Positions 1-64,000 of a DNA stretch of 64,000 nucleotides are shown here, one piece after another. The position numbers and the translations under genes were made by a program. Source of the stretch: Telluria aromaticivorans (GTDB lineage Bacteria > Pseudomonadota > Gammaproteobacteria > Burkholderiales > Burkholderiaceae_D); NCBI RefSeq assembly GCF_013003915.1, contig NZ_JABAIV010000002.1, forward strand, positions 248,001-312,000, given 5' to 3'. Numbering within the stretch: position 1 is the first letter of the stretch; each line of letters starts with the position of its first letter. A model generated the notes under the pieces. It had not been told where the DNA came from and made no database searches. It worked only from the letters and a program-made list of their open reading frames with translations.

Positions 1-75
1 GCCCTGTGCGCCAGGGGGCGCACCGCTTTCGTTGCCGGGGCTGGAAGCTTCATCGTTGCTGTCGTCAGACGTCAT
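1..75 (-). CDS. Possible 5' end of a gene cut by the window edge
   Basis: From an ATG at position 75 the minus strand stays open to the window edge and reads MTSDDSNDEASSPGNESGAP, an acidic, Ser/Gly-rich stretch. No Shine-Dalgarno sequence precedes this ATG. Another ATG in the same frame at position 135 has a good GGAGG site but meets a TGA stop at 91-93. The real gene may therefore start at 75, may follow a 14-codon leader ORF, or may be broken. It lies downstream of rfbC on the same strand, so a polysaccharide-related role is possible. Nothing in 25 codons identifies it. Confidence 0.25.
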   Translation of the reverse strand, partial: MTSDDSNDEASSPGNESGAPPGAQG

Positions 76-325
76 CGCTGCGACCGGCGATCAAGGCGTA
101 CCCTGCACAACGATGTCCGACACATCCGCTGCCATGTCGCCCCTCCGCATTGTAGTGAGCGCCGCTCTACCTGAGTTCGCTAACAGCAGGGTGAAACGCG
201 TCAATGATCACATTACACTAGGCCAGAAACATGTAGACGCTTTGCGCCACCGCAAACGTGCGGTGCCGGACGCACAAAAAGCGGGATGCTTGATGGGATG
301 TCCCGGATGCTGCGGCCTTCCCCGG
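76..325. other. Spacer downstream of rfbC, with a 14-codon ORF
   Basis: The only coding signal is a minus-strand ORF at 91-135 (MAADVSDIVVQGTP, then TGA) preceded by a strong GGAGG site. A small hairpin with a 7-bp stem (CACCGCA/TGCGGTG, 248-265) lies near rfbC but has no T-run on either side. I see no convincing terminator. Confidence 0.4.
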
Positions 326-871
326 TCAGCCGGCCAGTTCCGCCACCGCAAACGGCGTCCCGTGCCTGTCTCGGTCCGACAAGGATGGCGCACCCGCCAG
401 CGGCCAGCGGATCGCCAGCTGCGGATCGTCCCAGGCAATGCAGCGCTCGTGCTCCGGGAAATAATAATCAGTCGACTTGTAAACGAACTCCGCCCCCTCC
501 TCCAGCGCCAGGAAGCCATGCGCGAAGCCCGGCGGGATCCACATCTGCCGCTTGTTCTCCGCGCTCAGCACATTGCCTACCCACTGGCCGAAGGTCGGCG
601 AGCTGCGCCGCAGGTCCACCGCCACGTCGAACACGCTGCCGGCGATCACGCGCACCAGCTTGCCCTGGGGGTGCCGGATTTGATAATGCAGGCCGCGCAA
701 GACGTTCGCCGCGGACTTCGAATGGCTGTCCTGCACGAATTCCACCGGGCGCCCCAGCAGCTCCTCGAAACGGCGCGCATTGAAACTCTCGAAGAAGAAA
801 CCACGCTCGTCGCCGAACACGCGCGGCTCGAGCAGCAGCACGTCGGGGATCGGCTGAGGCGTGGCAATCAT
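326..871 (-). CDS. rfbC: dTDP-4-dehydrorhamnose 3,5-epimerase
   Basis: RfbC/RmlC carries out the third step of dTDP-L-rhamnose synthesis, epimerising C3 and C5 of dTDP-4-keto-6-deoxyglucose in the cytoplasm. The 181-residue product has the usual cupin family length. It contains the substrate-binding RGFFFESFN segment near residue 23, the catalytic His in LRGLHYQ (about residue 62), and the [11 protein letters not shown] strand typical of the family. It is the last gene of the rfbBDAC operon, and its ATG overlaps the rfbA stop by 4 bp, implying translational coupling. Rhamnose made here would feed LPS or exopolysaccharide assembly. Identification is firm from sequence. Confidence 0.95.
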
Positions 872-1752
872 GGGATGAGGTTCGGCTCGCTGAGCACGCG
901 CATCAGGTACTGGCCGTAGCCATTGTTCTGCATCGGCGCGGCCAGTTCGGCGAGCTGGGCGGCGCTGATCCAGCCCAGCCGGTACGCGATCTCTTCCGGG
1001 CAGGCCACCTTGAGGCCCTGGCGCCGCTCGATGGTGGCGATGAAATGGCTGGCGTCGAGCAGGGACTCGTGGGTGCCGGTGTCCAGCCAGGCATAGCCGC
1101 GGCGCAGGATCTCGACCTGCAGCCGGCCCAGTTCCATGTAGGTGCGGTTCATGTCCGTGATCTCGAGCTCGCCGCGTGCGGACGGCGTGAGCGCACGCGC
1201 GATCTCGACCGCCTCGCCGTCGTAGAAATACAGGCCGGTCACCGCGTAGTTCGAGCGCGGGGCGCGCGGCTTTTCTTCCAGGCTGATGGCGCGGCCCTGG
1301 GCATCGAATTCCACCACGCCGTAGCGTTCCGGGTCCTGCACGTGGTAGGCGAACACGCTGGCATCCTCGCGGCCGGCTGCGCGGTGCAGCATCTGGAACA
1401 GGTCGTGGCCGTAGAAGATGTTGTCGCCCAGGACCAGCGCCGACGGGCTGCCGGCCAGGAAGCCTGCACCGATCAAATAGGCCTGGGCGATGCCGTCCGG
1501 GGATGCCTGCACCGCATACGAGATGTCCAGCCCGAAGCGCGAGCCGTCGCCCAGCAGCTGCTCGAAGCGCGGGGTGTCCTGCGGGGTCGAGATGACGAGG
1601 ATCTCCTGGATCCCGGCCAGCATCAGGGTGCTGAGCGGGTAATAGATCATCGGCTTGTCGAACACCGGCATCAGCTGCTTCGACACCGCCAGGGTGGCCG
1701 GGTACAGGCGGGTGCCGCTGCCGCCTGCCAGGATAATGCCTTTACGCTTCAT
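868..1752 (-). CDS. rfbA: Glucose-1-phosphate thymidylyltransferase
   Basis: RfbA/RmlA joins dTTP and glucose-1-phosphate to give dTDP-glucose, the committed step of dTDP-rhamnose synthesis; in the family it is feedback-inhibited by dTDP-rhamnose. The 294-residue length is typical. The N-terminus [20 protein letters not shown] holds the nucleotide-binding GGSGTRL signature with the catalytic Arg, followed by the [17 protein letters not shown] substrate motif. [10 protein letters not shown] (about residues 106-115) carries the metal-binding Asp. The start codon overlaps the end of rfbD by 4 bp and the stop overlaps rfbC by 4 bp. Confidence 0.96.
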
Positions 1753-2654
1753 GGGTTTCCTTGCTCCGCCAGTTCGGCGATCAAACGGTCGATATGGTAG
1801 CGCCAGTCCGGCAGCGCGAGGCCGAAGGTGTTGCGGAATTTGCCGGTATCGAGCAGCGAATTGGCGGGACGCGCGGCTGCAGCGCCCCAGTCGCTTGCCG
1901 CGACCGGCACAATGCGCCCGCGCGTGGCCTGCAGCCTGGCGCCGCGTGCCAGCGCCTGCCCGACAACATGCACTGCATAGGCGTGCCAGGTGGTGTGGCC
2001 GGCGGCCGTCAGGTGATAGGTGCCCGACAGCGAAGGCGCCGCGTCACCCGCCAAGGCGATGCGCTGCAGCGCCAGCGCGGTGGCGTCGGCCAGCAGTTCC
2101 GCGCTGGTCGGCGCCCCTGACTGGTCGGCGACGACGTCGAAGCCCGTGCGCTCCCGGGCCAGGCGCAGGATCGTCTTCGGAAAATTGGCGCCGTGCCGCC
2201 CGAATACCCAGCCGGTACGCAGGATCAGGTGACGCGCGCCGCTGGCGCGGACGCGCTCTTCGCCCTCGAATTTGCTGCGGCCATAAGCCGACAGCGGATT
2301 GGCGGCATCGGTTTCGATATACGTGCCCGGCTTGCGTCCATCGAATACGTAGTCGGTCGAGTAATGCACCAGCCAGGCGCCGCAGGCCGCGGCTTCTTCG
2401 GCCAGCAGGCCGGGCGCCAGCGCATTGATGCGGTGGGCCAGGGCTTCGTCGGTTTCGGCGCGGTCGACCGCCGTGTATGCGGCGGCATTGACGATGATGT
2501 CCGGCTCTAAGGCGCGCACGCAAGCGCGCAGCGCATCGAGGTCAAGCAGGTCGGCGTCACGGTGGCCGAGTGCGCGCAGCTCGCCGAGCGGGGCCAGCGA
2601 ACGTCCCAGCTCCCGGCCGACCTGGCCATCCTTGCCGAACAGGAGGATCTTCAT
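1749..2654 (-). CDS. rfbD: dTDP-4-dehydrorhamnose reductase
   Basis: RfbD/RmlD performs the last step, NAD(P)H-dependent reduction to dTDP-L-rhamnose. The product is 301 residues. The start at 2654 is chosen because [20 protein letters not shown] supplies the Rossmann GxxGxxG motif right at the N-terminus and because it overlaps the rfbB stop as ATGA. A longer in-frame ORF reaches 2918 but only runs antisense-like sequence through rfbB. The SDR YxxxK pair is visible in [12 protein letters not shown], and the family segment [10 protein letters not shown] precedes it. It sits between rfbB and rfbA in a tightly coupled operon. Confidence 0.95.
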
Positions 2655-3712
2655 TCCCTGTAATGCCCGGAGACCCACTCGCGGTAGGCGCCGCTGGTAA
2701 CATTCGCGACCCAGTCTTCGTGTTCGAGGTACCAAGCGACCGTCTTGCGGATGCCGGATTCGAAGGTCTCCGCCGGGCGCCAGCCGAGTTCGCGCTCGAC
2801 CTTGCCCGCATCGATCGCATAGCGGCGGTCGTGGCCGGGACGGTCCTTCACAAACGTCACCTGGGCCGCGTACGAAGCGCCGTCCGCGCGTGGGCGCAGC
2901 TCGTCGAGGATCGCGCACACGGTGTGGACGACGTCGATGTTCGCCATCTCGCTGCAGCCGCCGATGTTATAGGTCTCCCCTACCCGGCCGGCGTCGAGCA
3001 CGCGGCGGATCGCGCTGCAATGGTCGCGCACATAGAGCCAGTCGCGCACCTGGCGCCCGTCGCCGTATACCGGCAGCGGCTTGCCTTCGAGGGCGTTGTG
3101 GATTACCAGCGGGATCAGTTTTTCCGGGAAGTGGAAGGGCCCGTAGTTGTTCGAGCAGTTCGTCGTCAGCACGGGCAAGCCATAGGTATGGTGCCAGGCG
3201 CGCACCAGGTGGTCCGAGGCGGCCTTGCTGGCCGAGTAAGGGCTGTTCGGCTGGTAGGGGTGTTCTTCGGTAAAGGCCGGTGCCCCGGGATCGAGCGAGC
3301 CGTAGACCTCGTCGGTGGACACATGCAGGAAGCGAAAAGACGCGCGCTCGTCCTGCGGTAGCTCGGCCCAGTATCCGCGCACCGCTTCCAGCAGCTGGAA
3401 GCTGCCCGTCACATTGGTCGCGATGAAGGCGGCCGGGCCGGCGATCGAGCGGTCGACATGGCTTTCGGCGGCGAAGTTGAGCACCGCGCGCACCCGGTGC
3501 TCGCGCAGCAGGCGCGCGACCAGTGCGGCGTCGCCGATATCGCCGCGCACGAAGTGGTGGCGCCGGTCGCCTTCGAGGGCGGCCAGGTTGGCCGGGTTGC
3601 CGGCATAGGTCAGCTTGTCGAGGTTGACGACCGGCTCGTCGCTGGCGGCAAACCAGTCGAGCACGAAGTTCGAACCAATGAAGCCTGCGCCCCCGGTCAC
3701 TAGGATGGTCAT
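2651..3712 (-). CDS. rfbB: dTDP-glucose 4,6-dehydratase
   Basis: RfbB/RmlB converts dTDP-glucose to dTDP-4-keto-6-deoxyglucose using tightly bound NAD. The 353-residue extended SDR protein begins [20 protein letters not shown], with the GxxGxxG dinucleotide-binding motif. The catalytic STDEVYG segment and the [12 protein letters not shown] segment (YxxxK) are both present. It is the first gene of the four-gene rhamnose operon, 86 bp downstream of the phosphosugar transferase gene on the same strand. That spacing allows either read-through or a separate promoter. Confidence 0.96.
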
Positions 3713-3798
3713 ACGCTAACCCGTTTATTGAATCCGGGCATGCGCCCGCCAACCCGGATTATGGCGCGTTTTTGACGCTTCCGGGTTGGCGTGGGGAC

Positions 3799-4950
3799 TT
3801 AGAGCCCGCGCTGGATGAAGGAGGAGTTCGGCTGCTCGAGCACGATATCGGCGACCCGCTCCGGGCGCTTCATGCGGCGGCGGCGCGCCCACCAGGCCGA
3901 AACCACGAAGGCATACACCGACAGGTACAGCAGGAAGCTGGCCAGCACGCCCTGCAGCAGCGCTTCGGGCATGTCGTAGAAGCGCACTGCCAGCATGGCA
4001 GGCACCACGGCGACCGCCCAGGAGAACGGCGACACGCAGGCATTGCGCAGCGAAGCCGGTAGCGCGCGGAAATAGCGCGCCGCGATCGCGGTTTTCACCA
4101 GGCTGTGCAGGTGCCAGCTGTCCGGATGACCCGGATGGCGGCGGCACCACAGGCGGCGCCCGATGGTGAACAGGGTCTCGAAGATGGGGTAGCCGCAGGC
4201 CAGCAGCGGCGCCCAGGGCGACACGCCCGGGTTGCGGTAGACCAGCATGACCGACAGCCAGGACAGCAGGAAGCCGAGCAGGTAGGCCCCGCCATCACCG
4301 AGGAATAGTTTACCGAAGGGGAAGTTCACGACGAAGAAGCCGGCGGTGACCGCGCACACGATGAAGCACAGCTGGGCCAGCTCGGCGTCGCCTGCGTTCT
4401 GGGCAATCAGGCCGACTGCCGCCATGCCGATCAGCACGGTGCCGCTGGCCAGGCCATTGAAGCCGTCGATGATGTTGACCGCATTGGCCACCCCGCCGAC
4501 CGCGAAGGCAGTGAACAGCACCGAGAACGGCAGCCAGGCCAGCAGCGCGTCTAGCGGCGCTACCCCGCTGGATACCAGGCTGATGCCGGTCAGGCCCCAA
4601 CAGCAGACGCCGCTGGCCATGGTGGCGAGCAGGCGCGCCCGCACCGACACATTGCCGGTCAGGTCTTCGGCCAGGCCGAATACGAAGGCGGGCATAGCGG
4701 CCACCAGCACCGGCAGCAGCAGCTCCTGCTGGCTTTCCGACAGCGCACCTAAAGTCAGCCACAGGCCGAGCATGATGGCGGCGCCACCGACGCGCGGCGT
4801 CGGGGTGATATGGAATTTCTGGACGCCTTGGGTTGCGTCGAGCGAATAGCGGCCATGCCAGCGCGTCGTCAGGACAAGCAGCAGCGAACAGAACAGCGTG
4901 ATGGCGAAGCCCAGCTCAAGGCCGGCATAGGGAAGATTAAAAATACTCAT
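3799..4950 (-). CDS. WecA/MraY-family phosphoglycosyl transferase
   Basis: This is an integral membrane enzyme of glycosyltransferase family 4, which loads a sugar-1-phosphate onto undecaprenyl phosphate to start a lipid-linked glycan. The 383-residue product has about ten hydrophobic segments. Diagnostic motifs are NIIDGFNGLASG (metal-binding Asp), FGKLFLGDGGAYLLGF, and HPDSWHLHSLVKT near the C-terminus, which matches the His-rich loop of WecA/WbpL-type enzymes. Its place just upstream of rfbBDAC fits initiation of a rhamnose-containing O-antigen or exopolysaccharide. The specific sugar (GlcNAc, QuiNAc or FucNAc) cannot be read from sequence, so no symbol is given. Confidence 0.88.
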   Translation of the reverse strand: MSIFNLPYAGLELGFAITLFCSLLLVLTTRWHGRYSLDATQGVQKFHITPTPRVGGAAIMLGLWLTLGALSESQQELLLPVLVAAMPAFVFGLAEDLTGNVSVRARLLATMASGVCCWGLTGISLVSSGVAPLDALLAWLPFSVLFTAFAVGGVANAVNIIDGFNGLASGTVLIGMAAVGLIAQNAGDAELAQLCFIVCAVTAGFFVVNFPFGKLFLGDGGAYLLGFLLSWLSVMLVYRNPGVSPWAPLLACGYPIFETLFTIGRRLWCRRHPGHPDSWHLHSLVKTAIAARYFRALPASLRNACVSPFSWAVAVVPAMLAVRFYDMPEALLQGVLASFLLYLSVYAFVVSAWWARRRRMKRPERVADIVLEQPNSSFIQRGL

Positions 4951-5201
4951 AGAACCACTTTGTTAACTCGTCAATTCTATCGCATTTCAACATTATCACG
5001 GTCCGGAGGTGTTACAAGCTGTTTCAGAAGGACCGTCTGCAAGTCCTTGATTGTGAAAGAACAATTGGGCGATTCTAGTGAGTTTGATTATCCACAATCA
5101 ACCTTCCTTGAACTTCTCCTACTATTTCTCCACAATTTGTTACACTTTTCTTGCGGAAATATTCGTAGTGAATAACATTCCGCGCCAACGAAAGCTGGTC
5201 C

Positions 5202-6377
5202 ATGGCATCTTTCTTCCAGCGTCCTGCCGCGTCCCGTTGTTTCCTGCCCTTCTTTCTTCTTTTTGCGATGGCCAAGCCTGTCCACGCCCAGCCGTCCACC
5301 GAGCTGGCCGAACTGCGGGCGCGCCAGCTCGAGGCGGAAACGCGCCAGGCAGTGGCCGAAGCCGAACGCGCCGAACTGCTGGCGCGCCTGCCCCCGGCCC
5401 AGTCCAAAGCCCTGGCCGGCACGGTGGACACGCGCCAGTTCGGCACCGCCGGGCTGGTCCGCGCTTTCGACCTGGCACGCGAGCTCGCCGGTGAACTGTG
5501 CGCGCAGCTGCCCGCCGACCGCCAGGCCGCCCTCTACGACCCAACCACGGCCCAGGGCATGGTGGCGGCCCGTACCGTGGACAGCGCCCTCTCCCGCCTG
5601 TCGAGCGACATGGCCGCCAAGAACAAGGAACTCCAGCTTTACCTCGACACCAACCGCCCGCCCGGCTCCGGCGCGGCCGCGCTGCCACTGGCGGTGTTGG
5701 CCGTCGTGCCCGCGACCGTGCGCGCCGGCGCCGACATCGCCGCCTTGCTGCGCAGCGACGTGGCAGCAAGCGGCATCGGCTATGGCGAAGGTGCGCGCAG
5801 CCTGTTCGCCAGCGCCCTGGCGCAAGCCTGCCCGGGCCGCATCAGCGGGCTGGGCGCCGGCTATCTTGGCGAGCTCGACTGGGCGCGCTACGAGAAGCTG
5901 CTGGGCCGGGTCGGCGCACTTGCCGGGCACCGCGCCGCCTACGCCGGGCGCATCACCGAGCTGCAGGGCCTGGTCGATGCCGTCAAGGGCGAGCAGAAGA
6001 AGGAATTCGCCGCGGTGGCGCAGGCGGCGCTGGCGCAACTCAAGGTGGTCGATACCTTCGTCGATTCGCTCAAGGCGGGCGAAGCCAGCGAAAAAAGCCC
6101 GCTGTTCAACGCCGCCCGCTACCTTGGCTACAGCGAACGTACCGCCGGCAGCCTGGTGCTGGATGCCGACCTGCGGCTGGAAGGCTTGGCCATCGTGAAG
6201 GAAAACCTGTTCACGGGCCAGCACCTGCGCCTGTCCGGCGTGGCCTTTCTCTGGTACCGGCTGCACGAAGCGGACGGCCGCCTGCTGCGGGCCGAGGCGC
6301 TGCGCCGGATCACCCGGCCGGTGGAAGTCGACCTGCGCGGAACCGGCGCGCCGGATACCTTCTGGTCCGGTCCGTAG
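5202..6377 (+). CDS. Exported protein of unknown function
   Basis: I do not recognise this 391-residue protein. It starts with a signal-peptide-like segment (hydrophobic CFLPFFLLFAMA, likely cut after VHA near residue 29). A heptad-like charged helix of about 40 residues follows, rich in Glu, Ala and Arg (ELAELRARQLEAETRQAVAE). The rest is Ala/Leu-rich, probably helical, with a short hydrophobic run around residues 165-185. It is divergent from the WecA-type gene across a 250-bp A+T-rich spacer. Its TAG stop lies inside the first bases of a dispersed GTAGGG repeat. A periplasmic or envelope location is inferred from the signal sequence only. Confidence 0.75.
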   Translation: MASFFQRPAASRCFLPFFLLFAMAKPVHAQPSTELAELRARQLEAETRQAVAEAERAELLARLPPAQSKALAGTVDTRQFGTAGLVRAFDLARELAGELCAQLPADRQAALYDPTTAQGMVAARTVDSALSRLSSDMAAKNKELQLYLDTNRPPGSGAAALPLAVLAVVPATVRAGADIAALLRSDVAASGIGYGEGARSLFASALAQACPGRISGLGAGYLGELDWARYEKLLGRVGALAGHRAAYAGRITELQGLVDAVKGEQKKEFAAVAQAALAQLKVVDTFVDSLKAGEASEKSPLFNAARYLGYSERTAGSLVLDADLRLEGLAIVKENLFTGQHLRLSGVAFLWYRLHEADGRLLRAEALRRITRPVEVDLRGTGAPDTFWSGP

Positions 6378-6545
6378 GGTGGGCGGCTACACCGTTCTGG
6401 GTGATTAACTGGCAGGTTCGAGCCGCCCGCGCGTTCAAACCACGGTGATAAGCATGCTCCGCGGTTTGCATACGTTCCTTGAACGCGCGGGCGGCGCACA
6501 CGGTACGGGATAATCCCCTGCACAGGTGCAGCCGCCCACCCCACG
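6374..6545. repeat. GTAGGGTGGGCGG-family inverted repeat, copy 1
   Basis: Starts GTAGGGTGGGCGGCT and ends AGCCGCCCACCCCACG, giving an outer inverted repeat of about 15 bp. An inner pair reads GCCGCCCGCGCGTTCAA and TTGAACGCGCGGGCGGC. It fills the whole spacer between two convergent genes, and the upstream gene takes its TAG stop from the repeat edge. Confidence 0.85.
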
Positions 6546-6547
6546 GG

Positions 6548-7558
6548 TCAACGCTGCTTCACCGCCTGGTCGATCGCGCCGAACACCGACTTGCCCTTCT
6601 CGTCCAGCATCTCGATGCGGATCGTGTCGCCGAAGCGCATGAACGGCGTGCTGGCTTCGCCATCGGCGATCATCTCCAGGCAGCGCTGCTCGGCAATGCA
6701 GGAATAGCCCTTTTTTGTGTCCTTGTTCGAGACCGTGCCCGAGCCGACGATGCTGCCGGCGCGCACGTTGCGGCTCTTGGCCAGGTGGGCGACCAGCTGC
6801 GGGAAGTTGAACACCATGTCGGTGCCGGCATGCGGCTGGCCGACCAGGTGCCCGTTCCAGCTCGAGCGCAGGGGCAGGTGCACCTTGCCGCCGCGCCAGG
6901 CCTCGCCCAGTTCGTCGGGCGTGACGGCCACCGGCGAAAAACTCGTGGCAGGCTTCGACTGCAGGAAGCCGAAGCCTTTGGCCAGCTCGTCGGGGATCAG
7001 GTTGCGCAGCGAGACGTCGTTGGCCAGCATCAGCAGGCGGATCTGGCCGTGCGCCTCGTCGGGCGTGGCGCCCATCGGCACGTCGCCGGTCACCACCGCC
7101 ACCTCGGCCTCGAAATCGATACCCCATTCCTCATGCGCCAGCACGATGTCGTCCATCGGCCCCAGGAAATCGTCGCTGCCGCCCTGGTACATCAGCGGGT
7201 CTTCCCAGAACGAGGCCGGCATCTCGGCCTTGCGCGCGCGCCGCACCAGTTCCACGTGGTTCACATAGGCCGAGCCGTCGGCCCACTGGTAGGCGCGCGG
7301 CAGTGGCGCCATGCAGTTAGCCGGGTCGAAGTCGAAGGGGCGGCGCGCGCGGCCTTCCGCCCTGCCCTCGTTCAGCAGCAGGTAGAGGTCTTGCAGTTGG
7401 GGCGCGATGTAGGCCCAGTCGTCGAGCGCGGCCTGCAGGGTGGGCGCGATACCGTCGGCGACGTGGGCAGTCTTCAGGTCGCGCGAGACGACCAGCAATT
7501 GGCCGTCGCGGCTACCGTCTTTGAGTGTGGCGAGTTTCATGGCGGGTTCCTTTGGCAA
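6548..7558 (-). CDS. Fumarylacetoacetate hydrolase-family protein
   Basis: A cytoplasmic 336-residue enzyme of the FAH superfamily, metal-dependent hydrolases or decarboxylases acting on beta-diketo acids. The C-terminal fold motifs are clear: HEEWGIDFEAEVAVVTGDVP (metal-ligand Glu residues), NDVSLRNLIPDELAKGFGF and SIVGSGTVSNKD. The N-terminal domain (MKLATLKDGSRDGQLLVVS) is that of the fumarylacetoacetase-like subfamily found beside homogentisate genes. No tyrosine-catabolism genes are in this window, so the substrate is uncertain. Its stop abuts a dispersed repeat, and pldA lies 22 bp upstream on the same strand, so the two may be co-transcribed. Confidence 0.88.
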   Translation of the reverse strand: MPKEPAMKLATLKDGSRDGQLLVVSRDLKTAHVADGIAPTLQAALDDWAYIAPQLQDLYLLLNEGRAEGRARRPFDFDPANCMAPLPRAYQWADGSAYVNHVELVRRARKAEMPASFWEDPLMYQGGSDDFLGPMDDIVLAHEEWGIDFEAEVAVVTGDVPMGATPDEAHGQIRLLMLANDVSLRNLIPDELAKGFGFLQSKPATSFSPVAVTPDELGEAWRGGKVHLPLRSSWNGHLVGQPHAGTDMVFNFPQLVAHLAKSRNVRAGSIVGSGTVSNKDTKKGYSCIAEQRCLEMIADGEASTPFMRFGDTIRIEMLDEKGKSVFGAIDQAVKQR

Positions 7559-7580
7559 CCCGCCATTTTAAACGCCCGGA

Positions 7581-8660
7581 TTAATACTTGACCATGACGC
7601 CGGCGCCGATACTGCGCTGGAAATAGTTATAGTCGATCAGGCTCTGGCCATAGCCCGAGAACCAGTTGACATAGCCCTTGAGCGGTCCGGCCAGCGGGAA
7701 GCCCCAGCCGAGCTGGGTCGCGCCCTTGTTCGTATGCAGGTTACGGCGCAACATGGCCGAGAACTCATGCCCGTCCATGCGGTAGGTGCCGGTCAGCTCG
7801 GCGTGGCCCAGGTAGTCGAGGATGTCGGGGTTGTTGTCTTCCTCGAGTGACTCGTTGACGCGCTTCCAGACGCGCGCGCTCATGCTCAGCGGGCCACGTT
7901 CCAGCCCGACCTGGGCATAGAAACGGTTCCAGCTGCGCGAAAGGCTCGCCGACTGTCCATTCGACTGGTGGGTGAAGCCCAGGTTCAGGAATTTCACATT
8001 CGTGCCCAGCACGCTGAAGTTCAGCGGCGTCACCAGCATGATCTCCGGCTGGTAATTCGTCTCGCGGAAAGGACTCGACGATTCGCGGTTGGCCGCCTGC
8101 CAGAAACTGTTCTGGGTATAGCCGAACCACAAATCGACCGGCAGCTCGAACGCGGTCTCGACCACCTTCATCTTGAAACCGAGCTGGAATTCCAGTTCCG
8201 CGTGCGACAGCTTGCCGGTGAAATCCTTGGCGCGGAACGGCTCGTAAGGCGACTCGTTCGGGCGGTAGGTACGGTTGGCGATCAGGTAGTTCGGGTTATG
8301 CGGGCGGAACACGAAGGTGCCGCGGCGGTGCTTCTCGTTCAGTTCCCAGTGGCTGTCCGTGGTGTGTTCGGCGGCGGCTTCGACGGCCGGGTCGATCGAG
8401 GCGGCTTCGTCGGGCTGGGGCTTGGTCGGGAAGGCGGTCGGCTGCATGACGGGGGTCGCCGCGGCGTTCGCGTTTACAACAGGCACCGCGGGCGCATTGA
8501 TCGCGCCATGGGCAGCGGCCAGGCGGTCGAAGCAGGCGAGGCGCTGGGCGGTGTCGGGGAGCTGGGCGCAGCCGGTGAGCTGGGCGGGGAGTTGCTGGGC
8601 GGTGGCGGGAAGGGCGAGCAGGAGCGGCAACAGTGCTGCGGGAATCGATTTCAAATGCAT
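7581..8660 (-). CDS. pldA: Outer-membrane phospholipase A1 (OMPLA)
   Basis: PldA is an outer-membrane beta-barrel that hydrolyses phospholipids reaching the outer leaflet, and so maintains LPS asymmetry. The 359-residue precursor has a signal peptide (cut after ATA, about residue 21). An Ala/Pro-rich linker of about 75 residues follows, and then the barrel. The catalytic signature GFTHQSNGQSASLSRSWNRF holds the His/Ser pair at residues 231 and 233 and the Asn at 245, matching H142/S144/N156 of the E. coli enzyme. The C-terminus ends in an aromatic strand (GAGVMVKY). The N-terminal extension is longer than in E. coli but is common in betaproteobacterial homologues. Confidence 0.93.
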   Translation of the reverse strand: MHLKSIPAALLPLLLALPATAQQLPAQLTGCAQLPDTAQRLACFDRLAAAHGAINAPAVPVVNANAAATPVMQPTAFPTKPQPDEAASIDPAVEAAAEHTTDSHWELNEKHRRGTFVFRPHNPNYLIANRTYRPNESPYEPFRAKDFTGKLSHAELEFQLGFKMKVVETAFELPVDLWFGYTQNSFWQAANRESSSPFRETNYQPEIMLVTPLNFSVLGTNVKFLNLGFTHQSNGQSASLSRSWNRFYAQVGLERGPLSMSARVWKRVNESLEEDNNPDILDYLGHAELTGTYRMDGHEFSAMLRRNLHTNKGATQLGWGFPLAGPLKGYVNWFSGYGQSLIDYNYFQRSIGAGVMVKY

Positions 8661-8971
8661 GGGACTTTCTTCGGAAACGGTGGTACGGCCGTGATGTCAC
8701 CTGAGTGACATTACGGATTTTCAACAGTTTCGCGGAAAAAACGGATGCGTGTCGCACCGCTTGCGGCGGTGCAACATCGGCAAGGGGGTATGTTGCTTTG
8801 GTAGGGTGGGCGGGGTCATTGCGGGCAATGCCCGGAATGACGAACGCCCGCGCGTTCAACCAGTGGCAAGATCATCGTGCCAGGTATTTCAGCCACAAGC
8901 GATCACCGCGTGGGCGCACAGCAGGCCACCGGCCTGCTGTGCCCTGCCCACCCTACGGTGTGCGGCAATTC
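8661..8971. other. Spacer between pldA and rsuA, mostly repeat
   Basis: About 140 bp upstream of pldA would hold its promoter; I could not fix -35/-10 boxes with confidence. The remainder is repeat copy 2 (8801-8956). No coding sequence is supported. Confidence 0.5.
8801..8956. repeat. GTAGGGTGGGCGG-family inverted repeat, copy 2
   Basis: Begins GTAGGGTGGGCGGGGTCATT and ends CTGCCCACCCTAC. It carries the internal palindrome around GCGGGCAATGCCCGGAATGAC and a hairpin near the right end (CAGCAGGCC/GGCCTGCTG). Its ends match the other copies. Confidence 0.85.
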
Positions 8972-9685
8972 TTACGGCACCAACAAATCCAGCTGTTCCT
9001 TCTCCAGGAAGCACCATTCGCCTTCTTGCAGCCCCAGCGCTTCCAGCGTCAGCCCGCCGATCTGCGAGCGGTGCAGCGAACTGCAGTGATTCCCCGCCGC
9101 CGCCAGCATGCGCTTGACCTGGTGGTATTTGCCCTGCTCCAGCACGATCTCGAGCAGGTGCTCGCCGCGCTGCACGCAGGACAGGGCTTTCAGCGGCGCC
9201 GGCTCGTCGTGCAATTGCACGCCTGCCAGCAATTGCTCTACCAGTTCCGGCGTCACCGGCTCGGCGGTCGTGGCCTGGTATACCTTGGGCACGTGGCGCT
9301 TGGGCGAGGATTGCGCGTGGATGAAGGGGCCGTCATCCGACATCAGGAGCAGGCCCGTGGTGTCGTGGTCGAGCCGGCCGACCGGCTGCACTTCCCGCCA
9401 GGTAAATTGCTCGGGTAGCAGGGTCAGCACGCCCGGATGGTGGCTCGGCTTGCGCGAACATTCGAAATTGGCCGGCTTGTACAGCGCCACGTAGAGATGC
9501 TCGCGGTAGCGCCATTCCTCGTCGAATACCGTCAGCACCAGGTCGGCGGTGTCGAAGGTGGCCTTGTAATTGTCTTCGACCGTGCCGTTGACCGACACGT
9601 CGCCGTCCTCGATCAGGGCACGGCAGTATTTGCGGGTGCCGAATCCCTGCGATTGCAGGATCCGGTCCAGGGAAAGTTTGCTCAT
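8972..9685 (-). CDS. rsuA: 16S rRNA pseudouridine-516 synthase
   Basis: RsuA-family enzymes isomerise U516 of 16S rRNA. The start at 9685 (MSKLSLDRILQSQGFGTRKY) is preferred because it begins directly with the S4-like RNA-binding domain; an in-frame extension to 9823 runs back through a hairpin-rich spacer. The 237-residue length is typical. The catalytic motif is VGRLDHDTTGLLLMSDDG with the nucleophilic Asp, followed by KVYQATT and the C-terminal GKYHQVKRMLAAAGN segment. RluE/RluF relatives share this layout, but the S4 start and overall length favour RsuA. It is monocistronic, between a repeat and a perfect hairpin. Confidence 0.88.
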   Translation of the reverse strand: MSKLSLDRILQSQGFGTRKYCRALIEDGDVSVNGTVEDNYKATFDTADLVLTVFDEEWRYREHLYVALYKPANFECSRKPSHHPGVLTLLPEQFTWREVQPVGRLDHDTTGLLLMSDDGPFIHAQSSPKRHVPKVYQATTAEPVTPELVEQLLAGVQLHDEPAPLKALSCVQRGEHLLEIVLEQGKYHQVKRMLAAAGNHCSSLHRSQIGGLTLEALGLQEGEWCFLEKEQLDLLVP

Positions 9686-9745
9686 GGGGCGCCACTTTAA
9701 CAGAACGGGCAGGCCCGAACTAGCTTGGACTCCTACCCGCCAGCA

Positions 9746-9776
9746 GCAGCTCCTACCCCACCAGGGTAGGAGCTGC
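9746..9776. repeat. Perfect 13-bp hairpin upstream of rsuA
   Basis: GCAGCTCCTACCC (9746-9758) pairs perfectly with GGGTAGGAGCTGC (9764-9776) around the 5-nt loop CACCA. There is no T-run on either strand, so it is not a standard terminator. A degenerate TCCTACCC precedes it at 9731. Confidence 0.6.
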
Positions 9777-9875
9777 CCCACCCCGCTGGAATGATCCTGC
9801 GAGCGGACGTTCAATGCATTCACTCATTTGACGAACGTCAAGCTTCGGAAATTTCCTATTGATAGACTTCAACGC

Positions 9876-9895
9876 GTTAGGAATCCGCCTAACGG
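9876..9895. promoter_or_regulatory. Operator-like inverted repeat
   Basis: CGTTAGG/CCTAACG with a 6-bp centre lies 50 bp ahead of the small ORF at 9944. It could be a regulator site or a leader hairpin; no promoter was fixed. Confidence 0.35.
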
Positions 9896-9943
9896 CTCGA
9901 GGAAACCTTTAGAGTAGCGTTACCTCGCATCGAAGAATAGGAC

Positions 9944-10282
9944 ATGACCGTGCATACCGACGCGCAACTGACCGATGGACCATTCCAGCCACATAACAAC
10001 ACGGCGGAACGGCACAAGATTGCCCGATTTCACGCTTCCGGTTTTCCGGCCCAGTTGGCCTTGGCACGCTGGCAATATGGTGGGGAGGCGCCCCACCTGC
10101 ACCCCGGCGTGCCGGCCCTGCGCGCCGCCTTCTATGAAGCTGCGCGGCACGACTTCCAGGCCTGGCTGGAGTGCGGCGGCTTCCACGCGGTCGAGCTCCC
10201 GGTGCCCGACGAAGCGCCCGTCCCCAGGAAATCCCAGCCCGTGCCCGGCGGCGATACGCAGCAGGTCGGTACCCTCAATTGA
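9944..10282 (+). CDS. Small protein of unknown function
   Basis: I do not recognise this 112-residue protein. It begins MTVHTDAQLTDGPFQPHNNT and is soluble-looking, with no signal peptide or membrane segment. It is His- and Ala-rich, with a central amphipathic region (ALRAAFYEAARHDFQAWLE). The AGGAC just before the ATG is an acceptable ribosome site, and a strong terminator hairpin starts 14 bp after the stop, which supports it as a real gene. Its N-terminal half is rather hydrophilic and could be partly disordered. Confidence 0.6.
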   Translation: MTVHTDAQLTDGPFQPHNNTAERHKIARFHASGFPAQLALARWQYGGEAPHLHPGVPALRAAFYEAARHDFQAWLECGGFHAVELPVPDEAPVPRKSQPVPGGDTQQVGTLN

Positions 10283-10295
10283 GCTGCGTGGCGCT

Positions 10296-10335
10296 GGAAA
10301 TGAAAACGACGGCCGGAGCCGTCGTTTCCATTTCC
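10296..10335. terminator. Bidirectional terminator hairpin
   Basis: The arms 10296-10313 and 10318-10335 pair at 17 of 18 positions around the tetraloop CGGA. The stem core is AACGACGGC/GCCGTCGTT. On the minus strand the stem runs into GTTTTCATTT, and on the plus strand into GTTTCCATTT. It would stop the small ORF on the plus strand and the candidate sRNA on the minus strand. Confidence 0.7.
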
Positions 10336-10460
10336 TGAAAAGGAACACAACTGTGAGGAATTGAATTCTCTCGAAGCCGCACCCTTGGTGCAGTTGGGGG
10401 AGCGTCTTTCAGTTGGGATATTCACACCTCTGAGTGTGGCCTGCCCGTCCCGCAAGTCGC
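10296..10460 (-). ncRNA. Candidate small RNA
   Basis: The minus strand has a promoter-like pair (-35 TTGCAT at 10495-10490, 16-bp spacer, -10 TATATT at 10473-10468), which predicts a start near 10460. The transcript of about 165 nt has no credible ORF. It ends in the hairpin at 10296-10335 followed by T-rich sequence. It can fold several hairpins (CACACT/GGTGTG; CTGCACC/GGTGCGG) and contains CCCAACTG twice, once complementary to a later CAGTTG. I could not match it to 6S, tmRNA, SRP, RNase P or a CsrB-type RNA. It lies directly downstream of sppA on the same strand. Confidence 0.5.
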
Positions 10461-10467
10461 TACACAC

Positions 10468-10495
10468 AATATAGAACAAGAAATGCGGGATGCAA
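10468..10495 (-). promoter_or_regulatory. Promoter of the candidate sRNA
   Basis: -35 TTGCAT and -10 TATATT are separated by 16 bp on the minus strand, between the sppA stop and the proposed sRNA start. Confidence 0.5.
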
Positions 10496-10503
10496 GCAAA
10501 ATG

Positions 10504-11517
10504 TCATCTTAATTGCGGCACCGCGCCGCGGTAGGCGGCATTCACGGCCCCATTGCCGACTGCCGCGCCGAACTTTTTCAGCACGCGTTCCGGCAATCCT
10601 TCGTGGGCGGTGTAGTCAACGATATCCTCGGCCTTGACGATGTCGCGCGCCACGGTATCTACCGTGCCGAAGCCATCGGCCAGGCCCATTTCCACGGCTT
10701 TCGCCCCGGTCCAGTACAGGCCCGAGAAGGTTTCCGCGGTTTCTTTCAGGCGCTTGCCGCGGCCGGCGCGCACCACTGAAATGAATTGCTGGTGGATTTC
10801 GTTGAGCATCGCCTGGGCGTGGGCCTTGTGCTTGTCCGACTGCGGGCTGAACGGGTCGAGGAAGCCCTTGTTCTCGCCGGCCGTCAGCAGGCGCCGCTCG
10901 ACGCCGAGTTTTTCCATGGTGCCGGTAAAGCCGAAGCTGTCCATCAGCACGCCGACCGAGCCGACGATCGAGGCCTTGTTCACGTAGATGCGGTCGGCCG
11001 CCGAGGCGATGTAATAGCCGCCCGAGGCGCACATCTCGTCCACCACCACGTACAGGGGCTTGTCCGGGTAGCCGCGCTTGAGGCGCTGGATCTCGTCCAC
11101 GATGATGCCGGCCTGCACCGGGCTGCCGCCGGGGCTGTCGATGCGCAGCACCACCGCGGCCGAGCCGGAATCGGAGAATGCCTTGTTCAGCGAAGGAATG
11201 ACGGTATCCGCCGCGCCGCTGCCTTCTGCTTCGATCTCGCCGTTAATTTCGATCAACGCGGTATGCCGCCCCAGGTTTTCGTCGCCGCCCAAGCCGAAGG
11301 TGGAATCGTAATAGGTTAACAGGGCAATAATTCCCAGCAACAGAAAGCCAAGCTTGAAGAAAATGCCCCAGCGGCGCGCGGCGCGGCGTTCGCGCACGGT
11401 GGCGAACACCAGCTTTTCGAGGGTCTCGCGTTCCCAGTTGCCCGCGGTCGGGTTGGCGGCGAGCCGCTTTTCGGCTGGAAGCTCGGCTTGATGGTCGTGA
11501 CTCGGTTGGTCGCTCAT
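10504..11517 (-). CDS. sppA: S49 family signal-peptide peptidase (SppA-like)
   Basis: A membrane-anchored serine protease that degrades cleaved signal peptides. The start at 11517 (MSDQPSHDHQAELPAEKRLA) gives 337 residues; a longer frame to 11685 overlaps the Rieske gene and is unlikely. A single transmembrane segment (FFKLGFLLLGIIALLTYY, about residues 52-69) is followed by the periplasmic ClpP-fold domain. The Ser nucleophile lies in CASGGYYIAS and the general-base Lys in the segment AVEMGLADGFGTVD or nearby, as in the short 36K-type SppA. It is the last gene of the run rluC, HAD, Rieske, sppA, an arrangement common in Burkholderiales. Confidence 0.88.
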   Translation of the reverse strand: MSDQPSHDHQAELPAEKRLAANPTAGNWERETLEKLVFATVRERRAARRWGIFFKLGFLLLGIIALLTYYDSTFGLGGDENLGRHTALIEINGEIEAEGSGAADTVIPSLNKAFSDSGSAAVVLRIDSPGGSPVQAGIIVDEIQRLKRGYPDKPLYVVVDEMCASGGYYIASAADRIYVNKASIVGSVGVLMDSFGFTGTMEKLGVERRLLTAGENKGFLDPFSPQSDKHKAHAQAMLNEIHQQFISVVRAGRGKRLKETAETFSGLYWTGAKAVEMGLADGFGTVDTVARDIVKAEDIVDYTAHEGLPERVLKKFGAAVGNGAVNAAYRGAVPQLR

Positions 11518-11542
11518 AGGTTCCAAAATCGGTTCCGGATTC

Positions 11543-11950
11543 TTAAACTGTCCCGCCAGCTGCCGGGACCTGCACCATGGCGTCGGGTTGCCACCAGATA
11601 CCGCCGTCGTATTCGAGCACGGCGATCGGCCGCAGCCGCCCGCCCCGGCACGGGCCGCCGGCGCATCTGCCGGTGTCCGGTTCATACATGGCGCCGTGGG
11701 TCGAGCACATCAGGTACAGCCCGCTGGACTCGAAAAAATCGCCCTGCGACCAGTCGAGCTCGATCGGCACATGGGCACAACGGTTCAGGTAGGCAAATGG
11801 TTTACCGTCGTAACGTACCACAAAGCCCGTGGTGGGGTGCCCAAAGGCAATGACCGGGAAGCGCACGCCCTTGCCGCCGTCGAGCAGCGCGGCGGCTTCG
11901 CAGACATACATGCCGCGATCTTCCACGATTATCCCGTCATCCTCATGCAT
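11543..11950 (-). CDS. Rieske [2Fe-2S] protein
   Basis: A 135-residue soluble Rieske-fold protein. The cluster ligands are visible as CAHVPIELDW (Cys and His) and CSTHGAMYEPDTGRCAGGPC (Cys and His), so both halves of the CxH...CxxH pattern are intact. The start at 11950 (MHEDDGIIVEDRGMYVCEAA) overlaps the upstream HAD gene by 8 bp, suggesting coupled translation. There is no transmembrane segment or oxygenase catalytic domain, so it is a free-standing electron-transfer or ferredoxin-like protein. Its partner is unknown. The neighbourhood (HAD phosphatase, SppA) recurs in betaproteobacteria but does not reveal its function. Confidence 0.85.
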   Translation of the reverse strand: MHEDDGIIVEDRGMYVCEAAALLDGGKGVRFPVIAFGHPTTGFVVRYDGKPFAYLNRCAHVPIELDWSQGDFFESSGLYLMCSTHGAMYEPDTGRCAGGPCRGGRLRPIAVLEYDGGIWWQPDAMVQVPAAGGTV

Positions 11951-12602
11951 TCTCCAGCAACCAGGCATGCAGCTCGGGAATCGACTTGGCCGAGAACAGT
12001 GGCCGGCAAGCCTGCAACTGGTGCACTGGATGCGCGCCGAACTCGACCGCGATGCCGGAGGCGCCGGCATTGGTCGCCATCATCAGGTCGTGCGTGGTGT
12101 CGCCGATCATGGCGGTGCGGCGGAGAATCTGGCCCAGCTCGCGGGTGAGTTCCTGCAGCATCGCCGGGTGCGGCTTGGAGAAAGTCTCGTCGGCGCAGCG
12201 GGTGGCGTCGAAGGTCGACAGCAGCCCGGCCGCGTTCAGCGAACGGTTCAGGCCGACGCGGCTCTTGCCGGTTGCCACGGCCAGGAAATAGCCCTCCTGC
12301 TTCAGTTCGCGCAACATCTCGCGAACGCCCTTGAACAGCACCAGTTCGTGGTCCTTCGTCAGGTAATGGTAGCGGTAGCGCTCGACCATCCGCGGATACA
12401 TGGCCGGCTCGATGTCCGGCATCACGGCCTGCATCGCCTCGGACAGGCCGAGGCCGATCACGTGCGCAGCCGAAGCGTCGCTCGGCACCGGCAGGCCGAG
12501 GTCGCGCGCCGCCGACTGGATGCAGCGGACGATGGTCGCCGTGCTGTCCATCAGCGTGCCGTCCCAATCGAAGACGATCAGGTCAAATTGCTTTCTTGGC
12601 AT
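11943..12602 (-). CDS. HAD-family hydrolase, phosphoglycolate phosphatase-like
   Basis: A cytoplasmic 219-residue HAD phosphatase (subfamily IA). Motif I is FDWDGTLMDS with the nucleophilic Asp, motif II is seen near LAVATGKSRVGL, motif III is the Lys in TFSKPHPAML, and motif IV is AMIGDTTHDLMMATNAG. The start at 12602 (MPRKQFDLIVFDWDGTL) places motif I near the N-terminus as usual; upstream in-frame sequence to 12761 belongs to a dispersed repeat. It resembles Gph and the RluC-adjacent phosphatase common in Burkholderiales. The substrate is not determinable, so no symbol is given. Confidence 0.88.
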   Translation of the reverse strand: MPRKQFDLIVFDWDGTLMDSTATIVRCIQSAARDLGLPVPSDASAAHVIGLGLSEAMQAVMPDIEPAMYPRMVERYRYHYLTKDHELVLFKGVREMLRELKQEGYFLAVATGKSRVGLNRSLNAAGLLSTFDATRCADETFSKPHPAMLQELTRELGQILRRTAMIGDTTHDLMMATNAGASGIAVEFGAHPVHQLQACRPLFSAKSIPELHAWLLENA

Positions 12603-12637
12603 TATCGTAGGCAGCCTTGCTGCCGAATCCTTGGTTT

Positions 12638-12748
12638 GTAGGGTGGGCGGGTTTACCGCCCACGCGGTGATAGTTAACGGATGAATAGTCGTGCGGGATG
12701 ATCTTGCGGCCGCTTGAACGCGCGGGCGGGAAAACCCGCCCACCCTAC
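12638..12748. repeat. GTAGGGTGGGCGG-family inverted repeat, copy 3
   Basis: A compact 111-bp copy with arms GTAGGGTGGGCGGGTTT and AAACCCGCCCACCCTAC, perfectly complementary apart from small spacing differences. The interior contains CCGCCCACGCGGTGATAG and GAACGCGCGGGCGGG. It lies between rluC and the HAD gene. Confidence 0.9.
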
Positions 12749-12774
12749 GAAAAACAAGCATGCAACATTATCGA

Positions 12775-13764
12775 TCATGCCACGGCTTGCCCCAAGCTTA
12801 CCAAGAATCGTTCGCATTCGGCAGGCAGCGGCGCGCGCAGGGTCATCGGCTCGCCGCTATCCGGATGCGTGAACGTGATCTGGTGCGCATGCAGGAACAT
12901 GCGCTTGAGCGCGCCGCGGGTCGCGGTGCCCTTCTGCAAGGCCTTGTTGAACGGGAAATCGCCGTACTTGTCGTCGCCCAGGATCGGGAAGCCGCTCGAG
13001 GCCAGGTGCACGCGGATCTGGTGCGTGCGCCCGGTTTTCAGTTCGGCCTCGAGCAGGGCAAATTCCTGCCACTTGCGCTTCAGATTGAACACCGTATGCG
13101 ATTCCATGCCGCCGGCCTGCACCACGACGCGCCGCTCGCCGTCCGCCGTCGTGTATTTATGTAAAGGAAGCTTTACATGCTGGCGTTTATTGATCCAGTC
13201 GCCGTGCACCATCGTGAGGTAGCGCTTGTCGGTATGGCCATCGCGCATCTGCTCGTGCAGGTTGGTCAATGCGGAACGTTTTTTCGCCAGCAGCAGCAGG
13301 CCCGAGGTTTCGCGGTCCAGCCGGTGCACCAGTTCCAGGAACTTGGCCTGCGGGCGCGAGGCGCGCAACTGCTCGATGACGCCATAGGACACGCCCGAGC
13401 CGCCATGCACGGCCACGCCGGCCGGCTTGTCGATGACGAGCAGGTGGGTGTCTTCGAACACGATGTCGAACTCGGCGCCGGGCGCCACCTGGCTGCTGCT
13501 TTTCTCGGCGATGCGGATCGGCGGGATGCGCACCACGTCGCCTTCGACCAGCCGGTACAGCTGGTCGATGCGGCCCTTGTTGACCCGCACTTCGCCGGAG
13601 CGCAGGATGCGGTAGACGTGGCTCTTCGGGACGCCTTTACAGATGCGCAACAGGTAATTGTCGATGCGCTGGCCGGCTTCTTCTTCGGCGATGGTAAGGA
13701 ACTGCGCCTGTAGTGCTTGCTGTGATGAAGGGGGAACAACATCGTTTTGTATCGCCATTCGCAT
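12775..13764 (-). CDS. rluC: 23S rRNA pseudouridine synthase RluC
   Basis: RluC modifies U955, U2504 and U2580 of 23S rRNA. An S4 domain comes first (AGQRIDNYLLRICKGVPKSHVYRILRSGEVRVNKGR), then the catalytic domain with LVHRLDRETSGLLLLAKK, which holds the active-site Asp. I place the start at 13764 (MRMAIQNDVVPPSS) because GGGAAG precedes it and a promoter-like TTGACC...TATATT at 13828-13802 would start transcription near 13795. The in-frame ATG at 13797 would then be too close to the transcript end. Length is 329 residues from this start, or 340 from 13797. It is divergent from rne, as is usual in proteobacteria. Confidence 0.9.
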   Translation of the reverse strand: MRMAIQNDVVPPSSQQALQAQFLTIAEEEAGQRIDNYLLRICKGVPKSHVYRILRSGEVRVNKGRIDQLYRLVEGDVVRIPPIRIAEKSSSQVAPGAEFDIVFEDTHLLVIDKPAGVAVHGGSGVSYGVIEQLRASRPQAKFLELVHRLDRETSGLLLLAKKRSALTNLHEQMRDGHTDKRYLTMVHGDWINKRQHVKLPLHKYTTADGERRVVVQAGGMESHTVFNLKRKWQEFALLEAELKTGRTHQIRVHLASSGFPILGDDKYGDFPFNKALQKGTATRGALKRMFLHAHQITFTHPDSGEPMTLRAPLPAECERFLVSLGQAVA

Positions 13765-14017
13765 TGTCTTCCCAGAAATTCTCTCTAAGTCCTTCATTTT
13801 GAATATATAATCGACAGGCGGCGGTCAAACCTCTGCTGGTGTAAGAATTAAAACGATATTTTACACAGGGGCGCGCTCCATCGGCCCCGCCAGAGTGCAA
13901 ATCGATGGAAAAAACGTGTACGCACATTCAGGCGCGAATCAGGGTTGCACCTGCAGTTGTAATCGGGTTGCGCGCGTGGGTGCAGGATTGGATTGTTTGG
14001 ATTTATAAGGATAAGTA

Positions 14018-14049
14018 CCGGCGAGCCGCCCCGTTTGGCGGCTCGCCGG
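14018..14049 (+). promoter_or_regulatory. Perfect 13-bp hairpin in the rne leader
   Basis: CCGGCGAGCCGCC (14018-14030) pairs with GGCGGCTCGCCGG (14037-14049) around the loop CCGTTT. It is followed by GTTGATGG, not a T-run, so it is not a simple terminator. A role in RNase E autoregulation is inferred from position. Confidence 0.55.
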
Positions 14050-14383
14050 TTGATGGTGTCGATAACGCTTGTCGTTGTGGCCCGACCCGATGGTGGCTTC
14101 ACCTGAAGGCTTGAGAATATAGGCTGGTTGATCGCCTCGTATCAAGGTCCTGGTTGTTCGCTGGCTTCGGTCTGGCTCGTTGTTGCACACCGCCTCGCTG
14201 TTCCCGCCGTGCCCACCCCAACGTGGTGGCAGTCGGAAGCAGTTGCAGGTTGCGGCGTGCGTAGACAATGACGTTCGGCTCCATTTGCGCCCTGTGCGGC
14301 CGCGACGCTACGCGTCGCCGTGCCCCACACCCGGGTATTCCCCCCTCCAACATTCTTTCTCCGCGTACATCCCATGTACTTTC

Positions 14384-14404
14384 GCCGCGTCTTACAAACG
14401 CGGC
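14384..14404 (+). promoter_or_regulatory. Hairpin just upstream of the rne start
   Basis: GCCGCGT/ACGCGGC with the loop CTTACAA lies 34 bp before the rne ATG, ahead of the ribosome site CGGAG near 14424. It could influence RNase E access or translation. Confidence 0.45.
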
Positions 14405-14438
14405 ATGACACGGCCCCCGGGCCGCGGAGTTAATAAAA

Positions 14439-17400
14439 ATGAAACGCATGTTGTTTAACGCTACGCAGCAAGAAGAGCTGCGCGTAGCAATCGTCGATGG
14501 ACAGAAACTGATCGACATCGACATCGAAACAGCCGGACGAGAGCAGCGCAAGTCCAATATCTACAAGGGTGTCATCACCCGCATCGAACCTTCCCTCGAA
14601 GCCTGCTTCGTCAGCTATGGCGAAGACCGCCACGGTTTCCTCCCCTTCAAAGAAGTCGCCCGCACGTATTTCCGTGACGGCGTCGACGTGCGCAACTGCA
14701 CCATCAAGGAAGCGCTGCGCGAAGGCCAGGAAATCATGGTCCAGGTCGAGAAGGAAGAACGCGGCAACAAGGGCGCAGCCCTGACCTCGTTCATCTCGCT
14801 GGCGGGCCGCTACCTGGTCCTGATGCCGAACAACCCGCGCGGCGGCGGCGTGTCGCGCCGTGTCGAAGGCGAAGAACGCCAGGAACTGCGCGAGACGATG
14901 GACAAGCTCGACCTGCCGCAGGGCATGTCGGTAATCGCCCGCACAGCAGGCATCGGCCGCAACGTCGAAGAACTGCAGTGGGATTTGAACTACCTGATGC
15001 AGCTGTGGCGCGCGATCGAAGGCGCCGGCAAGTCGGCCGGCGGCGCCTTCCTGATCTACCAGGAATCCTCGCTCGTGATCCGCGCGATCCGCGACTACTT
15101 CCAGCCAGATATCGGCGAAGTCCTGATCGACACCGACGACATCTTCGACCAGGCCCAGCAGTTCATGAGCCACGTGATGCCCGACATGGCGCACCGCGTG
15201 AAGCGCTACAGCGACGACGTGCCGCTGTTCTCGCGCTTCCAGATCGAACACCAGATCGAAACCGCCTACGCGCGCACCGTGCCGCTGCCATCGGGCGGCG
15301 CGATCGTCATCGACCACACCGAAGCGCTGGTCTCCATCGACGTCAACTCGGCCCGCGCCACGCGCGGCTCGGACATCGAGAACACCGCCTTCAACACCAA
15401 CTGCGAAGCGGCCGACGAAGTCGCCCGCCAGCTGCGCCTGCGCGACCTGGGCGGCCTGATCGTGATCGACTTCATCGACATGGAAGTGGCCAAGAACCAG
15501 CGCGAAGTCGAGACCCGCCTGAAAGACGCCCTGCACCACGACCGTGCACGCGTCCAGATGGGCAAGATCTCGCGCTTCGGCCTGATGGAACTGTCGCGCC
15601 AGCGCCTGCGTCCGTCGCTGTCGGAGGGCTCGCACGTGACCTGCCCGCGCTGCTCGGGCACCGGCCACATCCGCGATACCGAATCGTCCGCCCTGCAGGT
15701 GCTGCGCATCATCCAGGAAGAGGCGATGAAGGAAAATTCGGCCGCGATCCACGTGCAGGTGCCGGTCGATGTCGCCGCTTTCCTGCTCAACGAAAAGCGC
15801 GGCGAAGTGCTCAAGATCGAGAGCCGCCACCGCATCACCGTGATCCTGATCCCGAACAAGCACCTGGACACGCCGCACTACAAGCTCGAGCGCATCAAGC
15901 ACGACGACCCGCGCCTGGAAGACGCCCACGCCAGCTACACGATGGCGGAATCGGCCGACACCGACATGGCCTACGCCAAGCGCCAGAAAGAAGAAGCCAA
16001 GCCGCGCCAGGAAGCCGTGGTCAAGACCATCACCCCGGCCCAGCCGGCACCGATGGTGGACCGCAGCGAAGCGGCCAAGCCGGCCAAGCCTGTTGCCGCC
16101 GCCCCGGCTGCCGCGCCAGTCGCCGCCCCGGCGCCTGCCGAAACCGGCTTCTTCGCCCGCATCCGCAACTTCTTCATGGGCGAGCCGGTTCCACCGGCGC
16201 CGGCCCCGGCCCCCGTCGTGGCTGAAAAGCCTGCTGCCCCGTCGACGGGCGAACGTGGCCAGCGTGGCCGCAACGGCAGCGGCCGTGGCGCCAAGGGCGG
16301 CCGTGACCGCAGCGAGCGTGACGCAACCGGCAAAACCGACGAGACCGTGAAAGCCGCAGAGCTCGAAGGCAAACCGGCACGTCCACCGCGTCCACCACGC
16401 GAACCACGTCCACCGCGCGAAGCGCGTGAGGGTGGCGAAGCCGCACAAGCCGCACCACGTGCCGAGCGTGGCGAGCGTCCGGAACCGGGCGAGCGCAAGG
16501 AACGCGCACCGCGCCAGCCGCGTGAGCGTGGCGAACGCGCCGCCCAGCCGGTCGAAGCCAAGGCAGAAGAACTGAAACTGCACGCGGTCCCGGTGCCGGT
16601 CGAGGCCGAACTGTCCACCAGCACCCCGCACGGCGATGTGCTCGAGCACGCGGTGAAAGTCGCCTCGACCGGCCCGGCCGGCGAGGAACTCGACGCCGAC
16701 GGCGACGAGCCACGCCGCCGCCGCCGCCGCGGTGGCCGCAACCGCAACCGCCGCGACCGCGATGGTGTCGAGGGTAGCGAGGCCGTCGAAGGTGCAGAAG
16801 GCGCACCGGCCTTTACGCCGGTTGCCGACGAAGAAGCCGCTAAAGTCGCGGCCCAGGGCCGTCCGCCACGGGCCAAGCAGGCCGCGGCATCGGCCGAGCC
16901 GGCGCCATGGGCCTTCCCGACCTCGGCGTCGGTGGCTGCTGCCGCTGCTGCCAAGGCGCAAGCCGAGGCGCCTGCTGCTGTTGCTCCTGCTGTTGCTCCT
17001 GCTGCTGCTCCTGCTGCAGCACCGGTGGCGACTGCCGCCGGCGAAGCGGGCGCATGGGCCTTCCCGACCAGCGCGTCGGTGGCTGCTGCGCAAGCGGCGG
17101 CTGTTCCGATTGTCGAGGCTGCTCCTGCTCCGGTCGCTGCTGCTCCAGTTGCTGCTCCTGCTCCTGCCCCGGTCGCTGCAGCACCTGCGCCTGTGGAAGT
17201 TGCTGAGGCACCTGTGCCAACTGCCCCGGCACCGGTTGCGGCTCCTGCGCCTGTGGCCGCCGCACCGGCTCCGGTTGCGCCTGCACCAGCCCCGGCGCCT
17301 GTCGCCGTCCAGCCAGCGGTGAACATGGACGACGTGCTGTCCAAGGCCGGCCTGCAACTGGCATCGACCGATCCGGAAAAGCTGCGCGCCGCCCAGGAAG

Positions 17401-17504
17401 CCGCTGCCCAGGCCGCGTCGACCCAACGCGTTGGCCGTGCCCGCAAGCCGGTGGCCGCACCGGTGGACGAGCCGCTGATCCAGGTGGATACCTCGCGCCA
17501 GTAA
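14439..17504 (+). CDS. rne: Ribonuclease E
   Basis: RNase E is the main endonuclease of mRNA decay and rRNA/tRNA processing and the scaffold of the degradosome at the inner membrane. The catalytic half spans about residues 1-510. It contains the S1 domain (from [20 protein letters not shown]), the DNase-I-like active site with Asp near 301 in [14 protein letters not shown] and Asp near 344 in VIDFIDME, and the Zn-link CPRCSGTG at residues 402-405. The C-terminal half is low complexity and probably disordered. It has Arg-rich patches ([20 protein letters not shown]), long Ala/Pro tracts, and the segment [12 protein letters not shown] twice (about residues 824 and 873). Total length is 1021 residues. 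Confidence 0.97.
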
Positions 17505-17524
17505 GCCTTGGTGCTTAGATGGTG

Positions 17525-17552
17525 AAAAAGGGAAGCTTCGGCTTCCCTTTTT
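17525..17552 (+). terminator. Rho-independent terminator of rne
   Basis: The stem AAAAAGGGAAGC/GCTTCCCTTTTT has a TTCG tetraloop. It lies 20 bp after the rne stop. Confidence 0.9.
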
Positions 17553-17576
17553 CGTTTGCGCTGGTGGTGTGCTGCG

Positions 17577-17708
17577 AACTTGGGTCCCGGCCTGCGCCGG
17601 GACGACGGTTTTTAAGTTAGAGGTACAAACAGCGCAAACTTTTTACCCGCTCCCCCGGCACGTCATCCCGGCGAAGGCGGAAGCAATGCCACCGGCCTTG
17701 CTTCCGCC
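17577..17708. repeat. GGTCCCGGCCTGCGCCGGGA-type repeat, copy 1
   Basis: The 31-bp left arm (17577-17607) is identical to the complement of the right arm of the copy at 54681-54792. The right half begins CACGTCATCCCGGCG but then diverges into a separate hairpin, GGCGGAAGCAA/TTGCTTCCGCC (17676-17708). Confidence 0.7.
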
Positions 17709-17771
17709 AAGCTTCGCAACCGAAGTCCCTTCAGCAAGCCCCGCGACATATTGATGGGTTACGATCACACC

Positions 17772-19083
<1,312 letters not shown>

Positions 19084-19091
<8 letters not shown>

Positions 19092-20193
19092 AAAAATCAT
19101 CATGATCAACGACTTGCGCTCGCCGATGCTGACAGTGCCGGCAGAGGCGGACGCGCCCACCGGACGGCTTGTGGACGCCCTCGGCAGGCCGCTGCACGAC
19201 CTGCGCATCTCGGTCACCGACCGCTGCAATTTCCGCTGCGTGTACTGCATGCCGAAGGAAGTGTTCGACAAGGACTACGCCTACCTGCCGCACAGCGAGC
19301 TGCTCTCGTTCGAAGAGATCACGCGGGTCGCCCGCATCTTCATTGCGCACGGCGTCGAGAAGATCCGCCTGACTGGCGGCGAACCGCTGCTGCGCAAGAA
19401 CCTCGAACGCCTGGTCGGCATGCTGCGCGCCCTGCCCACGCCGAGCGGGCGTCCGCTCGACCTCACACTCACCACCAACGGCTCACTACTGGCGCGCAAG
19501 GCACAGGCCCTGAAAGAAGCGGGCCTGGACCGCGTGACGGTATCGCTCGACGCGCTCGACGAGGCCATGTTCCGCCGCATGAACGATGTCGATTTTTCGG
19601 TCGCCGACGTACTGCACGGCCTGGACGCCGCGCACGCGGCCGGGCTCGGGCCGATCAAGGTCAACATGGTCGTCAAGGGCGGCACCAACGACGGCCAGAT
19701 TTTGCCGATGGCGCGCCACTTCAAGGGTTCGCCCTTCATCCTGCGCTTCATCGAGTACATGGACGTGGGCGCCTCGAATGGCTGGAACATGGACGAGGTC
19801 ATTCCTTCCGCAGAGGTGATCCGGCGCATCGGGGCGGAGTTGCCGGTCGCACCGACCTCGGCCAACTACGCGGGCGAAACCGCCGCGCGCTGGCGCTACC
19901 TCGACGGCAGCGGCGAAGTCGGCGTGATCTCCAGCGTCACCCAGGCCTTCTGCCACGACTGCTCACGCCTGCGCCTTTCGACCGAGGGCAAGCTCTACAC
20001 CTGCCTGTTCGCCACCCGCGGCAACGACCTGCGCGCCCTGCTGCGCACCGGCCGCGCGGACGAGGAGCTGTCGGCCGCCGTTGCCCAGCTCTGGCGCGGG
20101 CGCACCGACCGCTATTCGGAAACCCGCACCATCGATACGTCGGGTCTTGCGCCGGGCGCGAAGCGGGTCGAAATGTCTTACATCGGCGGTTAA
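19084..20193 (+). CDS. moaA: GTP 3',8-cyclase (molybdenum cofactor biosynthesis)
   Basis: MoaA is the radical-SAM enzyme that begins molybdopterin synthesis by cyclising GTP. The SAM-cluster motif CNFRCVYC is near residue 45, and the second [4Fe-4S] cluster is formed by [20 protein letters not shown] near residue 290. The C-terminus ends in the Gly-Gly tail (SYIGG) that is essential in characterised MoaA. The start at 19084 gives 369 residues; ATG 19102 is an alternative. It is followed after 5 bp by the mobA-moeA fusion, forming a molybdenum cofactor operon. Confidence 0.95.
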
Positions 20194-20198
20194 AAAAA

Positions 20199-22070
20199 AT
20201 GGACAAGAAACTCATTACAGGACTGGTCCTGGCGGGCGGGCGCGGCTCGCGCATGGGCAATGTGGACAAGGGCCTGCAGCCCTTCCGCGGCAGCACGATG
20301 GCCCAGCATGTGATCGACCGGCTCGTGCCACAGGTCGGCAGCGTCATGGTCAACGCCAACCGCAACCTGGAAGCCTGGCTGGAACTCGCTGCCCCCGTGT
20401 GGGCCGATGAAACGGCCGGTTTCGCGGGTCCGCTGGCCGGGCTGGAAGCCGGACTGCGCCACTGCGTCACTCCATGGCTGCTGGCCGTGCCCTGCGATTC
20501 GCCCTTCCTGCCGCAAGACCTGGCTGTCAGGCTGGCCGCCGCGGTCGAAGACGCGGACGCCGACCTCGCCTTCGCCGTGACCCAGGAGCCCGGCATGCGC
20601 CCGCAGGCGCATCCGGTGTTCTGCCTGGTGAAGGCGAGCCGGCTGCCGGTGTTGTCGCAGTATCTTGCCGAGGGCGGACGGCGCATGGATGGCTGGTACA
20701 AGGGCCTGAAGGCGGTCGAGGTATTGTTCGACGATGCCGATGCCTTCCGCAACATCAACACGCTCGAAGAGCTGCACGTGTTGGACGACACGCTGCCGCC
20801 GACGCTGGCCAAGGTAACCAGCTGCCTGGACGGCTACGACCCGGACGCGCTGCCGGTGCGCGACGCCCAGCGCATCATCCGAGACTTCGTCCAACCCGTG
20901 CGTTCGATCGAAAAGGTCGCGCTGCGCGCTGCGCTGGGCCGTGTGCTCGCTGTAGATGTCATCTCGCCGATCGACGTGCCTGCGCACGACAATTCGGCGA
21001 TGGATGGCTTTGCGCTGCGTGGCGACGACCTGCTTGTCGATACGCCGGTGACGCTGCGGGTGATCGGCACGGCTTTCGCCGGCAATCCGTCCGGCCTCGT
21101 TCCGCAATCGGGCGAATGCGTGCGCATCATGACGGGCGGCGTCATGCCCCTTGGCTGCGACAGCGTGGTGCCGCAGGAATTCGTCAAGCAGGATGGCGAC
21201 AGCATCAGCCTGGGCGCCGGCGTGATCCGCCCTGGCGACAACCGCCGCTTCGCCGGCGAAGACCTGAAAGCCGGCAGCGAAGCACTCAAGGCCGGCCGCA
21301 TCGTGCGCCCGGCCGACCTGGGCCTGCTGGCATCGCTCGGCATGCCCGAAGTCGCGGTGCAGCGGCGCCTGCGTGTCGCTTTCTTCTCGACCGGCGACGA
21401 GCTGCGTTCCGTCGGCGAACCGCTTATTGAGGGCTGCGTCTACGACAGCAACCGCTACACGATCTACGGCATGCTGCAGCGCCTGGGCTGCGACTTCATC
21501 GATATGGGCGTGGTGCGCGACGACCCGCAAGCGCTGGAAGACGCCTTGCGCAGCGCCTGCGAGAACGCGGATGCCATCATCACCTCGGGCGGGGTCTCGG
21601 TCGGCGCGGCCGACTATACCAAGCAGGTCATGGGCAAACTCGGCGACGTGACTTTCTGGAAGATCGGCATGCGCCCCGGGCGCCCGCTGGCCTTTGGCCG
21701 CATCAAGTCGAACGGCCGCAGCGCTTTCCTGTTCGGCCTGCCGGGCAATCCGGTGGCGGTGATGGTGTCCTTCTACTTCTTCGCGCGCGAAGCGCTGCTG
21801 CGCATGATGGGCGCCGACGCCCCGCTGCCCCTGCTGCGCGCACGCTCGAGCGTAGCGATCCGCAAGAAGCCCGGCCGCACCGAATACCAGCGCGGTATCC
21901 TGTCGCAGGGTGCGGACGGCCAGCCAGAAGTGCGCATCACCGGCTCGCAAGGTTCGGGCATCCTGCGCTCGATGTCCGAGGCGAACTGCATGGTGGTGTT
22001 GCACGACGAGCAGGGCAATGTCGTGACGGGCGACATGGTCGATGTCTTAATATTTGAGGGTTTGATGTAG
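20199..22070 (+). CDS. MobA-MoeA fusion protein
   Basis: One uninterrupted 623-residue frame joins two Mo-cofactor enzymes usually encoded separately. Residues 1-195 are MobA (guanylyltransferase), with LVLAGGRGSRMGNVDKGLQP and the metal site PCDSPFLPQD. From about residue 200 it is MoeA (molybdate insertase), with PAHDNSAMDGFAL, RIMTGGVMPLGCDSVV, FFSTGDELR, ITSGGVSVGAADYT and GLPGNPVAVMV. The junction VLDDTLPPTLAKVTSC shows no stop or Met. MoeA makes Mo-molybdopterin, which MobA then converts to the guanine dinucleotide form, so fusion could channel the intermediate. The TAG stop coincides with the edge of a dispersed repeat. Confidence 0.93.
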   Translation: MDKKLITGLVLAGGRGSRMGNVDKGLQPFRGSTMAQHVIDRLVPQVGSVMVNANRNLEAWLELAAPVWADETAGFAGPLAGLEAGLRHCVTPWLLAVPCDSPFLPQDLAVRLAAAVEDADADLAFAVTQEPGMRPQAHPVFCLVKASRLPVLSQYLAEGGRRMDGWYKGLKAVEVLFDDADAFRNINTLEELHVLDDTLPPTLAKVTSCLDGYDPDALPVRDAQRIIRDFVQPVRSIEKVALRAALGRVLAVDVISPIDVPAHDNSAMDGFALRGDDLLVDTPVTLRVIGTAFAGNPSGLVPQSGECVRIMTGGVMPLGCDSVVPQEFVKQDGDSISLGAGVIRPGDNRRFAGEDLKAGSEALKAGRIVRPADLGLLASLGMPEVAVQRRLRVAFFSTGDELRSVGEPLIEGCVYDSNRYTIYGMLQRLGCDFIDMGVVRDDPQALEDALRSACENADAIITSGGVSVGAADYTKQVMGKLGDVTFWKIGMRPGRPLAFGRIKSNGRSAFLFGLPGNPVAVMVSFYFFAREALLRMMGADAPLPLLRARSSVAIRKKPGRTEYQRGILSQGADGQPEVRITGSQGSGILRSMSEANCMVVLHDEQGNVVTGDMVDVLIFEGLM

Positions 22071-22764
22071 GGTGGGTGGCTCTGCCGCCCACGCGGTCAA
22101 CGTTTGATCGGCCACACATCGCCTTTTGGATGCTGCCCTACGATGCGCCGATGTCCTCCTATCGCCGCGCCTTCACCGGCACTTCCTACTTTTTTACGGT
22201 CGTGACTCACGACCGGGGCCCCATCCTGTGCGATGAGCCTGTACGCCAAGCCCTACGCTCTGCGATCAAACGGGTTCGACTGCGCCTCCCGTTTCAGACC
22301 GATGCGATGGTGCTGATGCCGAATCATCTGCACTGCATCTGGACGCTACCAGATGGCGATACCAACTTCTCCACACGATGGTCGCAGATCAAGCACGACG
22401 TTTCCTACATGTGCCGCGACTTGTACCCCGCATCGTTGTCCAGATCGCGACAGCGCCAGCGCGAAGCGCCGATTTGGCAGCGCAGGTTTTGGGAACACCA
22501 GCTTCATGACGAGCACGATATGGAACGCCATATCGATTACATCCACTTCAATCCAGTGAAACATGGGTTGATCCAAGCGGCGTCGGCGTGGACGTATTCG
22601 ACGTTTGCGAGATATGTTCGTGAGGGGATTTATGCGCCGGATTGGGGTGGCAATCCGGAGTGTGAAGACATGAGGTTCGAATAAGCAGCGCGAGGACGCA
22701 TCCGTTCGACAGCGTGGGCGTTCGTAATTCCGGGCATTGCCCGGAATTACCCCGCCCACGCTAC
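22067..22764. mobile_element. Repeat-bounded RAYT element
   Basis: The 698-bp unit starts GTAGGGTGGGTGGCTCTGCC and ends with a palindrome (AATTCCGGGCATTGCCCGGAATT) and CCCCGCCCACGCTAC. Both ends match the dispersed repeats found elsewhere in the window, and between them lies only the RAYT gene. It looks like the gene-bearing version of a family whose other copies are short and gene-free. Confidence 0.75.
22151..22684 (+). CDS. REP-associated tyrosine transposase (RAYT)
   Basis: A 177-residue Y1-type single-strand DNA nuclease/transposase of the IS200-like superfamily. The N-terminus MSSYRRAFTGTSYFFTVVTH is characteristic of RAYTs. The HUH motif is HLH in MLMPNHLHCIW, and the presumed catalytic Tyr is in HIDYIHFNPVKHGL. 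The start at 22151 aligns with family N-termini; upstream codons lie in the repeat. Characterised RAYTs bind and cut REP palindromes and are domesticated rather than self-mobile. It is preceded by mobA-moeA and faces convergent rmuC. The frame looks intact. Confidence 0.9.
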   Translation: MSSYRRAFTGTSYFFTVVTHDRGPILCDEPVRQALRSAIKRVRLRLPFQTDAMVLMPNHLHCIWTLPDGDTNFSTRWSQIKHDVSYMCRDLYPASLSRSRQRQREAPIWQRRFWEHQLHDEHDMERHIDYIHFNPVKHGLIQAASAWTYSTFARYVREGIYAPDWGGNPECEDMRFE

Positions 22765-22766
22765 CG

Positions 22767-24086
22767 TCACTCATCAATATCCGATCTTTCCGAGCCGAGC
22801 AGTAGTTGCGCCGCTTCGGCCGGCAAGGCTTCCACCGACTTCAATTTTTTCGCCATGGCGCGGCTGCGCACTTCGGCGCCTTCGATGTTCCTGGCGGCCT
22901 TTTCCAGGGTTGCCTTGGTGGTCGCCAGCACATCACCGAACTTGGTGAACTCGGTCTTCACCGCGCCAAGCACCTGCCACACTTCGGACGAGCGCTTTTC
23001 CAGCGCCAGCGTGCGGAAGCCCATCTGCAGGCTGTTGAGCAGTGCGGACAGGGTCGACGGGCCGGCAATCGACACGCGCAGGGTGCGTTGCAGGTCGTCG
23101 GCCAGGCCGGGACGGCGCATCACTTCCGCATACAGGCCTTCGGTCGGCAGGAACAGGATCGCGAAGTCGGTGGTCTGGGGCGGCGACACGTATTTCTCGC
23201 AGATGGTCTTGGCTTCCAGGCGCACCGCGCGTTCCAGCTCGGCGCCGAAGCGTGCCACGCCGTCGGCGTCGGCCCGGTCGGCGGCTTCCAGCAGGCGTTC
23301 GTACTGCTCTTTCGGGAACTTGGCGTCGATCGGCAGCCACAGGGGCGCGCCGCCATCAAGCACACCCGGCAGCTTGATCGCGAATTCCACCCGCGCGCCG
23401 GTGCCGGCGACGGTCTCCACGTTCTTGGCATACTGGTCATTGGTGAGCACCTGCTCGAGCAGCATCTCGAGCTGCACTTCGCCCCAGGTGCCGCGGGTCT
23501 TGACGTTGGTGAGCACCCGCTTCAGGTCGCCCACGCCGATCGCCAGCTGCTGCATCTCGCCCAGGCCCTGGTGCACCTTGTCGAGCCGGTCGCTGACCTG
23601 TTTGAAGGATTCGGTCAGGCGCGTTTCCAGCGTGGCGTGCAGCTTTTCATCGACGGTCTGGCGCATCTCTTCCAGGCGCTTCGCATTGTCGTTCTGCAGG
23701 TCGCGGATCTTGGTTTCCAGCGTGCCGCGCACTTCCAGCATGCGTTGGGCGTTCGATTCGGTCAGGTTCGACAGGGTCTGCTGCAGCGTGTCGGCGAAGC
23801 GCTTGAGCGCGCGCGCCTGCTCTTCGCGGCCGCTGCTCGATTGCAGCTGCATCTGCTGGCGCATGCTGTCGAACTGCTGCACGCCGGCGGCATGGTACTG
23901 GCCCATGTGCCCTGCCATCTCCTGGCGCGTGGCCTGGGCGGTGGATTGCAGCTCCAGGCGCAGCTCGCGCTCCAGGCGTTCGATGTGGCGGCCGTCGCCT
24001 GCATTGCGGGCGCGGTGAAGTAACAGCAGCTGCAGGACGATGATGATGAGTGCAGCCAGCACGATCAGGAGTTCAATGAATCCCAT
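22767..24086 (-). CDS. rmuC: DNA recombination protein RmuC
   Basis: RmuC restrains recombination at inverted repeats and carries a predicted PD-(D/E)XK-type nuclease fold. The 439-residue product has an N-terminal membrane anchor (LIVLAALIIIVLQLLLLH), a long coiled coil of about residues 35-180, and the conserved domain with RGTWGEVQLEMLLEQVL, PIDAKFPKEQYERLLEA and FLPTEGLYAEV. It begins 1 bp downstream of the globin gene's end boundary on the same strand. It lies against a RAYT repeat element, an interesting neighbour for a protein linked to inverted-repeat stability, although this may be chance. Confidence 0.94.
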   Translation of the reverse strand: MGFIELLIVLAALIIIVLQLLLLHRARNAGDGRHIERLERELRLELQSTAQATRQEMAGHMGQYHAAGVQQFDSMRQQMQLQSSSGREEQARALKRFADTLQQTLSNLTESNAQRMLEVRGTLETKIRDLQNDNAKRLEEMRQTVDEKLHATLETRLTESFKQVSDRLDKVHQGLGEMQQLAIGVGDLKRVLTNVKTRGTWGEVQLEMLLEQVLTNDQYAKNVETVAGTGARVEFAIKLPGVLDGGAPLWLPIDAKFPKEQYERLLEAADRADADGVARFGAELERAVRLEAKTICEKYVSPPQTTDFAILFLPTEGLYAEVMRRPGLADDLQRTLRVSIAGPSTLSALLNSLQMGFRTLALEKRSSEVWQVLGAVKTEFTKFGDVLATTKATLEKAARNIEGAEVRSRAMAKKLKSVEALPAEAAQLLLGSERSDIDE

Positions 24087-24087
24087 G

Positions 24088-24492
24088 TCAGTCCGCCTTG
24101 TTCCGCATCCAGTCGGCAGTCTGGTAGAACGACTGCATCAGCCGCATCCGCAGTGCTTCGTCGTATCCGAGGTCTTCCATCGCCCAGGCCATCGCGCGCA
24201 GCCACTGGTCGCGCTCCTGGGTGCCGATCGCGAACGGCAGGTGGCGCGCGCGCAGGCGCGGGTGGCCGTGGCGCTCGACGAACAAATCGGGGCCGCCGGT
24301 CCAGCCGGACAGGAACATGAACAGCTTCTCGCGCGAGCTGTCGTTGGGGGTCGGGTGCATGGCGTGGATGACGGCGAATTCCGGCTCCAGCTCCATCAGG
24401 TCGTAGAAGCGGTCGACCAGTTCGCGCAGGCGGCTGGCGCCGCCCATCACGTCGTACAGCGTTTGGGATTCAGGGATAGACGATTGGGACAT
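24088..24492 (-). CDS. Group II truncated haemoglobin
   Basis: A 134-residue 2-on-2 globin that binds haem and oxygen or NO in the cytoplasm. The start at 24492 (MSQSSIPESQTLYDVMGGAS) gives the usual N-terminus. Visible motifs are LRELVDRFYDLM (helix B with the distal Tyr), FLSGWTGGPDLFVERHGHPR and LRARHLPFAIG with the proximal His, and AMAWAMEDLG. These match the trHbO/YjbI subgroup. It directly precedes rmuC, so the two are probably co-transcribed. Physiological ligand and reductase partner are unknown. Confidence 0.9.
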   Translation of the reverse strand: MSQSSIPESQTLYDVMGGASRLRELVDRFYDLMELEPEFAVIHAMHPTPNDSSREKLFMFLSGWTGGPDLFVERHGHPRLRARHLPFAIGTQERDQWLRAMAWAMEDLGYDEALRMRLMQSFYQTADWMRNKAD

Positions 24493-24558
24493 GGGCAGCA
24501 TGATAGCGCAGCCGGGACGGCCCGTGGCCCTCCCGGCACACCCCTGTTGCAAACCTGC

Positions 24559-27102
24559 TTAAGCCTCGCGCAGGGTCTGCAGCGGCGGCTGGCGCAGCAC
24601 GCTGCGCAGGCCCAGCCAGCCGCCCAGCAGCGCACACACCACGCCCACCGCCACACCGGCCAGCCACACGCCCGGCTCGAAACGCCACGGGAACTTGAAG
24701 ACGTATTCCGCAAGCGCCCAGCCCATCGCTGCCGCACCGCTGGCGGCCAGTACGCCGGACAGGCTGCCCACCAAAATGAATTCGATGCGCTGGGCCGTCG
24801 CCAGCTGCCCCTTGGTGGCGCCGAGCGCGCGCAGCAGTCCCGCTTCGCGCGTGCGCTCTGACTGCGATCCCATCAGCGCCGCATACAGCACCAGCACGCC
24901 CGAGGCGAGCGTGAACACGAACAGGAATTCCACCGCCACCACGACCTGGTCGAGCACGTCCTGCAGCTGGCGGATGATGCCGGAGACGTCGATCACGGTC
25001 AGGTTCGGGTAGGCGCGCGTCAGGCTGTTGGTCAGCCCGCCCGCGCTGCCGGGAAGGTGGAAAGCCGTCATGTAGCTGCGCGGGGCATTGACCATCGCTT
25101 GCGGATTGATGATGACGAAGAAGTTGGCCCGCATCGAGCCCCATTCGAGCTTGCGCAGGCTGGTCACCTTCGATTCCACCACCAGGCCGCCCATGTCGAA
25201 ACGCATCACGTCGCCCAGCTTCAGGCCCAGGGTCTGCGCCAGCTTCTGCTCGACCGAGGCTTCGCCCATCGCCGCGGCCGCGCCGGGGACGTCGGCGAAC
25301 CACTTGCCGGCCACCACCTCGTTCGACTCCGGCAGCTCGCTTGTGGTCGACAGGTTGAATTCGCGTTCCGCCATGCGGCGCGCTTCGCCGTTCTGGAAGC
25401 TGTCGCGGGTGAGCTGCTTGCCGTTGATGGCGGTCAGGCGGCCGCGGATCATCGGGAACAGCGTCACATCCTTGACGGCGGCGCCCGCCAACTGGCGTTC
25501 GACGCCCGGCGCCTGTTCCGGCTGGATATTGATGATGAAGCGGTTCGGCGCATCCGGCGGCGTGGCCGTGCGCCAGGCCGACATCAAATCGCCGCGCACC
25601 ACGGTGAGCAGGAGCAGCGCCATCAGGCCGAGCGACAGCGACACCACCTGCACCACGGTGGCGCCGGGACGCCGCTGCAGCGAGGTGATGGCGAAGCGCC
25701 AGCCCTGGTGCTTGAAGGCGCCGCGCAGGTGGCGCAGCAGGCGCAGGCCCAGCCAGGCCACCAGCGCGAACACGCCCAGGCCGCCGAGGAAGCCGCTAGC
25801 TGTCATCAGGGCCAGCTTGGTATCCCCGGCCTGCCACAGCAGCAGCGCCAGGAACACGCCGATGCCCAGGCCATAAGTGGCCAGCGCCAGCGGCTGCGGG
25901 GCCGCCGCTTCGCGCCGGATAACGCGGTTGTGCGGCACGTTGCGCAGCTGGAGCACCGGCGGCAGCGCGAAGCCGACCAGCAGCAGCAAACCGGTAGCGA
26001 TGCCCTGCAGCGCCGGCAGCATCGACACCGGCGGCAGGTCAGGCGGCAGCAGGCTGCCGATCAGCTCCAGCAGGATGAAGTGGGCGCCGAAGCCCACCAG
26101 CACGCCCAGCACGCTGCCCGCCAGGCCGACCAGCGCAAATTCGATCAGGTAGAGCGCGCCCACTTCGTTCTGGGTCATGCCAAGGCAGCGCAGCATGGCG
26201 CAAGCATCCAGGTGGCGCTGCATGAAGCGGCGCGCCGCCATGGCTACCGCTACGGCCGCCAGCATGGCCGACAGCAGCCCGACCAGCGACAGGAAGCTGT
26301 CGGCGCGGTCGAGCGTAGCGCGCATCTCGGGGCGGCCGTTTTCCAGGGTTTCGATACGCACGCCGCGCACGTTGCGCGCCGCCAGGTCGGCACGCAGCCA
26401 TTTTTCGAAGGCGGCGACGGTCGCCATGTCGTTCTTCGAGGTCGACGCCACTTGCAAGCGGTAGGTCACGCGCGAGAATTCGTCCACCAGTCTGGTGGCC
26501 GGCAGGTCTTGCAGCGACAGCATCACGCGCGGCGCAAAATTGGCGAACGAGGCGCCCTTGTCGGGTTCGGTGGCGATCAGCTGCGCGATGCGGAACGTCT
26601 TGTCCCCCAGCTGGATGTTGCTGCCTACACCGACGCGCAACGCCGGCAGCAGGTTGGCGTCGACCCAGACCGTGCCCGGCTCGGGCGTGGCGCGGGTCTT
26701 CCGGCCGATGGCGCCACTCGCCTCGTCGGGATTGGTGGTGATGCCGAGCTGTCCACGCAGCGGGTAGCCCGGCTCGACGGCCTTCACCGCGGCCAGCTGG
26801 GCGGCGGAGGCGTCGCCCTCGCCCGCCTGCGCCATGCTCTGGAAGGCCACGGTTTCCGCCACCAGCAGGCCGCGCCGGCGCGCTTCCTCGCGCCAGGTTT
26901 TCTGGATCGGGTCGTCGGCATTGACCAGCAGGTCGGCGCCGAGCAACTGGTGGGCGTCGCGGTTCAGGCCTGCGCGCATGCGGTCGATGAAGAAGCCGAC
27001 CGAGGACAATGCTGCCACGGCCACGATCAGGGCCACCAGCAGGAAGCGCAGTTCGCCGGCGCGCCAGTCGCGCGCGGTCATGCGGAGGGACTGTCTGAAC
27101 AT
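24559..27102 (-). CDS. FtsX-like ABC transporter permease (YbbP-type)
   Basis: An 847-residue inner-membrane protein with two FtsX/MacB-type permease domains and large periplasmic loops. The N-terminus MFRQSLRMTARDWRAGELRF leads into the first transmembrane helix. Clusters of helices occur at about residues 250-360, 400-500 and 720-840, and the C-terminus has AGLLRALGATKGQLATAQRI, the family coupling segment. YbbP relatives pair with the ATPase YbbA and the esterase TesA in E. coli, but neither is in this window, so this copy is an orphan here. It is 9 bp downstream of the adenine deaminase gene. Lipid or lipoprotein release is possible, but the substrate is unknown. Confidence 0.85.
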   Translation of the reverse strand: MFRQSLRMTARDWRAGELRFLLVALIVAVAALSSVGFFIDRMRAGLNRDAHQLLGADLLVNADDPIQKTWREEARRRGLLVAETVAFQSMAQAGEGDASAAQLAAVKAVEPGYPLRGQLGITTNPDEASGAIGRKTRATPEPGTVWVDANLLPALRVGVGSNIQLGDKTFRIAQLIATEPDKGASFANFAPRVMLSLQDLPATRLVDEFSRVTYRLQVASTSKNDMATVAAFEKWLRADLAARNVRGVRIETLENGRPEMRATLDRADSFLSLVGLLSAMLAAVAVAMAARRFMQRHLDACAMLRCLGMTQNEVGALYLIEFALVGLAGSVLGVLVGFGAHFILLELIGSLLPPDLPPVSMLPALQGIATGLLLLVGFALPPVLQLRNVPHNRVIRREAAAPQPLALATYGLGIGVFLALLLWQAGDTKLALMTASGFLGGLGVFALVAWLGLRLLRHLRGAFKHQGWRFAITSLQRRPGATVVQVVSLSLGLMALLLLTVVRGDLMSAWRTATPPDAPNRFIINIQPEQAPGVERQLAGAAVKDVTLFPMIRGRLTAINGKQLTRDSFQNGEARRMAEREFNLSTTSELPESNEVVAGKWFADVPGAAAAMGEASVEQKLAQTLGLKLGDVMRFDMGGLVVESKVTSLRKLEWGSMRANFFVIINPQAMVNAPRSYMTAFHLPGSAGGLTNSLTRAYPNLTVIDVSGIIRQLQDVLDQVVVAVEFLFVFTLASGVLVLYAALMGSQSERTREAGLLRALGATKGQLATAQRIEFILVGSLSGVLAASGAAAMGWALAEYVFKFPWRFEPGVWLAGVAVGVVCALLGGWLGLRSVLRQPPLQTLREA

Positions 27103-27111
27103 GTGCTGCCC

Positions 27112-28707
<1,596 letters not shown>

Positions 28708-30630
28708 ATGAGCATCTTTGACAACTACGCAGCCCGCTACGAGCGCACCCGGGAAGAGGAATATTCGATGTCGGAGTTCCTCCAGTTGTGCAAACAAGAC
28801 CCCCTGACCTACGCCACTGCCCCGGAACGCATGCTGGCCGCCATCGGCGAGCCGACCCTGGTCGACACCCGCCTCGACCCGCGTTTGTCACGCATATTTG
28901 CGAACAAGGTCATCAAGATCTATCCGGCCTTCCGCGAGTTCTACGGCATGGAAGAAGTAATCGAGCAGGTGGTCTCCTACTTCCGCCATGCGGCGCAAGG
29001 CCTGGAAGAGCGCAAGCAGATCCTGTACCTGCTGGGGCCGGTCGGTGGCGGCAAATCGTCGATCGCCGAAAAGCTCAAGAGCCTGATGGAGCACGTGCCC
29101 TTCTATGCGATCAAGGGTTCGCCCGTCAACGAGTCGCCGCTCGGCCTGTTCAACGAAGTCGAAGACGGCACCATCCTCGAAGAAGACTATGGCATCCCGC
29201 GCCGCTACCTGCGCGCGATCCCGAGCCCGTGGGCGGTCAAGCGCCTGCACGAGTTCGGTGGCGACATCAACAAGTTCCGCGTCGTGCGGCGCTATCCGTC
29301 GATCCTGAAGCAGGTCGCAATCTCCAAGACCGAGCCGGGCGACGAGAACAACCAGGATATTTCCTCGCTGGTCGGCAAGGTCGACATCCGCAAGCTCGAG
29401 GACTATGCCCAGGACGATCCGGACGCCTACAGCTATTCCGGCGGCCTGTGCCTGTCCAACCAGGGCCTGATGGAATTCGTCGAGATGTTCAAGGCGCCGA
29501 TCAAGGTGCTGCACCCATTGCTCACGGCCACGCAGGAGGGCAACTACAAGGGCACCGAAGGCTTCGGCGCGATTCCATTCGAGGGCATCGTGCTGGCGCA
29601 CTCGAACGAGTCCGAGTGGAAGACCTTCCGCAACAACCGCAACAACGAGGCTTTCCTCGACCGCATCTATATCGTCAAGGTGCCTTACTGCCTGCGCGTG
29701 TCGGACGAGATCAAGATCTACGACAAGCTGATGCACAACTCCTCGCTCGACAAGGCGCCCTGCGCCCCGGGCACGCTGCGCATGATGGCGCAGTTCGCGA
29801 TCCTGTCGCGCCTGAAGGACCCGGAAAATTCCAGCGTCTATTCCAAGATGCTGGTCTACGACGGCGAGAACCTGAAGGACACCGACCCCAAGGCCAAGTC
29901 GCTGCACGAATACGTCGACTATGCCGGGGTGGACGAAGGCATGAACGGGCTGTCGACGCGCTTCGCCTTCAAGATCCTGTCCAAGGTCTTCAACTTCGAC
30001 AATACCGAAGTGGCGGCGAATCCGGTGCACCTGCTCTACGTACTCGAACAGCAGATCGAGCGCGAGCAGTTCCCGCCGGAGACCGAGCAGCGCTACCTGT
30101 CGTATATCAAGGAGCACCTCGCGCAGCGCTATGTCGATTTCATCGGCAAGGAAATCCAGACCGCCTACCTGGAAAGCTATTCGGAATACGGCCAGAACAT
30201 TTTTGATCGCTACGTGACCTTTGCCGACTTCTGGATCCAGGACCAGGAATTCCGCGATCCGGACACCGGGGAGAGCTTCGACCGCGAATCGCTGAATGCC
30301 GAACTCGAGAAGATCGAGAAACCGGCCGGCATCTCGAACCCGAAGGATTTCCGCAACGAGATCGTCAACTTCAGCCTGCGTGCGCGGGCCACGAATGCCG
30401 GCAAGAACCCGGCATGGACCAGCTACGAAAAATTCCGCAGCGTGATCGAGAAGAAGATGTTCTCGAATACCGAGGAACTGCTGCCGGTGATTTCCTTCAA
30501 CGCCAAGGCGAGCGCCGAAGATGCCAACAAGCATGCCGACTTCGTGGCCCGCATGGTCGAGAAAGGCTATACGCCGAAACAGGTGCGCCTGCTCTGCGAA
30601 TGGTACTTGCGTGTAAGGAAATCCTCCTGA
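28708..30630 (+). CDS. prkA: PrkA family serine protein kinase / AAA ATPase
   Basis: PrkA (YeaG) is a cytoplasmic stress-linked protein with an AAA-type ATPase core and a C-terminal PrkA kinase domain. The 640-residue length is typical. The N-terminus MSIFDNYAARYERTREEEYS is highly characteristic, Walker A is LLGPVGGGKSSI near residue 109, and the segment GSPVNESPLGLF follows. It heads a three-gene set with yeaH and spoVR, the order seen in many proteobacteria, where it responds to nitrogen limitation and stationary phase. The 238-bp gap to yeaH contains a structured repeat, so yeaH may have separate control. Confidence 0.95.
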   Translation: MSIFDNYAARYERTREEEYSMSEFLQLCKQDPLTYATAPERMLAAIGEPTLVDTRLDPRLSRIFANKVIKIYPAFREFYGMEEVIEQVVSYFRHAAQGLEERKQILYLLGPVGGGKSSIAEKLKSLMEHVPFYAIKGSPVNESPLGLFNEVEDGTILEEDYGIPRRYLRAIPSPWAVKRLHEFGGDINKFRVVRRYPSILKQVAISKTEPGDENNQDISSLVGKVDIRKLEDYAQDDPDAYSYSGGLCLSNQGLMEFVEMFKAPIKVLHPLLTATQEGNYKGTEGFGAIPFEGIVLAHSNESEWKTFRNNRNNEAFLDRIYIVKVPYCLRVSDEIKIYDKLMHNSSLDKAPCAPGTLRMMAQFAILSRLKDPENSSVYSKMLVYDGENLKDTDPKAKSLHEYVDYAGVDEGMNGLSTRFAFKILSKVFNFDNTEVAANPVHLLYVLEQQIEREQFPPETEQRYLSYIKEHLAQRYVDFIGKEIQTAYLESYSEYGQNIFDRYVTFADFWIQDQEFRDPDTGESFDRESLNAELEKIEKPAGISNPKDFRNEIVNFSLRARATNAGKNPAWTSYEKFRSVIEKKMFSNTEELLPVISFNAKASAEDANKHADFVARMVEKGYTPKQVRLLCEWYLRVRKSS

Positions 30631-30733
30631 CAGGGCGCAGCGCACGCCGCAAAAATGGCGTGCGCCGCACACGCGATTGCGCTGCGTATTAAGATAGACG
30701 TATCGAGATTTCGCAGCCCGCCCGCATAGCATC

Positions 30734-30851
30734 GGCGGCTCGAAGAACCGTCGCGAGCGGCAGCAGTTGCGGTCGAGAAGCGCAACCGTACAAGCGTACG
30801 GTGAGCATCGCAGACCGCAACTGCAACGCGCAGCAGGTTCTTCGAGCCGCC
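30734..30851 (+). repeat. Structured three-stem element, copy A (yeaH leader)
   Basis: Three nested perfect stems are visible. The outer is GGCGGCTCGAAGAACC (30734-30749) with its complement at 30836-30851 (16 bp). The middle is GCAGTTGCGGTC (30763-30774) with 30813-30824 (12 bp). The apical stem is ACCGTAC/GTACGGT (30785-30802) with the loop AAGC. Internal loops include GAGAAGCGCA and GAGCATCGCA. The element ends 6 nt before the yeaH Shine-Dalgarno. A related copy lies at 45113-45228. Confidence 0.75.
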
Positions 30852-30868
30852 ACCACAGGAGGCCAGTT

Positions 30869-32140
30869 TTGACTTATCTCATCGACCGTCGCTTGCAGGG
30901 CAAGAACAAGTCCGCGGTCAACCGCGAACGCTTCCTGCGCCGCTACAAGGCGCAAATCAAGGATGCGGTCGGCCGCGCGATCAAGGGCCGCTCCATCACC
31001 GACATCGAGAACGGTGAAAAGGTCACGATTCCCGTCAAGGACGTGAGCGAACCCCATTTTGGCCATGCCCATGGCGGCGTCTGGGAAACGGTCAACCCCG
31101 GCAATACCGAATACCAGAAAGGCGACCAGTTCAATCGCCCCCGCAGCGGTGGCGGCGGCGCCGGGCGCGGACGCGCCGGCAACAGCGACCAGACCAACGA
31201 CGACGATTTCATCTTCGAGCTGTCGCGCGAAGAATTCATGAACTATTTCTTCGAAGATCTTGAGCTGCCGAACATGGTCAAGACCCAGCTGGCCCAGACC
31301 ATCGAGTTCAAGAGCCAGCGCGCCGGCTACAACGTGTCCGGCACCCCATCGAACATCCACGTGCTGCGCTCGTTGCGCGGCGCACTCGGCCGCCGCATCG
31401 CTGTCGGCGGCCCGGCCCGGCGCCAGCTCAAGGAGGCCGAAGAAGAATTGCAATTGCTGCTCGATGCCGGGGCCCCCGTCGACGACGAGATGGTGGTGGA
31501 ACTGAAAGAGCGCATCCACCACCTGCACATCCGCCTGAATGCCATTCCTTTCATCGACCCCTTCGACCTGCGCTATTCGAACCGGATCAAGGTGCCCAAG
31601 CCGAGCACCCAGGCGGTGATGTTCTGCATCATGGACGTCTCCGGCTCGATGGACGAGACCCGCAAGGACACCGCCAAGCGCTTCTTCATCCTGCTCTACC
31701 TCTTCCTCAAGCGCGTCTACGAGAAGATCGAAGTGGTCTTCATCCGCCACCATACGGCGGCGGCCGAGGTCGACGAAAACGAATTCTTCCATTCGCGCGA
31801 ATCCGGAGGCACGGTGGTGTCCTCGGCCCTGCACCTGCTGCAGAAGGTCATCGCCGAGCGCTACGGCAGCTCGGACTGGAACGCCTACGTGGCCCAGGCT
31901 TCGGACGGCGACAACTGGGACAACGATTCGGTGCTGTGCAAGCAGATCCTGAACAACGCCATCATGCCGCGGGTCCAGTACTACACCTATGTCGAGATCA
32001 CCGACGGCCCGCCGCAGAACCTGTGGGAGCAATATTGCGAGGTGGCCGACCACCACAAGAATTTCGCCATGCAGAAGATCGTCACGCCGGCCGACATCTA
32101 CCCGGTCTTCCGCGAGCTGTTCAAGAAGCAGCCGAAGTAA
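30869..32140 (+). CDS. yeaH: YeaH/YhbH family protein, DUF444 (VWA-like)
   Basis: The partner of PrkA in the YeaG/YeaH stress module. I choose the TTG at 30869: CAGGAGG lies 6 nt upstream, and the product then begins MTYLIDRRLQGKNKSAVNRE, the family N-terminus (E. coli YeaH starts with a similar IDRRLNGKNKS). An in-frame ORF to 30767 only reads through the structured repeat. The 423-residue protein has a basic N-terminus, a Gly-rich linker (SGGGGAGRGRAGN), and a von Willebrand A-like domain with the MIDAS sequence MDVSGSMDE near residue 255. It is followed after 32 bp by spoVR. Confidence 0.92.
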   Translation: MTYLIDRRLQGKNKSAVNRERFLRRYKAQIKDAVGRAIKGRSITDIENGEKVTIPVKDVSEPHFGHAHGGVWETVNPGNTEYQKGDQFNRPRSGGGGAGRGRAGNSDQTNDDDFIFELSREEFMNYFFEDLELPNMVKTQLAQTIEFKSQRAGYNVSGTPSNIHVLRSLRGALGRRIAVGGPARRQLKEAEEELQLLLDAGAPVDDEMVVELKERIHHLHIRLNAIPFIDPFDLRYSNRIKVPKPSTQAVMFCIMDVSGSMDETRKDTAKRFFILLYLFLKRVYEKIEVVFIRHHTAAAEVDENEFFHSRESGGTVVSSALHLLQKVIAERYGSSDWNAYVAQASDGDNWDNDSVLCKQILNNAIMPRVQYYTYVEITDGPPQNLWEQYCEVADHHKNFAMQKIVTPADIYPVFRELFKKQPK

Positions 32141-32172
32141 CAGCGAAGCAAAAGACGATACGGAGGCACCCC

Positions 32173-33696
32173 ATGCCACGAGACCCGAACAACCCGCGCG
32201 CCCTGCCCGAACAGTCGGAATGGACTTTCGACCTGATCGAGCAGGCGCACGACGAAATCAAGCGGGTAGCCAAGCGCTACAACCTGGACACCTATCCAAA
32301 CCAGCTCGAGATCATCACCGCCGAGCAGATGATGGACGCCTACACTTCGGTCGGCATGCCGGTGTCCTATAACCACTGGTCCTTCGGCAAGCATTTCCTG
32401 TCAACCGAGAAGAGCTACAAGCGCGGGCAGATGGGCCTGGCCTACGAAATCGTCATCAATTCGAATCCCTGCATCGCCTACCTGATGGAAGAGAACAGCC
32501 TGACGATGCAGGCGTTGGTGATCGCCCATGCTGCTTACGGGCACAATTCCTTCTTCAAGGGCAACTACCTGTTCCGCACCTGGACCGATGCCGACGCGAT
32601 CGTCGACTATATGGTGTTTGCCAAAAACTATATCGCCGAGTGCGAGCAGCGCTATGGCATCGACGCGGTCGAAGACCTGCTCGATTCATGCCATGCGCTG
32701 CAGAATTACGGGGTCGACCGCTACAAGCGCCCGGCTAAGCTCTCGGTGGCGCAAGAGAAAGCGCGCCTGAAAGAGCGCGAGGAATACGCCCAGACGCAGG
32801 TCAATTCCATCTGGCGCACCCTGCCGCTGCGCGAGGAACAGGTGCTTAACGCGGCGCCGGTGCGTTTCCCGCCCGAGCCGGAAGAAAACCTGCTCTACTT
32901 CATCGAGAAATACGCGCCCCTGCTGGAACCCTGGCAGCGCGAGCTGGTCCGCATCACGCGCAAGATCTCGCAGTATTTCTATCCGCAGCGCCAGACCCAG
33001 GTGATGAACGAAGGCTGGGCCACCTTCTGGCACTACACGATCCTGCAAGACCTGTACAAGGAAGGCATCGTCGGCGACGGCTTCATGCTGGAATTCCTGC
33101 AAAGCCATACGAACGTCGTCTACCAGCCGCCGGCCACCAGCCCCTACTACAGCGGCATCAACCCATACGCGCTCGGTTTTGCGATGATGACCGACATTCG
33201 GCGCATTTGCGAAGAGCCCACCGACGAAGACCGGGCCTGGTTTCCCGACATTGCGGGCAGCGACTGGCTCAAGACCCTGGATTTTGCGATGCGCAACTTC
33301 AAGGACGAGAGCTTTATCGCCCAATACCTGTCGCCCAAGTTGATCCGCGACTTCCACTTCTTCGCCGTACTCGACGACGACCGCAGCGACAAGCTGACAA
33401 TTTCGGCGATCCACGACGAACAGGGTTATCGCTACGTGCGCCACAAGCTTGCTGAGCAGTACAACATCGGCAGCCGCGAACCGAATATCCAGGTCTGGCA
33501 GGTCAATACCCGGGACGACCGCGCCCTGACCCTGCGCCACACCCAGTTCAACCGGCGTCCGCTGAACCAGCAGGCGCAGGAAGTGCTGAAGCACGTGGCC
33601 CGCCTGTGGGGTTTCGACGTGCGCCTGGAAACCGTGGACCCGAGCGGACACGTGGTGAGTTTCCTTGAGTGCCGGCGCGAGAAGCGCGGCCGCTGA
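32173..33696 (+). CDS. spoVR: SpoVR family protein (YcgB-like)
   Basis: A 507-residue soluble protein of the SpoVR/YcgB family. It is named for a Bacillus sporulation defect but is widespread in non-spore-formers, where it travels with prkA and yeaH. The start at 32173 follows GGAGG, and the upstream in-frame stretch overlaps yeaH. Conserved segments include SYNHWSFGKHFLSTE, NPCIAYLMEENSLTMQALVIAHA, GHNSFFKGNYLFRTW, and NEGWATFWHYTILQDLYKEG with its His/Glu-rich pattern. The molecular function is unknown, and the metal-ligand look of the His residues is only suggestive. Confidence 0.93.
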   Translation: MPRDPNNPRALPEQSEWTFDLIEQAHDEIKRVAKRYNLDTYPNQLEIITAEQMMDAYTSVGMPVSYNHWSFGKHFLSTEKSYKRGQMGLAYEIVINSNPCIAYLMEENSLTMQALVIAHAAYGHNSFFKGNYLFRTWTDADAIVDYMVFAKNYIAECEQRYGIDAVEDLLDSCHALQNYGVDRYKRPAKLSVAQEKARLKEREEYAQTQVNSIWRTLPLREEQVLNAAPVRFPPEPEENLLYFIEKYAPLLEPWQRELVRITRKISQYFYPQRQTQVMNEGWATFWHYTILQDLYKEGIVGDGFMLEFLQSHTNVVYQPPATSPYYSGINPYALGFAMMTDIRRICEEPTDEDRAWFPDIAGSDWLKTLDFAMRNFKDESFIAQYLSPKLIRDFHFFAVLDDDRSDKLTISAIHDEQGYRYVRHKLAEQYNIGSREPNIQVWQVNTRDDRALTLRHTQFNRRPLNQQAQEVLKHVARLWGFDVRLETVDPSGHVVSFLECRREKRGR

Positions 33697-34570
33697 CGGC
33701 TCAACCCCTTCCCCCTCGCCCACCCACGCCTGCGGGCCTGCGGATGGGCGATTCCGCCCCCCCCGCTCCATCGATGCCTCGCGCAAGGCGGGACGCGCCC
33801 TTGCCTGACCCCGGGACTCGGATTACCATGCATGCGGCATAAAGGTGCACTTGCGTGTTAGAAACCGTACTTACCGGTCAAGGTGCGTATCCAATTGCCG
33901 GTAGATACCGTTGCCCATTACACTTTTTTCCTCGGCATCCCCGGCTGGGTTGCCATCCCATCCCCACCCCGGCCTCCAGCTCCCCGCAAGTTTTTTTGCG
34001 CGTCAGTGCGCTAACACACTGTTCAAACCGCTCGGACTCATGTAGTTTTGCTATGCAGACGTCGCGATGGTGGAGCCAAATGCTTATTATTCGCACAACT
34101 GAAGCATATCAAGACGCGTTTCACCCATCACTTTCATTTATGGGTTATACGAGAAAGCGTGCGGTTTTTGGCAGGTCAACAGTACGCACGGGTTTCATAA
34201 AACTGGCTATAGTTTGCAGAAAGATCACAAATTGATCATATGAAATTTGCCAGATGCCGCTTTGGGCATGAAAAATTTGGTAAAACCGGCATTCCTGCCT
34301 GACGATCCACACCTGGAGGACAACCGCGACAAACAATTACAAATCATCCTTGCTTTCTGGACCACAAACACTCTGGCGCCAGGCACATATAGATGAGCTT
34401 GTTTGCCTGTTTTTACAGGCAGATAGGACTCTTTTGGGGATGCAAAAATGTATGCCCAAAAAAGAATTCGTAGGTATAATTCTTTGATGTCCCGCAAGCG
34501 GCCCTAGATTTTTGTCGTGTTGAGTGGGTTTAGTGGCAACAAAAAAGAGTTGGTATTGGAGAAAGATGGC
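33697..34570. other. Long spacer between spoVR and tonB
   Basis: About 870 bp with no gene I can support. The first 150 bp are G+C-rich. From about 34030 to 34560 the base composition drops and becomes A+T-rich, unlike the neighbouring genes. A short hairpin (GCCTGT/ACAGGC, 34405-34420) and a TATAAT box (34475-34480) precede tonB. An open frame at 33855-34235 has neither a ribosome site nor recognisable protein features. Confidence 0.45.
34475..34480 (+). promoter_or_regulatory. Probable -10 box of the tonB operon
   Basis: A perfect TATAAT lies 90 bp before the tonB start. The matching -35 is weak (ATGCCC at 34452-34457 with a 17-bp spacer). No clear Fur box was seen. Confidence 0.4.
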
Positions 34571-35233
34571 ATGAATTTTACGCATGAGAAGAACCCGGGA
34601 AAGAATTTCACAGGTCTCGCCATTGTCATCCTGTTGCACGTACTGGTAGCTTGGGCTGTAGTCAATGGCCTGGGCACCCGGATCGTTAACAAGGTAACCG
34701 AGGCTGTGGAAACGAAACTGATCGAAGAGGTGAAGCCGCCGCCACCGCCGGACACGCCGCCACCGCCGCCACCGCCGGAAATGAAGGCTCCGCCGCCGCC
34801 ATTCATCCCGCCGGTCGAAGTGCAGGTGCAAACGCCTCCGCCGCCGCAGAATGCGATCACGACGGCAACTAACACGCCGCCGCCGACCACCTCGCTGGCA
34901 CCGCCCGCACCACCAGCTCCGCCGGCACCACCGGCAGCAGGGCCACGTGGTCCGAGCCGTACCGAAGCAGTGGCCGACTTCAACACTTGCGCACGCCCGG
35001 AATACCCGCGTTCGTCGCAGCGTAACGAAGAGACCGGTACCACGACCCTGCAGTTCCTGATTGGTGCTGATGGTCGCGTGATGGATTCCAAACTGCAGAA
35101 GTCGAGTGGCTTCCGCGACCTGGACCGAGCCGCACAGTCGGCTCTGAGCAAATGCCGATTCAAGCCGGCCATGGTTGATGGCCAGCCGCAACAGGCGTGG
35201 ACAGCGGTGCAGTACGTCTGGACGCTGGAATAA
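34571..35233 (+). CDS. tonB: TonB energy transducer
   Basis: TonB spans the periplasm and passes proton-motive energy from ExbB/ExbD to outer-membrane receptors. The start at 34571 (MNFTHEKNPGKNFTGLAIVI) follows GGAG. The 220-residue protein has one N-terminal transmembrane helix (GLAIVILLHVLVAWAVVNGL), a Pro-rich spanning region (EEVKPPPPPDTPPPPPPPEM onward), a second Pro/Ala stretch, and a compact C-terminal domain with RPEYPRSSQRNEETGTTTLQ and FKPAMVDGQPQQAW. It starts an operon with exbB, two exbD genes and a TPR protein. Confidence 0.94.
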   Translation: MNFTHEKNPGKNFTGLAIVILLHVLVAWAVVNGLGTRIVNKVTEAVETKLIEEVKPPPPPDTPPPPPPPEMKAPPPPFIPPVEVQVQTPPPPQNAITTATNTPPPTTSLAPPAPPAPPAPPAAGPRGPSRTEAVADFNTCARPEYPRSSQRNEETGTTTLQFLIGADGRVMDSKLQKSSGFRDLDRAAQSALSKCRFKPAMVDGQPQQAWTAVQYVWTLE

Positions 35234-35317
35234 AACCGAGACAGAACACCGTCTCAACTCTTGATTTTCGTTGTTATAAGTTCAGCGAACTGTCTATTTT
35301 ATATATTTGGAGGAAGC

Positions 35318-36259
35318 ATGTTTAAGAATACCCGTTTGTCCGCTATGCTGGCGGCTGTCCTGTTCTCGGTAACGGCAGCATCGGCCCTGGTCTCCGCACC
35401 AGCCTTCGCTGACGCTCCTGCCGCAGGCGCCACCGCTCCGGCGGCTGACGCGGCTGCTCCGGCGGTCGACGCAGCTGCAGCACCAGCAGCCGACGCTGCC
35501 GATGCTGCTGCTGCTCCTGCTGGCGACGCAGCTGCTCCGGCTGCTGCCGGCAGCACCGAAGAAGTCCACAACCCATACGGCATCGGCGCCATGTGGGAAG
35601 AAGGCGACTTCGTCAACAAAGGCACCATCATCATCCTGGCCCTGATGTCGATCGGTTCGTGGTACATCATCATCACCAAGCTGATCGACCAGCAGAAGAT
35701 CATGCGCCAGTCGAAGGAAGCTTCGGCCAAGTTCTGGAAAGCTCCATCGATCGCTGCCGGTTCGGCATCGCTGAAAGAAGGCTCGCCATTCCGCTTCATC
35801 GCTGAAACCGGCACCAAGGCTACCCAGCACCACGACGGCGCCCTGCTCGAGCAGATCGACCTGTCGACCTGGGTCACCATGCAGATCCAGCGCGCAGTGG
35901 ACCGCGTCCAGTCGCGCCTGCAAGATGGCCTGTCGTTCCTGGCAACCGTCGGTTCGACCTCGCCGTTCATCGGCCTGTTCGGTACCGTCTGGGGCATCTA
36001 CAACGCGCTGACCGCCATCGGTATGTCGGGTAACGCGTCGATCGACAAAGTCGCAGGCCCAGTGGGTGAAGCACTGATCATGACCGCATTCGGTCTGTTC
36101 GTTGCAGTTCCTGCGGTCCTGGGTTACAACTGGCTGGTGCGTCGTAACAAGTCGGTCATGGAAGACGTCCGTTCGTTCTCGGCTGACGTGCACTCGGTCC
36201 TGATCTCGGGCGCCATGTCGACCTCGAACGCAGCGACCGGCGCCAAGAAGGCTGGTTAA
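35318..36259 (+). CDS. exbB: ExbB / MotA-TolQ-ExbB family proton channel with N-terminal extension
   Basis: The stator channel of the TonB motor in the inner membrane. The start at 35318 follows GGAGG. Residues 1-31 look like a cleavable signal peptide (cut after AFA), followed by about 45 residues of an Ala/Asp/Pro repeat (AAPAADAAAPAVDAAAAPAA). The usual three-helix ExbB core comes next: IIILALMSIGSWYIIITKLI, GLSFLATVGSTSPFIGLFGT and ALIMTAFGLFVAVPAVLGYN. The extension is absent from E. coli ExbB but occurs in some proteobacterial homologues. exbD starts 3 bp after the stop. Confidence 0.93.
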   Translation: MFKNTRLSAMLAAVLFSVTAASALVSAPAFADAPAAGATAPAADAAAPAVDAAAAPAADAADAAAAPAGDAAAPAAAGSTEEVHNPYGIGAMWEEGDFVNKGTIIILALMSIGSWYIIITKLIDQQKIMRQSKEASAKFWKAPSIAAGSASLKEGSPFRFIAETGTKATQHHDGALLEQIDLSTWVTMQIQRAVDRVQSRLQDGLSFLATVGSTSPFIGLFGTVWGIYNALTAIGMSGNASIDKVAGPVGEALIMTAFGLFVAVPAVLGYNWLVRRNKSVMEDVRSFSADVHSVLISGAMSTSNAATGAKKAG

Positions 36260-36262
36260 GTC

Positions 36263-36691
36263 ATGTCGATGAGTGTCGGCTCCGATTCCGGAGATGAAGA
36301 TGCCGTGATGTCAGAGATCAACACGACGCCGCTAGTCGACATCATGTTGGTTCTCCTGATCATCTTCCTGATCACCAGCCCGGTGGTTCTGAACCTGCAG
36401 AAGGTCGCCCTTCCGTCGGAAGCGAACCAGGTCACCAAGACCAAGCCGGAGGACGTCAACATCACCATCAATAAAGATGGCGAGATGTACTACAACCAGA
36501 CGCGCATCGCGAATACGGACGAGCTGTTCAAGTTCCTCGCGGAGCAGTCGGTGAAGCAGCCGCAGCCGGCGGTGAAAGTTCGTGGCGACCAGCAAAGCCG
36601 CTATGAAGCCATCGGCCGGGTCATCTACACGGCTCAGCGTGCTGGGATTCAGAAGGTCGGTTTCGTGATCGAACCGCCTGACAAGGGCTAA
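36263..36691 (+). CDS. exbD: ExbD biopolymer transport protein (first copy)
   Basis: A 142-residue single-pass ExbD that forms the core of the ExbB pentamer and carries the proton-sensing Asp. That Asp lies in INTTPLVDIMLVLLIIFLIT at the start of the transmembrane helix; a periplasmic domain follows. It is translationally close to exbB (3-bp gap). The second exbD paralogue follows after 78 bp, which include a perfect 12-bp hairpin. The two differ in the transmembrane-flanking and periplasmic sequence, so they may have different partners. Confidence 0.93.
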   Translation: MSMSVGSDSGDEDAVMSEINTTPLVDIMLVLLIIFLITSPVVLNLQKVALPSEANQVTKTKPEDVNITINKDGEMYYNQTRIANTDELFKFLAEQSVKQPQPAVKVRGDQQSRYEAIGRVIYTAQRAGIQKVGFVIEPPDKG

Positions 36692-36700
36692 TACCCTGTC

Positions 36701-36737
36701 CGCGATATCAAGGCTCCACTGGAATCTTGATATCGCG
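36701..36737 (+). promoter_or_regulatory. Intercistronic hairpin between the exbD genes
   Basis: CGCGATATCAAG (36701-36712) pairs perfectly with CTTGATATCGCG (36726-36737) across a 13-nt loop. There is no T-run. It may protect or separate transcripts of the operon. Confidence 0.5.
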
Positions 36738-36769
36738 TCCGTTGCCCCAACATTTGAAAAGGAAACACC

Positions 36770-37201
36770 ATGAGCATGAACGTGGGTTCGGGCTCCGCAC
36801 AAGGAGCCGATCCGGAACCGATGATGGAAATGAACATGACGCCGCTGATTGACGTCCTGCTCGTTCTGATCATCATGATGATTATCACGATTCCGAAGCA
36901 AAACCACTCGGTCAACCTGAACATGCCGGTCGGTACCCCGCCGCCATCGAATGTGAAGCCAGTGGTAGTAACGATCGACGTGGACTTCGACGGCACCATC
37001 CTCTGGGACGGTGAAGTCATTCCAGATCGCCCAGCCCTTGAAGCGAAGATGAACAGCGTCGCTGCAATGCCTGACCAGCCGGAAGTGCACCTGCGTCCGA
37101 ACAAGCTGGTCGAGTACAAGGTGGTTGCCGGTGTCATGGCAACGGCCCAGCGTCTCGGCGTCACCAAGATCGGCATGGTCGGTAACGAGCAGTTCCAGTA
37201 A
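36770..37201 (+). CDS. exbD: ExbD biopolymer transport protein (second copy)
   Basis: A 143-residue ExbD paralogue. The proton-pathway Asp is in MNMTPLIDVLLVLIIMMIIT, followed by a periplasmic domain (PVVVTIDVDFDGTILWDGEV). It begins MSMNVGSGSAQGADPEPMME, and a good AAGGAAA site precedes the ATG. TonB systems with two ExbD proteins are known in Xanthomonas, where the second is needed only for some functions. A perfect 11-bp hairpin follows before the TPR gene. Confidence 0.92.
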   Translation: MSMNVGSGSAQGADPEPMMEMNMTPLIDVLLVLIIMMIITIPKQNHSVNLNMPVGTPPPSNVKPVVVTIDVDFDGTILWDGEVIPDRPALEAKMNSVAAMPDQPEVHLRPNKLVEYKVVAGVMATAQRLGVTKIGMVGNEQFQ

Positions 37202-37219
37202 TCGACACATGTATGACCA

Positions 37220-37244
37220 ACACGGCAGGGTTTCCCTGCCGTGT
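37220..37244 (+). terminator. Hairpin after the second exbD (attenuator-like)
   Basis: ACACGGCAGGG/CCCTGCCGTGT with the loop TTT is followed by CCATTTT. The T-run is short, so it may only reduce read-through into the TPR gene, which starts 25 bp later. Confidence 0.5.
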
Positions 37245-37269
37245 CCATTTTGAAGAAGGATGTTTTCCG

Positions 37270-38496
37270 ATGATTAAATTCCGTCTCGCACACCTTGGCC
37301 TCGCACTGGCCGCCCTCGGTTTCACCGCTGCCGTGCCGGTCGTTGGCCTGGCCCCTGTGCATGCCGCGGTCCTGCGCGCCGAAATCGGCAAGCCGATCCA
37401 GCAAGCCCAATCGCTGATGAAGCAAGGCAACCACAAGGGTGCCCTGGCAGCCCTGCGCGACGCGGACAAAGCGGCCAAGGACGACAACGAACGCTTCCTG
37501 ATCGAGCGCGTACGCGCCTCGGCGGCCTCGTCTGCCGGCGACTGGAGCACCGCTGCCACCTCGTTCGAAAAGCTGCTCGATTCGGGCAAGCTGAACGCCG
37601 GCGAGCGCTCGCAGTTCTCGGAAGGCCTGGTCGGCATCTACATGCGCGCCGGCGACCTGAACAAGGCGAACGCCACCATCCAGAAGCTGCTCAAGAACGG
37701 CAACGATCCAAAGCTGCGCGCCTACCTGATGCAGAACTACTACAAGCAGGGTAATGTTGCCGCGCTCGAGCAGGAACTGCGCAATGCTGAAAAGAGCGGC
37801 CGCCTGAGCGAAGACGAACTCGGCATGCTGGCGAACATCCAGCTGAAGAAGAACGACAAGGCCGGCTACGTCAACACCATCGAAAAGCTGGCCTCGAACT
37901 ACCCGAAGGCCCAGTACTGGACCGACCTGCTGAACCGCGTGCAGGGCAAGCCAGGCTTCTCGAGCAGCCGCCTGGCAGTCGACATCTACCGCCTGAAGCT
38001 GGCCAACAACCTGCTGAAGAAGCCGAGCGAATACATGGAAATGGCCCAGCTCGTCCTGCAGGCCAAGGCTCCGGCTGAAGCACTGAAGGTGATCGACAAG
38101 GGCTACAAGGCCGGCGCCCTGGGCACCGGCACCGACGCTCCTCGCCACCAGCGCCTGAAGGAACTGGCCGAGAAGAACCTGGCTGAGCAGAACAAGAACG
38201 TCGCTGCCCTGGAAGCCGAATATGTGGCCGCCAAGGACAACGACGCGCTGGTCGGCCTCGGTTATTCGCTGGTCCAGGCTGGCCAGGCCGACAAGGGCCT
38301 GAAGATGATGGAGAGCGCGATCAAGGCCGGTGGCCTGCGCTACGCTGACGAAGCCAAACTGCGCTTGGGCGAAGCCTATGCCGCAGCCGGCAAGAAGCAG
38401 CAAGCCATCAACACCCTGAAATCGGTGGGCGGCAAGGAAGGCACTGCCGACCTCGCCCGCTACTGGATCATGGCAATCAACCGCCCGATCGCTTAA
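37270..38496 (+). CDS. Exported tetratricopeptide-repeat protein of the TonB operon
   Basis: A 408-residue protein with a signal peptide (MIKFRLAHLGLALAALGFTA, cut after VHA near residue 32). The remainder is helical repeats of TPR character, such as SLMKQGNHKGALAALRDADK near the N-terminus, MRAGDLNKANATIQKLLKNG, and GEAYAAAGKKQQAINTLKSV near the C-terminus. A periplasmic location is inferred. It is the last gene of the tonB-exbB-exbD-exbD set and is followed by a strong terminator. TPR accessory proteins are known in some TonB2 systems (TtpC), but the relationship here is only positional. Confidence 0.82.
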   Translation: MIKFRLAHLGLALAALGFTAAVPVVGLAPVHAAVLRAEIGKPIQQAQSLMKQGNHKGALAALRDADKAAKDDNERFLIERVRASAASSAGDWSTAATSFEKLLDSGKLNAGERSQFSEGLVGIYMRAGDLNKANATIQKLLKNGNDPKLRAYLMQNYYKQGNVAALEQELRNAEKSGRLSEDELGMLANIQLKKNDKAGYVNTIEKLASNYPKAQYWTDLLNRVQGKPGFSSSRLAVDIYRLKLANNLLKKPSEYMEMAQLVLQAKAPAEALKVIDKGYKAGALGTGTDAPRHQRLKELAEKNLAEQNKNVAALEAEYVAAKDNDALVGLGYSLVQAGQADKGLKMMESAIKAGGLRYADEAKLRLGEAYAAAGKKQQAINTLKSVGGKEGTADLARYWIMAINRPIA

Positions 38497-38512
38497 TCGG
38501 GCAGCAGTCATG

Positions 38513-38545
38513 AAACGCCGCCTGTTCGCAGGCGGCGTTTTTTTT
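38513..38545 (+). terminator. Terminator of the tonB operon
   Basis: AAACGCCGCCTG/CAGGCGGCGTTT with a TTCG loop and an eight-base T-run. Confidence 0.93.
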
Positions 38546-38585
38546 GCTCGGGCCTTGGCCTGCGGCGTGTGCGCTGCCGGGATCC

Positions 38586-38737
38586 GTAGCGCGGGCAGGG
38601 CTGTTGAGTCCAGTGGACTCAACAGCGCCCGCGCGTTCAAATCACGATTGCGTTCACGCGCCACGGCAAATTACACGGACGTTGAACGCGCGGGGTGATC
38701 TGATCCAGTGGACCAGATCACGAGCCGCCCACCCTAC
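38586..38737. repeat. GTAGGGTGGGCGG-family inverted repeat, copy 5
   Basis: Begins GTAGCGCGGGCAGG (two changes from consensus) and ends GCCGCCCACCCTAC. Two internal palindromes, GTTGAGTCC-AGT-GGACTCAAC and GTGATCTG...CAGATCAC, both have CCAGTGG in the loop. The conserved GCCCGCGCGTTCAAATCACG and GTTGAACGCGCGGG segments are present. Confidence 0.8.
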
Positions 38738-38848
38738 GAGTGCAAGACCAACAGCAGTGACGCCGCCCCACGTTGCTGTGCAACATCCGAGTTACCGTAT
38801 AATCAGCATTTCGCGCCGGAGCGGCCGGCTGCGCAACTGGAACCATTG

Positions 38849-39820
38849 ATGAAGGTATTTCGCGGACTTCCCAACGACAGGGCGCGCGCACCCTGCGCCC
38901 TAACGATCGGTAACTTTGACGGTGTCCACCGCGGCCACCAGGCATTGTTGGCCCACGTGCGCGGCGCCGCCGCGACGCTGGGGATCGAAGCCGCCGTCAT
39001 GACCTTCGAACCGCACCCGCGCGAATACTTTGCGCAGCGCGCAAACGACCTCTCCAAAGCCCCCGCTCGAATCGCCAACCTGCGCGACAAGCTCAGCGAC
39101 CTGGCCGACTCCGGCATCGACCGCGTCATCGTCGAACACTTCAACGAACACTTCGCCGCCCAGGCGCCGCAGGACTTCGTCAAGCGCGTGCTGGTCGACG
39201 GCCTGCATGTGAAATGGCTGATGGTCGGCGACGACTTCCGCTACGGCGCCCGGCGCGCAGGCGATATCGCCATGCTCGAGGCGGCCGGCCGCGAATTCGG
39301 CTTCCAGGTCGAAACATTGAAAGCCGTGCTGCACGGCGAGCGCCGCATTTCATCCTCGGCCGTGCGCGAAGCGCTGGCCGCGGGCGACTTCGGCGCCACG
39401 CAAGAATTGCTGGGCCACCCCTACACCATGTCGGGCCACGTGATCCACGGCCAGAAGCTCGGCCGCACGCTCGGTTTCCCTACCCTGAACCTGCGCGTCG
39501 CGCACCGCCCTGCCCTGTGCGGCATTTTCGTGGTGCAGGTGCATGGCCTGGCCGACGGGCCCTTGCCGGCCGTCGCCAGCCTCGGCGTGCGCCCCACCGT
39601 CGAGGACGCCGGCCGCATGCTGCTCGAAGTCCACGTCTTCGACTACCAGGCCTCCGCCTACGGCAAGCTGGTGCGGGTGGAATTCCTCGCCAAGCTGCGC
39701 GACGAAGAAAAATACATCGACCTGCCCACCCTCACCGCCGCGATCGATCGCGACGCCGTGCAGGCGCGCGCCTGGTTCGCACACCGCAACGGCGCGCTGA
39801 CCGCGACCGACCGAATTTGA
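38849..39820 (+). CDS. ribF: Bifunctional riboflavin kinase / FAD synthetase
   Basis: RibF phosphorylates riboflavin to FMN and adenylylates it to FAD. The start at 38849 ([20 protein letters not shown]) is preferred over an upstream frame that reads through a repeat. The 323-residue protein has the nucleotidyltransferase domain first ([15 protein letters not shown] with the HxGH motif, then [14 protein letters not shown] and [11 protein letters not shown]). The flavokinase domain follows from about residue 185 ([11 protein letters not shown] and the C-terminal [12 protein letters not shown] segment). It precedes ileS, the conserved ribF-ileS-lspA order of proteobacteria. Confidence 0.95.
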
Positions 39821-39893
39821 CGCCGCCTGGAACCCTCGAGCGCTGTCCGCGGCCCCGCCGCGACCTGACCTGAATCCCCTAGAGAAGAACCCT

Positions 39894-42785
39894 ATGTCCG
39901 ATACCAAACCTGTCCAGAATGCCGCGCCGAAAAGTGCGAAGAAGCCAGAGAGCAAATACCCGGTCAATATGACCGACACCCCGTTCCCGATGCGCGGCGA
40001 CCTCGCCAAGCGCGAGCCGGGCTGGGTCAAGCAATGGCAGGAAAAAAAGCTTTACCACCGCATCCGCAAGGCATCCGCCGGCCGTCCGACATTCATCCTG
40101 CACGACGGTCCTCCGTATGCGAACGGCGACATCCACCTCGGCCACGCGGTCAACAAGATCCTGAAGGACATGGTGGTGAAATCGCGCACCATGGCCGGTT
40201 TCGACGCGCCCTATGTACCGGGTTGGGATTGCCACGGCATGCCGATCGAGATCCAGATCGAAAAACTGTACGGCAAGAACCTGCCGACCGCCGAAGTGCT
40301 GCAGAAGGCCCGCGCCTATGCGCTCGAGCAGATCGACCGCCAGCGCGCCGGCTTCATCCGCCTGGGCGTGCTCGGCGAGTGGGAAAACCCGTACATGACC
40401 ATGGCCTACGGTAACGAAGCCGACGAACTGCGCGCGCTGGGCAAGCTGCTGGAAAAAGGCTATGTGTACCGCGGCCTGAAACCGGTCAACTGGTGCTTCG
40501 ACTGCGGCTCGGCCCTGGCCGAAGCGGAAGTCGAATACCAGGACAAGCGCGACCCGGCGATCGACGTCGGCTTCCCGTTCGCGGAGCCGGAAAAAGTCGC
40601 CGCCGCCTTCGGCCTGGCCGAGCTGCCGACCGCCAACGGCTTCATCGTGATCTGGACCACCACCCCGTGGACCATCCCGTCGAACCAGGCCCTGAACGTC
40701 AATCCGGAAGTGACTTATTCGCTGGTGCAGACCGAGCGCGACGGCCTGCCGCTGCTGCTGATCCTGGCCTCCGACCTGGCCGAGTCGGTGCTGGCACGCT
40801 ACAAGTTCGAAGGCACCACCATCGCCACCACACTCGGCGAAAAACTCGGCGGCCTGCAGTTCAAGCACCCGATGTATGCGGCCGATCCGTTCTATGACCG
40901 CAACTCGCCGGTCTACCTGGCCGACTACGTCACCACCGAAAGCGGCACCGGCGTGGTCCACTCGGCGCCGGCCTACGGCATCGAAGACTTCCAGTCGTGC
41001 AAGGCGCACGGCATGAAGGACGACGACATCCTCAAGCCTGTGATGGGCGATGGCCGCTTCGCCTTGAGCCTGCCGCTGTTCGGCGGCATGACGATCTGGG
41101 AAGCCTCCAAGCCGATCTGCGCCGCGCTGACGGATGCCGGCGCCCTGTTCGAACTGAAGATGTTCGACCACAGCTACATGCACTGCTGGCGCCACAAGAC
41201 CCCGATCGTCTACCGCGCGACGTCCCAGTGGTTCGCCGGCATGGACACCATCCCGAAGGACGGCAGCAAGAGCCTGCGCGAGACCGCGCTTGCTGGCATC
41301 GCCGAGACCAAATTCTTCCCCGAGTGGGGCCAGGCGCGCCTGCACGGCATGATCGAGAACCGTCCGGACTGGACCCTGTCGCGCCAGCGCCAGTGGGGCG
41401 TCCCGATGGCCTTCTTCATCCACAAGGAAACCGGCGACCTGCACCCGCGCACCCCGGAACTGCTGGAGCAGGTGGCCAAGCTGATCGAAGCAAACGGCAT
41501 CGATGCCTGGCAGAGCCTCGACCCTGCCTCCCTGCTGGGCGACGACGCCCACCACTACGAAAAGAACAAGGACACGCTGGACGTGTGGTTCGACTCGGGC
41601 GCGACGCACCAGACCGTGCTGCGCGGCTCGCACGCCGAACAATCCGCCTTCCCGGCCGACCTGTACCTGGAAGGCTCCGACCAGCACCGCGGCTGGTTCC
41701 ATTCGTCGCTGCTGACCTCGTCGATGCTCAATGGCCGCCCGCCCTACAAGGCGCTGCTGACCCACGGCTTCACGGTGGACGAGCATGGCAAGAAGATGTC
41801 GAAGTCGCTCGGTAACACGCTGGCGCCGCAGAAGATCTCGGATACCCTCGGCGCCGACATCCTGCGCCTGTGGGTCGCTTCGACCGACTATACCGGCGAG
41901 CTGTCGATCAGCGAAGAGATCCTCAAGCGCGTGACCGAATCCTACCGCCGCATCCGCAACACGCTGCGCTTCCTGCTGGCCAATACCTCGGACTTCGATC
42001 CAAGCAAGCATGCCGTGCCGGTGGCCGACATGCTCGAGATCGACCGCTATGCGATCGCCGCAATGGCAGCACTGCAGAAGGACATCGGCGCGCACTTCGA
42101 GCGCTACGAATTCCATCCGGTGGTGTCGCGCCTGCAGAACTACTGCTCGGAAGACCTGGGCGGCTTCTACCTCGACATCCTGAAGGACCGCCTGTACACC
42201 ACCGGCATCGACTCAAAGGCGCGCCGTTCGGCCCAGACCGCCCTGTGGCATATCGCCCAGTCGCTGCTGCGCGTGATGGCGCCGATCCTGTCGTTCACCG
42301 CCGAGGAAGCCTGGGCCGTGTTCGCCGACAGCCAAGCCTATGCAGACAGCGATGAAACCATCTTCACCCAGACCCAGTGGACCTTCCCCGAGTTGGCGGA
42401 CGGCGAAGCGCTGCTGGCCAAGTACGCGGCGCTGCGCGACGTGCGTACCGACGTCACCAAGCAGCTGGAAGAAGTGCGCGCTTCCGGCGCCATCGGCTCC
42501 TCGCTGCAGGCGGAGCTGAGCATCAAGGCTGCCGGCGACAAGTACGCGCTGCTAGCGAGCCTGGACGATGACCTGAAGTTCGTCTTCATCACCTCGCAGG
42601 CCAGCGTCGAGCAGGTGGCCGATGCCGCCAACGAAGCGGTGGCCGTGACACCGTCGGAGGCAGCCAAGTGCGAGCGCTGCTGGCACTACCGCCGCGACGT
42701 TGGCCACGACCACGAGCGTGCGGGCCTGTGCGGCCGCTGTACCAGCAACCTGTTCGGCAGCGGCGAGCAGCGCCGGTTCGCATAA
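39894..42785 (+). CDS. ileS: Isoleucyl-tRNA synthetase
   Basis: A class I synthetase of 963 residues that charges tRNA-Ile, with CP1 editing against valine. The HIGH signature appears as HLGH in [16 protein letters not shown], and KMSKS is in [12 protein letters not shown]. The editing-domain sequence [13 protein letters not shown] is intact. The C-terminal Zn finger is CERCWHYRR...CGRC, as in the bacterial type sensitive to mupirocin. It is followed by lspA after a spacer that contains a perfect hairpin. Confidence 0.97.
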
Positions 42786-42813
42786 CAGAACCCCAGTCCC
42801 CTCGCGGGGTCCA

Positions 42814-42845
42814 CCGCCATGCCGTTCTTGAGAACGGCATGGCGG
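42814..42845 (+). promoter_or_regulatory. Perfect 14-bp hairpin just ahead of lspA
   Basis: CCGCCATGCCGTTC pairs with GAACGGCATGGCGG around the loop TTGA. The stem ends 17 bp before the lspA ATG at 42863, and no T-run follows. It could stabilise the downstream mRNA or affect lspA initiation. Confidence 0.55.
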
Positions 42846-42862
42846 GTATCGACACATTCATC

Positions 42863-43390
42863 ATGGCTACCAAAAAGAAAACCGCACCCCTGGGCGCCAA
42901 GCCCGTCTACAAGAGTTCGGCCAGCCTGCTGCCGTGGTTCGGCATCGCCCTGGTCATCGTCCTGCTCGACCAAGTCACCAAGCTCACCGTCGAACGCAGC
43001 TTCGCCTACGGCGAAACGCTGCCGATCACCGGCTTCTTTAACCTGATCAAGGTGTACAACCCAGGCGCGGCGTTCAGCTTCCTGGGCGATGCCGGCGGCT
43101 GGCAACGCTATTTCTTCACCGGCATCGCGGTTGTCGCCGTCGGCTTCATGCTCTACCTGATGAAGAAGCATTCCAGCCAGCGCCTGTTCTGCTTCGCGCT
43201 GGCCCTGATCATGGGCGGCGCCATCGGCAACGTGATCGACCGCCTGGCCTATGGCCACGTGATCGACTTCCTCGATTTCTACTGGAAGGGCGTCGGCCAC
43301 TTCCCGGCGTTTAACATCGCCGACATCGGCATTTCGATCGGCGCCGTCCTGTTCATCATGGATGAACTGCGCCGCGTGAACAAATCGTGA
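42863..43390 (+). CDS. lspA: Lipoprotein signal peptidase (signal peptidase II)
   Basis: LspA cleaves the signal peptide of diacylglyceryl-modified prolipoproteins in the inner membrane. The start at 42863 (MATKKKTAPLGAKPVYKSSA) is chosen, although an upstream in-frame stretch overlaps ileS. The 175-residue protein has four transmembrane helices. The catalytic Asp pair lies in GGAIGNVIDRLAYGHVIDFL and FPAFNIADIGISIGA, and VYNPGAAFSFL is the conserved Asn/Ala loop. coaBC follows after 27 bp. Confidence 0.95.
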   Translation: MATKKKTAPLGAKPVYKSSASLLPWFGIALVIVLLDQVTKLTVERSFAYGETLPITGFFNLIKVYNPGAAFSFLGDAGGWQRYFFTGIAVVAVGFMLYLMKKHSSQRLFCFALALIMGGAIGNVIDRLAYGHVIDFLDFYWKGVGHFPAFNIADIGISIGAVLFIMDELRRVNKS

Positions 43391-43417
43391 TGCGCAAATC
43401 CTGATTCTGGAGGCAGC

Positions 43418-44644
43418 ATGAACATGGACCTCAGGGGCAAGAAGATCGTCCTCGGCCTGACCGGCGGGGTGGCCTGCTACAAGGCGGCGGAACTATGCCG
43501 CGCCCTGGTCAAGCAGGGCGCCAGCGTGCAGGTGGTGATGAGCGAAGCAGCCACCCACTTCATCGGCGCGGTGACCATGCAGGCGCTGTCCGGCCAGCCG
43601 GTCTTCACCGACCAGTGGGACCCACGCATGGCCAACAACATGGCCCACATCGACCTGACCCGCAACGCGGACGCGGTGCTGGTGGCGCCCTGCTCGGCCG
43701 ACTTCATGCGCAAACTGGCGCATGGGGCCTGCGACGACCTGCTCTCGACCCTGTGCGTGGCGCGCCCGCGCCATGTGCCGCTCCTGGTAGCACCGGCCAT
43801 GAACGTCGAGATGTGGGAAAACCCGGCGACCCAGCGCAACGTCGCGCAGTTGCGCGAGGACGGCGTCGAGCTGTTCGGCCCAGCAGCGGGCTCGCAGGCC
43901 TGCGGCGAAACGGGCCTGGGGCGCATGCTCGAGGCTGAGGAACTGGTCGAGGAACTGATCGCTTCCTTCCAGCACAAGGTGCTCGCGGGCCGGCGCGTGC
44001 TGATCACGGCCGGACCGACGTTCGAGCCAATCGACCCGGTGCGCGGCATCACCAATCTCTCGTCCGGCAAGATGGGCTACGCGGTGGCGCGCGCCGCGCG
44101 CGAAGCCGGCGCCGAGGTCACGCTGGTGTCCGGCCCTACCGCCCTGCCGACCCCGCACGGGGTGCGCCGCATCGACGTGCTCACCGCGCAGCAGATGCAC
44201 GATGCGGTCATGGCCGGCGTCGAGGGACAGCATGTCTTCATCGGCGTGGCGGCGGTGGCCGACTGGCGCGTGGCGAATGCGAGCGGCCAGAAAATGAAGA
44301 AAACAGACGATGGCGCCGCACCGCAGCTGGAATTCGTGCAGAACGCCGACATCCTGGCGTCGGTTGCCGCCACCACCTCTCTGTCGGGCTGGCCCTATTG
44401 CGTGGGCTTTGCCGCCGAATCCGAGAACCTGGTGGAATTCGGCGCGGCCAAGCGCCTGAAAAAAGGTATTCCCCTGCTGGTGGGCAATATCGGTCCCCAG
44501 ACCTTCGGGCAGGATGAGAACACGATCATCCTGTTCGACGACAGCGGCCACACCCTGCTGGAGCGCGCCGACAAGCTCACGCTGGCGCGCCAGCTGGTAT
44601 CCGAAATCGCGAAGCGCCTGGAACGGCGATCGCTGCTGACCTGA
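43418..44644 (+). CDS. coaBC: Phosphopantothenoylcysteine synthetase/decarboxylase
   Basis: CoaBC (Dfp) makes 4'-phosphopantetheine for coenzyme A. The 408-residue bifunctional enzyme has the FMN-dependent CoaC decarboxylase first ([19 protein letters not shown], the conserved [16 protein letters not shown] with Asn, and a Cys-containing flap [10 protein letters not shown]). The CTP-dependent CoaB domain starts near residue 190 ([20 protein letters not shown], then [11 protein letters not shown]). GGAGG precedes the start. It is followed by dut, the usual pairing. Confidence 0.95.
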
Positions 44645-44661
44645 ACCAACACAAGAAGAAC

Positions 44662-45111
44662 ATGAAGAACATCGACCTGAAGATCCTCGACCCGCGCATG
44701 AAGGAGCTGCTCCCAAGCTACGGCACGCCCGGCAGCGCGGGCCTCGACCTGCGCGCCTGCGTCGACGCGCCGCTCACGATCGAGCCCGGCCAGACCGTGC
44801 TGGTGCCGACCGGCCTGGCCATCCACATCGGCGATCCGGGCTATGCCGCCATGATCCTGCCACGCAGTGGACTCGGCCATAAGAACGGCATCGTTCTCGG
44901 CAATCTGGTAGGCTTGATCGACTCCGATTACCAGGGACAGCTGATGGTCTCGACCTGGAACCGCAGCCATACGACCTTCACGCTGCAGCCGATGGACCGG
45001 CTTGCCCAGCTCGTGATCGTGCCGGTGCTGCAGGTAGGCTTCAACGTGGTAGACGAGTTCGCATCCAGCGAACGGGGCGCCGGAGGATTCGGCAGCACCG
45101 GCAAACAGTAG
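44662..45111 (+). CDS. dut: dUTP diphosphatase
   Basis: Dut hydrolyses dUTP to dUMP to limit uracil in DNA and supply dTMP synthesis. It is a homotrimeric enzyme of 149 residues. The five dUTPase motifs are visible: [31 protein letters not shown], the segment [10 protein letters not shown], and the C-terminal [12 protein letters not shown]. It is 17 bp after coaBC. The second structured repeat begins immediately after the stop. Confidence 0.96.
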
Positions 45112-45112
45112 G

Positions 45113-45228
45113 GAGTTCGAAAAACCGTCGCGAGCGGCAGCAACCCGGCCCGAGAAGCGCAGCTGTACGAAAGTTCAGTGAGCATCGCAGGCCTGGAGTG
45201 CAAGGCGCAGCAGGTTTGTCGACGCTTC
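45113..45228 (+). repeat. Structured three-stem element, copy B
   Basis: It shares ACCGTCGCGAGCGGCAGCA, GAGAAGCGCA, GTGAGCATCGCAG and GCGCAGCAGGTT with copy A at 30734-30851, but the stems have changed. The apical stem is GCTGTAC/GTTCAGT with a GAAA tetraloop. The middle stem is GCAACCCGGCCC with GGCCTGGAGTGC (9 of 12 pairs). The outer stem is TCGAAAAACC/GGTTTGTCGA. Several changes are compensatory. It sits between dut and the M48-like gene, about 20 nt before that gene's ribosome site. Confidence 0.72.
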
Positions 45229-45256
45229 CGATAACAAGAATAATTTGAGGAGGACC

Positions 45257-46339
45257 ATGAACCGCATCCATCGCCTGCGCCAGGCTGCGCTGGGCGTCAC
45301 ACTCGCCGCATTGCTGTCGGCCTGCGCCACGCAAGGCCCAATGCAACCGGGGCAACCCCGTCCCACCGCTCCCGGCGAACCGGCCGCCCCGCAAGTGACT
45401 CCGGAAATGACGGCGGCAGCCGACACGCTGACGAAAATGGCGGCGCTGCAGGACCGCCTGTACAAGGTCGCGGCTCCGCTCCTCATCGACAATGCGGAAC
45501 TGTGCACGCGCCATGCGCGCAACCTGCTCGGCTTCACCGCCAAGAACCGCTACACCTATCCTGGCCAGTACAACGAAGCCGCGCACCTGGTGCTCGGCAT
45601 GGGCGAGCGCCTGCGCGTGACCAATGTGCTGGCCGGCAGCGGCGCTGCCAAGGCCGGCCTGCGCCAAGGCGACGAACTGCTGGCCGCCGGCGGCACGCCG
45701 CTGCCGCCCGGCCCGAATGCGCTGACCCAGGCAGGCGCCGTGTTCCGCCCGATCGTGGCCAAGCAGGCCTCGCTGCCGCTGACGATCGAGCGCAATGGCA
45801 AGCCGCGTGACCTGACCGTCCCGGTCACGCGCGCCTGCGCCTTCGGCATCGAACTGGGCAACGCGGACAACGTCAACGCCTACGCCGACGGCCAGCGCGT
45901 CATGCTCACGCGCGGCATGATGGGCTTTACCCAGAGCGACGACGAGCTGGCCTATGTGATCGCACGCACGATGGCGCACAACATGCTGGGCCACGCGGCC
46001 ACGCAGCGCAATGCGGCCACCATCGGCGGCATCATCGAGAACCTCACGAACATCTCGCCGGACACCTCGATGCTGATCGGCAGCGGCGGCATCAAGGCCA
46101 TGCCGGCTGCGCTCGACGCGGCCGCCGACCGGCTGGCGGTCTACCTGCTGGCGCGCGCCGACTACCGCATCGACGGCGTGGCGACGTTCTGGAAGCGCTT
46201 CCTCGGCACCTATCCGGCATCGGTCCTGAATGGCCACACGGCCAACCACCCGTCGATGGCACAGCGTATCGCCGCCATCGACAAGGCGGTGGCCGAGGTC
46301 AAGGCCAAGAAGTCGGCCAAGCAGCCGCTGACGCCGTAG
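45257..46339 (+). CDS. PDZ/M48-like lipoprotein with degenerate protease motif
   Basis: A 360-residue protein starting at ATG 45257 after GAGGAGG. Residues 1-23 are a lipoprotein signal (lipobox LSAC), so it should be membrane-anchored in the periplasm. A PDZ-like domain spans about residues 110-190 (LRVTNVLAGSGAAKAGLRQG). The region that aligns with M48 metallopeptidases reads ELAYVIARTMAHNMLGH near residue 236. The usual HExxH zinc motif (HELAHN in relatives) is replaced by RTMAHN, losing the first His and the Glu. It is probably catalytically inactive, or uses another mechanism. Confidence 0.78.
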   Translation: MNRIHRLRQAALGVTLAALLSACATQGPMQPGQPRPTAPGEPAAPQVTPEMTAAADTLTKMAALQDRLYKVAAPLLIDNAELCTRHARNLLGFTAKNRYTYPGQYNEAAHLVLGMGERLRVTNVLAGSGAAKAGLRQGDELLAAGGTPLPPGPNALTQAGAVFRPIVAKQASLPLTIERNGKPRDLTVPVTRACAFGIELGNADNVNAYADGQRVMLTRGMMGFTQSDDELAYVIARTMAHNMLGHAATQRNAATIGGIIENLTNISPDTSMLIGSGGIKAMPAALDAAADRLAVYLLARADYRIDGVATFWKRFLGTYPASVLNGHTANHPSMAQRIAAIDKAVAEVKAKKSAKQPLTP

Positions 46340-46350
46340 GGAGTGCAGTT

Positions 46351-46484
46351 GTAGCGTGGGCGGGGTAATTTCGGGCGATGCCCGGAATTACAAACGCCCA
46401 CGCGGTGATAGCGAACGCTTCAGCAGCCGCACGGGCAGTGCCACCGTGATTTGACCGCGTGGGCGGGAGGCCCGCCCACGCTAC
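46351..46484. repeat. GTAGGGTGGGCGG-family inverted repeat, copy 6
   Basis: The arms GTAGCGTGGGCGGG and CCCGCCCACGCTAC are perfect complements; both carry the same G-to-C variant relative to consensus, so the two ends have changed together. The internal palindrome TTTCGGGCGATGCCCGGAA and ACGCGGTGATAG are conserved. Confidence 0.88.
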
Positions 46485-46567
46485 ATATGCCCTCTTCGGC
46501 AGACCACTCCCATTTTTTGTATCATGGTCCATCTCCACCACTTGTGCCGTGCACACGGCCGGCATTC

Positions 46568-47581
46568 ATGGACAGCATCGACCTCGACGTACTGAAGACC
46601 TGCGACGCCTGGCTGGCCTCTGGGCACCGCTGCCAGCTGGTCACGGTCATCAAGACCTGGGGATCGAGCCCGCGCCCGATCGGCGCCACTCTCGGTATCC
46701 GCGACGACGGCACAGTGGTCGGTTCGGTGTCCGGCGGCTGCATCGAGGACGACCTGATCGACCGGGTGCGCAACAAGGGCATCGAACTGGCGCGTCCCGA
46801 GATCGTCAGCTACGGCATCAGCGCCGACGAGGCGCACCGCTTCGGCCTGCCCTGCGGCGGCACCATCGAGCTGGCCATCGAGCCTTTATCCAGCGACAGC
46901 CGCATCCGTGAACTCCTGGGGCGCCTGCTCGAGGGCGAACTGGTCGAACGGCGCGTGAACCTGGACACCGGCGCGGTCACGTTGGAGCGCGCCGCGGCCA
47001 GCGCCATCCAGCGCGTCGAGGACGGCGTACTGGCTACCATCCACGGCCCTCGCTGGCGTTTGTTCATCATCGGCGCCGGGCCGCTGTCGCGCTTCCTGGC
47101 CCAGGTGGCAAGCGGCATGGATTACCGCGTGACCGTCTGCGACCCGCGCGAGGAATACCGCAGCGGCTGGAACCTGCCCGGCGTGGAGCTGGTGCACGCC
47201 ATGCCCGACGATCTCGTGATCGAGGCGCGGCTGGATGCACGCAGCGCCGTGGTCGCCCTCACCCACGATCCCAAGCTGGATGACCTGGCGCTGATGGAGG
47301 CGCTCAAGTCCGACGCTTTCTACGTCGGTGCGATCGGCTCGCGTCTGAACAACGAGAAGCGGCGCGAACGCCTCAAGCTGTTCGACCTCGACGACGCCCA
47401 GTTGGCGCGCCTGCACGGGCCGGTCGGCATCTACATCGGCAGCAAGACGCCAAGCGAGATCGCGATATCGATCATGGCGCAGATGACCGCCGTGAAGAAC
47501 GGCGTGCCGGCGGATTTGCTGGTACCGCATGCGGCGGCACCGGCGCCACCGACGACCGCCGCCTGCGCGCGCGACACCTGA
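46568..47581 (+). CDS. XdhC/CoxI family Mo-enzyme maturation factor
   Basis: XdhC-type proteins bind molybdenum cofactor, assist its sulfuration and deliver it to xanthine dehydrogenase or related hydroxylases. The start at 46568 (MDSIDLDVLKTCDAWLASGH) gives 337 residues. The N-terminal XdhC/CoxI domain has TVIKTWGSSPRPIGATLGI, SVSGGCIEDDL and PCGGTIELAIEP. The C-terminal Rossmann domain has LFIIGAGPLSRFLAQVASGM and VGAIGSRLNNEKRRERL. No xanthine dehydrogenase subunits are in the window, so the client enzyme is unknown. moaA and mobA-moeA 25 kb away show that the cell makes the cofactor. Confidence 0.9.
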   Translation: MDSIDLDVLKTCDAWLASGHRCQLVTVIKTWGSSPRPIGATLGIRDDGTVVGSVSGGCIEDDLIDRVRNKGIELARPEIVSYGISADEAHRFGLPCGGTIELAIEPLSSDSRIRELLGRLLEGELVERRVNLDTGAVTLERAAASAIQRVEDGVLATIHGPRWRLFIIGAGPLSRFLAQVASGMDYRVTVCDPREEYRSGWNLPGVELVHAMPDDLVIEARLDARSAVVALTHDPKLDDLALMEALKSDAFYVGAIGSRLNNEKRRERLKLFDLDDAQLARLHGPVGIYIGSKTPSEIAISIMAQMTAVKNGVPADLLVPHAAAPAPPTTAACARDT

Positions 47582-47672
47582 ATGCCCTTGCAAACAATTT
47601 GAATGCAATAAACGGATGGCGCAACGGTGGGCGCGCCGCCATAATCGCAGCTTCGCCCCGAACCTTCCTTCC

Positions 47673-48581
47673 ATGAACACCGTCAACATGCTGCGCCTCG
47701 TGGCGCTGGCCGCCATCTGGGGCGGTTCCTTCCTTTTCATGCGCATCGCGGCACCCGTGCTCGGGCCTGCGGTTCTGATCGAATACCGGGTCCTGTTCGC
47801 GGCCCTGTTCCTGGCCGGCGTCGCCTGGTTCATGCGCTTGCGCGGCAAGGGCGCGCCGCTCGAGCTGCGCCAGCACTGGAAGCATTACCTGATCCTGGGC
47901 TTCTTCAACTCCGCCCTGCCCTTCCTGCTGTTCGCCTTTGCCGCGCGCACGCTGTCGGCCTCGGTGCTGTCGGTGCTGAACGCGACCGCGCCGATGTGGG
48001 GCGCCCTGGTTGGCGTGGTCTGGGCGCGCCAGTCGCTGGGCGGACGGGCGGCGCTTGGCCTGCTGCTGGGCACCGCGGGCGTGGCGCTGCTGGTCGGCTT
48101 CGACCACGTCTCGGAGCGCCCGGGCGCCTTTGTCGCCATCGGCGCCGCGCTGGTGGCGGCCTTCAGCTACAGCATCGCCAGCCAGTACGCCAAGTCGGCC
48201 AAGGCCGTGGCGCCCTTCGCGAATGCGCACGGCTCGATGTGGGCCGCGACGCTGTGCACCATCCCGGCGCTGGCCTTCTTCCCGCCGCCGGGCGAACCGA
48301 CGGTCGGCATCATGGCTGCCGTGCTGGCGCTGGGCGTGGTCTGCAGCGGGATCGCCTACATCCTCTACTTCAAGCTGATTGAGGAAGTCGGCACCACGTC
48401 GGCGCTGACGGTGACCTTCCTGAACCCGATGTTCGGCATCTTGTGGGGCGCACTGTTCCTGCATGAGGTGATCGGCTGGCATACCCTGGTGGGTTCGGCC
48501 ATCGTGCTGGCCGGTACGGCGCTGGTGACCGGCTTCCGGCCCTCCTTCCTGCGCACGCCCGGCGCCGTGCAGAGCAAGTGA
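47673..48581 (+). CDS. EamA/DMT family transporter
   Basis: A 302-residue inner-membrane protein with ten predicted helices arranged as two EamA repeats, the drug/metabolite transporter fold. The start at 47673 begins MNTVNMLRLVALAAIWGGSF. The first repeat contains AAIWGGSFLFMRIA and LNATAPMWGALVGV. The second contains AAFSYSIASQYAKSAK and TVTFLNPMFGILWGALFLHE, which is characteristic. Substrates of this family vary (amino acids, nucleobases, drugs) and cannot be assigned. Its stop overlaps the alkA start as TGATG. Confidence 0.9.
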   Translation: MNTVNMLRLVALAAIWGGSFLFMRIAAPVLGPAVLIEYRVLFAALFLAGVAWFMRLRGKGAPLELRQHWKHYLILGFFNSALPFLLFAFAARTLSASVLSVLNATAPMWGALVGVVWARQSLGGRAALGLLLGTAGVALLVGFDHVSERPGAFVAIGAALVAAFSYSIASQYAKSAKAVAPFANAHGSMWAATLCTIPALAFFPPPGEPTVGIMAAVLALGVVCSGIAYILYFKLIEEVGTTSALTVTFLNPMFGILWGALFLHEVIGWHTLVGSAIVLAGTALVTGFRPSFLRTPGAVQSK

Positions 48582-49468
48582 TGGGAGCGCAGCGCGACAT
48601 CGCCCTGCCCCCTGGGTACCGCATCCAGGACGTGCTTGCCTTCCACAGCCGCGATGCCGAAGGGGTCGCGGAACAGGTGGGGCCGCAAGGCTTGCGCAAG
48701 GGTGTGCTGCTGGATGGCGTGCCGGTCGTGCTGGAGGTGACTTTCGACGCCGGTGCCGCGCGCTGCACGGTCGATGCCGATGGCGGGCTGACGCCGGCGC
48801 TGCTGGCACGTGCGAATGAAGCACTGCTGAATATCCTCGGCCTGCGCATCGACCCCGCCGCGTTCGCTGCCTTCGTGCGCAACGACCCGCTGCTCGCGCC
48901 GCTGGTGGCGCGCCAGCCGGGCCTGCGCATCGTCCAGTCGGCAACTGTGTTCGAAGCCCTGACCTGGGCCATCATCGGCCAACAGATCAACCTGCCGTTT
49001 GCGATCTCGCTGCGGCGCAGCTTCATCCAGGTGGCCGGACGCCCGCACACGAGCGGCCTGTGGTGCTATCCGGAAGCGCAGGACGTGGCGAGCCTTGCCT
49101 TGGAGGACCTGACTAGCCGCAAGTTCTCGCGCTCGAAAGCCGAGACCCTGCTGCGGCTGGCCCAACTCGTCAGTGACGGCGCCGTCGTGCTCGACCGCGA
49201 GCGGCCGGTTGCGGAGGTGATGCAGGAACTGCTGGCGATCAAAGGCATCGGCCCCTGGACCGTGAACTACGCGCTGCTGCGCGGCTATGGCTATCCCGAT
49301 TGTTCATTGCATGGCGACGTGGCGATCCGCACCGCCTTCCACCGCTTGCTGGGTGGCGATGAACGTCCGGATATACCGGCGACGGAGCGCCTGCTGGAAC
49401 CCTATGCGCCGCACCGCACGATGGCGGCTGCCTACCTGTGGGCCAGCCTCAGCGATGCAGGCAATTAA
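48581..49468 (+). CDS. DNA-3-methyladenine glycosylase II (AlkA-like)
   Basis: A base-excision repair glycosylase of 295 residues. The helix-hairpin-helix GPD motif is LLAIKGIGPWTVNYALLRG, followed by CSLHGDVAIRTAF, which holds the catalytic Asp. The N-terminal domain resembles AlkA rather than the short TAG enzymes. I use ATG 48581, which overlaps the EamA stop; a GTG at 48578 is also possible. Substrates are presumably alkylated purines, from family knowledge. There is no Ada domain or ada gene nearby. Confidence 0.88.
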   Translation: MGAQRDIALPPGYRIQDVLAFHSRDAEGVAEQVGPQGLRKGVLLDGVPVVLEVTFDAGAARCTVDADGGLTPALLARANEALLNILGLRIDPAAFAAFVRNDPLLAPLVARQPGLRIVQSATVFEALTWAIIGQQINLPFAISLRRSFIQVAGRPHTSGLWCYPEAQDVASLALEDLTSRKFSRSKAETLLRLAQLVSDGAVVLDRERPVAEVMQELLAIKGIGPWTVNYALLRGYGYPDCSLHGDVAIRTAFHRLLGGDERPDIPATERLLEPYAPHRTMAAAYLWASLSDAGN

Positions 49469-49514
49469 GCCAGGTAATCAAGCCGGTCGCACCAGCCCGG
49501 CAGGCTTCGTATCA

Positions 49515-49928
49515 TTAGTTCCATCGCGGCAGTACATCGAACTGCTGCGCGCCCTCCCCTGAAAAACGTATCAGCTCAGGTAAGGGAACCGTAGCAAGAT
49601 TGTCGCGTCCGTAATGGCCCCCGAGGGCACTCGGGATCCGGAGGCAATACTTGCGGTCGTCGGTGAGCGGTCCCAGCGTCGCTTCGGCAAGGTGCACGAC
49701 TTCCGGCATATACCAGTCGTTCAGGAAATCCTGGTTATAGGACAGCGCATCGAGCGCGTCGCGGCTGTCGGCCAGCGGTTCGCAGCACAGGTCTTGCGGC
49801 CGCAGGCGCCAGTAGCGCCCCTCGTCGTCGCGGATGATGAGATTGCCGAATGCATTGGCCCCGAGGACCTCGACGGCGGTCAAGCCAACCCAGCCCCAGG
49901 CCTCGTTGATGTCGTCTACGTTGATCAT
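49515..49928 (-). CDS. Tdi1-like T6SS immunity protein (DUF1851)
   Basis: A 137-residue soluble protein that matches the C-terminal domain of Tdi1, the immunity protein to the Agrobacterium T6SS DNase Tde1. Family features are EAWGWVGLTAVEVLGANAFG, RYWRLRPQDLCCEPLADSRD, FLNDWYMPEVVHLAEATLGP and CLRIPSALGGHYGRDN. No effector, VgrG or other T6SS gene is in the window, so this is an orphan and may protect against foreign toxins or have another role. It is convergent with alkA. The assignment comes from remembered family patterns and is not searched. Confidence 0.72.
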   Translation of the reverse strand: MINVDDINEAWGWVGLTAVEVLGANAFGNLIIRDDEGRYWRLRPQDLCCEPLADSRDALDALSYNQDFLNDWYMPEVVHLAEATLGPLTDDRKYCLRIPSALGGHYGRDNLATVPLPELIRFSGEGAQQFDVLPRWN

Positions 49929-50072
49929 GCTGTTGTCTGCCCTTTAGCGTCATCGACCGGGATGGCACCGGCCGTCAGGTGTTCGACTGGGCTGGGCAGG
50001 CAAGATTGCGGGCACACGCCCGGGGTTTGACCTGCGTCGCAAGAGTGGAAAGAAGCATGGGGAAAGACCAAA

Positions 50073-50109
50073 GAAAAAGCCGCCGACTCTTGCGAATCAG
50101 CGGCTTTTG
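50073..50109 (-). terminator. Terminator after tRNA-fMet
   Basis: On the minus strand AAAAGCCGCTGA...GTCGGCGGCTTTTT forms an imperfect stem that ends in TTTTTCTTT, just beyond the CCA end of the tRNA. Confidence 0.7.
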
Positions 50110-50113
50110 AATT

Positions 50114-50190
50114 TGGTTGCGGGGACAGGATTTGAACCTGTGACCTTCGGGTTATGAGCCCGACGAGCTGCCAGACTGCTCCACCCCGCG
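50114..50190 (-). tRNA. Initiator tRNA-fMet (CAT)
   Basis: The 77-nt sequence begins CGCGGGGTGGAGCAG and ends with an encoded CCA. The anticodon loop is GGGCTCATAACCC; the three consecutive G-C pairs in the anticodon stem are the initiator hallmark. The 5' C1 faces A72 and is unpaired, the second initiator feature. It is nearly identical to E. coli tRNA-fMet and appears monocistronic. Confidence 0.96.
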
Positions 50191-50366
50191 GAATGAATTA
50201 TACGCCGGCCGACCGGATTACGCAAATGCAATTCCTTAAAAGACTGAATTTGCAGTACAAGCCCGCTCCGGCCACCGGCGGCGACACAGTGCGCCGGGCT
50301 GCGCGGCACCTCATGCACGCGGGATTTCAGTGTAAAGTAAGCACAATTCCACACTCCCGACGCCCT

Positions 50367-50948
50367 ATGAAATTCTGTTCCGAGTGCGCCCACCCGGTTG
50401 CCCTGGCCATCCCCGAAGGCGACAACCGGCCGCGCTATGTCTGCCCGCAGTGCCAGGCCATCCACTACCAGAATCCCAAGCTGGTGATCGGCACGCTTCC
50501 CGTCTGGGAACAGGATGGCAAGCTGCAAGTGTTGCTGTGCAAGCGCGCGATCGAACCGCGCTATGGCTACTGGACCTTGCCGGCGGGCTTCATGGAGAAC
50601 GAGGAAACGACCGAGCAGGCCGCCATCCGCGAGACCGAAGAAGAAGCCGGCGCCGACATCGAACTCGGCAAGCTGTTCACCCTGCTGAACGTGGCCCACG
50701 TCCACCAGGTGCATTTGTTCTACCTGGCGCGCCTGCGCAGCCTCGACTTTGCTCCGGGCGAGGAAAGCCTCGAGGTGCAGATGTTCACGCAAGACGAGAT
50801 CCCCTGGGACGACCTGGCCTTCCCGACGGTGCGCAACACGCTTGAACTGTTCTTCGCCGACCGCGTCAAAATTCGCGAGGGCGGCAGCTACGGATTCCAT
50901 AGCCGGGACATCGTGCGCCCGATGCTGGCCCCCCGCGAACCCGATTGA
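50367..50948 (+). CDS. NUDIX hydrolase with N-terminal zinc ribbon
   Basis: A 193-residue protein starting at ATG 50367. A Zn ribbon is formed by Cys 4, 7, 26 and 29 (CSEC...CPQC). The NUDIX box is GFMENEETTEQAAIRETEEE followed by AG, with all acidic metal ligands present. This layout resembles NudC-like NADH pyrophosphatases, but the NudC-specific SQPWPFPxS motif is absent, so the substrate is uncertain (ADP-ribose or dinucleotide are candidates). The stop is 15 bp before aat. Confidence 0.87.
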   Translation: MKFCSECAHPVALAIPEGDNRPRYVCPQCQAIHYQNPKLVIGTLPVWEQDGKLQVLLCKRAIEPRYGYWTLPAGFMENEETTEQAAIRETEEEAGADIELGKLFTLLNVAHVHQVHLFYLARLRSLDFAPGEESLEVQMFTQDEIPWDDLAFPTVRNTLELFFADRVKIREGGSYGFHSRDIVRPMLAPREPD

Positions 50949-50963
50949 CCCATTGAAGGCCGC

Positions 50964-51701
50964 ATGATCCCCTGGCTCGAGCCGACTTCGCCGTTTCCCG
51001 ACGTGTCCGAGGCATTGACCATGGACGCGCCGGGCCTGCTCGCGGCCGGCGCCGACCTGTCGCCGCAGCGCCTGCTGCTGGCCTACCAGAACGGCATCTT
51101 CCCCTGGTTCTCGGAAGGCCAGCCCATCCTCTGGTGGAGCACCGACCCGCGCATGGTGCTGCATACCGACCGCTTCAAGGTGAGCGACAGCCTCAAGAAA
51201 ACGCTGCGCCGCATCGAGCGCAGCCGCACTGAGACCGCGGGTGGCGACGAGCCCCGCTGGGATGTCCGCTTCGACAGCGCCTTCGAGGACGTGATGCGCG
51301 CCTGCGCCGAGCCGCGCCGGGATGGGCCGGGCACCTGGATTTCCGAAGACATCATCGACGGCTATACCGGCCTGCACGCCATGGGCTATGCCCATTCGTC
51401 CGAAGTCTGGCTCGATGGCGAACTGGTGGGGGGAGCCTATGGCGTCTGCATCGGCCGCATGTTCTACGGCGAATCGATGTTCGCGCGCGTGCCGGATGCC
51501 TCCAAGGTGGCGCTCGCTTACCTGGTCGCCTTCCTGCGCAAGCATGGCGTGCGCATGATCGACTGCCAGCAGGAGACCGGCCACCTGGCTTCGCTGGGTG
51601 CGGCGCCGATCCCACGCAGCGCCTTCCTCGCGCACCTGCGCGAAGCCATTCGTGAGCCCGCCATCCCGCGCTGGGAGGTAGCGGCACCGTTGACTCCTTA
51701 A
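50964..51701 (+). CDS. aat: Leucyl/phenylalanyl-tRNA-protein transferase
   Basis: Aat attaches Leu or Phe from aminoacyl-tRNA to proteins with N-terminal Lys or Arg, marking them for ClpS/ClpAP degradation. The 245-residue cytoplasmic protein contains the family sequence [20 protein letters not shown] followed by [20 protein letters not shown], and later [20 protein letters not shown] with MFYGESMF. It precedes bpt, so both N-degron transferases are adjacent. Transcription is likely with the NUDIX gene. Confidence 0.95.
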
Positions 51702-51760
51702 CGGTTGCACGGCCCCGAATTCGCTAAAATAGGTGCACCACGTCGTCCCGAGAGCTTTGC

Positions 51761-52489
51761 ATGACGCACCTAAATGACCTGCCCTTCGCCACGCTGCAGT
51801 TCTATACGACGGCGCCCTATCCGTGCAGCTATCTCGATGCACGGCAGGCTCGTTCGCAGGTCGCGACGCCTTCGCACCTCATCAACGCCGACGTGTATTC
51901 CGAACTGGTGCGCAACGGCTTTCGCCGCAGCGGCATCTTCACCTACCGCCCTTACTGCGACGGCTGCCAGGCCTGCATCCCGGTGCGTGTGAAATGCGAC
52001 GACTTCACGCCCAACCGCACCCAGCGCCGCGCCTGGAAGCGCCATGGCGACCTGGTTGCCATGGTGGCCAACCTGGCCTTCTCGGACGAGCATTACGCGC
52101 TCTACTTGCGCTACCAGACCACCCGCCACGTCGGCGGCGGCATGGACCAGGACAGCCGCGACCAGTACGCCCAGTTCCTGCTGCAAAGCCGCGTCAACAC
52201 CCGCCTGGTCGAGTTCCGCGAACCGGACGGCACCCTGCGCATGGTGTCGATCATCGACGTGCTGTCCGACGGCCTGTCCTCGGTCTACACCTTCTTCGAC
52301 CCGGACCTGCCGGGCGCCTCCTTCGGCACCTATAACGTGATGTGGCAAGTGAACCAGGCGCGCGAACTCGGCCTGCAGTATGTCTACCTGGGCTACTGGA
52401 TCGAGCAGAGCCCCAAGATGGCCTACAAGATCAATTTCCGGCCGCTGGAGGCGCGCATCAGCGGCGAATGGGGCGTGCTCGACCGCTGA
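51761..52489 (+). CDS. bpt: Aspartate/glutamate leucyltransferase
   Basis: Bpt (bacterial ATE homologue) adds Leu to proteins with N-terminal Asp or Glu, completing the bacterial N-end rule pathway with Aat. The 242-residue length is typical. The Cys-rich N-terminal segment [20 protein letters not shown] and the C-terminal [40 protein letters not shown] are diagnostic of the family. The gene sits between aat and pyrD, a conserved betaproteobacterial arrangement. Confidence 0.94.
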
Positions 52490-52561
52490 GGGCAAGACCG
52501 CCTTCTCCGCGCGTCTGCGCGCCCCGGGTAAAATAGCGGGAGTCACATTCTTGAGTCCCCC

Positions 52562-53590
52562 ATGTCCCTGTACACCCTCGCCCGCCCGCTCCTTTTCTCA
52601 CTCGATGCCGAGACCGCCCACCACCTGACCCTGCCGCTGCTGCGCAGCGCCGCTTCGCTCGGCCTGACCAAGCTCGCCGGCAAGCCCGCGCCAGACCCGC
52701 GCACGGTCATGGGGATCAGCTTCCCGAACCCGGTCGGCCTCGCCGCCGGCCTGGACAAGGATGGCGCCTATATCGACGGCCTCGCCTCGCTCGGTTTCGG
52801 CTCGATCGAAATCGGCACCGTGACCCCGCGCGGCCAGGCCGGCAACCCGAAGCCGCGCATCTTCCGCCTGCCGCAGGCCCAGGGCATCATCAACCGCATG
52901 GGTTTCAATAACGGCGGCGTGGATGCCTTCGTGGCCAATGTGCAGGCTTCCCGCTTCTACCAGGACAAGCAGGGCGTACTCGGCCTGAACATCGGCAAGA
53001 ACGCCGACACCCCGATTGAGCGCGCGGCCGACGATTACCTGCACTGCCTGCGCAAGGTCTACCCTTACGCCAGCTACGTGACGGTGAACATCTCCTCGCC
53101 GAATACCAAGAACCTGCGCCAGCTGCAGGGAGAATCCGAGCTCGATTCCCTGCTGGCGCAGTTGAAGGAAGAACAGTTGCGCCTGGCCGACCAGCACAAG
53201 CGCTATGTGCCGGTAACGCTGAAGATCGCACCCGACATCGACGGCGACCAGGTCCGCAACATCGCCGGTGCCCTGCTGCGCCACAAGATCGACGGCGTCA
53301 TCGCCACCAACACCACGCTCAGCCGCACTGCAGTGCAAGGCATGCAGCATGGCGAGGAGACCGGCGGCCTGTCGGGCGCGCCGGTGTTCGAGTTGTCGAA
53401 CACCGTGATCCGCTTGCTGAAGGCGGAGCTGGGCGACGCGCTGCCGATCATCGGCGTGGGCGGCATCATGCGCGGCGAGGATGCGCGCGCCAAGATCGCC
53501 GCCGGCGCCCAGCTGGTGCAGCTCTACAGCGGTTTGATCTACGGCGGCCCGGCGCTGGTGCGCGAGTGCGCCGCCGCACTGCGCCGTTAA
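52562..53590 (+). CDS. pyrD: Dihydroorotate dehydrogenase (quinone)
   Basis: Class 2 PyrD oxidises dihydroorotate in UMP synthesis, passing electrons to the quinone pool at the inner membrane. The 342-residue protein starts with the amphipathic N-terminal extension [20 protein letters not shown] that marks class 2. The FMN barrel has [20 protein letters not shown], the catalytic Ser region [38 protein letters not shown] and [11 protein letters not shown]. It is followed after 12 bp by an aldo/keto reductase gene. Confidence 0.95.
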
Positions 53591-53602
53591 ACAAGGAAGC
53601 CC

Positions 53603-54649
53603 ATGGACCGCAGGCAGCTGGGACAAAGCGAGTTGATGGTGTCGAAGGCCTGCCTCGGCAGCATGACCTTCGGCGAGCAGAATCTTGAAACCGAGGCGCA
53701 CAGCCAGCTCGACTACGCGCTCGAGCGCGGCATCAATTTCATCGACACCGCCGAGATGTACCCGGTGATGGCGCGCGCCGAGACGCAAGGCGTGACCGAG
53801 CGCTTCATCGGCAGCTGGCTCAAGAAAACCGGCCGCCGCAGCGAGGTGGTGCTGGCCACCAAGATCGCCGGGCCGAACACCAACATGCCGTGGATCCGCG
53901 GCGCCCGCCACAACCTCGACGCCACGAATATCCGCACGGCCGTCGAAGACAGCCTGCGCCGCCTGAACACCGATTACATCGACCTCTACCAGGTCCATTG
54001 GCCGAGCCGCAATTTGCCGATCTTCGGCGCCAACAGTTTTAATCCCAAGGCCGAACGGGCCGCCGTGCCGATCGAGGACACGTTGGAAGCGCTGGGCGAG
54101 ATGGTCAAGGCAGGCACGATCCGCCACATCGGCATTTCGAACGAAAGCGCCTGGGGCGTGTGCGAGTACGTCAAGCAGGCGGAGGCGCGTGGGCTGCCGC
54201 GCATCGCGACGGTGCAGAACCTGTACAACCTGACGGCGCGTGCGTTCGAGACCAGTTTGATGGACGAGGCCTGCTACCGCGAAGGGGTGAGTTTGCTGGC
54301 TTACAGCCCGCTGGCGTTCGGGCAGCTCACGGCTAAATACCTGGACGATCCGCAAGCGCGCGGGCGGCTGACGATCTTCCCGCCGAACTGGAGCCCGCGT
54401 TATGTGCGGCCTGGCGTGCTGGCTGCGACTGCGGAGTATGCAGCGCTGGCGCGTTCACACGGATTGAAACCGTCGCAGATGGCGCTGGCGTGGTGTTATT
54501 CACGCTGGTTCGTGGGGTCGACGATAATCGGGGCCACGAATCTGGAACAGCTGAAGGAGAACATCGATGCGGCGGACGTGGTGCTGCCGGCGGAGGTGGT
54601 GGAGGGAATTGAGGGGATTCATGCGAGGTACACGAATCCGGGGCAGTGA
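53603..54649 (+). CDS. Aldo/keto reductase (Tas-like)
   Basis: A 348-residue NADP(H)-dependent oxidoreductase with a TIM-barrel fold. The tetrad elements are visible: Asp and Tyr in NFIDTAEMYPV, Lys in VVLATKIAG, and His in YQVHWPSRN. The long loop after this (FGANSFNPKAERAAVPIEDT) and the C-terminal segment VGSTIIGATNLEQLKENIDA match the Tas group. The physiological substrate is unknown. It is probably transcribed with pyrD. Codon use near the C-terminus is less G+C-biased than in pyrD. Confidence 0.88.
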   Translation: MDRRQLGQSELMVSKACLGSMTFGEQNLETEAHSQLDYALERGINFIDTAEMYPVMARAETQGVTERFIGSWLKKTGRRSEVVLATKIAGPNTNMPWIRGARHNLDATNIRTAVEDSLRRLNTDYIDLYQVHWPSRNLPIFGANSFNPKAERAAVPIEDTLEALGEMVKAGTIRHIGISNESAWGVCEYVKQAEARGLPRIATVQNLYNLTARAFETSLMDEACYREGVSLLAYSPLAFGQLTAKYLDDPQARGRLTIFPPNWSPRYVRPGVLAATAEYAALARSHGLKPSQMALAWCYSRWFVGSTIIGATNLEQLKENIDAADVVLPAEVVEGIEGIHARYTNPGQ

Positions 54650-54680
54650 GGGGCTGATTGAGACTACGACTTCGGAGAAA

Positions 54681-54792
54681 AACTTGGATCCCGGCCTGCG
54701 CCGGGATGACGGTTTTTAGGTTGGCAACTTACGACAGCATCTTCGCCCTGCGTCCCTAGCACGTCGTCCCGGCGCAGGCCGGGACCCAAGTT
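54681..54792. repeat. GGTCCCGGCCTGCGCCGGGA-type inverted repeat, copy 2
   Basis: A 112-bp element between convergent genes. The 31-bp arms at 54681-54711 and 54762-54792 are complementary except at two positions, and each arm holds the palindrome TCCCGGCCTGCGCCGGGA or its variant. The right arm is identical in sequence to the left arm at 17577-17607. Confidence 0.85.
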
Positions 54793-54845
54793 CGCATGGC
54801 ACCTACTAGTTCATGCGCTGGTCACCATCATCAGCGCCAACAACC

Positions 54846-55775
54846 TCACTCCGCCGTCTGCAACGCCTTCTCGATATCCGCCCTCGTATACCCCTGCGCA
54901 AACCGCTCGATGAAGTGGAAAGCATACGCGCGCAGGTAAGACCCGCGCCTTACCGCCAGCCGGGTCACGTTCGGCGCAAACAGGTGCGAGGCCTCGATCG
55001 CACGCATGCCCTTGTCGCGTCCATGATCGAAAGCCATCGAAGCCACGATTCCCACGCCCATCCCCAGCGACACGTACTGCTTGATGACGTCCGAATCCAT
55101 CGCGGTCAGCACGATGTCCGGCGCCAGCCCGGCTTCGCGGAAGGCGGCGTCGATGTGGCTGCGGCCGGTGAAGCCCTGGTCGTAGGTGATCAGCGGATAC
55201 TCTGCCAGGTCGTCCAGCCGCAGCGGCGTGGCGGACGAAAAGATCGGGTGGCCTTCAGGCGCCACCACCAGGTGGCTCCAGCGGTAGCAGGGGAAGGACA
55301 CCAGGTCCGGAAAGGCCGACAGCCCTTCGGTGGCGATGCCGATGTCGGCTTTGCCCGACAGGACCCATTCCGCGATATGTTCCGGGGCGCTCTGCTGCAG
55401 GGCGATGCGTACGCCCGGGAAGGCGTTGCGGAAGGATTGCACCACCTGCGGCAGCGCATAGCGCGCCTGGGTGTGCGTCACCGCCACCGTGAGGGTGCCG
55501 CTGTCCTGCGCGGCGAATTCTGCACTGGCCTGCTGCAGGTTTTCGGCTTCCACCAGCAGGCGTTCGACGATCTTGAGGATGCCCTTGCCCGGCGGCGTGA
55601 GGCCGGTCAGGCGCTTGCCGTTGCGCTCGAAGATCACGACCCCGAGTTCGTCCTCGAGCTCGCGGATCTGGCGCGAGACGCCCGGCTGCGAGGTGAACAG
55701 CGCATTGGCGACGTCGGTCAGGTTGAAGTCGCGGCGCGCGGCTTCGCGCACGGAGCGCAGTTGTTGGAAATTCAT
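54846..55775 (-). CDS. cysB: CysB-type LysR family regulator
   Basis: CysB activates sulfate assimilation genes, with N-acetylserine as inducer and sulfide or thiosulfate as anti-inducer. The 309-residue protein starts MNFQQLRSVREAARRDFNLT, the CysB/Cbl-type winged helix (recognition region ALFTSQPGVSRQIRELEDEL). The effector domain has the CysB-typical TVAVTHTQARYALPQVV and PLITYDQGFTGRSHIDAAF. It is the last gene of a cysT-cysW-cysA-cysB run, so the regulator is made with its own target operon. Cbl or SsuR cannot be excluded by sequence alone. Confidence 0.88.
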   Translation of the reverse strand: MNFQQLRSVREAARRDFNLTDVANALFTSQPGVSRQIRELEDELGVVIFERNGKRLTGLTPPGKGILKIVERLLVEAENLQQASAEFAAQDSGTLTVAVTHTQARYALPQVVQSFRNAFPGVRIALQQSAPEHIAEWVLSGKADIGIATEGLSAFPDLVSFPCYRWSHLVVAPEGHPIFSSATPLRLDDLAEYPLITYDQGFTGRSHIDAAFREAGLAPDIVLTAMDSDVIKQYVSLGMGVGIVASMAFDHGRDKGMRAIEASHLFAPNVTRLAVRRGSYLRAYAFHFIERFAQGYTRADIEKALQTAE

Positions 55776-55786
55776 AGGCCCGCCAT

Positions 55787-56869
55787 TCAGATTCCGTCGC
55801 CTGCATCCACGAAGACTTCCATCCGGCGCGGCTTGACCACCAGCGTGTCGCCTTCCTTGAAGCCGTGGCGCGAGAACAGCTCGTTCGGCATCACCGCTTC
55901 GATCAGCTGCTGGTTGTCGGCGCGTTCCAGGTCGAGCTGGGCCAGCGGGCCGATGGCATGCGCGCGGCGCAGTTTGGCGACCACGCCGCCGGTGTCGCCG
56001 GCGCCGGGGATGTAGCGTTCGACGTCGAGGTCGTGCGGGCGAACATAGCCGATGCCGTTGCCGTTGCGCGCGCCCGCTTCGCCGGGCACCTCGAACTGCA
56101 CGGCGCCGCTGGCCAGCACGCCATCCTGCACGCGGCCGTGGAACAAATTCACGTTGCCGAGGAAGCCGTAGACGAAGGGCGAGGCCGGGTGGTTATAGAC
56201 GGCGTCCGGCGTGCCGAGCTGCTCGATGCGGCCCTTGTTCATCAAGACCACCTGGTCGGCCACTTCCAGCGCTTCTTCCTGGTCGTGGGTGACGAAGATC
56301 GAAGTCACGTGCAGGTCGTCGTGCAGGCGGCGCAGCCAGCGGCGCAGCTCCTTGCGTACCTTGGCGTCGAGTGCGCCGAAGGGCTCGTCGAGCAGCAGCA
56401 CGCGCGGCTCCACCGCGAGTGCACGTGCCAGGGCGATGCGCTGGCGCTGGCCGCCCGAGAGCTGGGGCGGATAGCGATCGGCGATCCAGTCGAGCTGCAC
56501 CAGCTCGAGCAGCTGGCGCACCTTGTCGCGGATCTGCTGTTCGGACGGGCGATCCTTGCGTGGCTTGACGCGCAGGCCGAAGGCGACGTTCTCGAACACG
56601 GTCATGTGCTTGAACAGCGCGTAGTGCTGGAACACGAAGCCGACCTGGCGCTCGCGCACGTGGCGGTGCGAGGCGTCCTCGCCGTCGAGCAGCACGGCGC
56701 CAGAGTCCGGATGTTCCAGGCCCGCGATGATGCGCAGCAGGGTCGTCTTGCCGCAGCCCGAAGGCCCGAGCAAGGCGGTCAGCTGTCCGTCCGGGAACTG
56801 CAGCGAGACGTCGTCGAGCGCGGTGAACTGGCCGAACTGCTTGCGGATGTGTTGGACTTCGATCGTCAT
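55787..56869 (-). CDS. cysA: Sulfate/thiosulfate ABC transporter ATPase
   Basis: CysA powers sulfate and thiosulfate import. The start at 56869 ([20 protein letters not shown]) overlaps cysW by 4 bp; longer frames run into cysW. Walker A is GPSGCGKTT, the Q-loop is [12 protein letters not shown], the signature is [15 protein letters not shown], Walker B is [12 protein letters not shown], and the switch His is in [10 protein letters not shown]. The C-terminal regulatory TOBE domain spans about residues 230-355. Length is 360 residues. It sits 11 bp upstream of cysB. Confidence 0.95.
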
Positions 56870-57786
56870 GCTAGCGCTTCCTTCTGTCGTTCGTCGGCGG
56901 CGGCCTTGCGGGCTTGATGCAGGCGCCATTCGATAAAGCTCTTCACCGCCAGGGTCACCAGCGCGAGCAGCGCCAGCAGCGATGCGATCGCAAACGCGGC
57001 CGTGAAGTTGTATTCGTTGTAGAGGATCTCGACTTGCAGCGGCATGGTGTTGGTCTCGCCGCGGATATGGCCCGAGACCACCGACACCGCGCCGAACTCG
57101 CCCATCGCGCGGGCATTACACAGGATCACGCCGTACAGCAGGCCCCACTTGATGTTCGGGAGCGTCACCCGCATGAAGGTCGACCACCCGGAGGCGCCCA
57201 GCACCAGCGCCGCTTCTTCTTCTTCGGTGCCCTGCTGCTGCATCAGCGGGATCAACTCGCGCGCGACAAACGGGAAGGTGATGAACACGGTGGCCAGCAC
57301 GATGCCCGGCACGGCGAACAGGATCTTGATGTCGTGTTCCATCAGCCACTCGCCGAACCAGCCCTGGGCGCCGAACATCAGCACGTAGATCAGGCCCGCG
57401 ATCACCGGCGACACCGAGAACGGCAGGTCGATCAGGGTCAGCAGGATGCTCTTGCCGCGGAACTCGAACTTGGCGATGCACCACGCAGCCGCGACCCCGA
57501 ACACCAGGTTGAGCGGCACCGAGATACCGGCCGCGATCAGGGTCAGCTTGATGGCCGACAGCGCGTCCGGGTCGGTGATCGACTCGACATAGGTGCCCCA
57601 GCCCTTCTTCATGGCTTCGGTGAAGACTGCCGCCAGCGGCACGAACAGGAACAGGGTCAGGAAGCCCAGCGCCACCGCGATCAGGAGGTAGCGCACCCAG
57701 TCCGGTTCCAGCACATTGGTCGACGGGCGCCGCACTGGTGCAGCCGCTTTTGGCGCGGCCTTGATGTTGTCGAGGACTGCGCTCAT
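56866..57786 (-). CDS. cysW: Sulfate ABC transporter permease CysW
   Basis: One of two membrane subunits of the sulfate importer, with about six helices in 306 residues. The EAA coupling loop is [25 protein letters not shown], matched in shorter segments to CysW. Other conserved parts are [20 protein letters not shown] and [20 protein letters not shown]. It overlaps cysA by 4 bp and cysT by 4 bp, so the three are translated together. Confidence 0.95.
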
Positions 57787-58631
57787 TTCTTTCCTGCCCG
57801 TTTGCGTGTCCAGGCCTGCAGCAGGTTAATCGTGAGCAGCAGGATGAAGGAGATGAGCAGCATGACCACGGCGATGGCGGTGGCGCCCGCGTAATCGTAC
57901 TGCTCGAGTTTGGTGATGATGAACAGCGGCGTGATCTCGGAGACCATCGGCAGGTTGCCCGCGATGAAGATCACCGAGCCGTATTCGCCGGTGGCGCGCG
58001 CGAAGGCCAGCGCGAAGCCGGTCAGCAGCGCCGGCGTAATCGTCGGCAGCACCACGCGAACGAAGGTGTGGAGCGGCGAGGCGCCGAGGCTGGCTGCCGC
58101 TTCTTCGAGTTCGCGCTCGGCTTCTTCCAGCACCGGCTGCACCGTGCGCACCACGAAAGGCAGGCCGATGAAGGTCAGCGCGACCAATATGCCAAGCGGG
58201 GTGAAGGCCACCTTGATGCCGAACTTGGCGAGCTGCTCGCCGATCAGGCCGTTGTGCGAGTACAAGGCGGTGAGCGTGATGCCGGCCACCGCGGTCGGCA
58301 GTGCGAACGGCAGGTCGACCAGGGCGTCGATGATGCGCTTGCCGGGGAAGGTATAGCGCACCAGGACCCAGGCGACGATGCCCCCGAAGATGACGTTGAT
58401 GAAGGCTGCGATCAGGGAGGTGCCGAAGCTGAGGCGGTAGGAAGCCATCACGCGCTCGGAGGTGACCGCGGTCCAGAACGCCTCCCAGGTCATGGTGAAG
58501 GTCTTGAGGAAGACCGCCGACAAAGGGATCAGCACGATCAGCGCGAGGTAGAACAGCGTGAAGCCGAGCGAGATCCCGAAGCCGGGGATGACCCGACCCG
58601 GTGACTTGCGTGGCTGAGCGAGCGATGTCAT
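57783..58631 (-). CDS. cysT: Sulfate ABC transporter permease CysT
   Basis: The second membrane subunit (CysT/CysU). The start at 58631 ([20 protein letters not shown]) gives 282 residues; a frame to 58679 is less likely. Conserved parts are [39 protein letters not shown] and [18 protein letters not shown]. It is the first gene of the operon. No sulfate-binding protein gene (sbp or cysP) precedes it here; the next gene upstream encodes a TauE/SafE permease. A CysB-like motif lies about 80 bp upstream. Confidence 0.95.
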
Positions 58632-58709
58632 GGAGGAGCCCTTATTACATATTCTTCTAACGGGCTGCCATATTCCCACACAGCCCTCATATTACAAACG
58701 AAGCAATCC

Positions 58710-58720
58710 TTATTTGCATA
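58710..58720 (-). promoter_or_regulatory. CysB/SsuR-like box upstream of cysT
   Basis: The minus strand reads TATGCAAATAAGGATTGC. It shares GCAAATAA with sites upstream of the TauE gene (59590-59603) and the peroxiredoxin gene (60694-60707). Confidence 0.45.
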
Positions 58721-58752
58721 GACAGATCAGCTATTAGCTTTGGCGAAATGCG

Positions 58753-59526
58753 TCACAGCACCAGCTTGGCTGCGACGCCGGTGAGGGTCATGGCCAGCAA
58801 GGCGCGCAGGAAGCGCTCCGGCACCTTGCGCGCCATCATGGCGCCCAGCGTGATACCCGGCACCGAGCCGATGAGCAGGGTCGCCAGCAGCATCCAGTTG
58901 ATCGAGCCCAGCCACCAATGGCCGAGCGCGGCGATCGCGGTCAGCGGCACGGCATAGGCGATGTCGGTGCCGGCTACCTCGGCGGAGGTGAGCCGTGGGT
59001 AGAGCATGACCAGCAGCGTGGCGCCGATCGCGCCGGCGCCAATCGAGGAGACAGTGACCAGCACGCCCAGCACGGCGCCCGAGATGATGGTGGCCGCGGC
59101 CAGCTTGCGTCCCTGCAGCTGGCGCCCGGGATGGGCATTGATCCAGCGCAGCATGCGCGCGCGGAACAGCAGCGCGACCACGGTGAGCATGACGGAGACG
59201 GCGATCGAATAGCGGATCACCTGCCCCACCTGCGGGTTGACGGTGCCGAACTGGCTCAGGGCCAGCGTGGTCAGCAGCGCGGCCGGCAAGGCGCCCAGGC
59301 AGAGGTGGCGCACGATCGGCCACTGGACGGTGCGGTTGAAGCGATGGGTGATGGTGCCGACGCCCTTGGTGATCGAGGCGAAGGCCAGGTCAGTGCCGAC
59401 CGCGACCGAGGGCGAGACGCCGAACAGCAGCGTGAGCAGCGGCGTCATGAGCGAGCCGCCGCCGACGCCGGTCATGCCGACCAGCAGCCCTACCGCGAAA
59501 CCCGCTATTACATAAGTCATCGACAT
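58753..59526 (-). CDS. TauE/SafE (TSUP) family permease
   Basis: A 257-residue inner-membrane protein with about eight helices. The family repeat is visible twice: FAVGLLVGMTGVGGGSLMTP in the first half, and SGAVLGVLVTVSSIGAGAIG in the second. TSUP members move sulfite, sulfonates or related sulfur anions. It lies just upstream of cysTWA on the same strand with 121 bp between, and has its own CysB-like motif, so a role in sulfur uptake or sulfite export is inferred. Confidence 0.88.
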   Translation of the reverse strand: MSMTYVIAGFAVGLLVGMTGVGGGSLMTPLLTLLFGVSPSVAVGTDLAFASITKGVGTITHRFNRTVQWPIVRHLCLGALPAALLTTLALSQFGTVNPQVGQVIRYSIAVSVMLTVVALLFRARMLRWINAHPGRQLQGRKLAAATIISGAVLGVLVTVSSIGAGAIGATLLVMLYPRLTSAEVAGTDIAYAVPLTAIAALGHWWLGSINWMLLATLLIGSVPGITLGAMMARKVPERFLRALLAMTLTGVAAKLVL

Positions 59527-59589
59527 GCCAGTGCCCTCATTTAAGGCACAGCGTAAGGGGACTCAGCGGTAATGGGAAGGACAGGTTTC

Positions 59590-59603
59590 TTATTTGCTTA
59601 TGC
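59590..59603 (-). promoter_or_regulatory. CysB/SsuR-like box upstream of the TauE gene
   Basis: The minus strand reads GCATAAGCAAATAAGAAACC. It lies 64-77 bp before the TauE/SafE start and shares GCAAATAA with the cysT and peroxiredoxin sites. Confidence 0.45.
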
Positions 59604-59621
59604 AGGAAGGATCTGGCCGTT

Positions 59622-59932
59622 GTAGGGTGGGCGGGGTAATTCTGGGCAATGCCCCAATGCCAGTCAAGTAGTGAGAACGTAGGGTGGGCAGGTTTCCTGC
59701 CCACGCGGTGATAGTTGCAATGTAAGCAGCCGCACGGGCTGCAGCAAAGTGGTTTTAACGCGTGGGCAAGGAACTTGCCCACCCTACGAGTCACGGGCAG
59801 CTCTTAAGTGACTGGCATTAGGGCAATGCCCGAAATTACAAACGCCCGCGCGTTCAAATCACGGTACTGCAGCCTGTGCGGCTATTCAAATCGCAACGAT
59901 CACCGCGCGGTCGGCGAAGCCGACCACCCTAC
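59622..59932. repeat. Nested GTAGGGTGGGCGG-family repeats
   Basis: The outer copy runs from GTAGGGTGGGCGGGGTAATT at 59622 to ACCACCCTAC at 59932. It is interrupted by a complete second copy, GTAGGGTGGGCAGG...CTTGCCCACCCTAC (59679-59787). The inserted segment (59655-59820) is flanked by the 11-bp direct repeat GGGCAATGCCC (59644-59654 and 59821-59831). Near its own ends it carries the inverted pair AATGCCAGTCA/TGACTGGCATT. Confidence 0.85.
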
Positions 59933-59935
59933 GGA

Positions 59936-60574
59936 TCACTTGTTTGGCTGAGGCGTCAGGCGCAGGTAAGGACGCGGCGAGGTATAGCCCTTCGGATACT
60001 TCTGCTCGATAACGGCAGGATCTTGCACGGTCAGCGGAATGATCACGTCGTCGCCATCCTTCCAGTTGCCCGGCGTGGCCACGGTATAGCCGTCGGTCAG
60101 TTGCAGGGCGTCGATCACGCGCAGCACTTCGTCGAAATTGCGGCCAGTGCTCATCGGATAGGTGATGGTCAGGCGCACCTTCTTGGCCGGGTCGATCACG
60201 AACAGCGAACGCACCGTGGCCGTGGCCGAGGCTTCCGGGTGGATCATGTCGTACAGGGTAGACACCGAACGGTCGGCGTCGGCGATGATCGGGAAGCCGA
60301 CCACGGTCTGCTGGGTTTCCTCGATGTCCTTGATCCAGTCGCGGTGCGTGCTGGCCGGATCGACCGACAAGGCGATGGCCTTGACATTGCGCTTGTCGAA
60401 TTCAGGCTTGAGCTTGGCGGTCAGGCCCAGTTCGGTGGTGCAGACCGGGGTGAAGTCGGCCGGGTGCGAGAACAGTACTACCCAGGAATCGCCCGCCCAC
60501 TCGTGGAAGCGGATCTTGCCGGCACTGGAATCCTGCTCGAAGTCAGGGGCGGTATCGCCGAGGCGTAAGGTCAT
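59936..60574 (-). CDS. Peroxiredoxin, 1-Cys (Prx6) type
   Basis: A 212-residue thiol peroxidase that reduces hydrogen and organic peroxides in the cytoplasm. The peroxidatic Cys is residue 45 in HPADFTPVCTTELG. Arg and Thr of the active site are in the expected positions, and the C-terminal dimer extension (KGYTSPRPYLRLTPQP) is that of the Prx6 group. The resolving Cys of 2-Cys types is absent; no other Cys is seen. The gene is preceded by a CysB-like motif (60694-60707). Its stop abuts the nested repeat. Confidence 0.93.
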   Translation of the reverse strand: MTLRLGDTAPDFEQDSSAGKIRFHEWAGDSWVVLFSHPADFTPVCTTELGLTAKLKPEFDKRNVKAIALSVDPASTHRDWIKDIEETQQTVVGFPIIADADRSVSTLYDMIHPEASATATVRSLFVIDPAKKVRLTITYPMSTGRNFDEVLRVIDALQLTDGYTVATPGNWKDGDDVIIPLTVQDPAVIEQKYPKGYTSPRPYLRLTPQPNK

Positions 60575-60693
60575 TATTAACTCTCCATGGTGATGGGACT
60601 GCGGGGCATATGAGCGGTCGATTAAGGGTCGTACCGGGCGCGCCAGACTCCCTAGTCTAAGGAAACCCGGCGCTTACGCAAACGACAAGTTTG

Positions 60694-60707
60694 TTATTTG
60701 CTTGTGC
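60694..60707 (-). promoter_or_regulatory. CysB/SsuR-like box upstream of the peroxiredoxin gene
   Basis: The minus strand reads GCACAAGCAAATAACAAAC, about 125 bp before the peroxiredoxin start. It closely matches the box upstream of the TauE gene. Confidence 0.4.
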
Positions 60708-60783
60708 GCCGGCGGTGCTGAAGGATATGCAGTTCTTGCTGGAGCCACCTTGATCTTGCCAAGGTGGCTGGCTGACCTATCCG

Positions 60784-61170
60784 CTACAGGTAGCGGGTAT
60801 ACAGGACGACAGCCCAGGTCGCCACCGCCAGCAGCAGGGTGAGCGCCACTGCGGCGCTGCCCATGTCCTTGGCCACTTTCGACAGCGGGTGGCGTTCCAG
60901 CGAGATGCGGTCGACGATGGCCTCGATGGCCGAGTTGATGATCTCGACGATCAGCACCAGCACCAGCACCCCGACCAGGGCCAGCTTCTGGAACCCGGAT
61001 ACCGGCAGCAGGAGCGCGACCACGGTCGCCACGGCGATCACCATGATCTCCTGGCGGAAGGCCGCCTCGCTGCGCCAGGCCCAGGCCACGCCGTCCCAGG
61101 TATTGCGGAAGGCGGCGGCAATGCGTGCCATGCCGCGCTTGGTCTTGAATTCGCTGATCGGTTGTTCCAT
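60784..61170 (-). CDS. dgkA: Diacylglycerol kinase (DgkA)
   Basis: A small inner-membrane enzyme that rephosphorylates diacylglycerol released during envelope glycan synthesis. The 128-residue protein has an amphipathic N-terminal helix (MARIAAAFRNTWDGVAWAWR) and three transmembrane helices. The catalytic sequence EIINSAIEAIVDRIS carries Glu and Asn, followed by HPLSKVAKDMGSAAVAL. Length and motifs match E. coli DgkA. It is divergent from the iclR gene. Confidence 0.94.
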   Translation of the reverse strand: MEQPISEFKTKRGMARIAAAFRNTWDGVAWAWRSEAAFRQEIMVIAVATVVALLLPVSGFQKLALVGVLVLVLIVEIINSAIEAIVDRISLERHPLSKVAKDMGSAAVALTLLLAVATWAVVLYTRYL

Positions 61171-61323
61171 CGTAGGTAGGCGCAGGCTCGGTTGGTTGAT
61201 GACAATATCGAACTGTCATTATGCCGTGCCGGTGGAATGTTGCCCATCGAAGCCCGCCGGTTTGCGTCCGCGTTTCACATCATGGTATAAAGAGGCTCGA
61301 TACTGCACCGCACCAACCACATC

Positions 61324-62124
61324 ATGAAAATGGAAACCCCAGAATCGGCAGCAGCCGGCCCGGCCAAGACGTCGATCCAGGTGATCGACCGCATGATGGC
61401 CCTGCTCGACGCCCTGGCCAGCTATTCCGACCCGGTGAGCCTGAAGGAATTGTCCAAGGTATCGGGCCTGCACCCTTCCACCGCGCACCGCATCCTGAAC
61501 GATATGGTGGTGACGCGCTTCGTGGACCGGGTCGAGCCGGGCACCTACCGCCTCGGCATGCGCCTGCTGGAACTGGGGAATGTGGTCAAGAGCCGTTTGT
61601 CGGTGCGCGAAGCGGCGCTCGATTTCATGCGCGCCCTGCACAAGAAGACGCAGCAGACGGTGAACCTGTCGGTGCGCCAGGGTGACGAGATTGTCTACAT
61701 CGACCGCGCGTTTTCCGAGCGCTCGGGCATGCAGGTGGTGCGCGCGATCGGCGGGCGCGGCCCGCTGCACCTGACCTCGACCGGCAAGCTGTTCCTGTCG
61801 GTCGACGATCCGAAGGGCGTGCGCGCCTATGCGACCCGTACCGGCCTGGCCGGCCACAACAAGAATTCGATCACTGAGCTGGCGCGCCTCGAGCGCGAGC
61901 TGAGCCTGGTGCGTTCGCGCGGCTATGCGCGCGACAACGAAGAGCTTGAACTGGGTGTGCGCTGCATGGCCGCCGGCATTTTTGACGACAGCGGCAAGCT
62001 GGTGGCCGGCCTGTCGATCTCGGCGCCGGCCGACCGCCTGCAGGAAGAATGGCTGGAAGACCTGGTGCAGACGGCGTCCAGCATTTCCTCAACGCTGGGT
62101 TACCGCCCTGCTCTGCAGATATAA
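61324..62124 (+). CDS. IclR family transcriptional regulator
   Basis: A 266-residue regulator with an N-terminal winged helix (SYSDPVSLKELSKVSGLHPS leading to TAHRILNDMV) and a C-terminal GAF-like effector domain (GQ-RQGDEIVYIDRAF region, then RGPLHLTSTGKLFL and ELELGVRCMAAGIFD). IclR proteins usually control catabolic operons in response to a small aromatic or organic acid. No such operon is adjacent, so the targets are unknown. The start at 61324 gives a short variable tail before the HTH. Convergent with pbpG. Confidence 0.9.
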   Translation: MKMETPESAAAGPAKTSIQVIDRMMALLDALASYSDPVSLKELSKVSGLHPSTAHRILNDMVVTRFVDRVEPGTYRLGMRLLELGNVVKSRLSVREAALDFMRALHKKTQQTVNLSVRQGDEIVYIDRAFSERSGMQVVRAIGGRGPLHLTSTGKLFLSVDDPKGVRAYATRTGLAGHNKNSITELARLERELSLVRSRGYARDNEELELGVRCMAAGIFDDSGKLVAGLSISAPADRLQEEWLEDLVQTASSISSTLGYRPALQI

Positions 62125-62225
62125 GAGCGCCCGACAACCCACCATGACTTTGTTGCATCGTCTCGCCGTACTAGCGTACTGTCCTCGACGATGCGCCTTG
62201 TCCTGGCGGGTTGTCAGCCGCTCTT
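62123..62225 (-). repeat. Structured element, possible copy C
   Basis: The whole iclR/pbpG spacer folds. The outer arms 62123-62140 and 62208-62225 pair at 16 of 18 positions. A middle stem is GCATCGTC/GACGATGC, and the apical stem is GTAC-TAGC-GTAC. The architecture and the GTAC apex resemble copy A at 30734-30851. It spans the stop codons of both convergent genes and may also act in termination. Confidence 0.5.
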
Positions 62226-62226
62226 G

Positions 62227-63435
62227 TTAATGCAGGGCGCCTGTCCCGCTGGCCGCGCTCATCACCGGATTCGGCACCGGCCCACCCAGGGTGCCGGGCG
62301 CCAGTACCTGGATCTTGTCCGGCGCCATGGCTTCCAGGAAGCGGCGCACCCGGCCCGCGTCCGCGGTACGCGACATCTTTCCCTTTGAATCCAGGAAGAC
62401 CATGATCACACTGCGGCCGTGAATCGCCGCCTGCATCACCAGGCAGCGACCGGCTTCGTTGATGAAACCGGTTTTCTGCAGGCCGATGTTCCAGTCCGGC
62501 AGCGCCACCAGGTAATTGGTGTTCGCATAGCGCATCGGCCGGCCGCTGGCCCTGACGATTGAATTCGGCGTGGTGGAATATTCGCGCAGCAGCGGTTCGC
62601 CGTAGGCCTTGGCCACGAGCCGCGCCAGGTCGCGCGCGCTCGACACGTTACGGCTCGACAGGCCACTGGCATCGACATACCGCGTGTCCGTCATGCCCAG
62701 TTCGCGCGCTTTCGCGTTCATCGCGGCAATGAAGGCGTCGGTGCCACCCGGATAGTTGCGGCCGAGCGCAGAGGCGGCGCGGTTTTCCGAACTCATCAGG
62801 GCAATATGCAGCAGTTCGCGGCGCGTCATGCGCGAGCCTACCGGCAGGCGCGAGCTCGAATATTTGTGGCGGTCGACGTCGGCATCGGTGATGCGCAGGA
62901 CTTCCTCGAGGTCCAAGTTGGCCTGCACGACCACGAGCCCGGTCATGAGCTTGGTGATCGAGGCGATCGGCAGCGCGACGTTGGCATTCTTCTCGAACAG
63001 GACTTCCGAGCTGTCCTGGTCGAGCACCAGCGCTACGTTGGAGCGCAGCGACAGCGAATCGGCGGTGCGGCTCAGGCCGGCGACGTCGCCGAAAGTGCGG
63101 GGAGCGTAGGCGGCGACGCGCGGCGTGGACTTGCCCGCCCGGCGCACCAGCTGGTAAGTGACCTTGCGCTTGCCGCGCACCATTTCCACGCGGCGCACCA
63201 TGCGCTCGCGGTTATCGGCAGCGATGACGTGCGCCAGGTCCTGGCGCTTGCCGCGTGCAGCCTTGCCACGTACGGCTTTCTTTCGCACTGCCTTCTTGGC
63301 GACGGCCGTGCGCTTCTGCTTCTTCTTGACGCCCTGGCTTTTTTCGGCGCCGGCTCCGGCTCCGGCTCCAGCGGCCTGGACAGGCTGAAACGCAAACAGC
63401 AGCGACACGATGGCAGCCAATGCAACTTTGAACAT
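62227..63435 (-). CDS. pbpG: D-alanyl-D-alanine endopeptidase (PBP7/8 type)
   Basis: A periplasmic low-molecular-mass penicillin-binding protein that cuts peptidoglycan cross-links. The 402-residue precursor has a signal peptide (cut after VQA near residue 21). The three active-site motifs are SITK at 159-162, SEN at 216-218 and KTG at 321-323. Between signal and domain lies an unusually basic stretch (about residues 32-64, such as KKKQKRTAVAKKAVRKKAVR), preceded by an AGAGAGA tract. The S11 domain resembles PbpG more than DacA because the C-terminal amphipathic anchor is absent. Confidence 0.9.
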   Translation of the reverse strand: MFKVALAAIVSLLFAFQPVQAAGAGAGAGAEKSQGVKKKQKRTAVAKKAVRKKAVRGKAARGKRQDLAHVIAADNRERMVRRVEMVRGKRKVTYQLVRRAGKSTPRVAAYAPRTFGDVAGLSRTADSLSLRSNVALVLDQDSSEVLFEKNANVALPIASITKLMTGLVVVQANLDLEEVLRITDADVDRHKYSSSRLPVGSRMTRRELLHIALMSSENRAASALGRNYPGGTDAFIAAMNAKARELGMTDTRYVDASGLSSRNVSSARDLARLVAKAYGEPLLREYSTTPNSIVRASGRPMRYANTNYLVALPDWNIGLQKTGFINEAGRCLVMQAAIHGRSVIMVFLDSKGKMSRTADAGRVRRFLEAMAPDKIQVLAPGTLGGPVPNPVMSAASGTGALH

Positions 63436-63569
63436 CTGGAAACCCTTCGACGCAAACTGATGAGGTACAAAATGCAGTTTAGCCGATCAAGACGCCATCG
63501 CAAGTGAAATGTAAATTCCGTGCGGCAACACAACGAAATATTCCTGCCGCCTCCGATAGCTTACCGCCT

Positions 63570-64000
63570 TTAGTCGAAGAACCGGGCGAATTTGCTTGCC
63601 GGCTCGCGTTCCGTCACCAGCGAATTCTCGATTTTTTCGGGATCCGCCCAGCCCAGGGCCATCCCGCACACGACCATTTCATTTTCCGGCAACTGCAGCT
63701 GTTCTGCAATCACGCGGTGATATTGGGTGAACGCGGCTTGCGGACAGGTATCGAGCCCGCGTCCGCGCGCCACCACCATGATGCTCTGCAAGAACATGCC
63801 GTAGTCAAGCCAGGAACCCTGCTCCAGGATGCGGTCGATGGTAAAGACCAGGCCGACTGGCGCGCCGAAGAACTCGTAGTTGCGCGCATGCTGGGCGGCC
63901 ATGCCCGCCTTGTTGTCGCGCGTCAAGCCCAGCAGCGAGTACAGGTCCCAGCCCACCTTGCGGCGGCGGTCCACGAAGGGCGACACCCATTCGCGCGGAT
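63570..64000 (-). CDS. Nitroreductase family protein (C-terminal part)
   Basis: The frame is open to the window edge, so the N-terminus is missing. The visible 143 residues include FVDRRRKVGWDLYSLLGLTR, DRILEQGSWLDYGMFLQSIM, CPQAAFTQYHRVIAEQLQLP and VVCGMALGWADPEK. These match the FMN-binding C-terminal half of NfsB/NfnB-type nitroreductases. Substrate is unknown. It ends 134 bp before the start of pbpG on the same strand, so it lies upstream of pbpG. Confidence 0.82.
   Translation of the reverse strand, partial: PREWVSPFVDRRRKVGWDLYSLLGLTRDNKAGMAAQHARNYEFFGAPVGLVFTIDRILEQGSWLDYGMFLQSIMVVARGRGLDTCPQAAFTQYHRVIAEQLQLPENEMVVCGMALGWADPEKIENSLVTEREPASKFARFFD

Follow-up and report, generated by a model that had tools for sequence, protein, structure and literature searches.

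A RAYT gene of Telluria aromaticivorans lies in a REP-ended unit whose absence, inversion or exchange in related species suggests that it is less tame than RAYTs are usually called

Here we describe a RAYT gene and its dispersed repeats in a 64,000-nucleotide stretch of the Telluria aromaticivorans genome (contig NZ_JABAIV010000002.1, positions 248,001 to 312,000), which we call the window. Gene and repeats very probably form a REP/RAYT system, as a first-pass annotation of the window had proposed, and that proposal is upheld by a protein that passes the family model, by inverted REPs that enclose its gene, and by hundreds of gene-free repeat tips in the genome. In related species the RAYT-bearing unit is absent, inverted or swapped, which suggests that it is less tame than RAYTs are usually called.

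The unit, or REPtron, spans 698 bp of the + strand (22067..22764) from GTAG to CTAC, as read from the window and from inversion and empty sites in relatives. It lies between a mobA/moeA-like gene (20199..22070, + strand) and a convergent rmuC-like gene (22767..24086, - strand), both named by inspection and both used as anchors in the locus comparisons. The RAYT gene (22151..22684, + strand) encodes 177 aa, and its identification was borne out by the family model NF047646 (183.3 bits, cut-off 80), by Pfam Y1_Tnp (28.1 bits, cut-off 23) and by its best solved relative, E. coli TnpA_REP (PDB 4er8, E = 9.7e-38), to which the proposed HUH motif, present as HLH in NHLHCIW, and the catalytic tyrosine in DYIHFNPVKHG both align. 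The enclosing inverted REPs were likewise found, with their ends at 22067 and 22764. The upstream REP (22067..22094, + strand) has a GTAG foot, a stem and a 5-nt loop, and its TAG at 22068-22070 is the stop codon of the moeA-like gene, while the inverted downstream REP (22712..22764, - strand) has a long head with a 27-nt apical palindrome (22724..22750, unstranded; family D14). The locus passes a strict outward-hairpin criterion on the downstream side only, because the upstream stem has a T opposite a G; one of the two ends of the unit has therefore drifted.

Gene-free elements that share these ends had been noted at six further places in the window, and all are present, with two corrections. 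The element at 6374..6544 has a left REP with a 44-nt core and ends on the right in a GTGG foot, not GTAG, and the copies at 59622 and 59679 are two elements, a REP pair (59622..59932, read by eye) whose left head is interrupted by a separate 109-bp REPIN (59679..59787). The others are REPINs of 156 bp (8801..8956) and 152 bp (38586..38737), each with apical palindromes in both heads, 134 bp (46351..46484), with one such palindrome, and 111 bp (12638..12748); none of these elements is assigned a strand. Internal palindromes such as CCGGGCATTGCCCGG do occur as described, as part of a subset of REP heads. Allowing at most 2 mismatches, GTAGGGTGGGCGG matches the window 18 times, against a mean of 2.38 in 100 shuffles (maximum 7, none reaching 18). 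An Rfam search of the window returned one tRNA as its sole match, and we therefore rejected the idea that the REPs are an Rfam family.

Across the whole genome the repeat has the high copy number of a REP: the tip GTAGSGTGGGCRG occurs 528 times (251 + 277), against 4 (1 + 3) for the pattern read backwards. The repeats have a GTAG or GTGG foot followed by a palindrome, as in REPs of the GTAG type, and at the moeA/rmuC junction and the other sites that we inspected the REPs are, by inspection, extragenic. In an 864-kb sample with 169 tips, neighbours less than 400 bp apart form 62 outward pairs, against 10 inward and 5 tandem, and 30 of the 62 outward pairs fall at 104-114 bp, with a modal length of 108 bp; two inverted REPs at a preferred length are what defines a REPIN. 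The dispersed elements are thus mostly REPINs, two outward-facing REPs, and are longer where a head bears an extra palindrome; of 151 complete REPs, 36 have a long head.

The REP core is GTAGGGTGGGC; close to the foot, 30 of 34 heads have a G.G mismatch, and the stems covary. In the 34 distinct heads of the short kind, Watson-Crick pairs fill 292 of 340 cells (85.9%), against 75.2% after shuffling (maximum 79.7%), and among 25 distinct apical heads the figure is 307 of 325 (94.5%), against a shuffled mean of 70.2% (maximum 76.3%). We considered whether the apical palindromes are a dispersed element of their own and rejected this for the 864-kb sample, in which such heads were seen in REP context. 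In that sample 78 of 133 palindromes lie near a REP tip; of the other 55, a few are, judged by eye, REPs whose tips have degenerated, several are members of another family, centred on GCCASTGGC, and the remainder look like terminators or coding sequence.

The first-pass annotation counted one gene-bearing unit, and this number has to be raised, since the genome holds two enclosed RAYTs. The second unit has the same kind of inverted ends and a protein 71% identical to that of the window, with an altered HUH motif that reads Y-L-H (DYLH). A remote RAYT of the same genome, L003, is 34% identical to the window protein and lacks enclosing REPs of this kind, but might still act on them. Enclosure is also common beyond this genome. 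A strict automatic flank finder saw both ends in 27 of 60 genus loci; the hairpin counts come from a less stringent search. After removal of 5 fragments and one contig-end locus from the 60, outward GTAG/GTGG hairpins stand on both sides of 37 of the 54 full-length genus RAYT loci, on one side of 11 and on neither side of 6, against 1 of 117 control windows; these locus counts are lower bounds, taken from the matches listed. In many phyla, among the 71 RAYT loci of 80 that had room for the comparison, GTAGGG(T/C)(G/T) hairpins flank 32 on both sides, 15 on one and 24 on neither, against 0 of 265 controls.

That repeat copy number tracks RAYT presence had been put forward as a check, and it does so in the 37 of 61 genus genomes covered (G000-G036). 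Summed over the four REP variants, the median count is 175 (range 0-532) in the 25 genomes that have a full-length clade RAYT and 46.5 (range 0-91) in the 12 that have none (p = 2e-5). Taken singly, each variant is more abundant where it is the one beside the RAYT (p = 7.7e-5, 1.1e-4, 0.015 and 0.0074, with 8, 10, 1 and 3 flagged genomes), all of these p values being too small because the genomes are related. Exceptions run both ways. Many copies without such a RAYT, the pattern named beforehand as counting against the association, occur in G041, which has 135 tips and no clade RAYT among the matches listed, and so part of that objection stands; G013, the closest to it in flanking genes, does have one. 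Again with no clade RAYT among the matches listed, G006, G010 and G011 carry 62-82 tips of one variant, and G032 and G033 carry 43 and 56 tips. Conversely, G029 has a full-length clade RAYT and none of the four variants, and in G014 a variant with 382 tips is not the one found beside the RAYT. Genomes such as G041 are what would be seen if the repeats were spread by another agent, such as L003, or by replication slippage and gene conversion, and the window RAYT were a passenger; a match of 32-39% is present in at least 55 of the 61 genus genomes, among the matches listed. We consider this improbable, since the abundant variant tends to be the one that flanks the RAYT, L003 is not enclosed by these REPs, and G005 has a match of 37% although all four variants are missing from it.

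What lies at the moeA/rmuC junction depends on the species: some have just a few bases there, others a REPIN without a gene, and others the RAYT unit, which can face either way. The site was examined in 51 of the 61 genus genomes (21 occupied and 30 more, one of these without a match), with no resolvable interval at 7 of 29 loci. Three loci (L129, L132, L133) carry 679-bp units where L217 is empty, a comparison that places the borders exactly at GTAG and CTAC without target duplication; exact borders of this kind, seen in this one occupied/empty comparison, are a trait of IS200/IS605-type elements. Such elements also have several near-identical gene copies per genome, which were not found in the 10 genomes with at least two full RAYTs of the clade: copies within a genome are at most 77% identical, and there is therefore no sign of recent RAYT duplication. 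These comparisons with relatives fit a unit that is still moving or being exchanged, against the view of RAYTs as domesticated and vertically inherited. We tentatively propose, giving it somewhat less than even weight, that the Massilia RAYT is not domesticated but travels as cargo in a live unit with REP ends. Such a unit would enter and leave gene-end sites exactly and could face either way there, could give place to another RAYT lineage, and would alternate at the same junctions with gene-free REPINs, some of them its own internal-deletion products.

The opposite reading, in which the RAYT is domesticated, vertically inherited and immobile and its flanking REPs reflect intergenic space filled with REPINs, appears rather unlikely. 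It draws on the low identity of copies within genomes, on five shared sites (B, C, D, E and F, with 2-5 loci each) that each keep one orientation, and on the account in PMC8049555, as far as that source was available, of RAYTs as single-copy and vertically inherited genes that do not copy themselves. Set against it, the two sides agree in the first 9 nt after GTAG at 22 of the 27 loci for which the strict finder detected each end, while stems vary from one species to the next; the whole GTAG-to-CTAC block is inverted as one; in the locus sisters G031 and G040 one interval is occupied by RAYTs that belong to separate clades and have different REPs; and site class changes 18 times on a RAYT tree built without L188, L190, L193 and L196, which repeat a place, and without L235-L247, against a minimum of 7 and a shuffled mean of 29.

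Inversions and swaps at a fixed site could also be made, not by the RAYT, but by homologous recombination of the host, either with the inverted REPs as partners or with crossovers in moeA and rmuC once DNA has been taken up; this we regard as a serious possibility, though one we would not quite bet on. The enclosing REPs are inverted repeats, which is enough for inversion, and identity falls in the 100 bp nearest the junction on both sides, to 86 and 83% in L129/L204 and 84 and 78% in L132/L217, leaving room for short imported patches; on the rmuC side, identity in this stretch is likewise low in L132/L133, a pair that has the unit in common. In L116/L119, the one informative pair, each REP loop keeps its RAYT side after inversion, which places the exchange either at the tip or within the 13 bp of the outer arm, and 13 bp is short for RecA. 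Furthermore, L129/L204 and L131/L203 have different RAYTs between flanks that, past the first 100 bp, are 87-99% identical.

In the REP/RAYT system that we consider very probable, the RAYT, as an HUH single-tyrosine nuclease, would recognise the GTAG-footed REP hairpin in single-stranded DNA and nick beside it, and nicking would copy or move units bounded by two outward-facing REPs. Most such units are gene-free REPINs of about 108 bp, and the 698-bp unit of the window is the same with a RAYT gene inside. Nicking by the window RAYT, a single-stranded intermediate and RAYT-driven spread are all inferred; cleavage, known from TnpA_REP of E. coli, is predicted for this protein. By eye, a CGCG(T/G)TCAA tail after the stem is common to REPINs and RAYT units, and a gene-free REPIN (L260 in G003) resembles, at 27 of 32 positions, the 3' subterminal stretch of the RAYT unit that G026 carries at that site. 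When REPIN interiors were compared with RAYT-unit ends, 23 of 151 matched at 16 or more of 28 positions, with 2.25 expected from shuffles; as a sign that interiors generally descend from unit ends this is suggestive only, because shuffling destroys the conserved REP tail. Clustering of interiors by single linkage, which put 46 of 56 interiors in one cluster at 70%, had no control and was not used.

Much of this arrangement is already published, and the Massilia-type RAYT and REPs are a new case of it. In the parts available to us, Nunvar 2010 (PMC2817692) and Di Nocera 2013 (PMC3733652) describe RAYT genes flanked by two inverted REPs, or REPtrons, with GTAG-footed repeats dispersed elsewhere, often as doublets, GTAG termini that supply TAG stop codons and, in the Bradyrhizobium GTAG-14 elements, self-complementary loops of up to 27 bp. 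The core described here, with its G.G mismatch, sets the present REPs apart, and those parts give no account of unit inversion or of RAYT unit, REPIN and empty site as alternatives at one junction. Massilia and Janthinobacterium are absent from the main text of PMC3733652, as is GTAGGGTGG, its consensus-sequence figure aside; in this limited check we found no name for the repeat, and literature term searches gave no paper on Massilia REPs among the matches listed. From what we could consult of the other sources, the inverted doublet as a mobile unit served by a RAYT in trans matches the REPINs of Bertels and Rainey 2011 (PMC3116915), to which the present case adds the tail shared with RAYT units and the L260 likeness. 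Syntenic RAYTs with different flanking REP classes in related strains, an occasional RAYT at a novel site, and REP abundance that follows the RAYT, with exceptions, match the REP orthogroups and "orthoswitch" of Nunvar 2013 (PMC3686654); unlike the orthoswitch, at least one change here is of the whole unit, RAYT included, on near-identical flanks. The GTAG foot and the stem mismatch are also shared with the REPs of TnpA_REP (PMC8266576).

The REP variants that often match across a RAYT are natural protein/target pairs for work on recognition. Since the states of the moeA/rmuC junction vary across species, it is a natural test site at which arrival, loss and flipping can be followed by PCR and plasmid assay. 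If the live-unit reading is true, a single docking site would alternate between a REPIN state and a RAYT-unit state, which bears on the origin of REPINs and on whether RAYTs are tamed host genes or parts of moving elements.

The window's RAYT gene (22151-22684, forward strand) encodes a 177-aa protein that scores 183.3 bits against the NCBIfam family REP_Tyr_transpos (NF047646; cut-off 80), and E. coli TnpA_REP (4er8, E=9.7e-38) is the sole solved relative found at E≤1, in an alignment that matches the tyrosine and both histidines; the first-pass annotation, which had named a RAYT from its motifs, was thus right. The closest named relative is from Massilia sp. 9I (81% identity; very near records are possibly missing), which suggests a host in Massilia or close to it. 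The gene is enclosed, as had also been proposed, by two inverted GTAG-footed REPs (GTAG at 22067, CTAC at 22761-22764). This unit wholly takes up the gap between two convergent genes, moeA-like and rmuC-like (named by reading), and the moeA-like gene takes its stop codon from the TAG within the unit's left GTAG. We hold it very probable that the system is a REP/RAYT system.

The 5.23-Mb genome (G000) has four NF047646 matches, three of them above the cut-off. A second RAYT (L001/L185, G000:C23), 71% identical to the window's, is likewise enclosed by these REPs, so the proposal of a single gene-bearing unit does not stand. The HUH motif of this second protein has Tyr in the position of its first His, which may leave the window's RAYT as the clade's sole working member in the genome. 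A third RAYT (L003, 34% identical) has a REPIN close by and lacks enclosing REPs, and a remote RAYT-like protein of 255 aa (L004, G000:C22), under the cut-off, sits among other repeats, units of the type CTCTGACCC(C/T)(A/G)ATT.

The enclosing repeats are indeed scattered gene-free, as first supposed: the genome contains 251+277 GTAGSGTGGGCRG tips, and a reversed-pattern control gives 1+3. REPINs were sampled over 864 kb (the window and 40 stretches of the genome), from which no tip density is derived because the first 20 stretches were chosen at already known tips. Among 169 tips, 62 neighbour pairs face outward, against 10 inward and 5 tandem; 30 of the 62 outward pairs are 104-114 bp long (mode 108). 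Complete REPs (n=151) carry a short loop in 115 cases and a long head in 36, the latter yielding 25 distinct palindromic heads of the type GTAATTCAGGCCAATGGCCTGAATTAC, which by eye face either way with respect to the GTAG foot. The stem arms covary: Watson-Crick pairs fill 307/325 cells (94.5%; shuffles 70.2%) in the 25 apical hairpins and 292/340 (85.9%; shuffles 75.2%) in 34 distinct short heads, 30 of which have a G.G mismatch close to the foot. Other REPs with long self-complementary loops are already known, according to PMC3733652.

Tails after the stem are of two main types, CGCGTTCAA (78/151) and CGCGGTGAT (43/151), which can co-occur inside one REPIN. In the element at 59622-59932, a 109-bp REPIN by eye interrupts a second REP head within its apical palindrome; GGGCAATGCCC flanks the inserted stretch on both sides, and the stretch is bordered by AATGCCAGTCA and TGACTGGCATT. 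A different palindromic repeat with a TCCCGGCCTGCGCCGGGA core occurs at 17577-17618 and 54681-54722 (93% identical), and pieces of a GCCASTGGC-centred palindrome turn up repeatedly in the sample.

The enclosing arrangement is widespread. Outward GTAG/GTGG hairpins stand on both sides of 37 of 54 full-length genus RAYT loci, on one side of 11 (the window's locus among them, because its left stem has T opposite G) and on neither side of 6, compared with 1/117 control windows. Among 80 RAYT loci of many phyla, 71 had room on both sides; GTAGGG(T/C)(G/T) hairpins were found on both sides in 32, one in 15 and neither in 24 (control 0/265), and any GTAG/GTGG foot in 42, 23 and 6, respectively (control 20/265). 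In 22/27 loci resolved with a stricter finder, the two sides agreed over the 9 nt directly past GTAG. The same arrangement has been published as the REPtron (PMC2817692, PMC3733652). Loci whose titles name Chloroflexi, Planctomycetota, Deltaproteobacteria or Gammaproteobacteria (L035-L114) all have REPs that start with GTAGGGTG beside clade RAYTs, and the inner stem of these REPs varies.

REP abundance was scored for four variants in 37 genus genomes, and it tracked RAYT presence as had been anticipated: the 25 genomes with a full-length clade RAYT hold a median of 175 REPs and the 12 without 46.5 (p=2e-5, kinship ignored), and each variant is commoner where it flanks a RAYT (GTAGSGTGGGCRG, 8 vs 29 genomes, p=7.7e-5; GTAGGGTGGACGG, 10 vs 27, p=1.1e-4; GTAGGGTTGGCGG, 1 vs 36, p=0.015; GTAGGGTGGGCAC, 3 vs 34, p=0.0074), all these p values being too small because the genomes are related. 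Many copies without such a RAYT, which would count against mobilisation by it, do occur, although RAYT-bearing genomes hold more overall: with no clade RAYT among the matches listed, G041 has 135 first-variant tips, G006, G010 and G011 have 82, 62 and 70 tips of one variant, and G032 and G033 have 43 and 56. G014 has 382 first-variant tips, yet its RAYT is flanked by another variant, and G029 has a RAYT and no tip of any variant scored. PMC3686654 reports comparable exceptions in Pseudomonas.

MoeA-like and rmuC-like genes flank 21 of the 46 genus RAYT loci listed, 7 in the window's orientation and 14 in the opposite one, which requires five changes on the RAYT tree and five on a tree of both flanking proteins, to which two fragments were added. 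RAYT-tree neighbours with opposite orientation include L116/L119 (99/76) and L124/L125 (100/99). Positions 146-817 of L116 align in reverse with 832-150 of L119 (80%) between flanks that are collinear in the moeA-to-rmuC direction, and the same pattern is seen in L124/L125, L134/L137, L129/L137 and L120/L119; the inversion therefore takes in the whole RAYT unit. The loop GGGTTTCCC lies upstream of the RAYT in both L116 and L119, and GGCTTTGCC or GGCTATGCC downstream, so that in this one pair the loops keep their gene side, which confines the exchange to the tip or the outermost 13 bp.

For 30 of the 40 genomes besides the 21 occupied ones the moeA/rmuC locus was queried, and 29 returned one. 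The interval is below 60 bp in five (G003 14, G030 2, G021 34, G051 13, G023 48); gene-free REPINs fill it in G036 (105 bp), G007 (112 bp) and, by eye, G001 (153 bp) and G041; RAYT fragments remain in G024 and G048; 11 hold other sequence, and 7 gave no resolvable interval. On the flanking-gene tree the occupied G008 and the empty G030 are nearest neighbours (100/95). The unit measures 679 bp in each of L132, L133 and L129, with flanks GATCTAG and TCGTCC, and the G030 site reads GATTTAATCGTCGG, with neither duplication nor loss relative to them. Because G030 is nested among occupied genomes, its sequence suggests exact loss of the unit; possibly the empty site is instead an imported patch. By their flanking proteins, G031 (L129) and G040 (L204) group as sisters (100/99), with RAYTs from separate parts of the RAYT tree, different REPs (GGACGG and GGGCACCCC, respectively) and different insertion points; judged from these sequences, the RAYT is replaced on near-identical flanks. 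G002/G014 (100/98) may add another case of this kind; their RAYTs form the tree's two long branches, of unsure placement.

The site of the second RAYT, between a response regulator and a glycosyltransferase, was compared in 10 relatives: intervals of 7, 18 and 19 bp in G003, G015 and G036, REPINs in G026, G013 and G053, a REP or REP hairpin in G046 and G041, and short other sequence in G001 and G007. At the G026 RAYT site (L186), G003 and G046 have a gene-free REPIN instead, whose GTAG lies, as it does in G026, 7 nt from where the adjacent stop codon begins; no REP was seen there in G000, G001, G007, G013, G015, G041 or G053, and G036 has other sequence. The G003 REPIN matches the 3' subterminal stretch of the RAYT unit at 27/32 positions (by eye), resembling what an internal deletion would give. 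A third site (L117), compared in eight relatives, has a 28-nt REP hairpin in G041 and, in G000, a GTAGGGTGGTCGG tip within a longer interval; the other six showed no REPIN in the stretch compared or gave no resolvable interval, so RAYT/REPIN alternation is not universal.

Our literature search, with subscription papers mostly outside its reach, found no account of unit inversion or of alternation between RAYT unit, REPIN and empty site. PMC8049555 describes RAYTs as present in one copy, inherited vertically and incapable of self-copying. The present copies agree with that paper on the last point, but they do not match a simple vertical inheritance in place, given the site changes, flips, exact empty site and replacement, which either the RAYT or host recombination could have made. 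Among 10 genomes with at least two full clade RAYTs, a search for near-identical copies found the closest pair to be at most 77% identical, so these genomes show no recent duplication. If the RAYT unit moves at all, it does so rarely, conservatively or through transfer from strain to strain.
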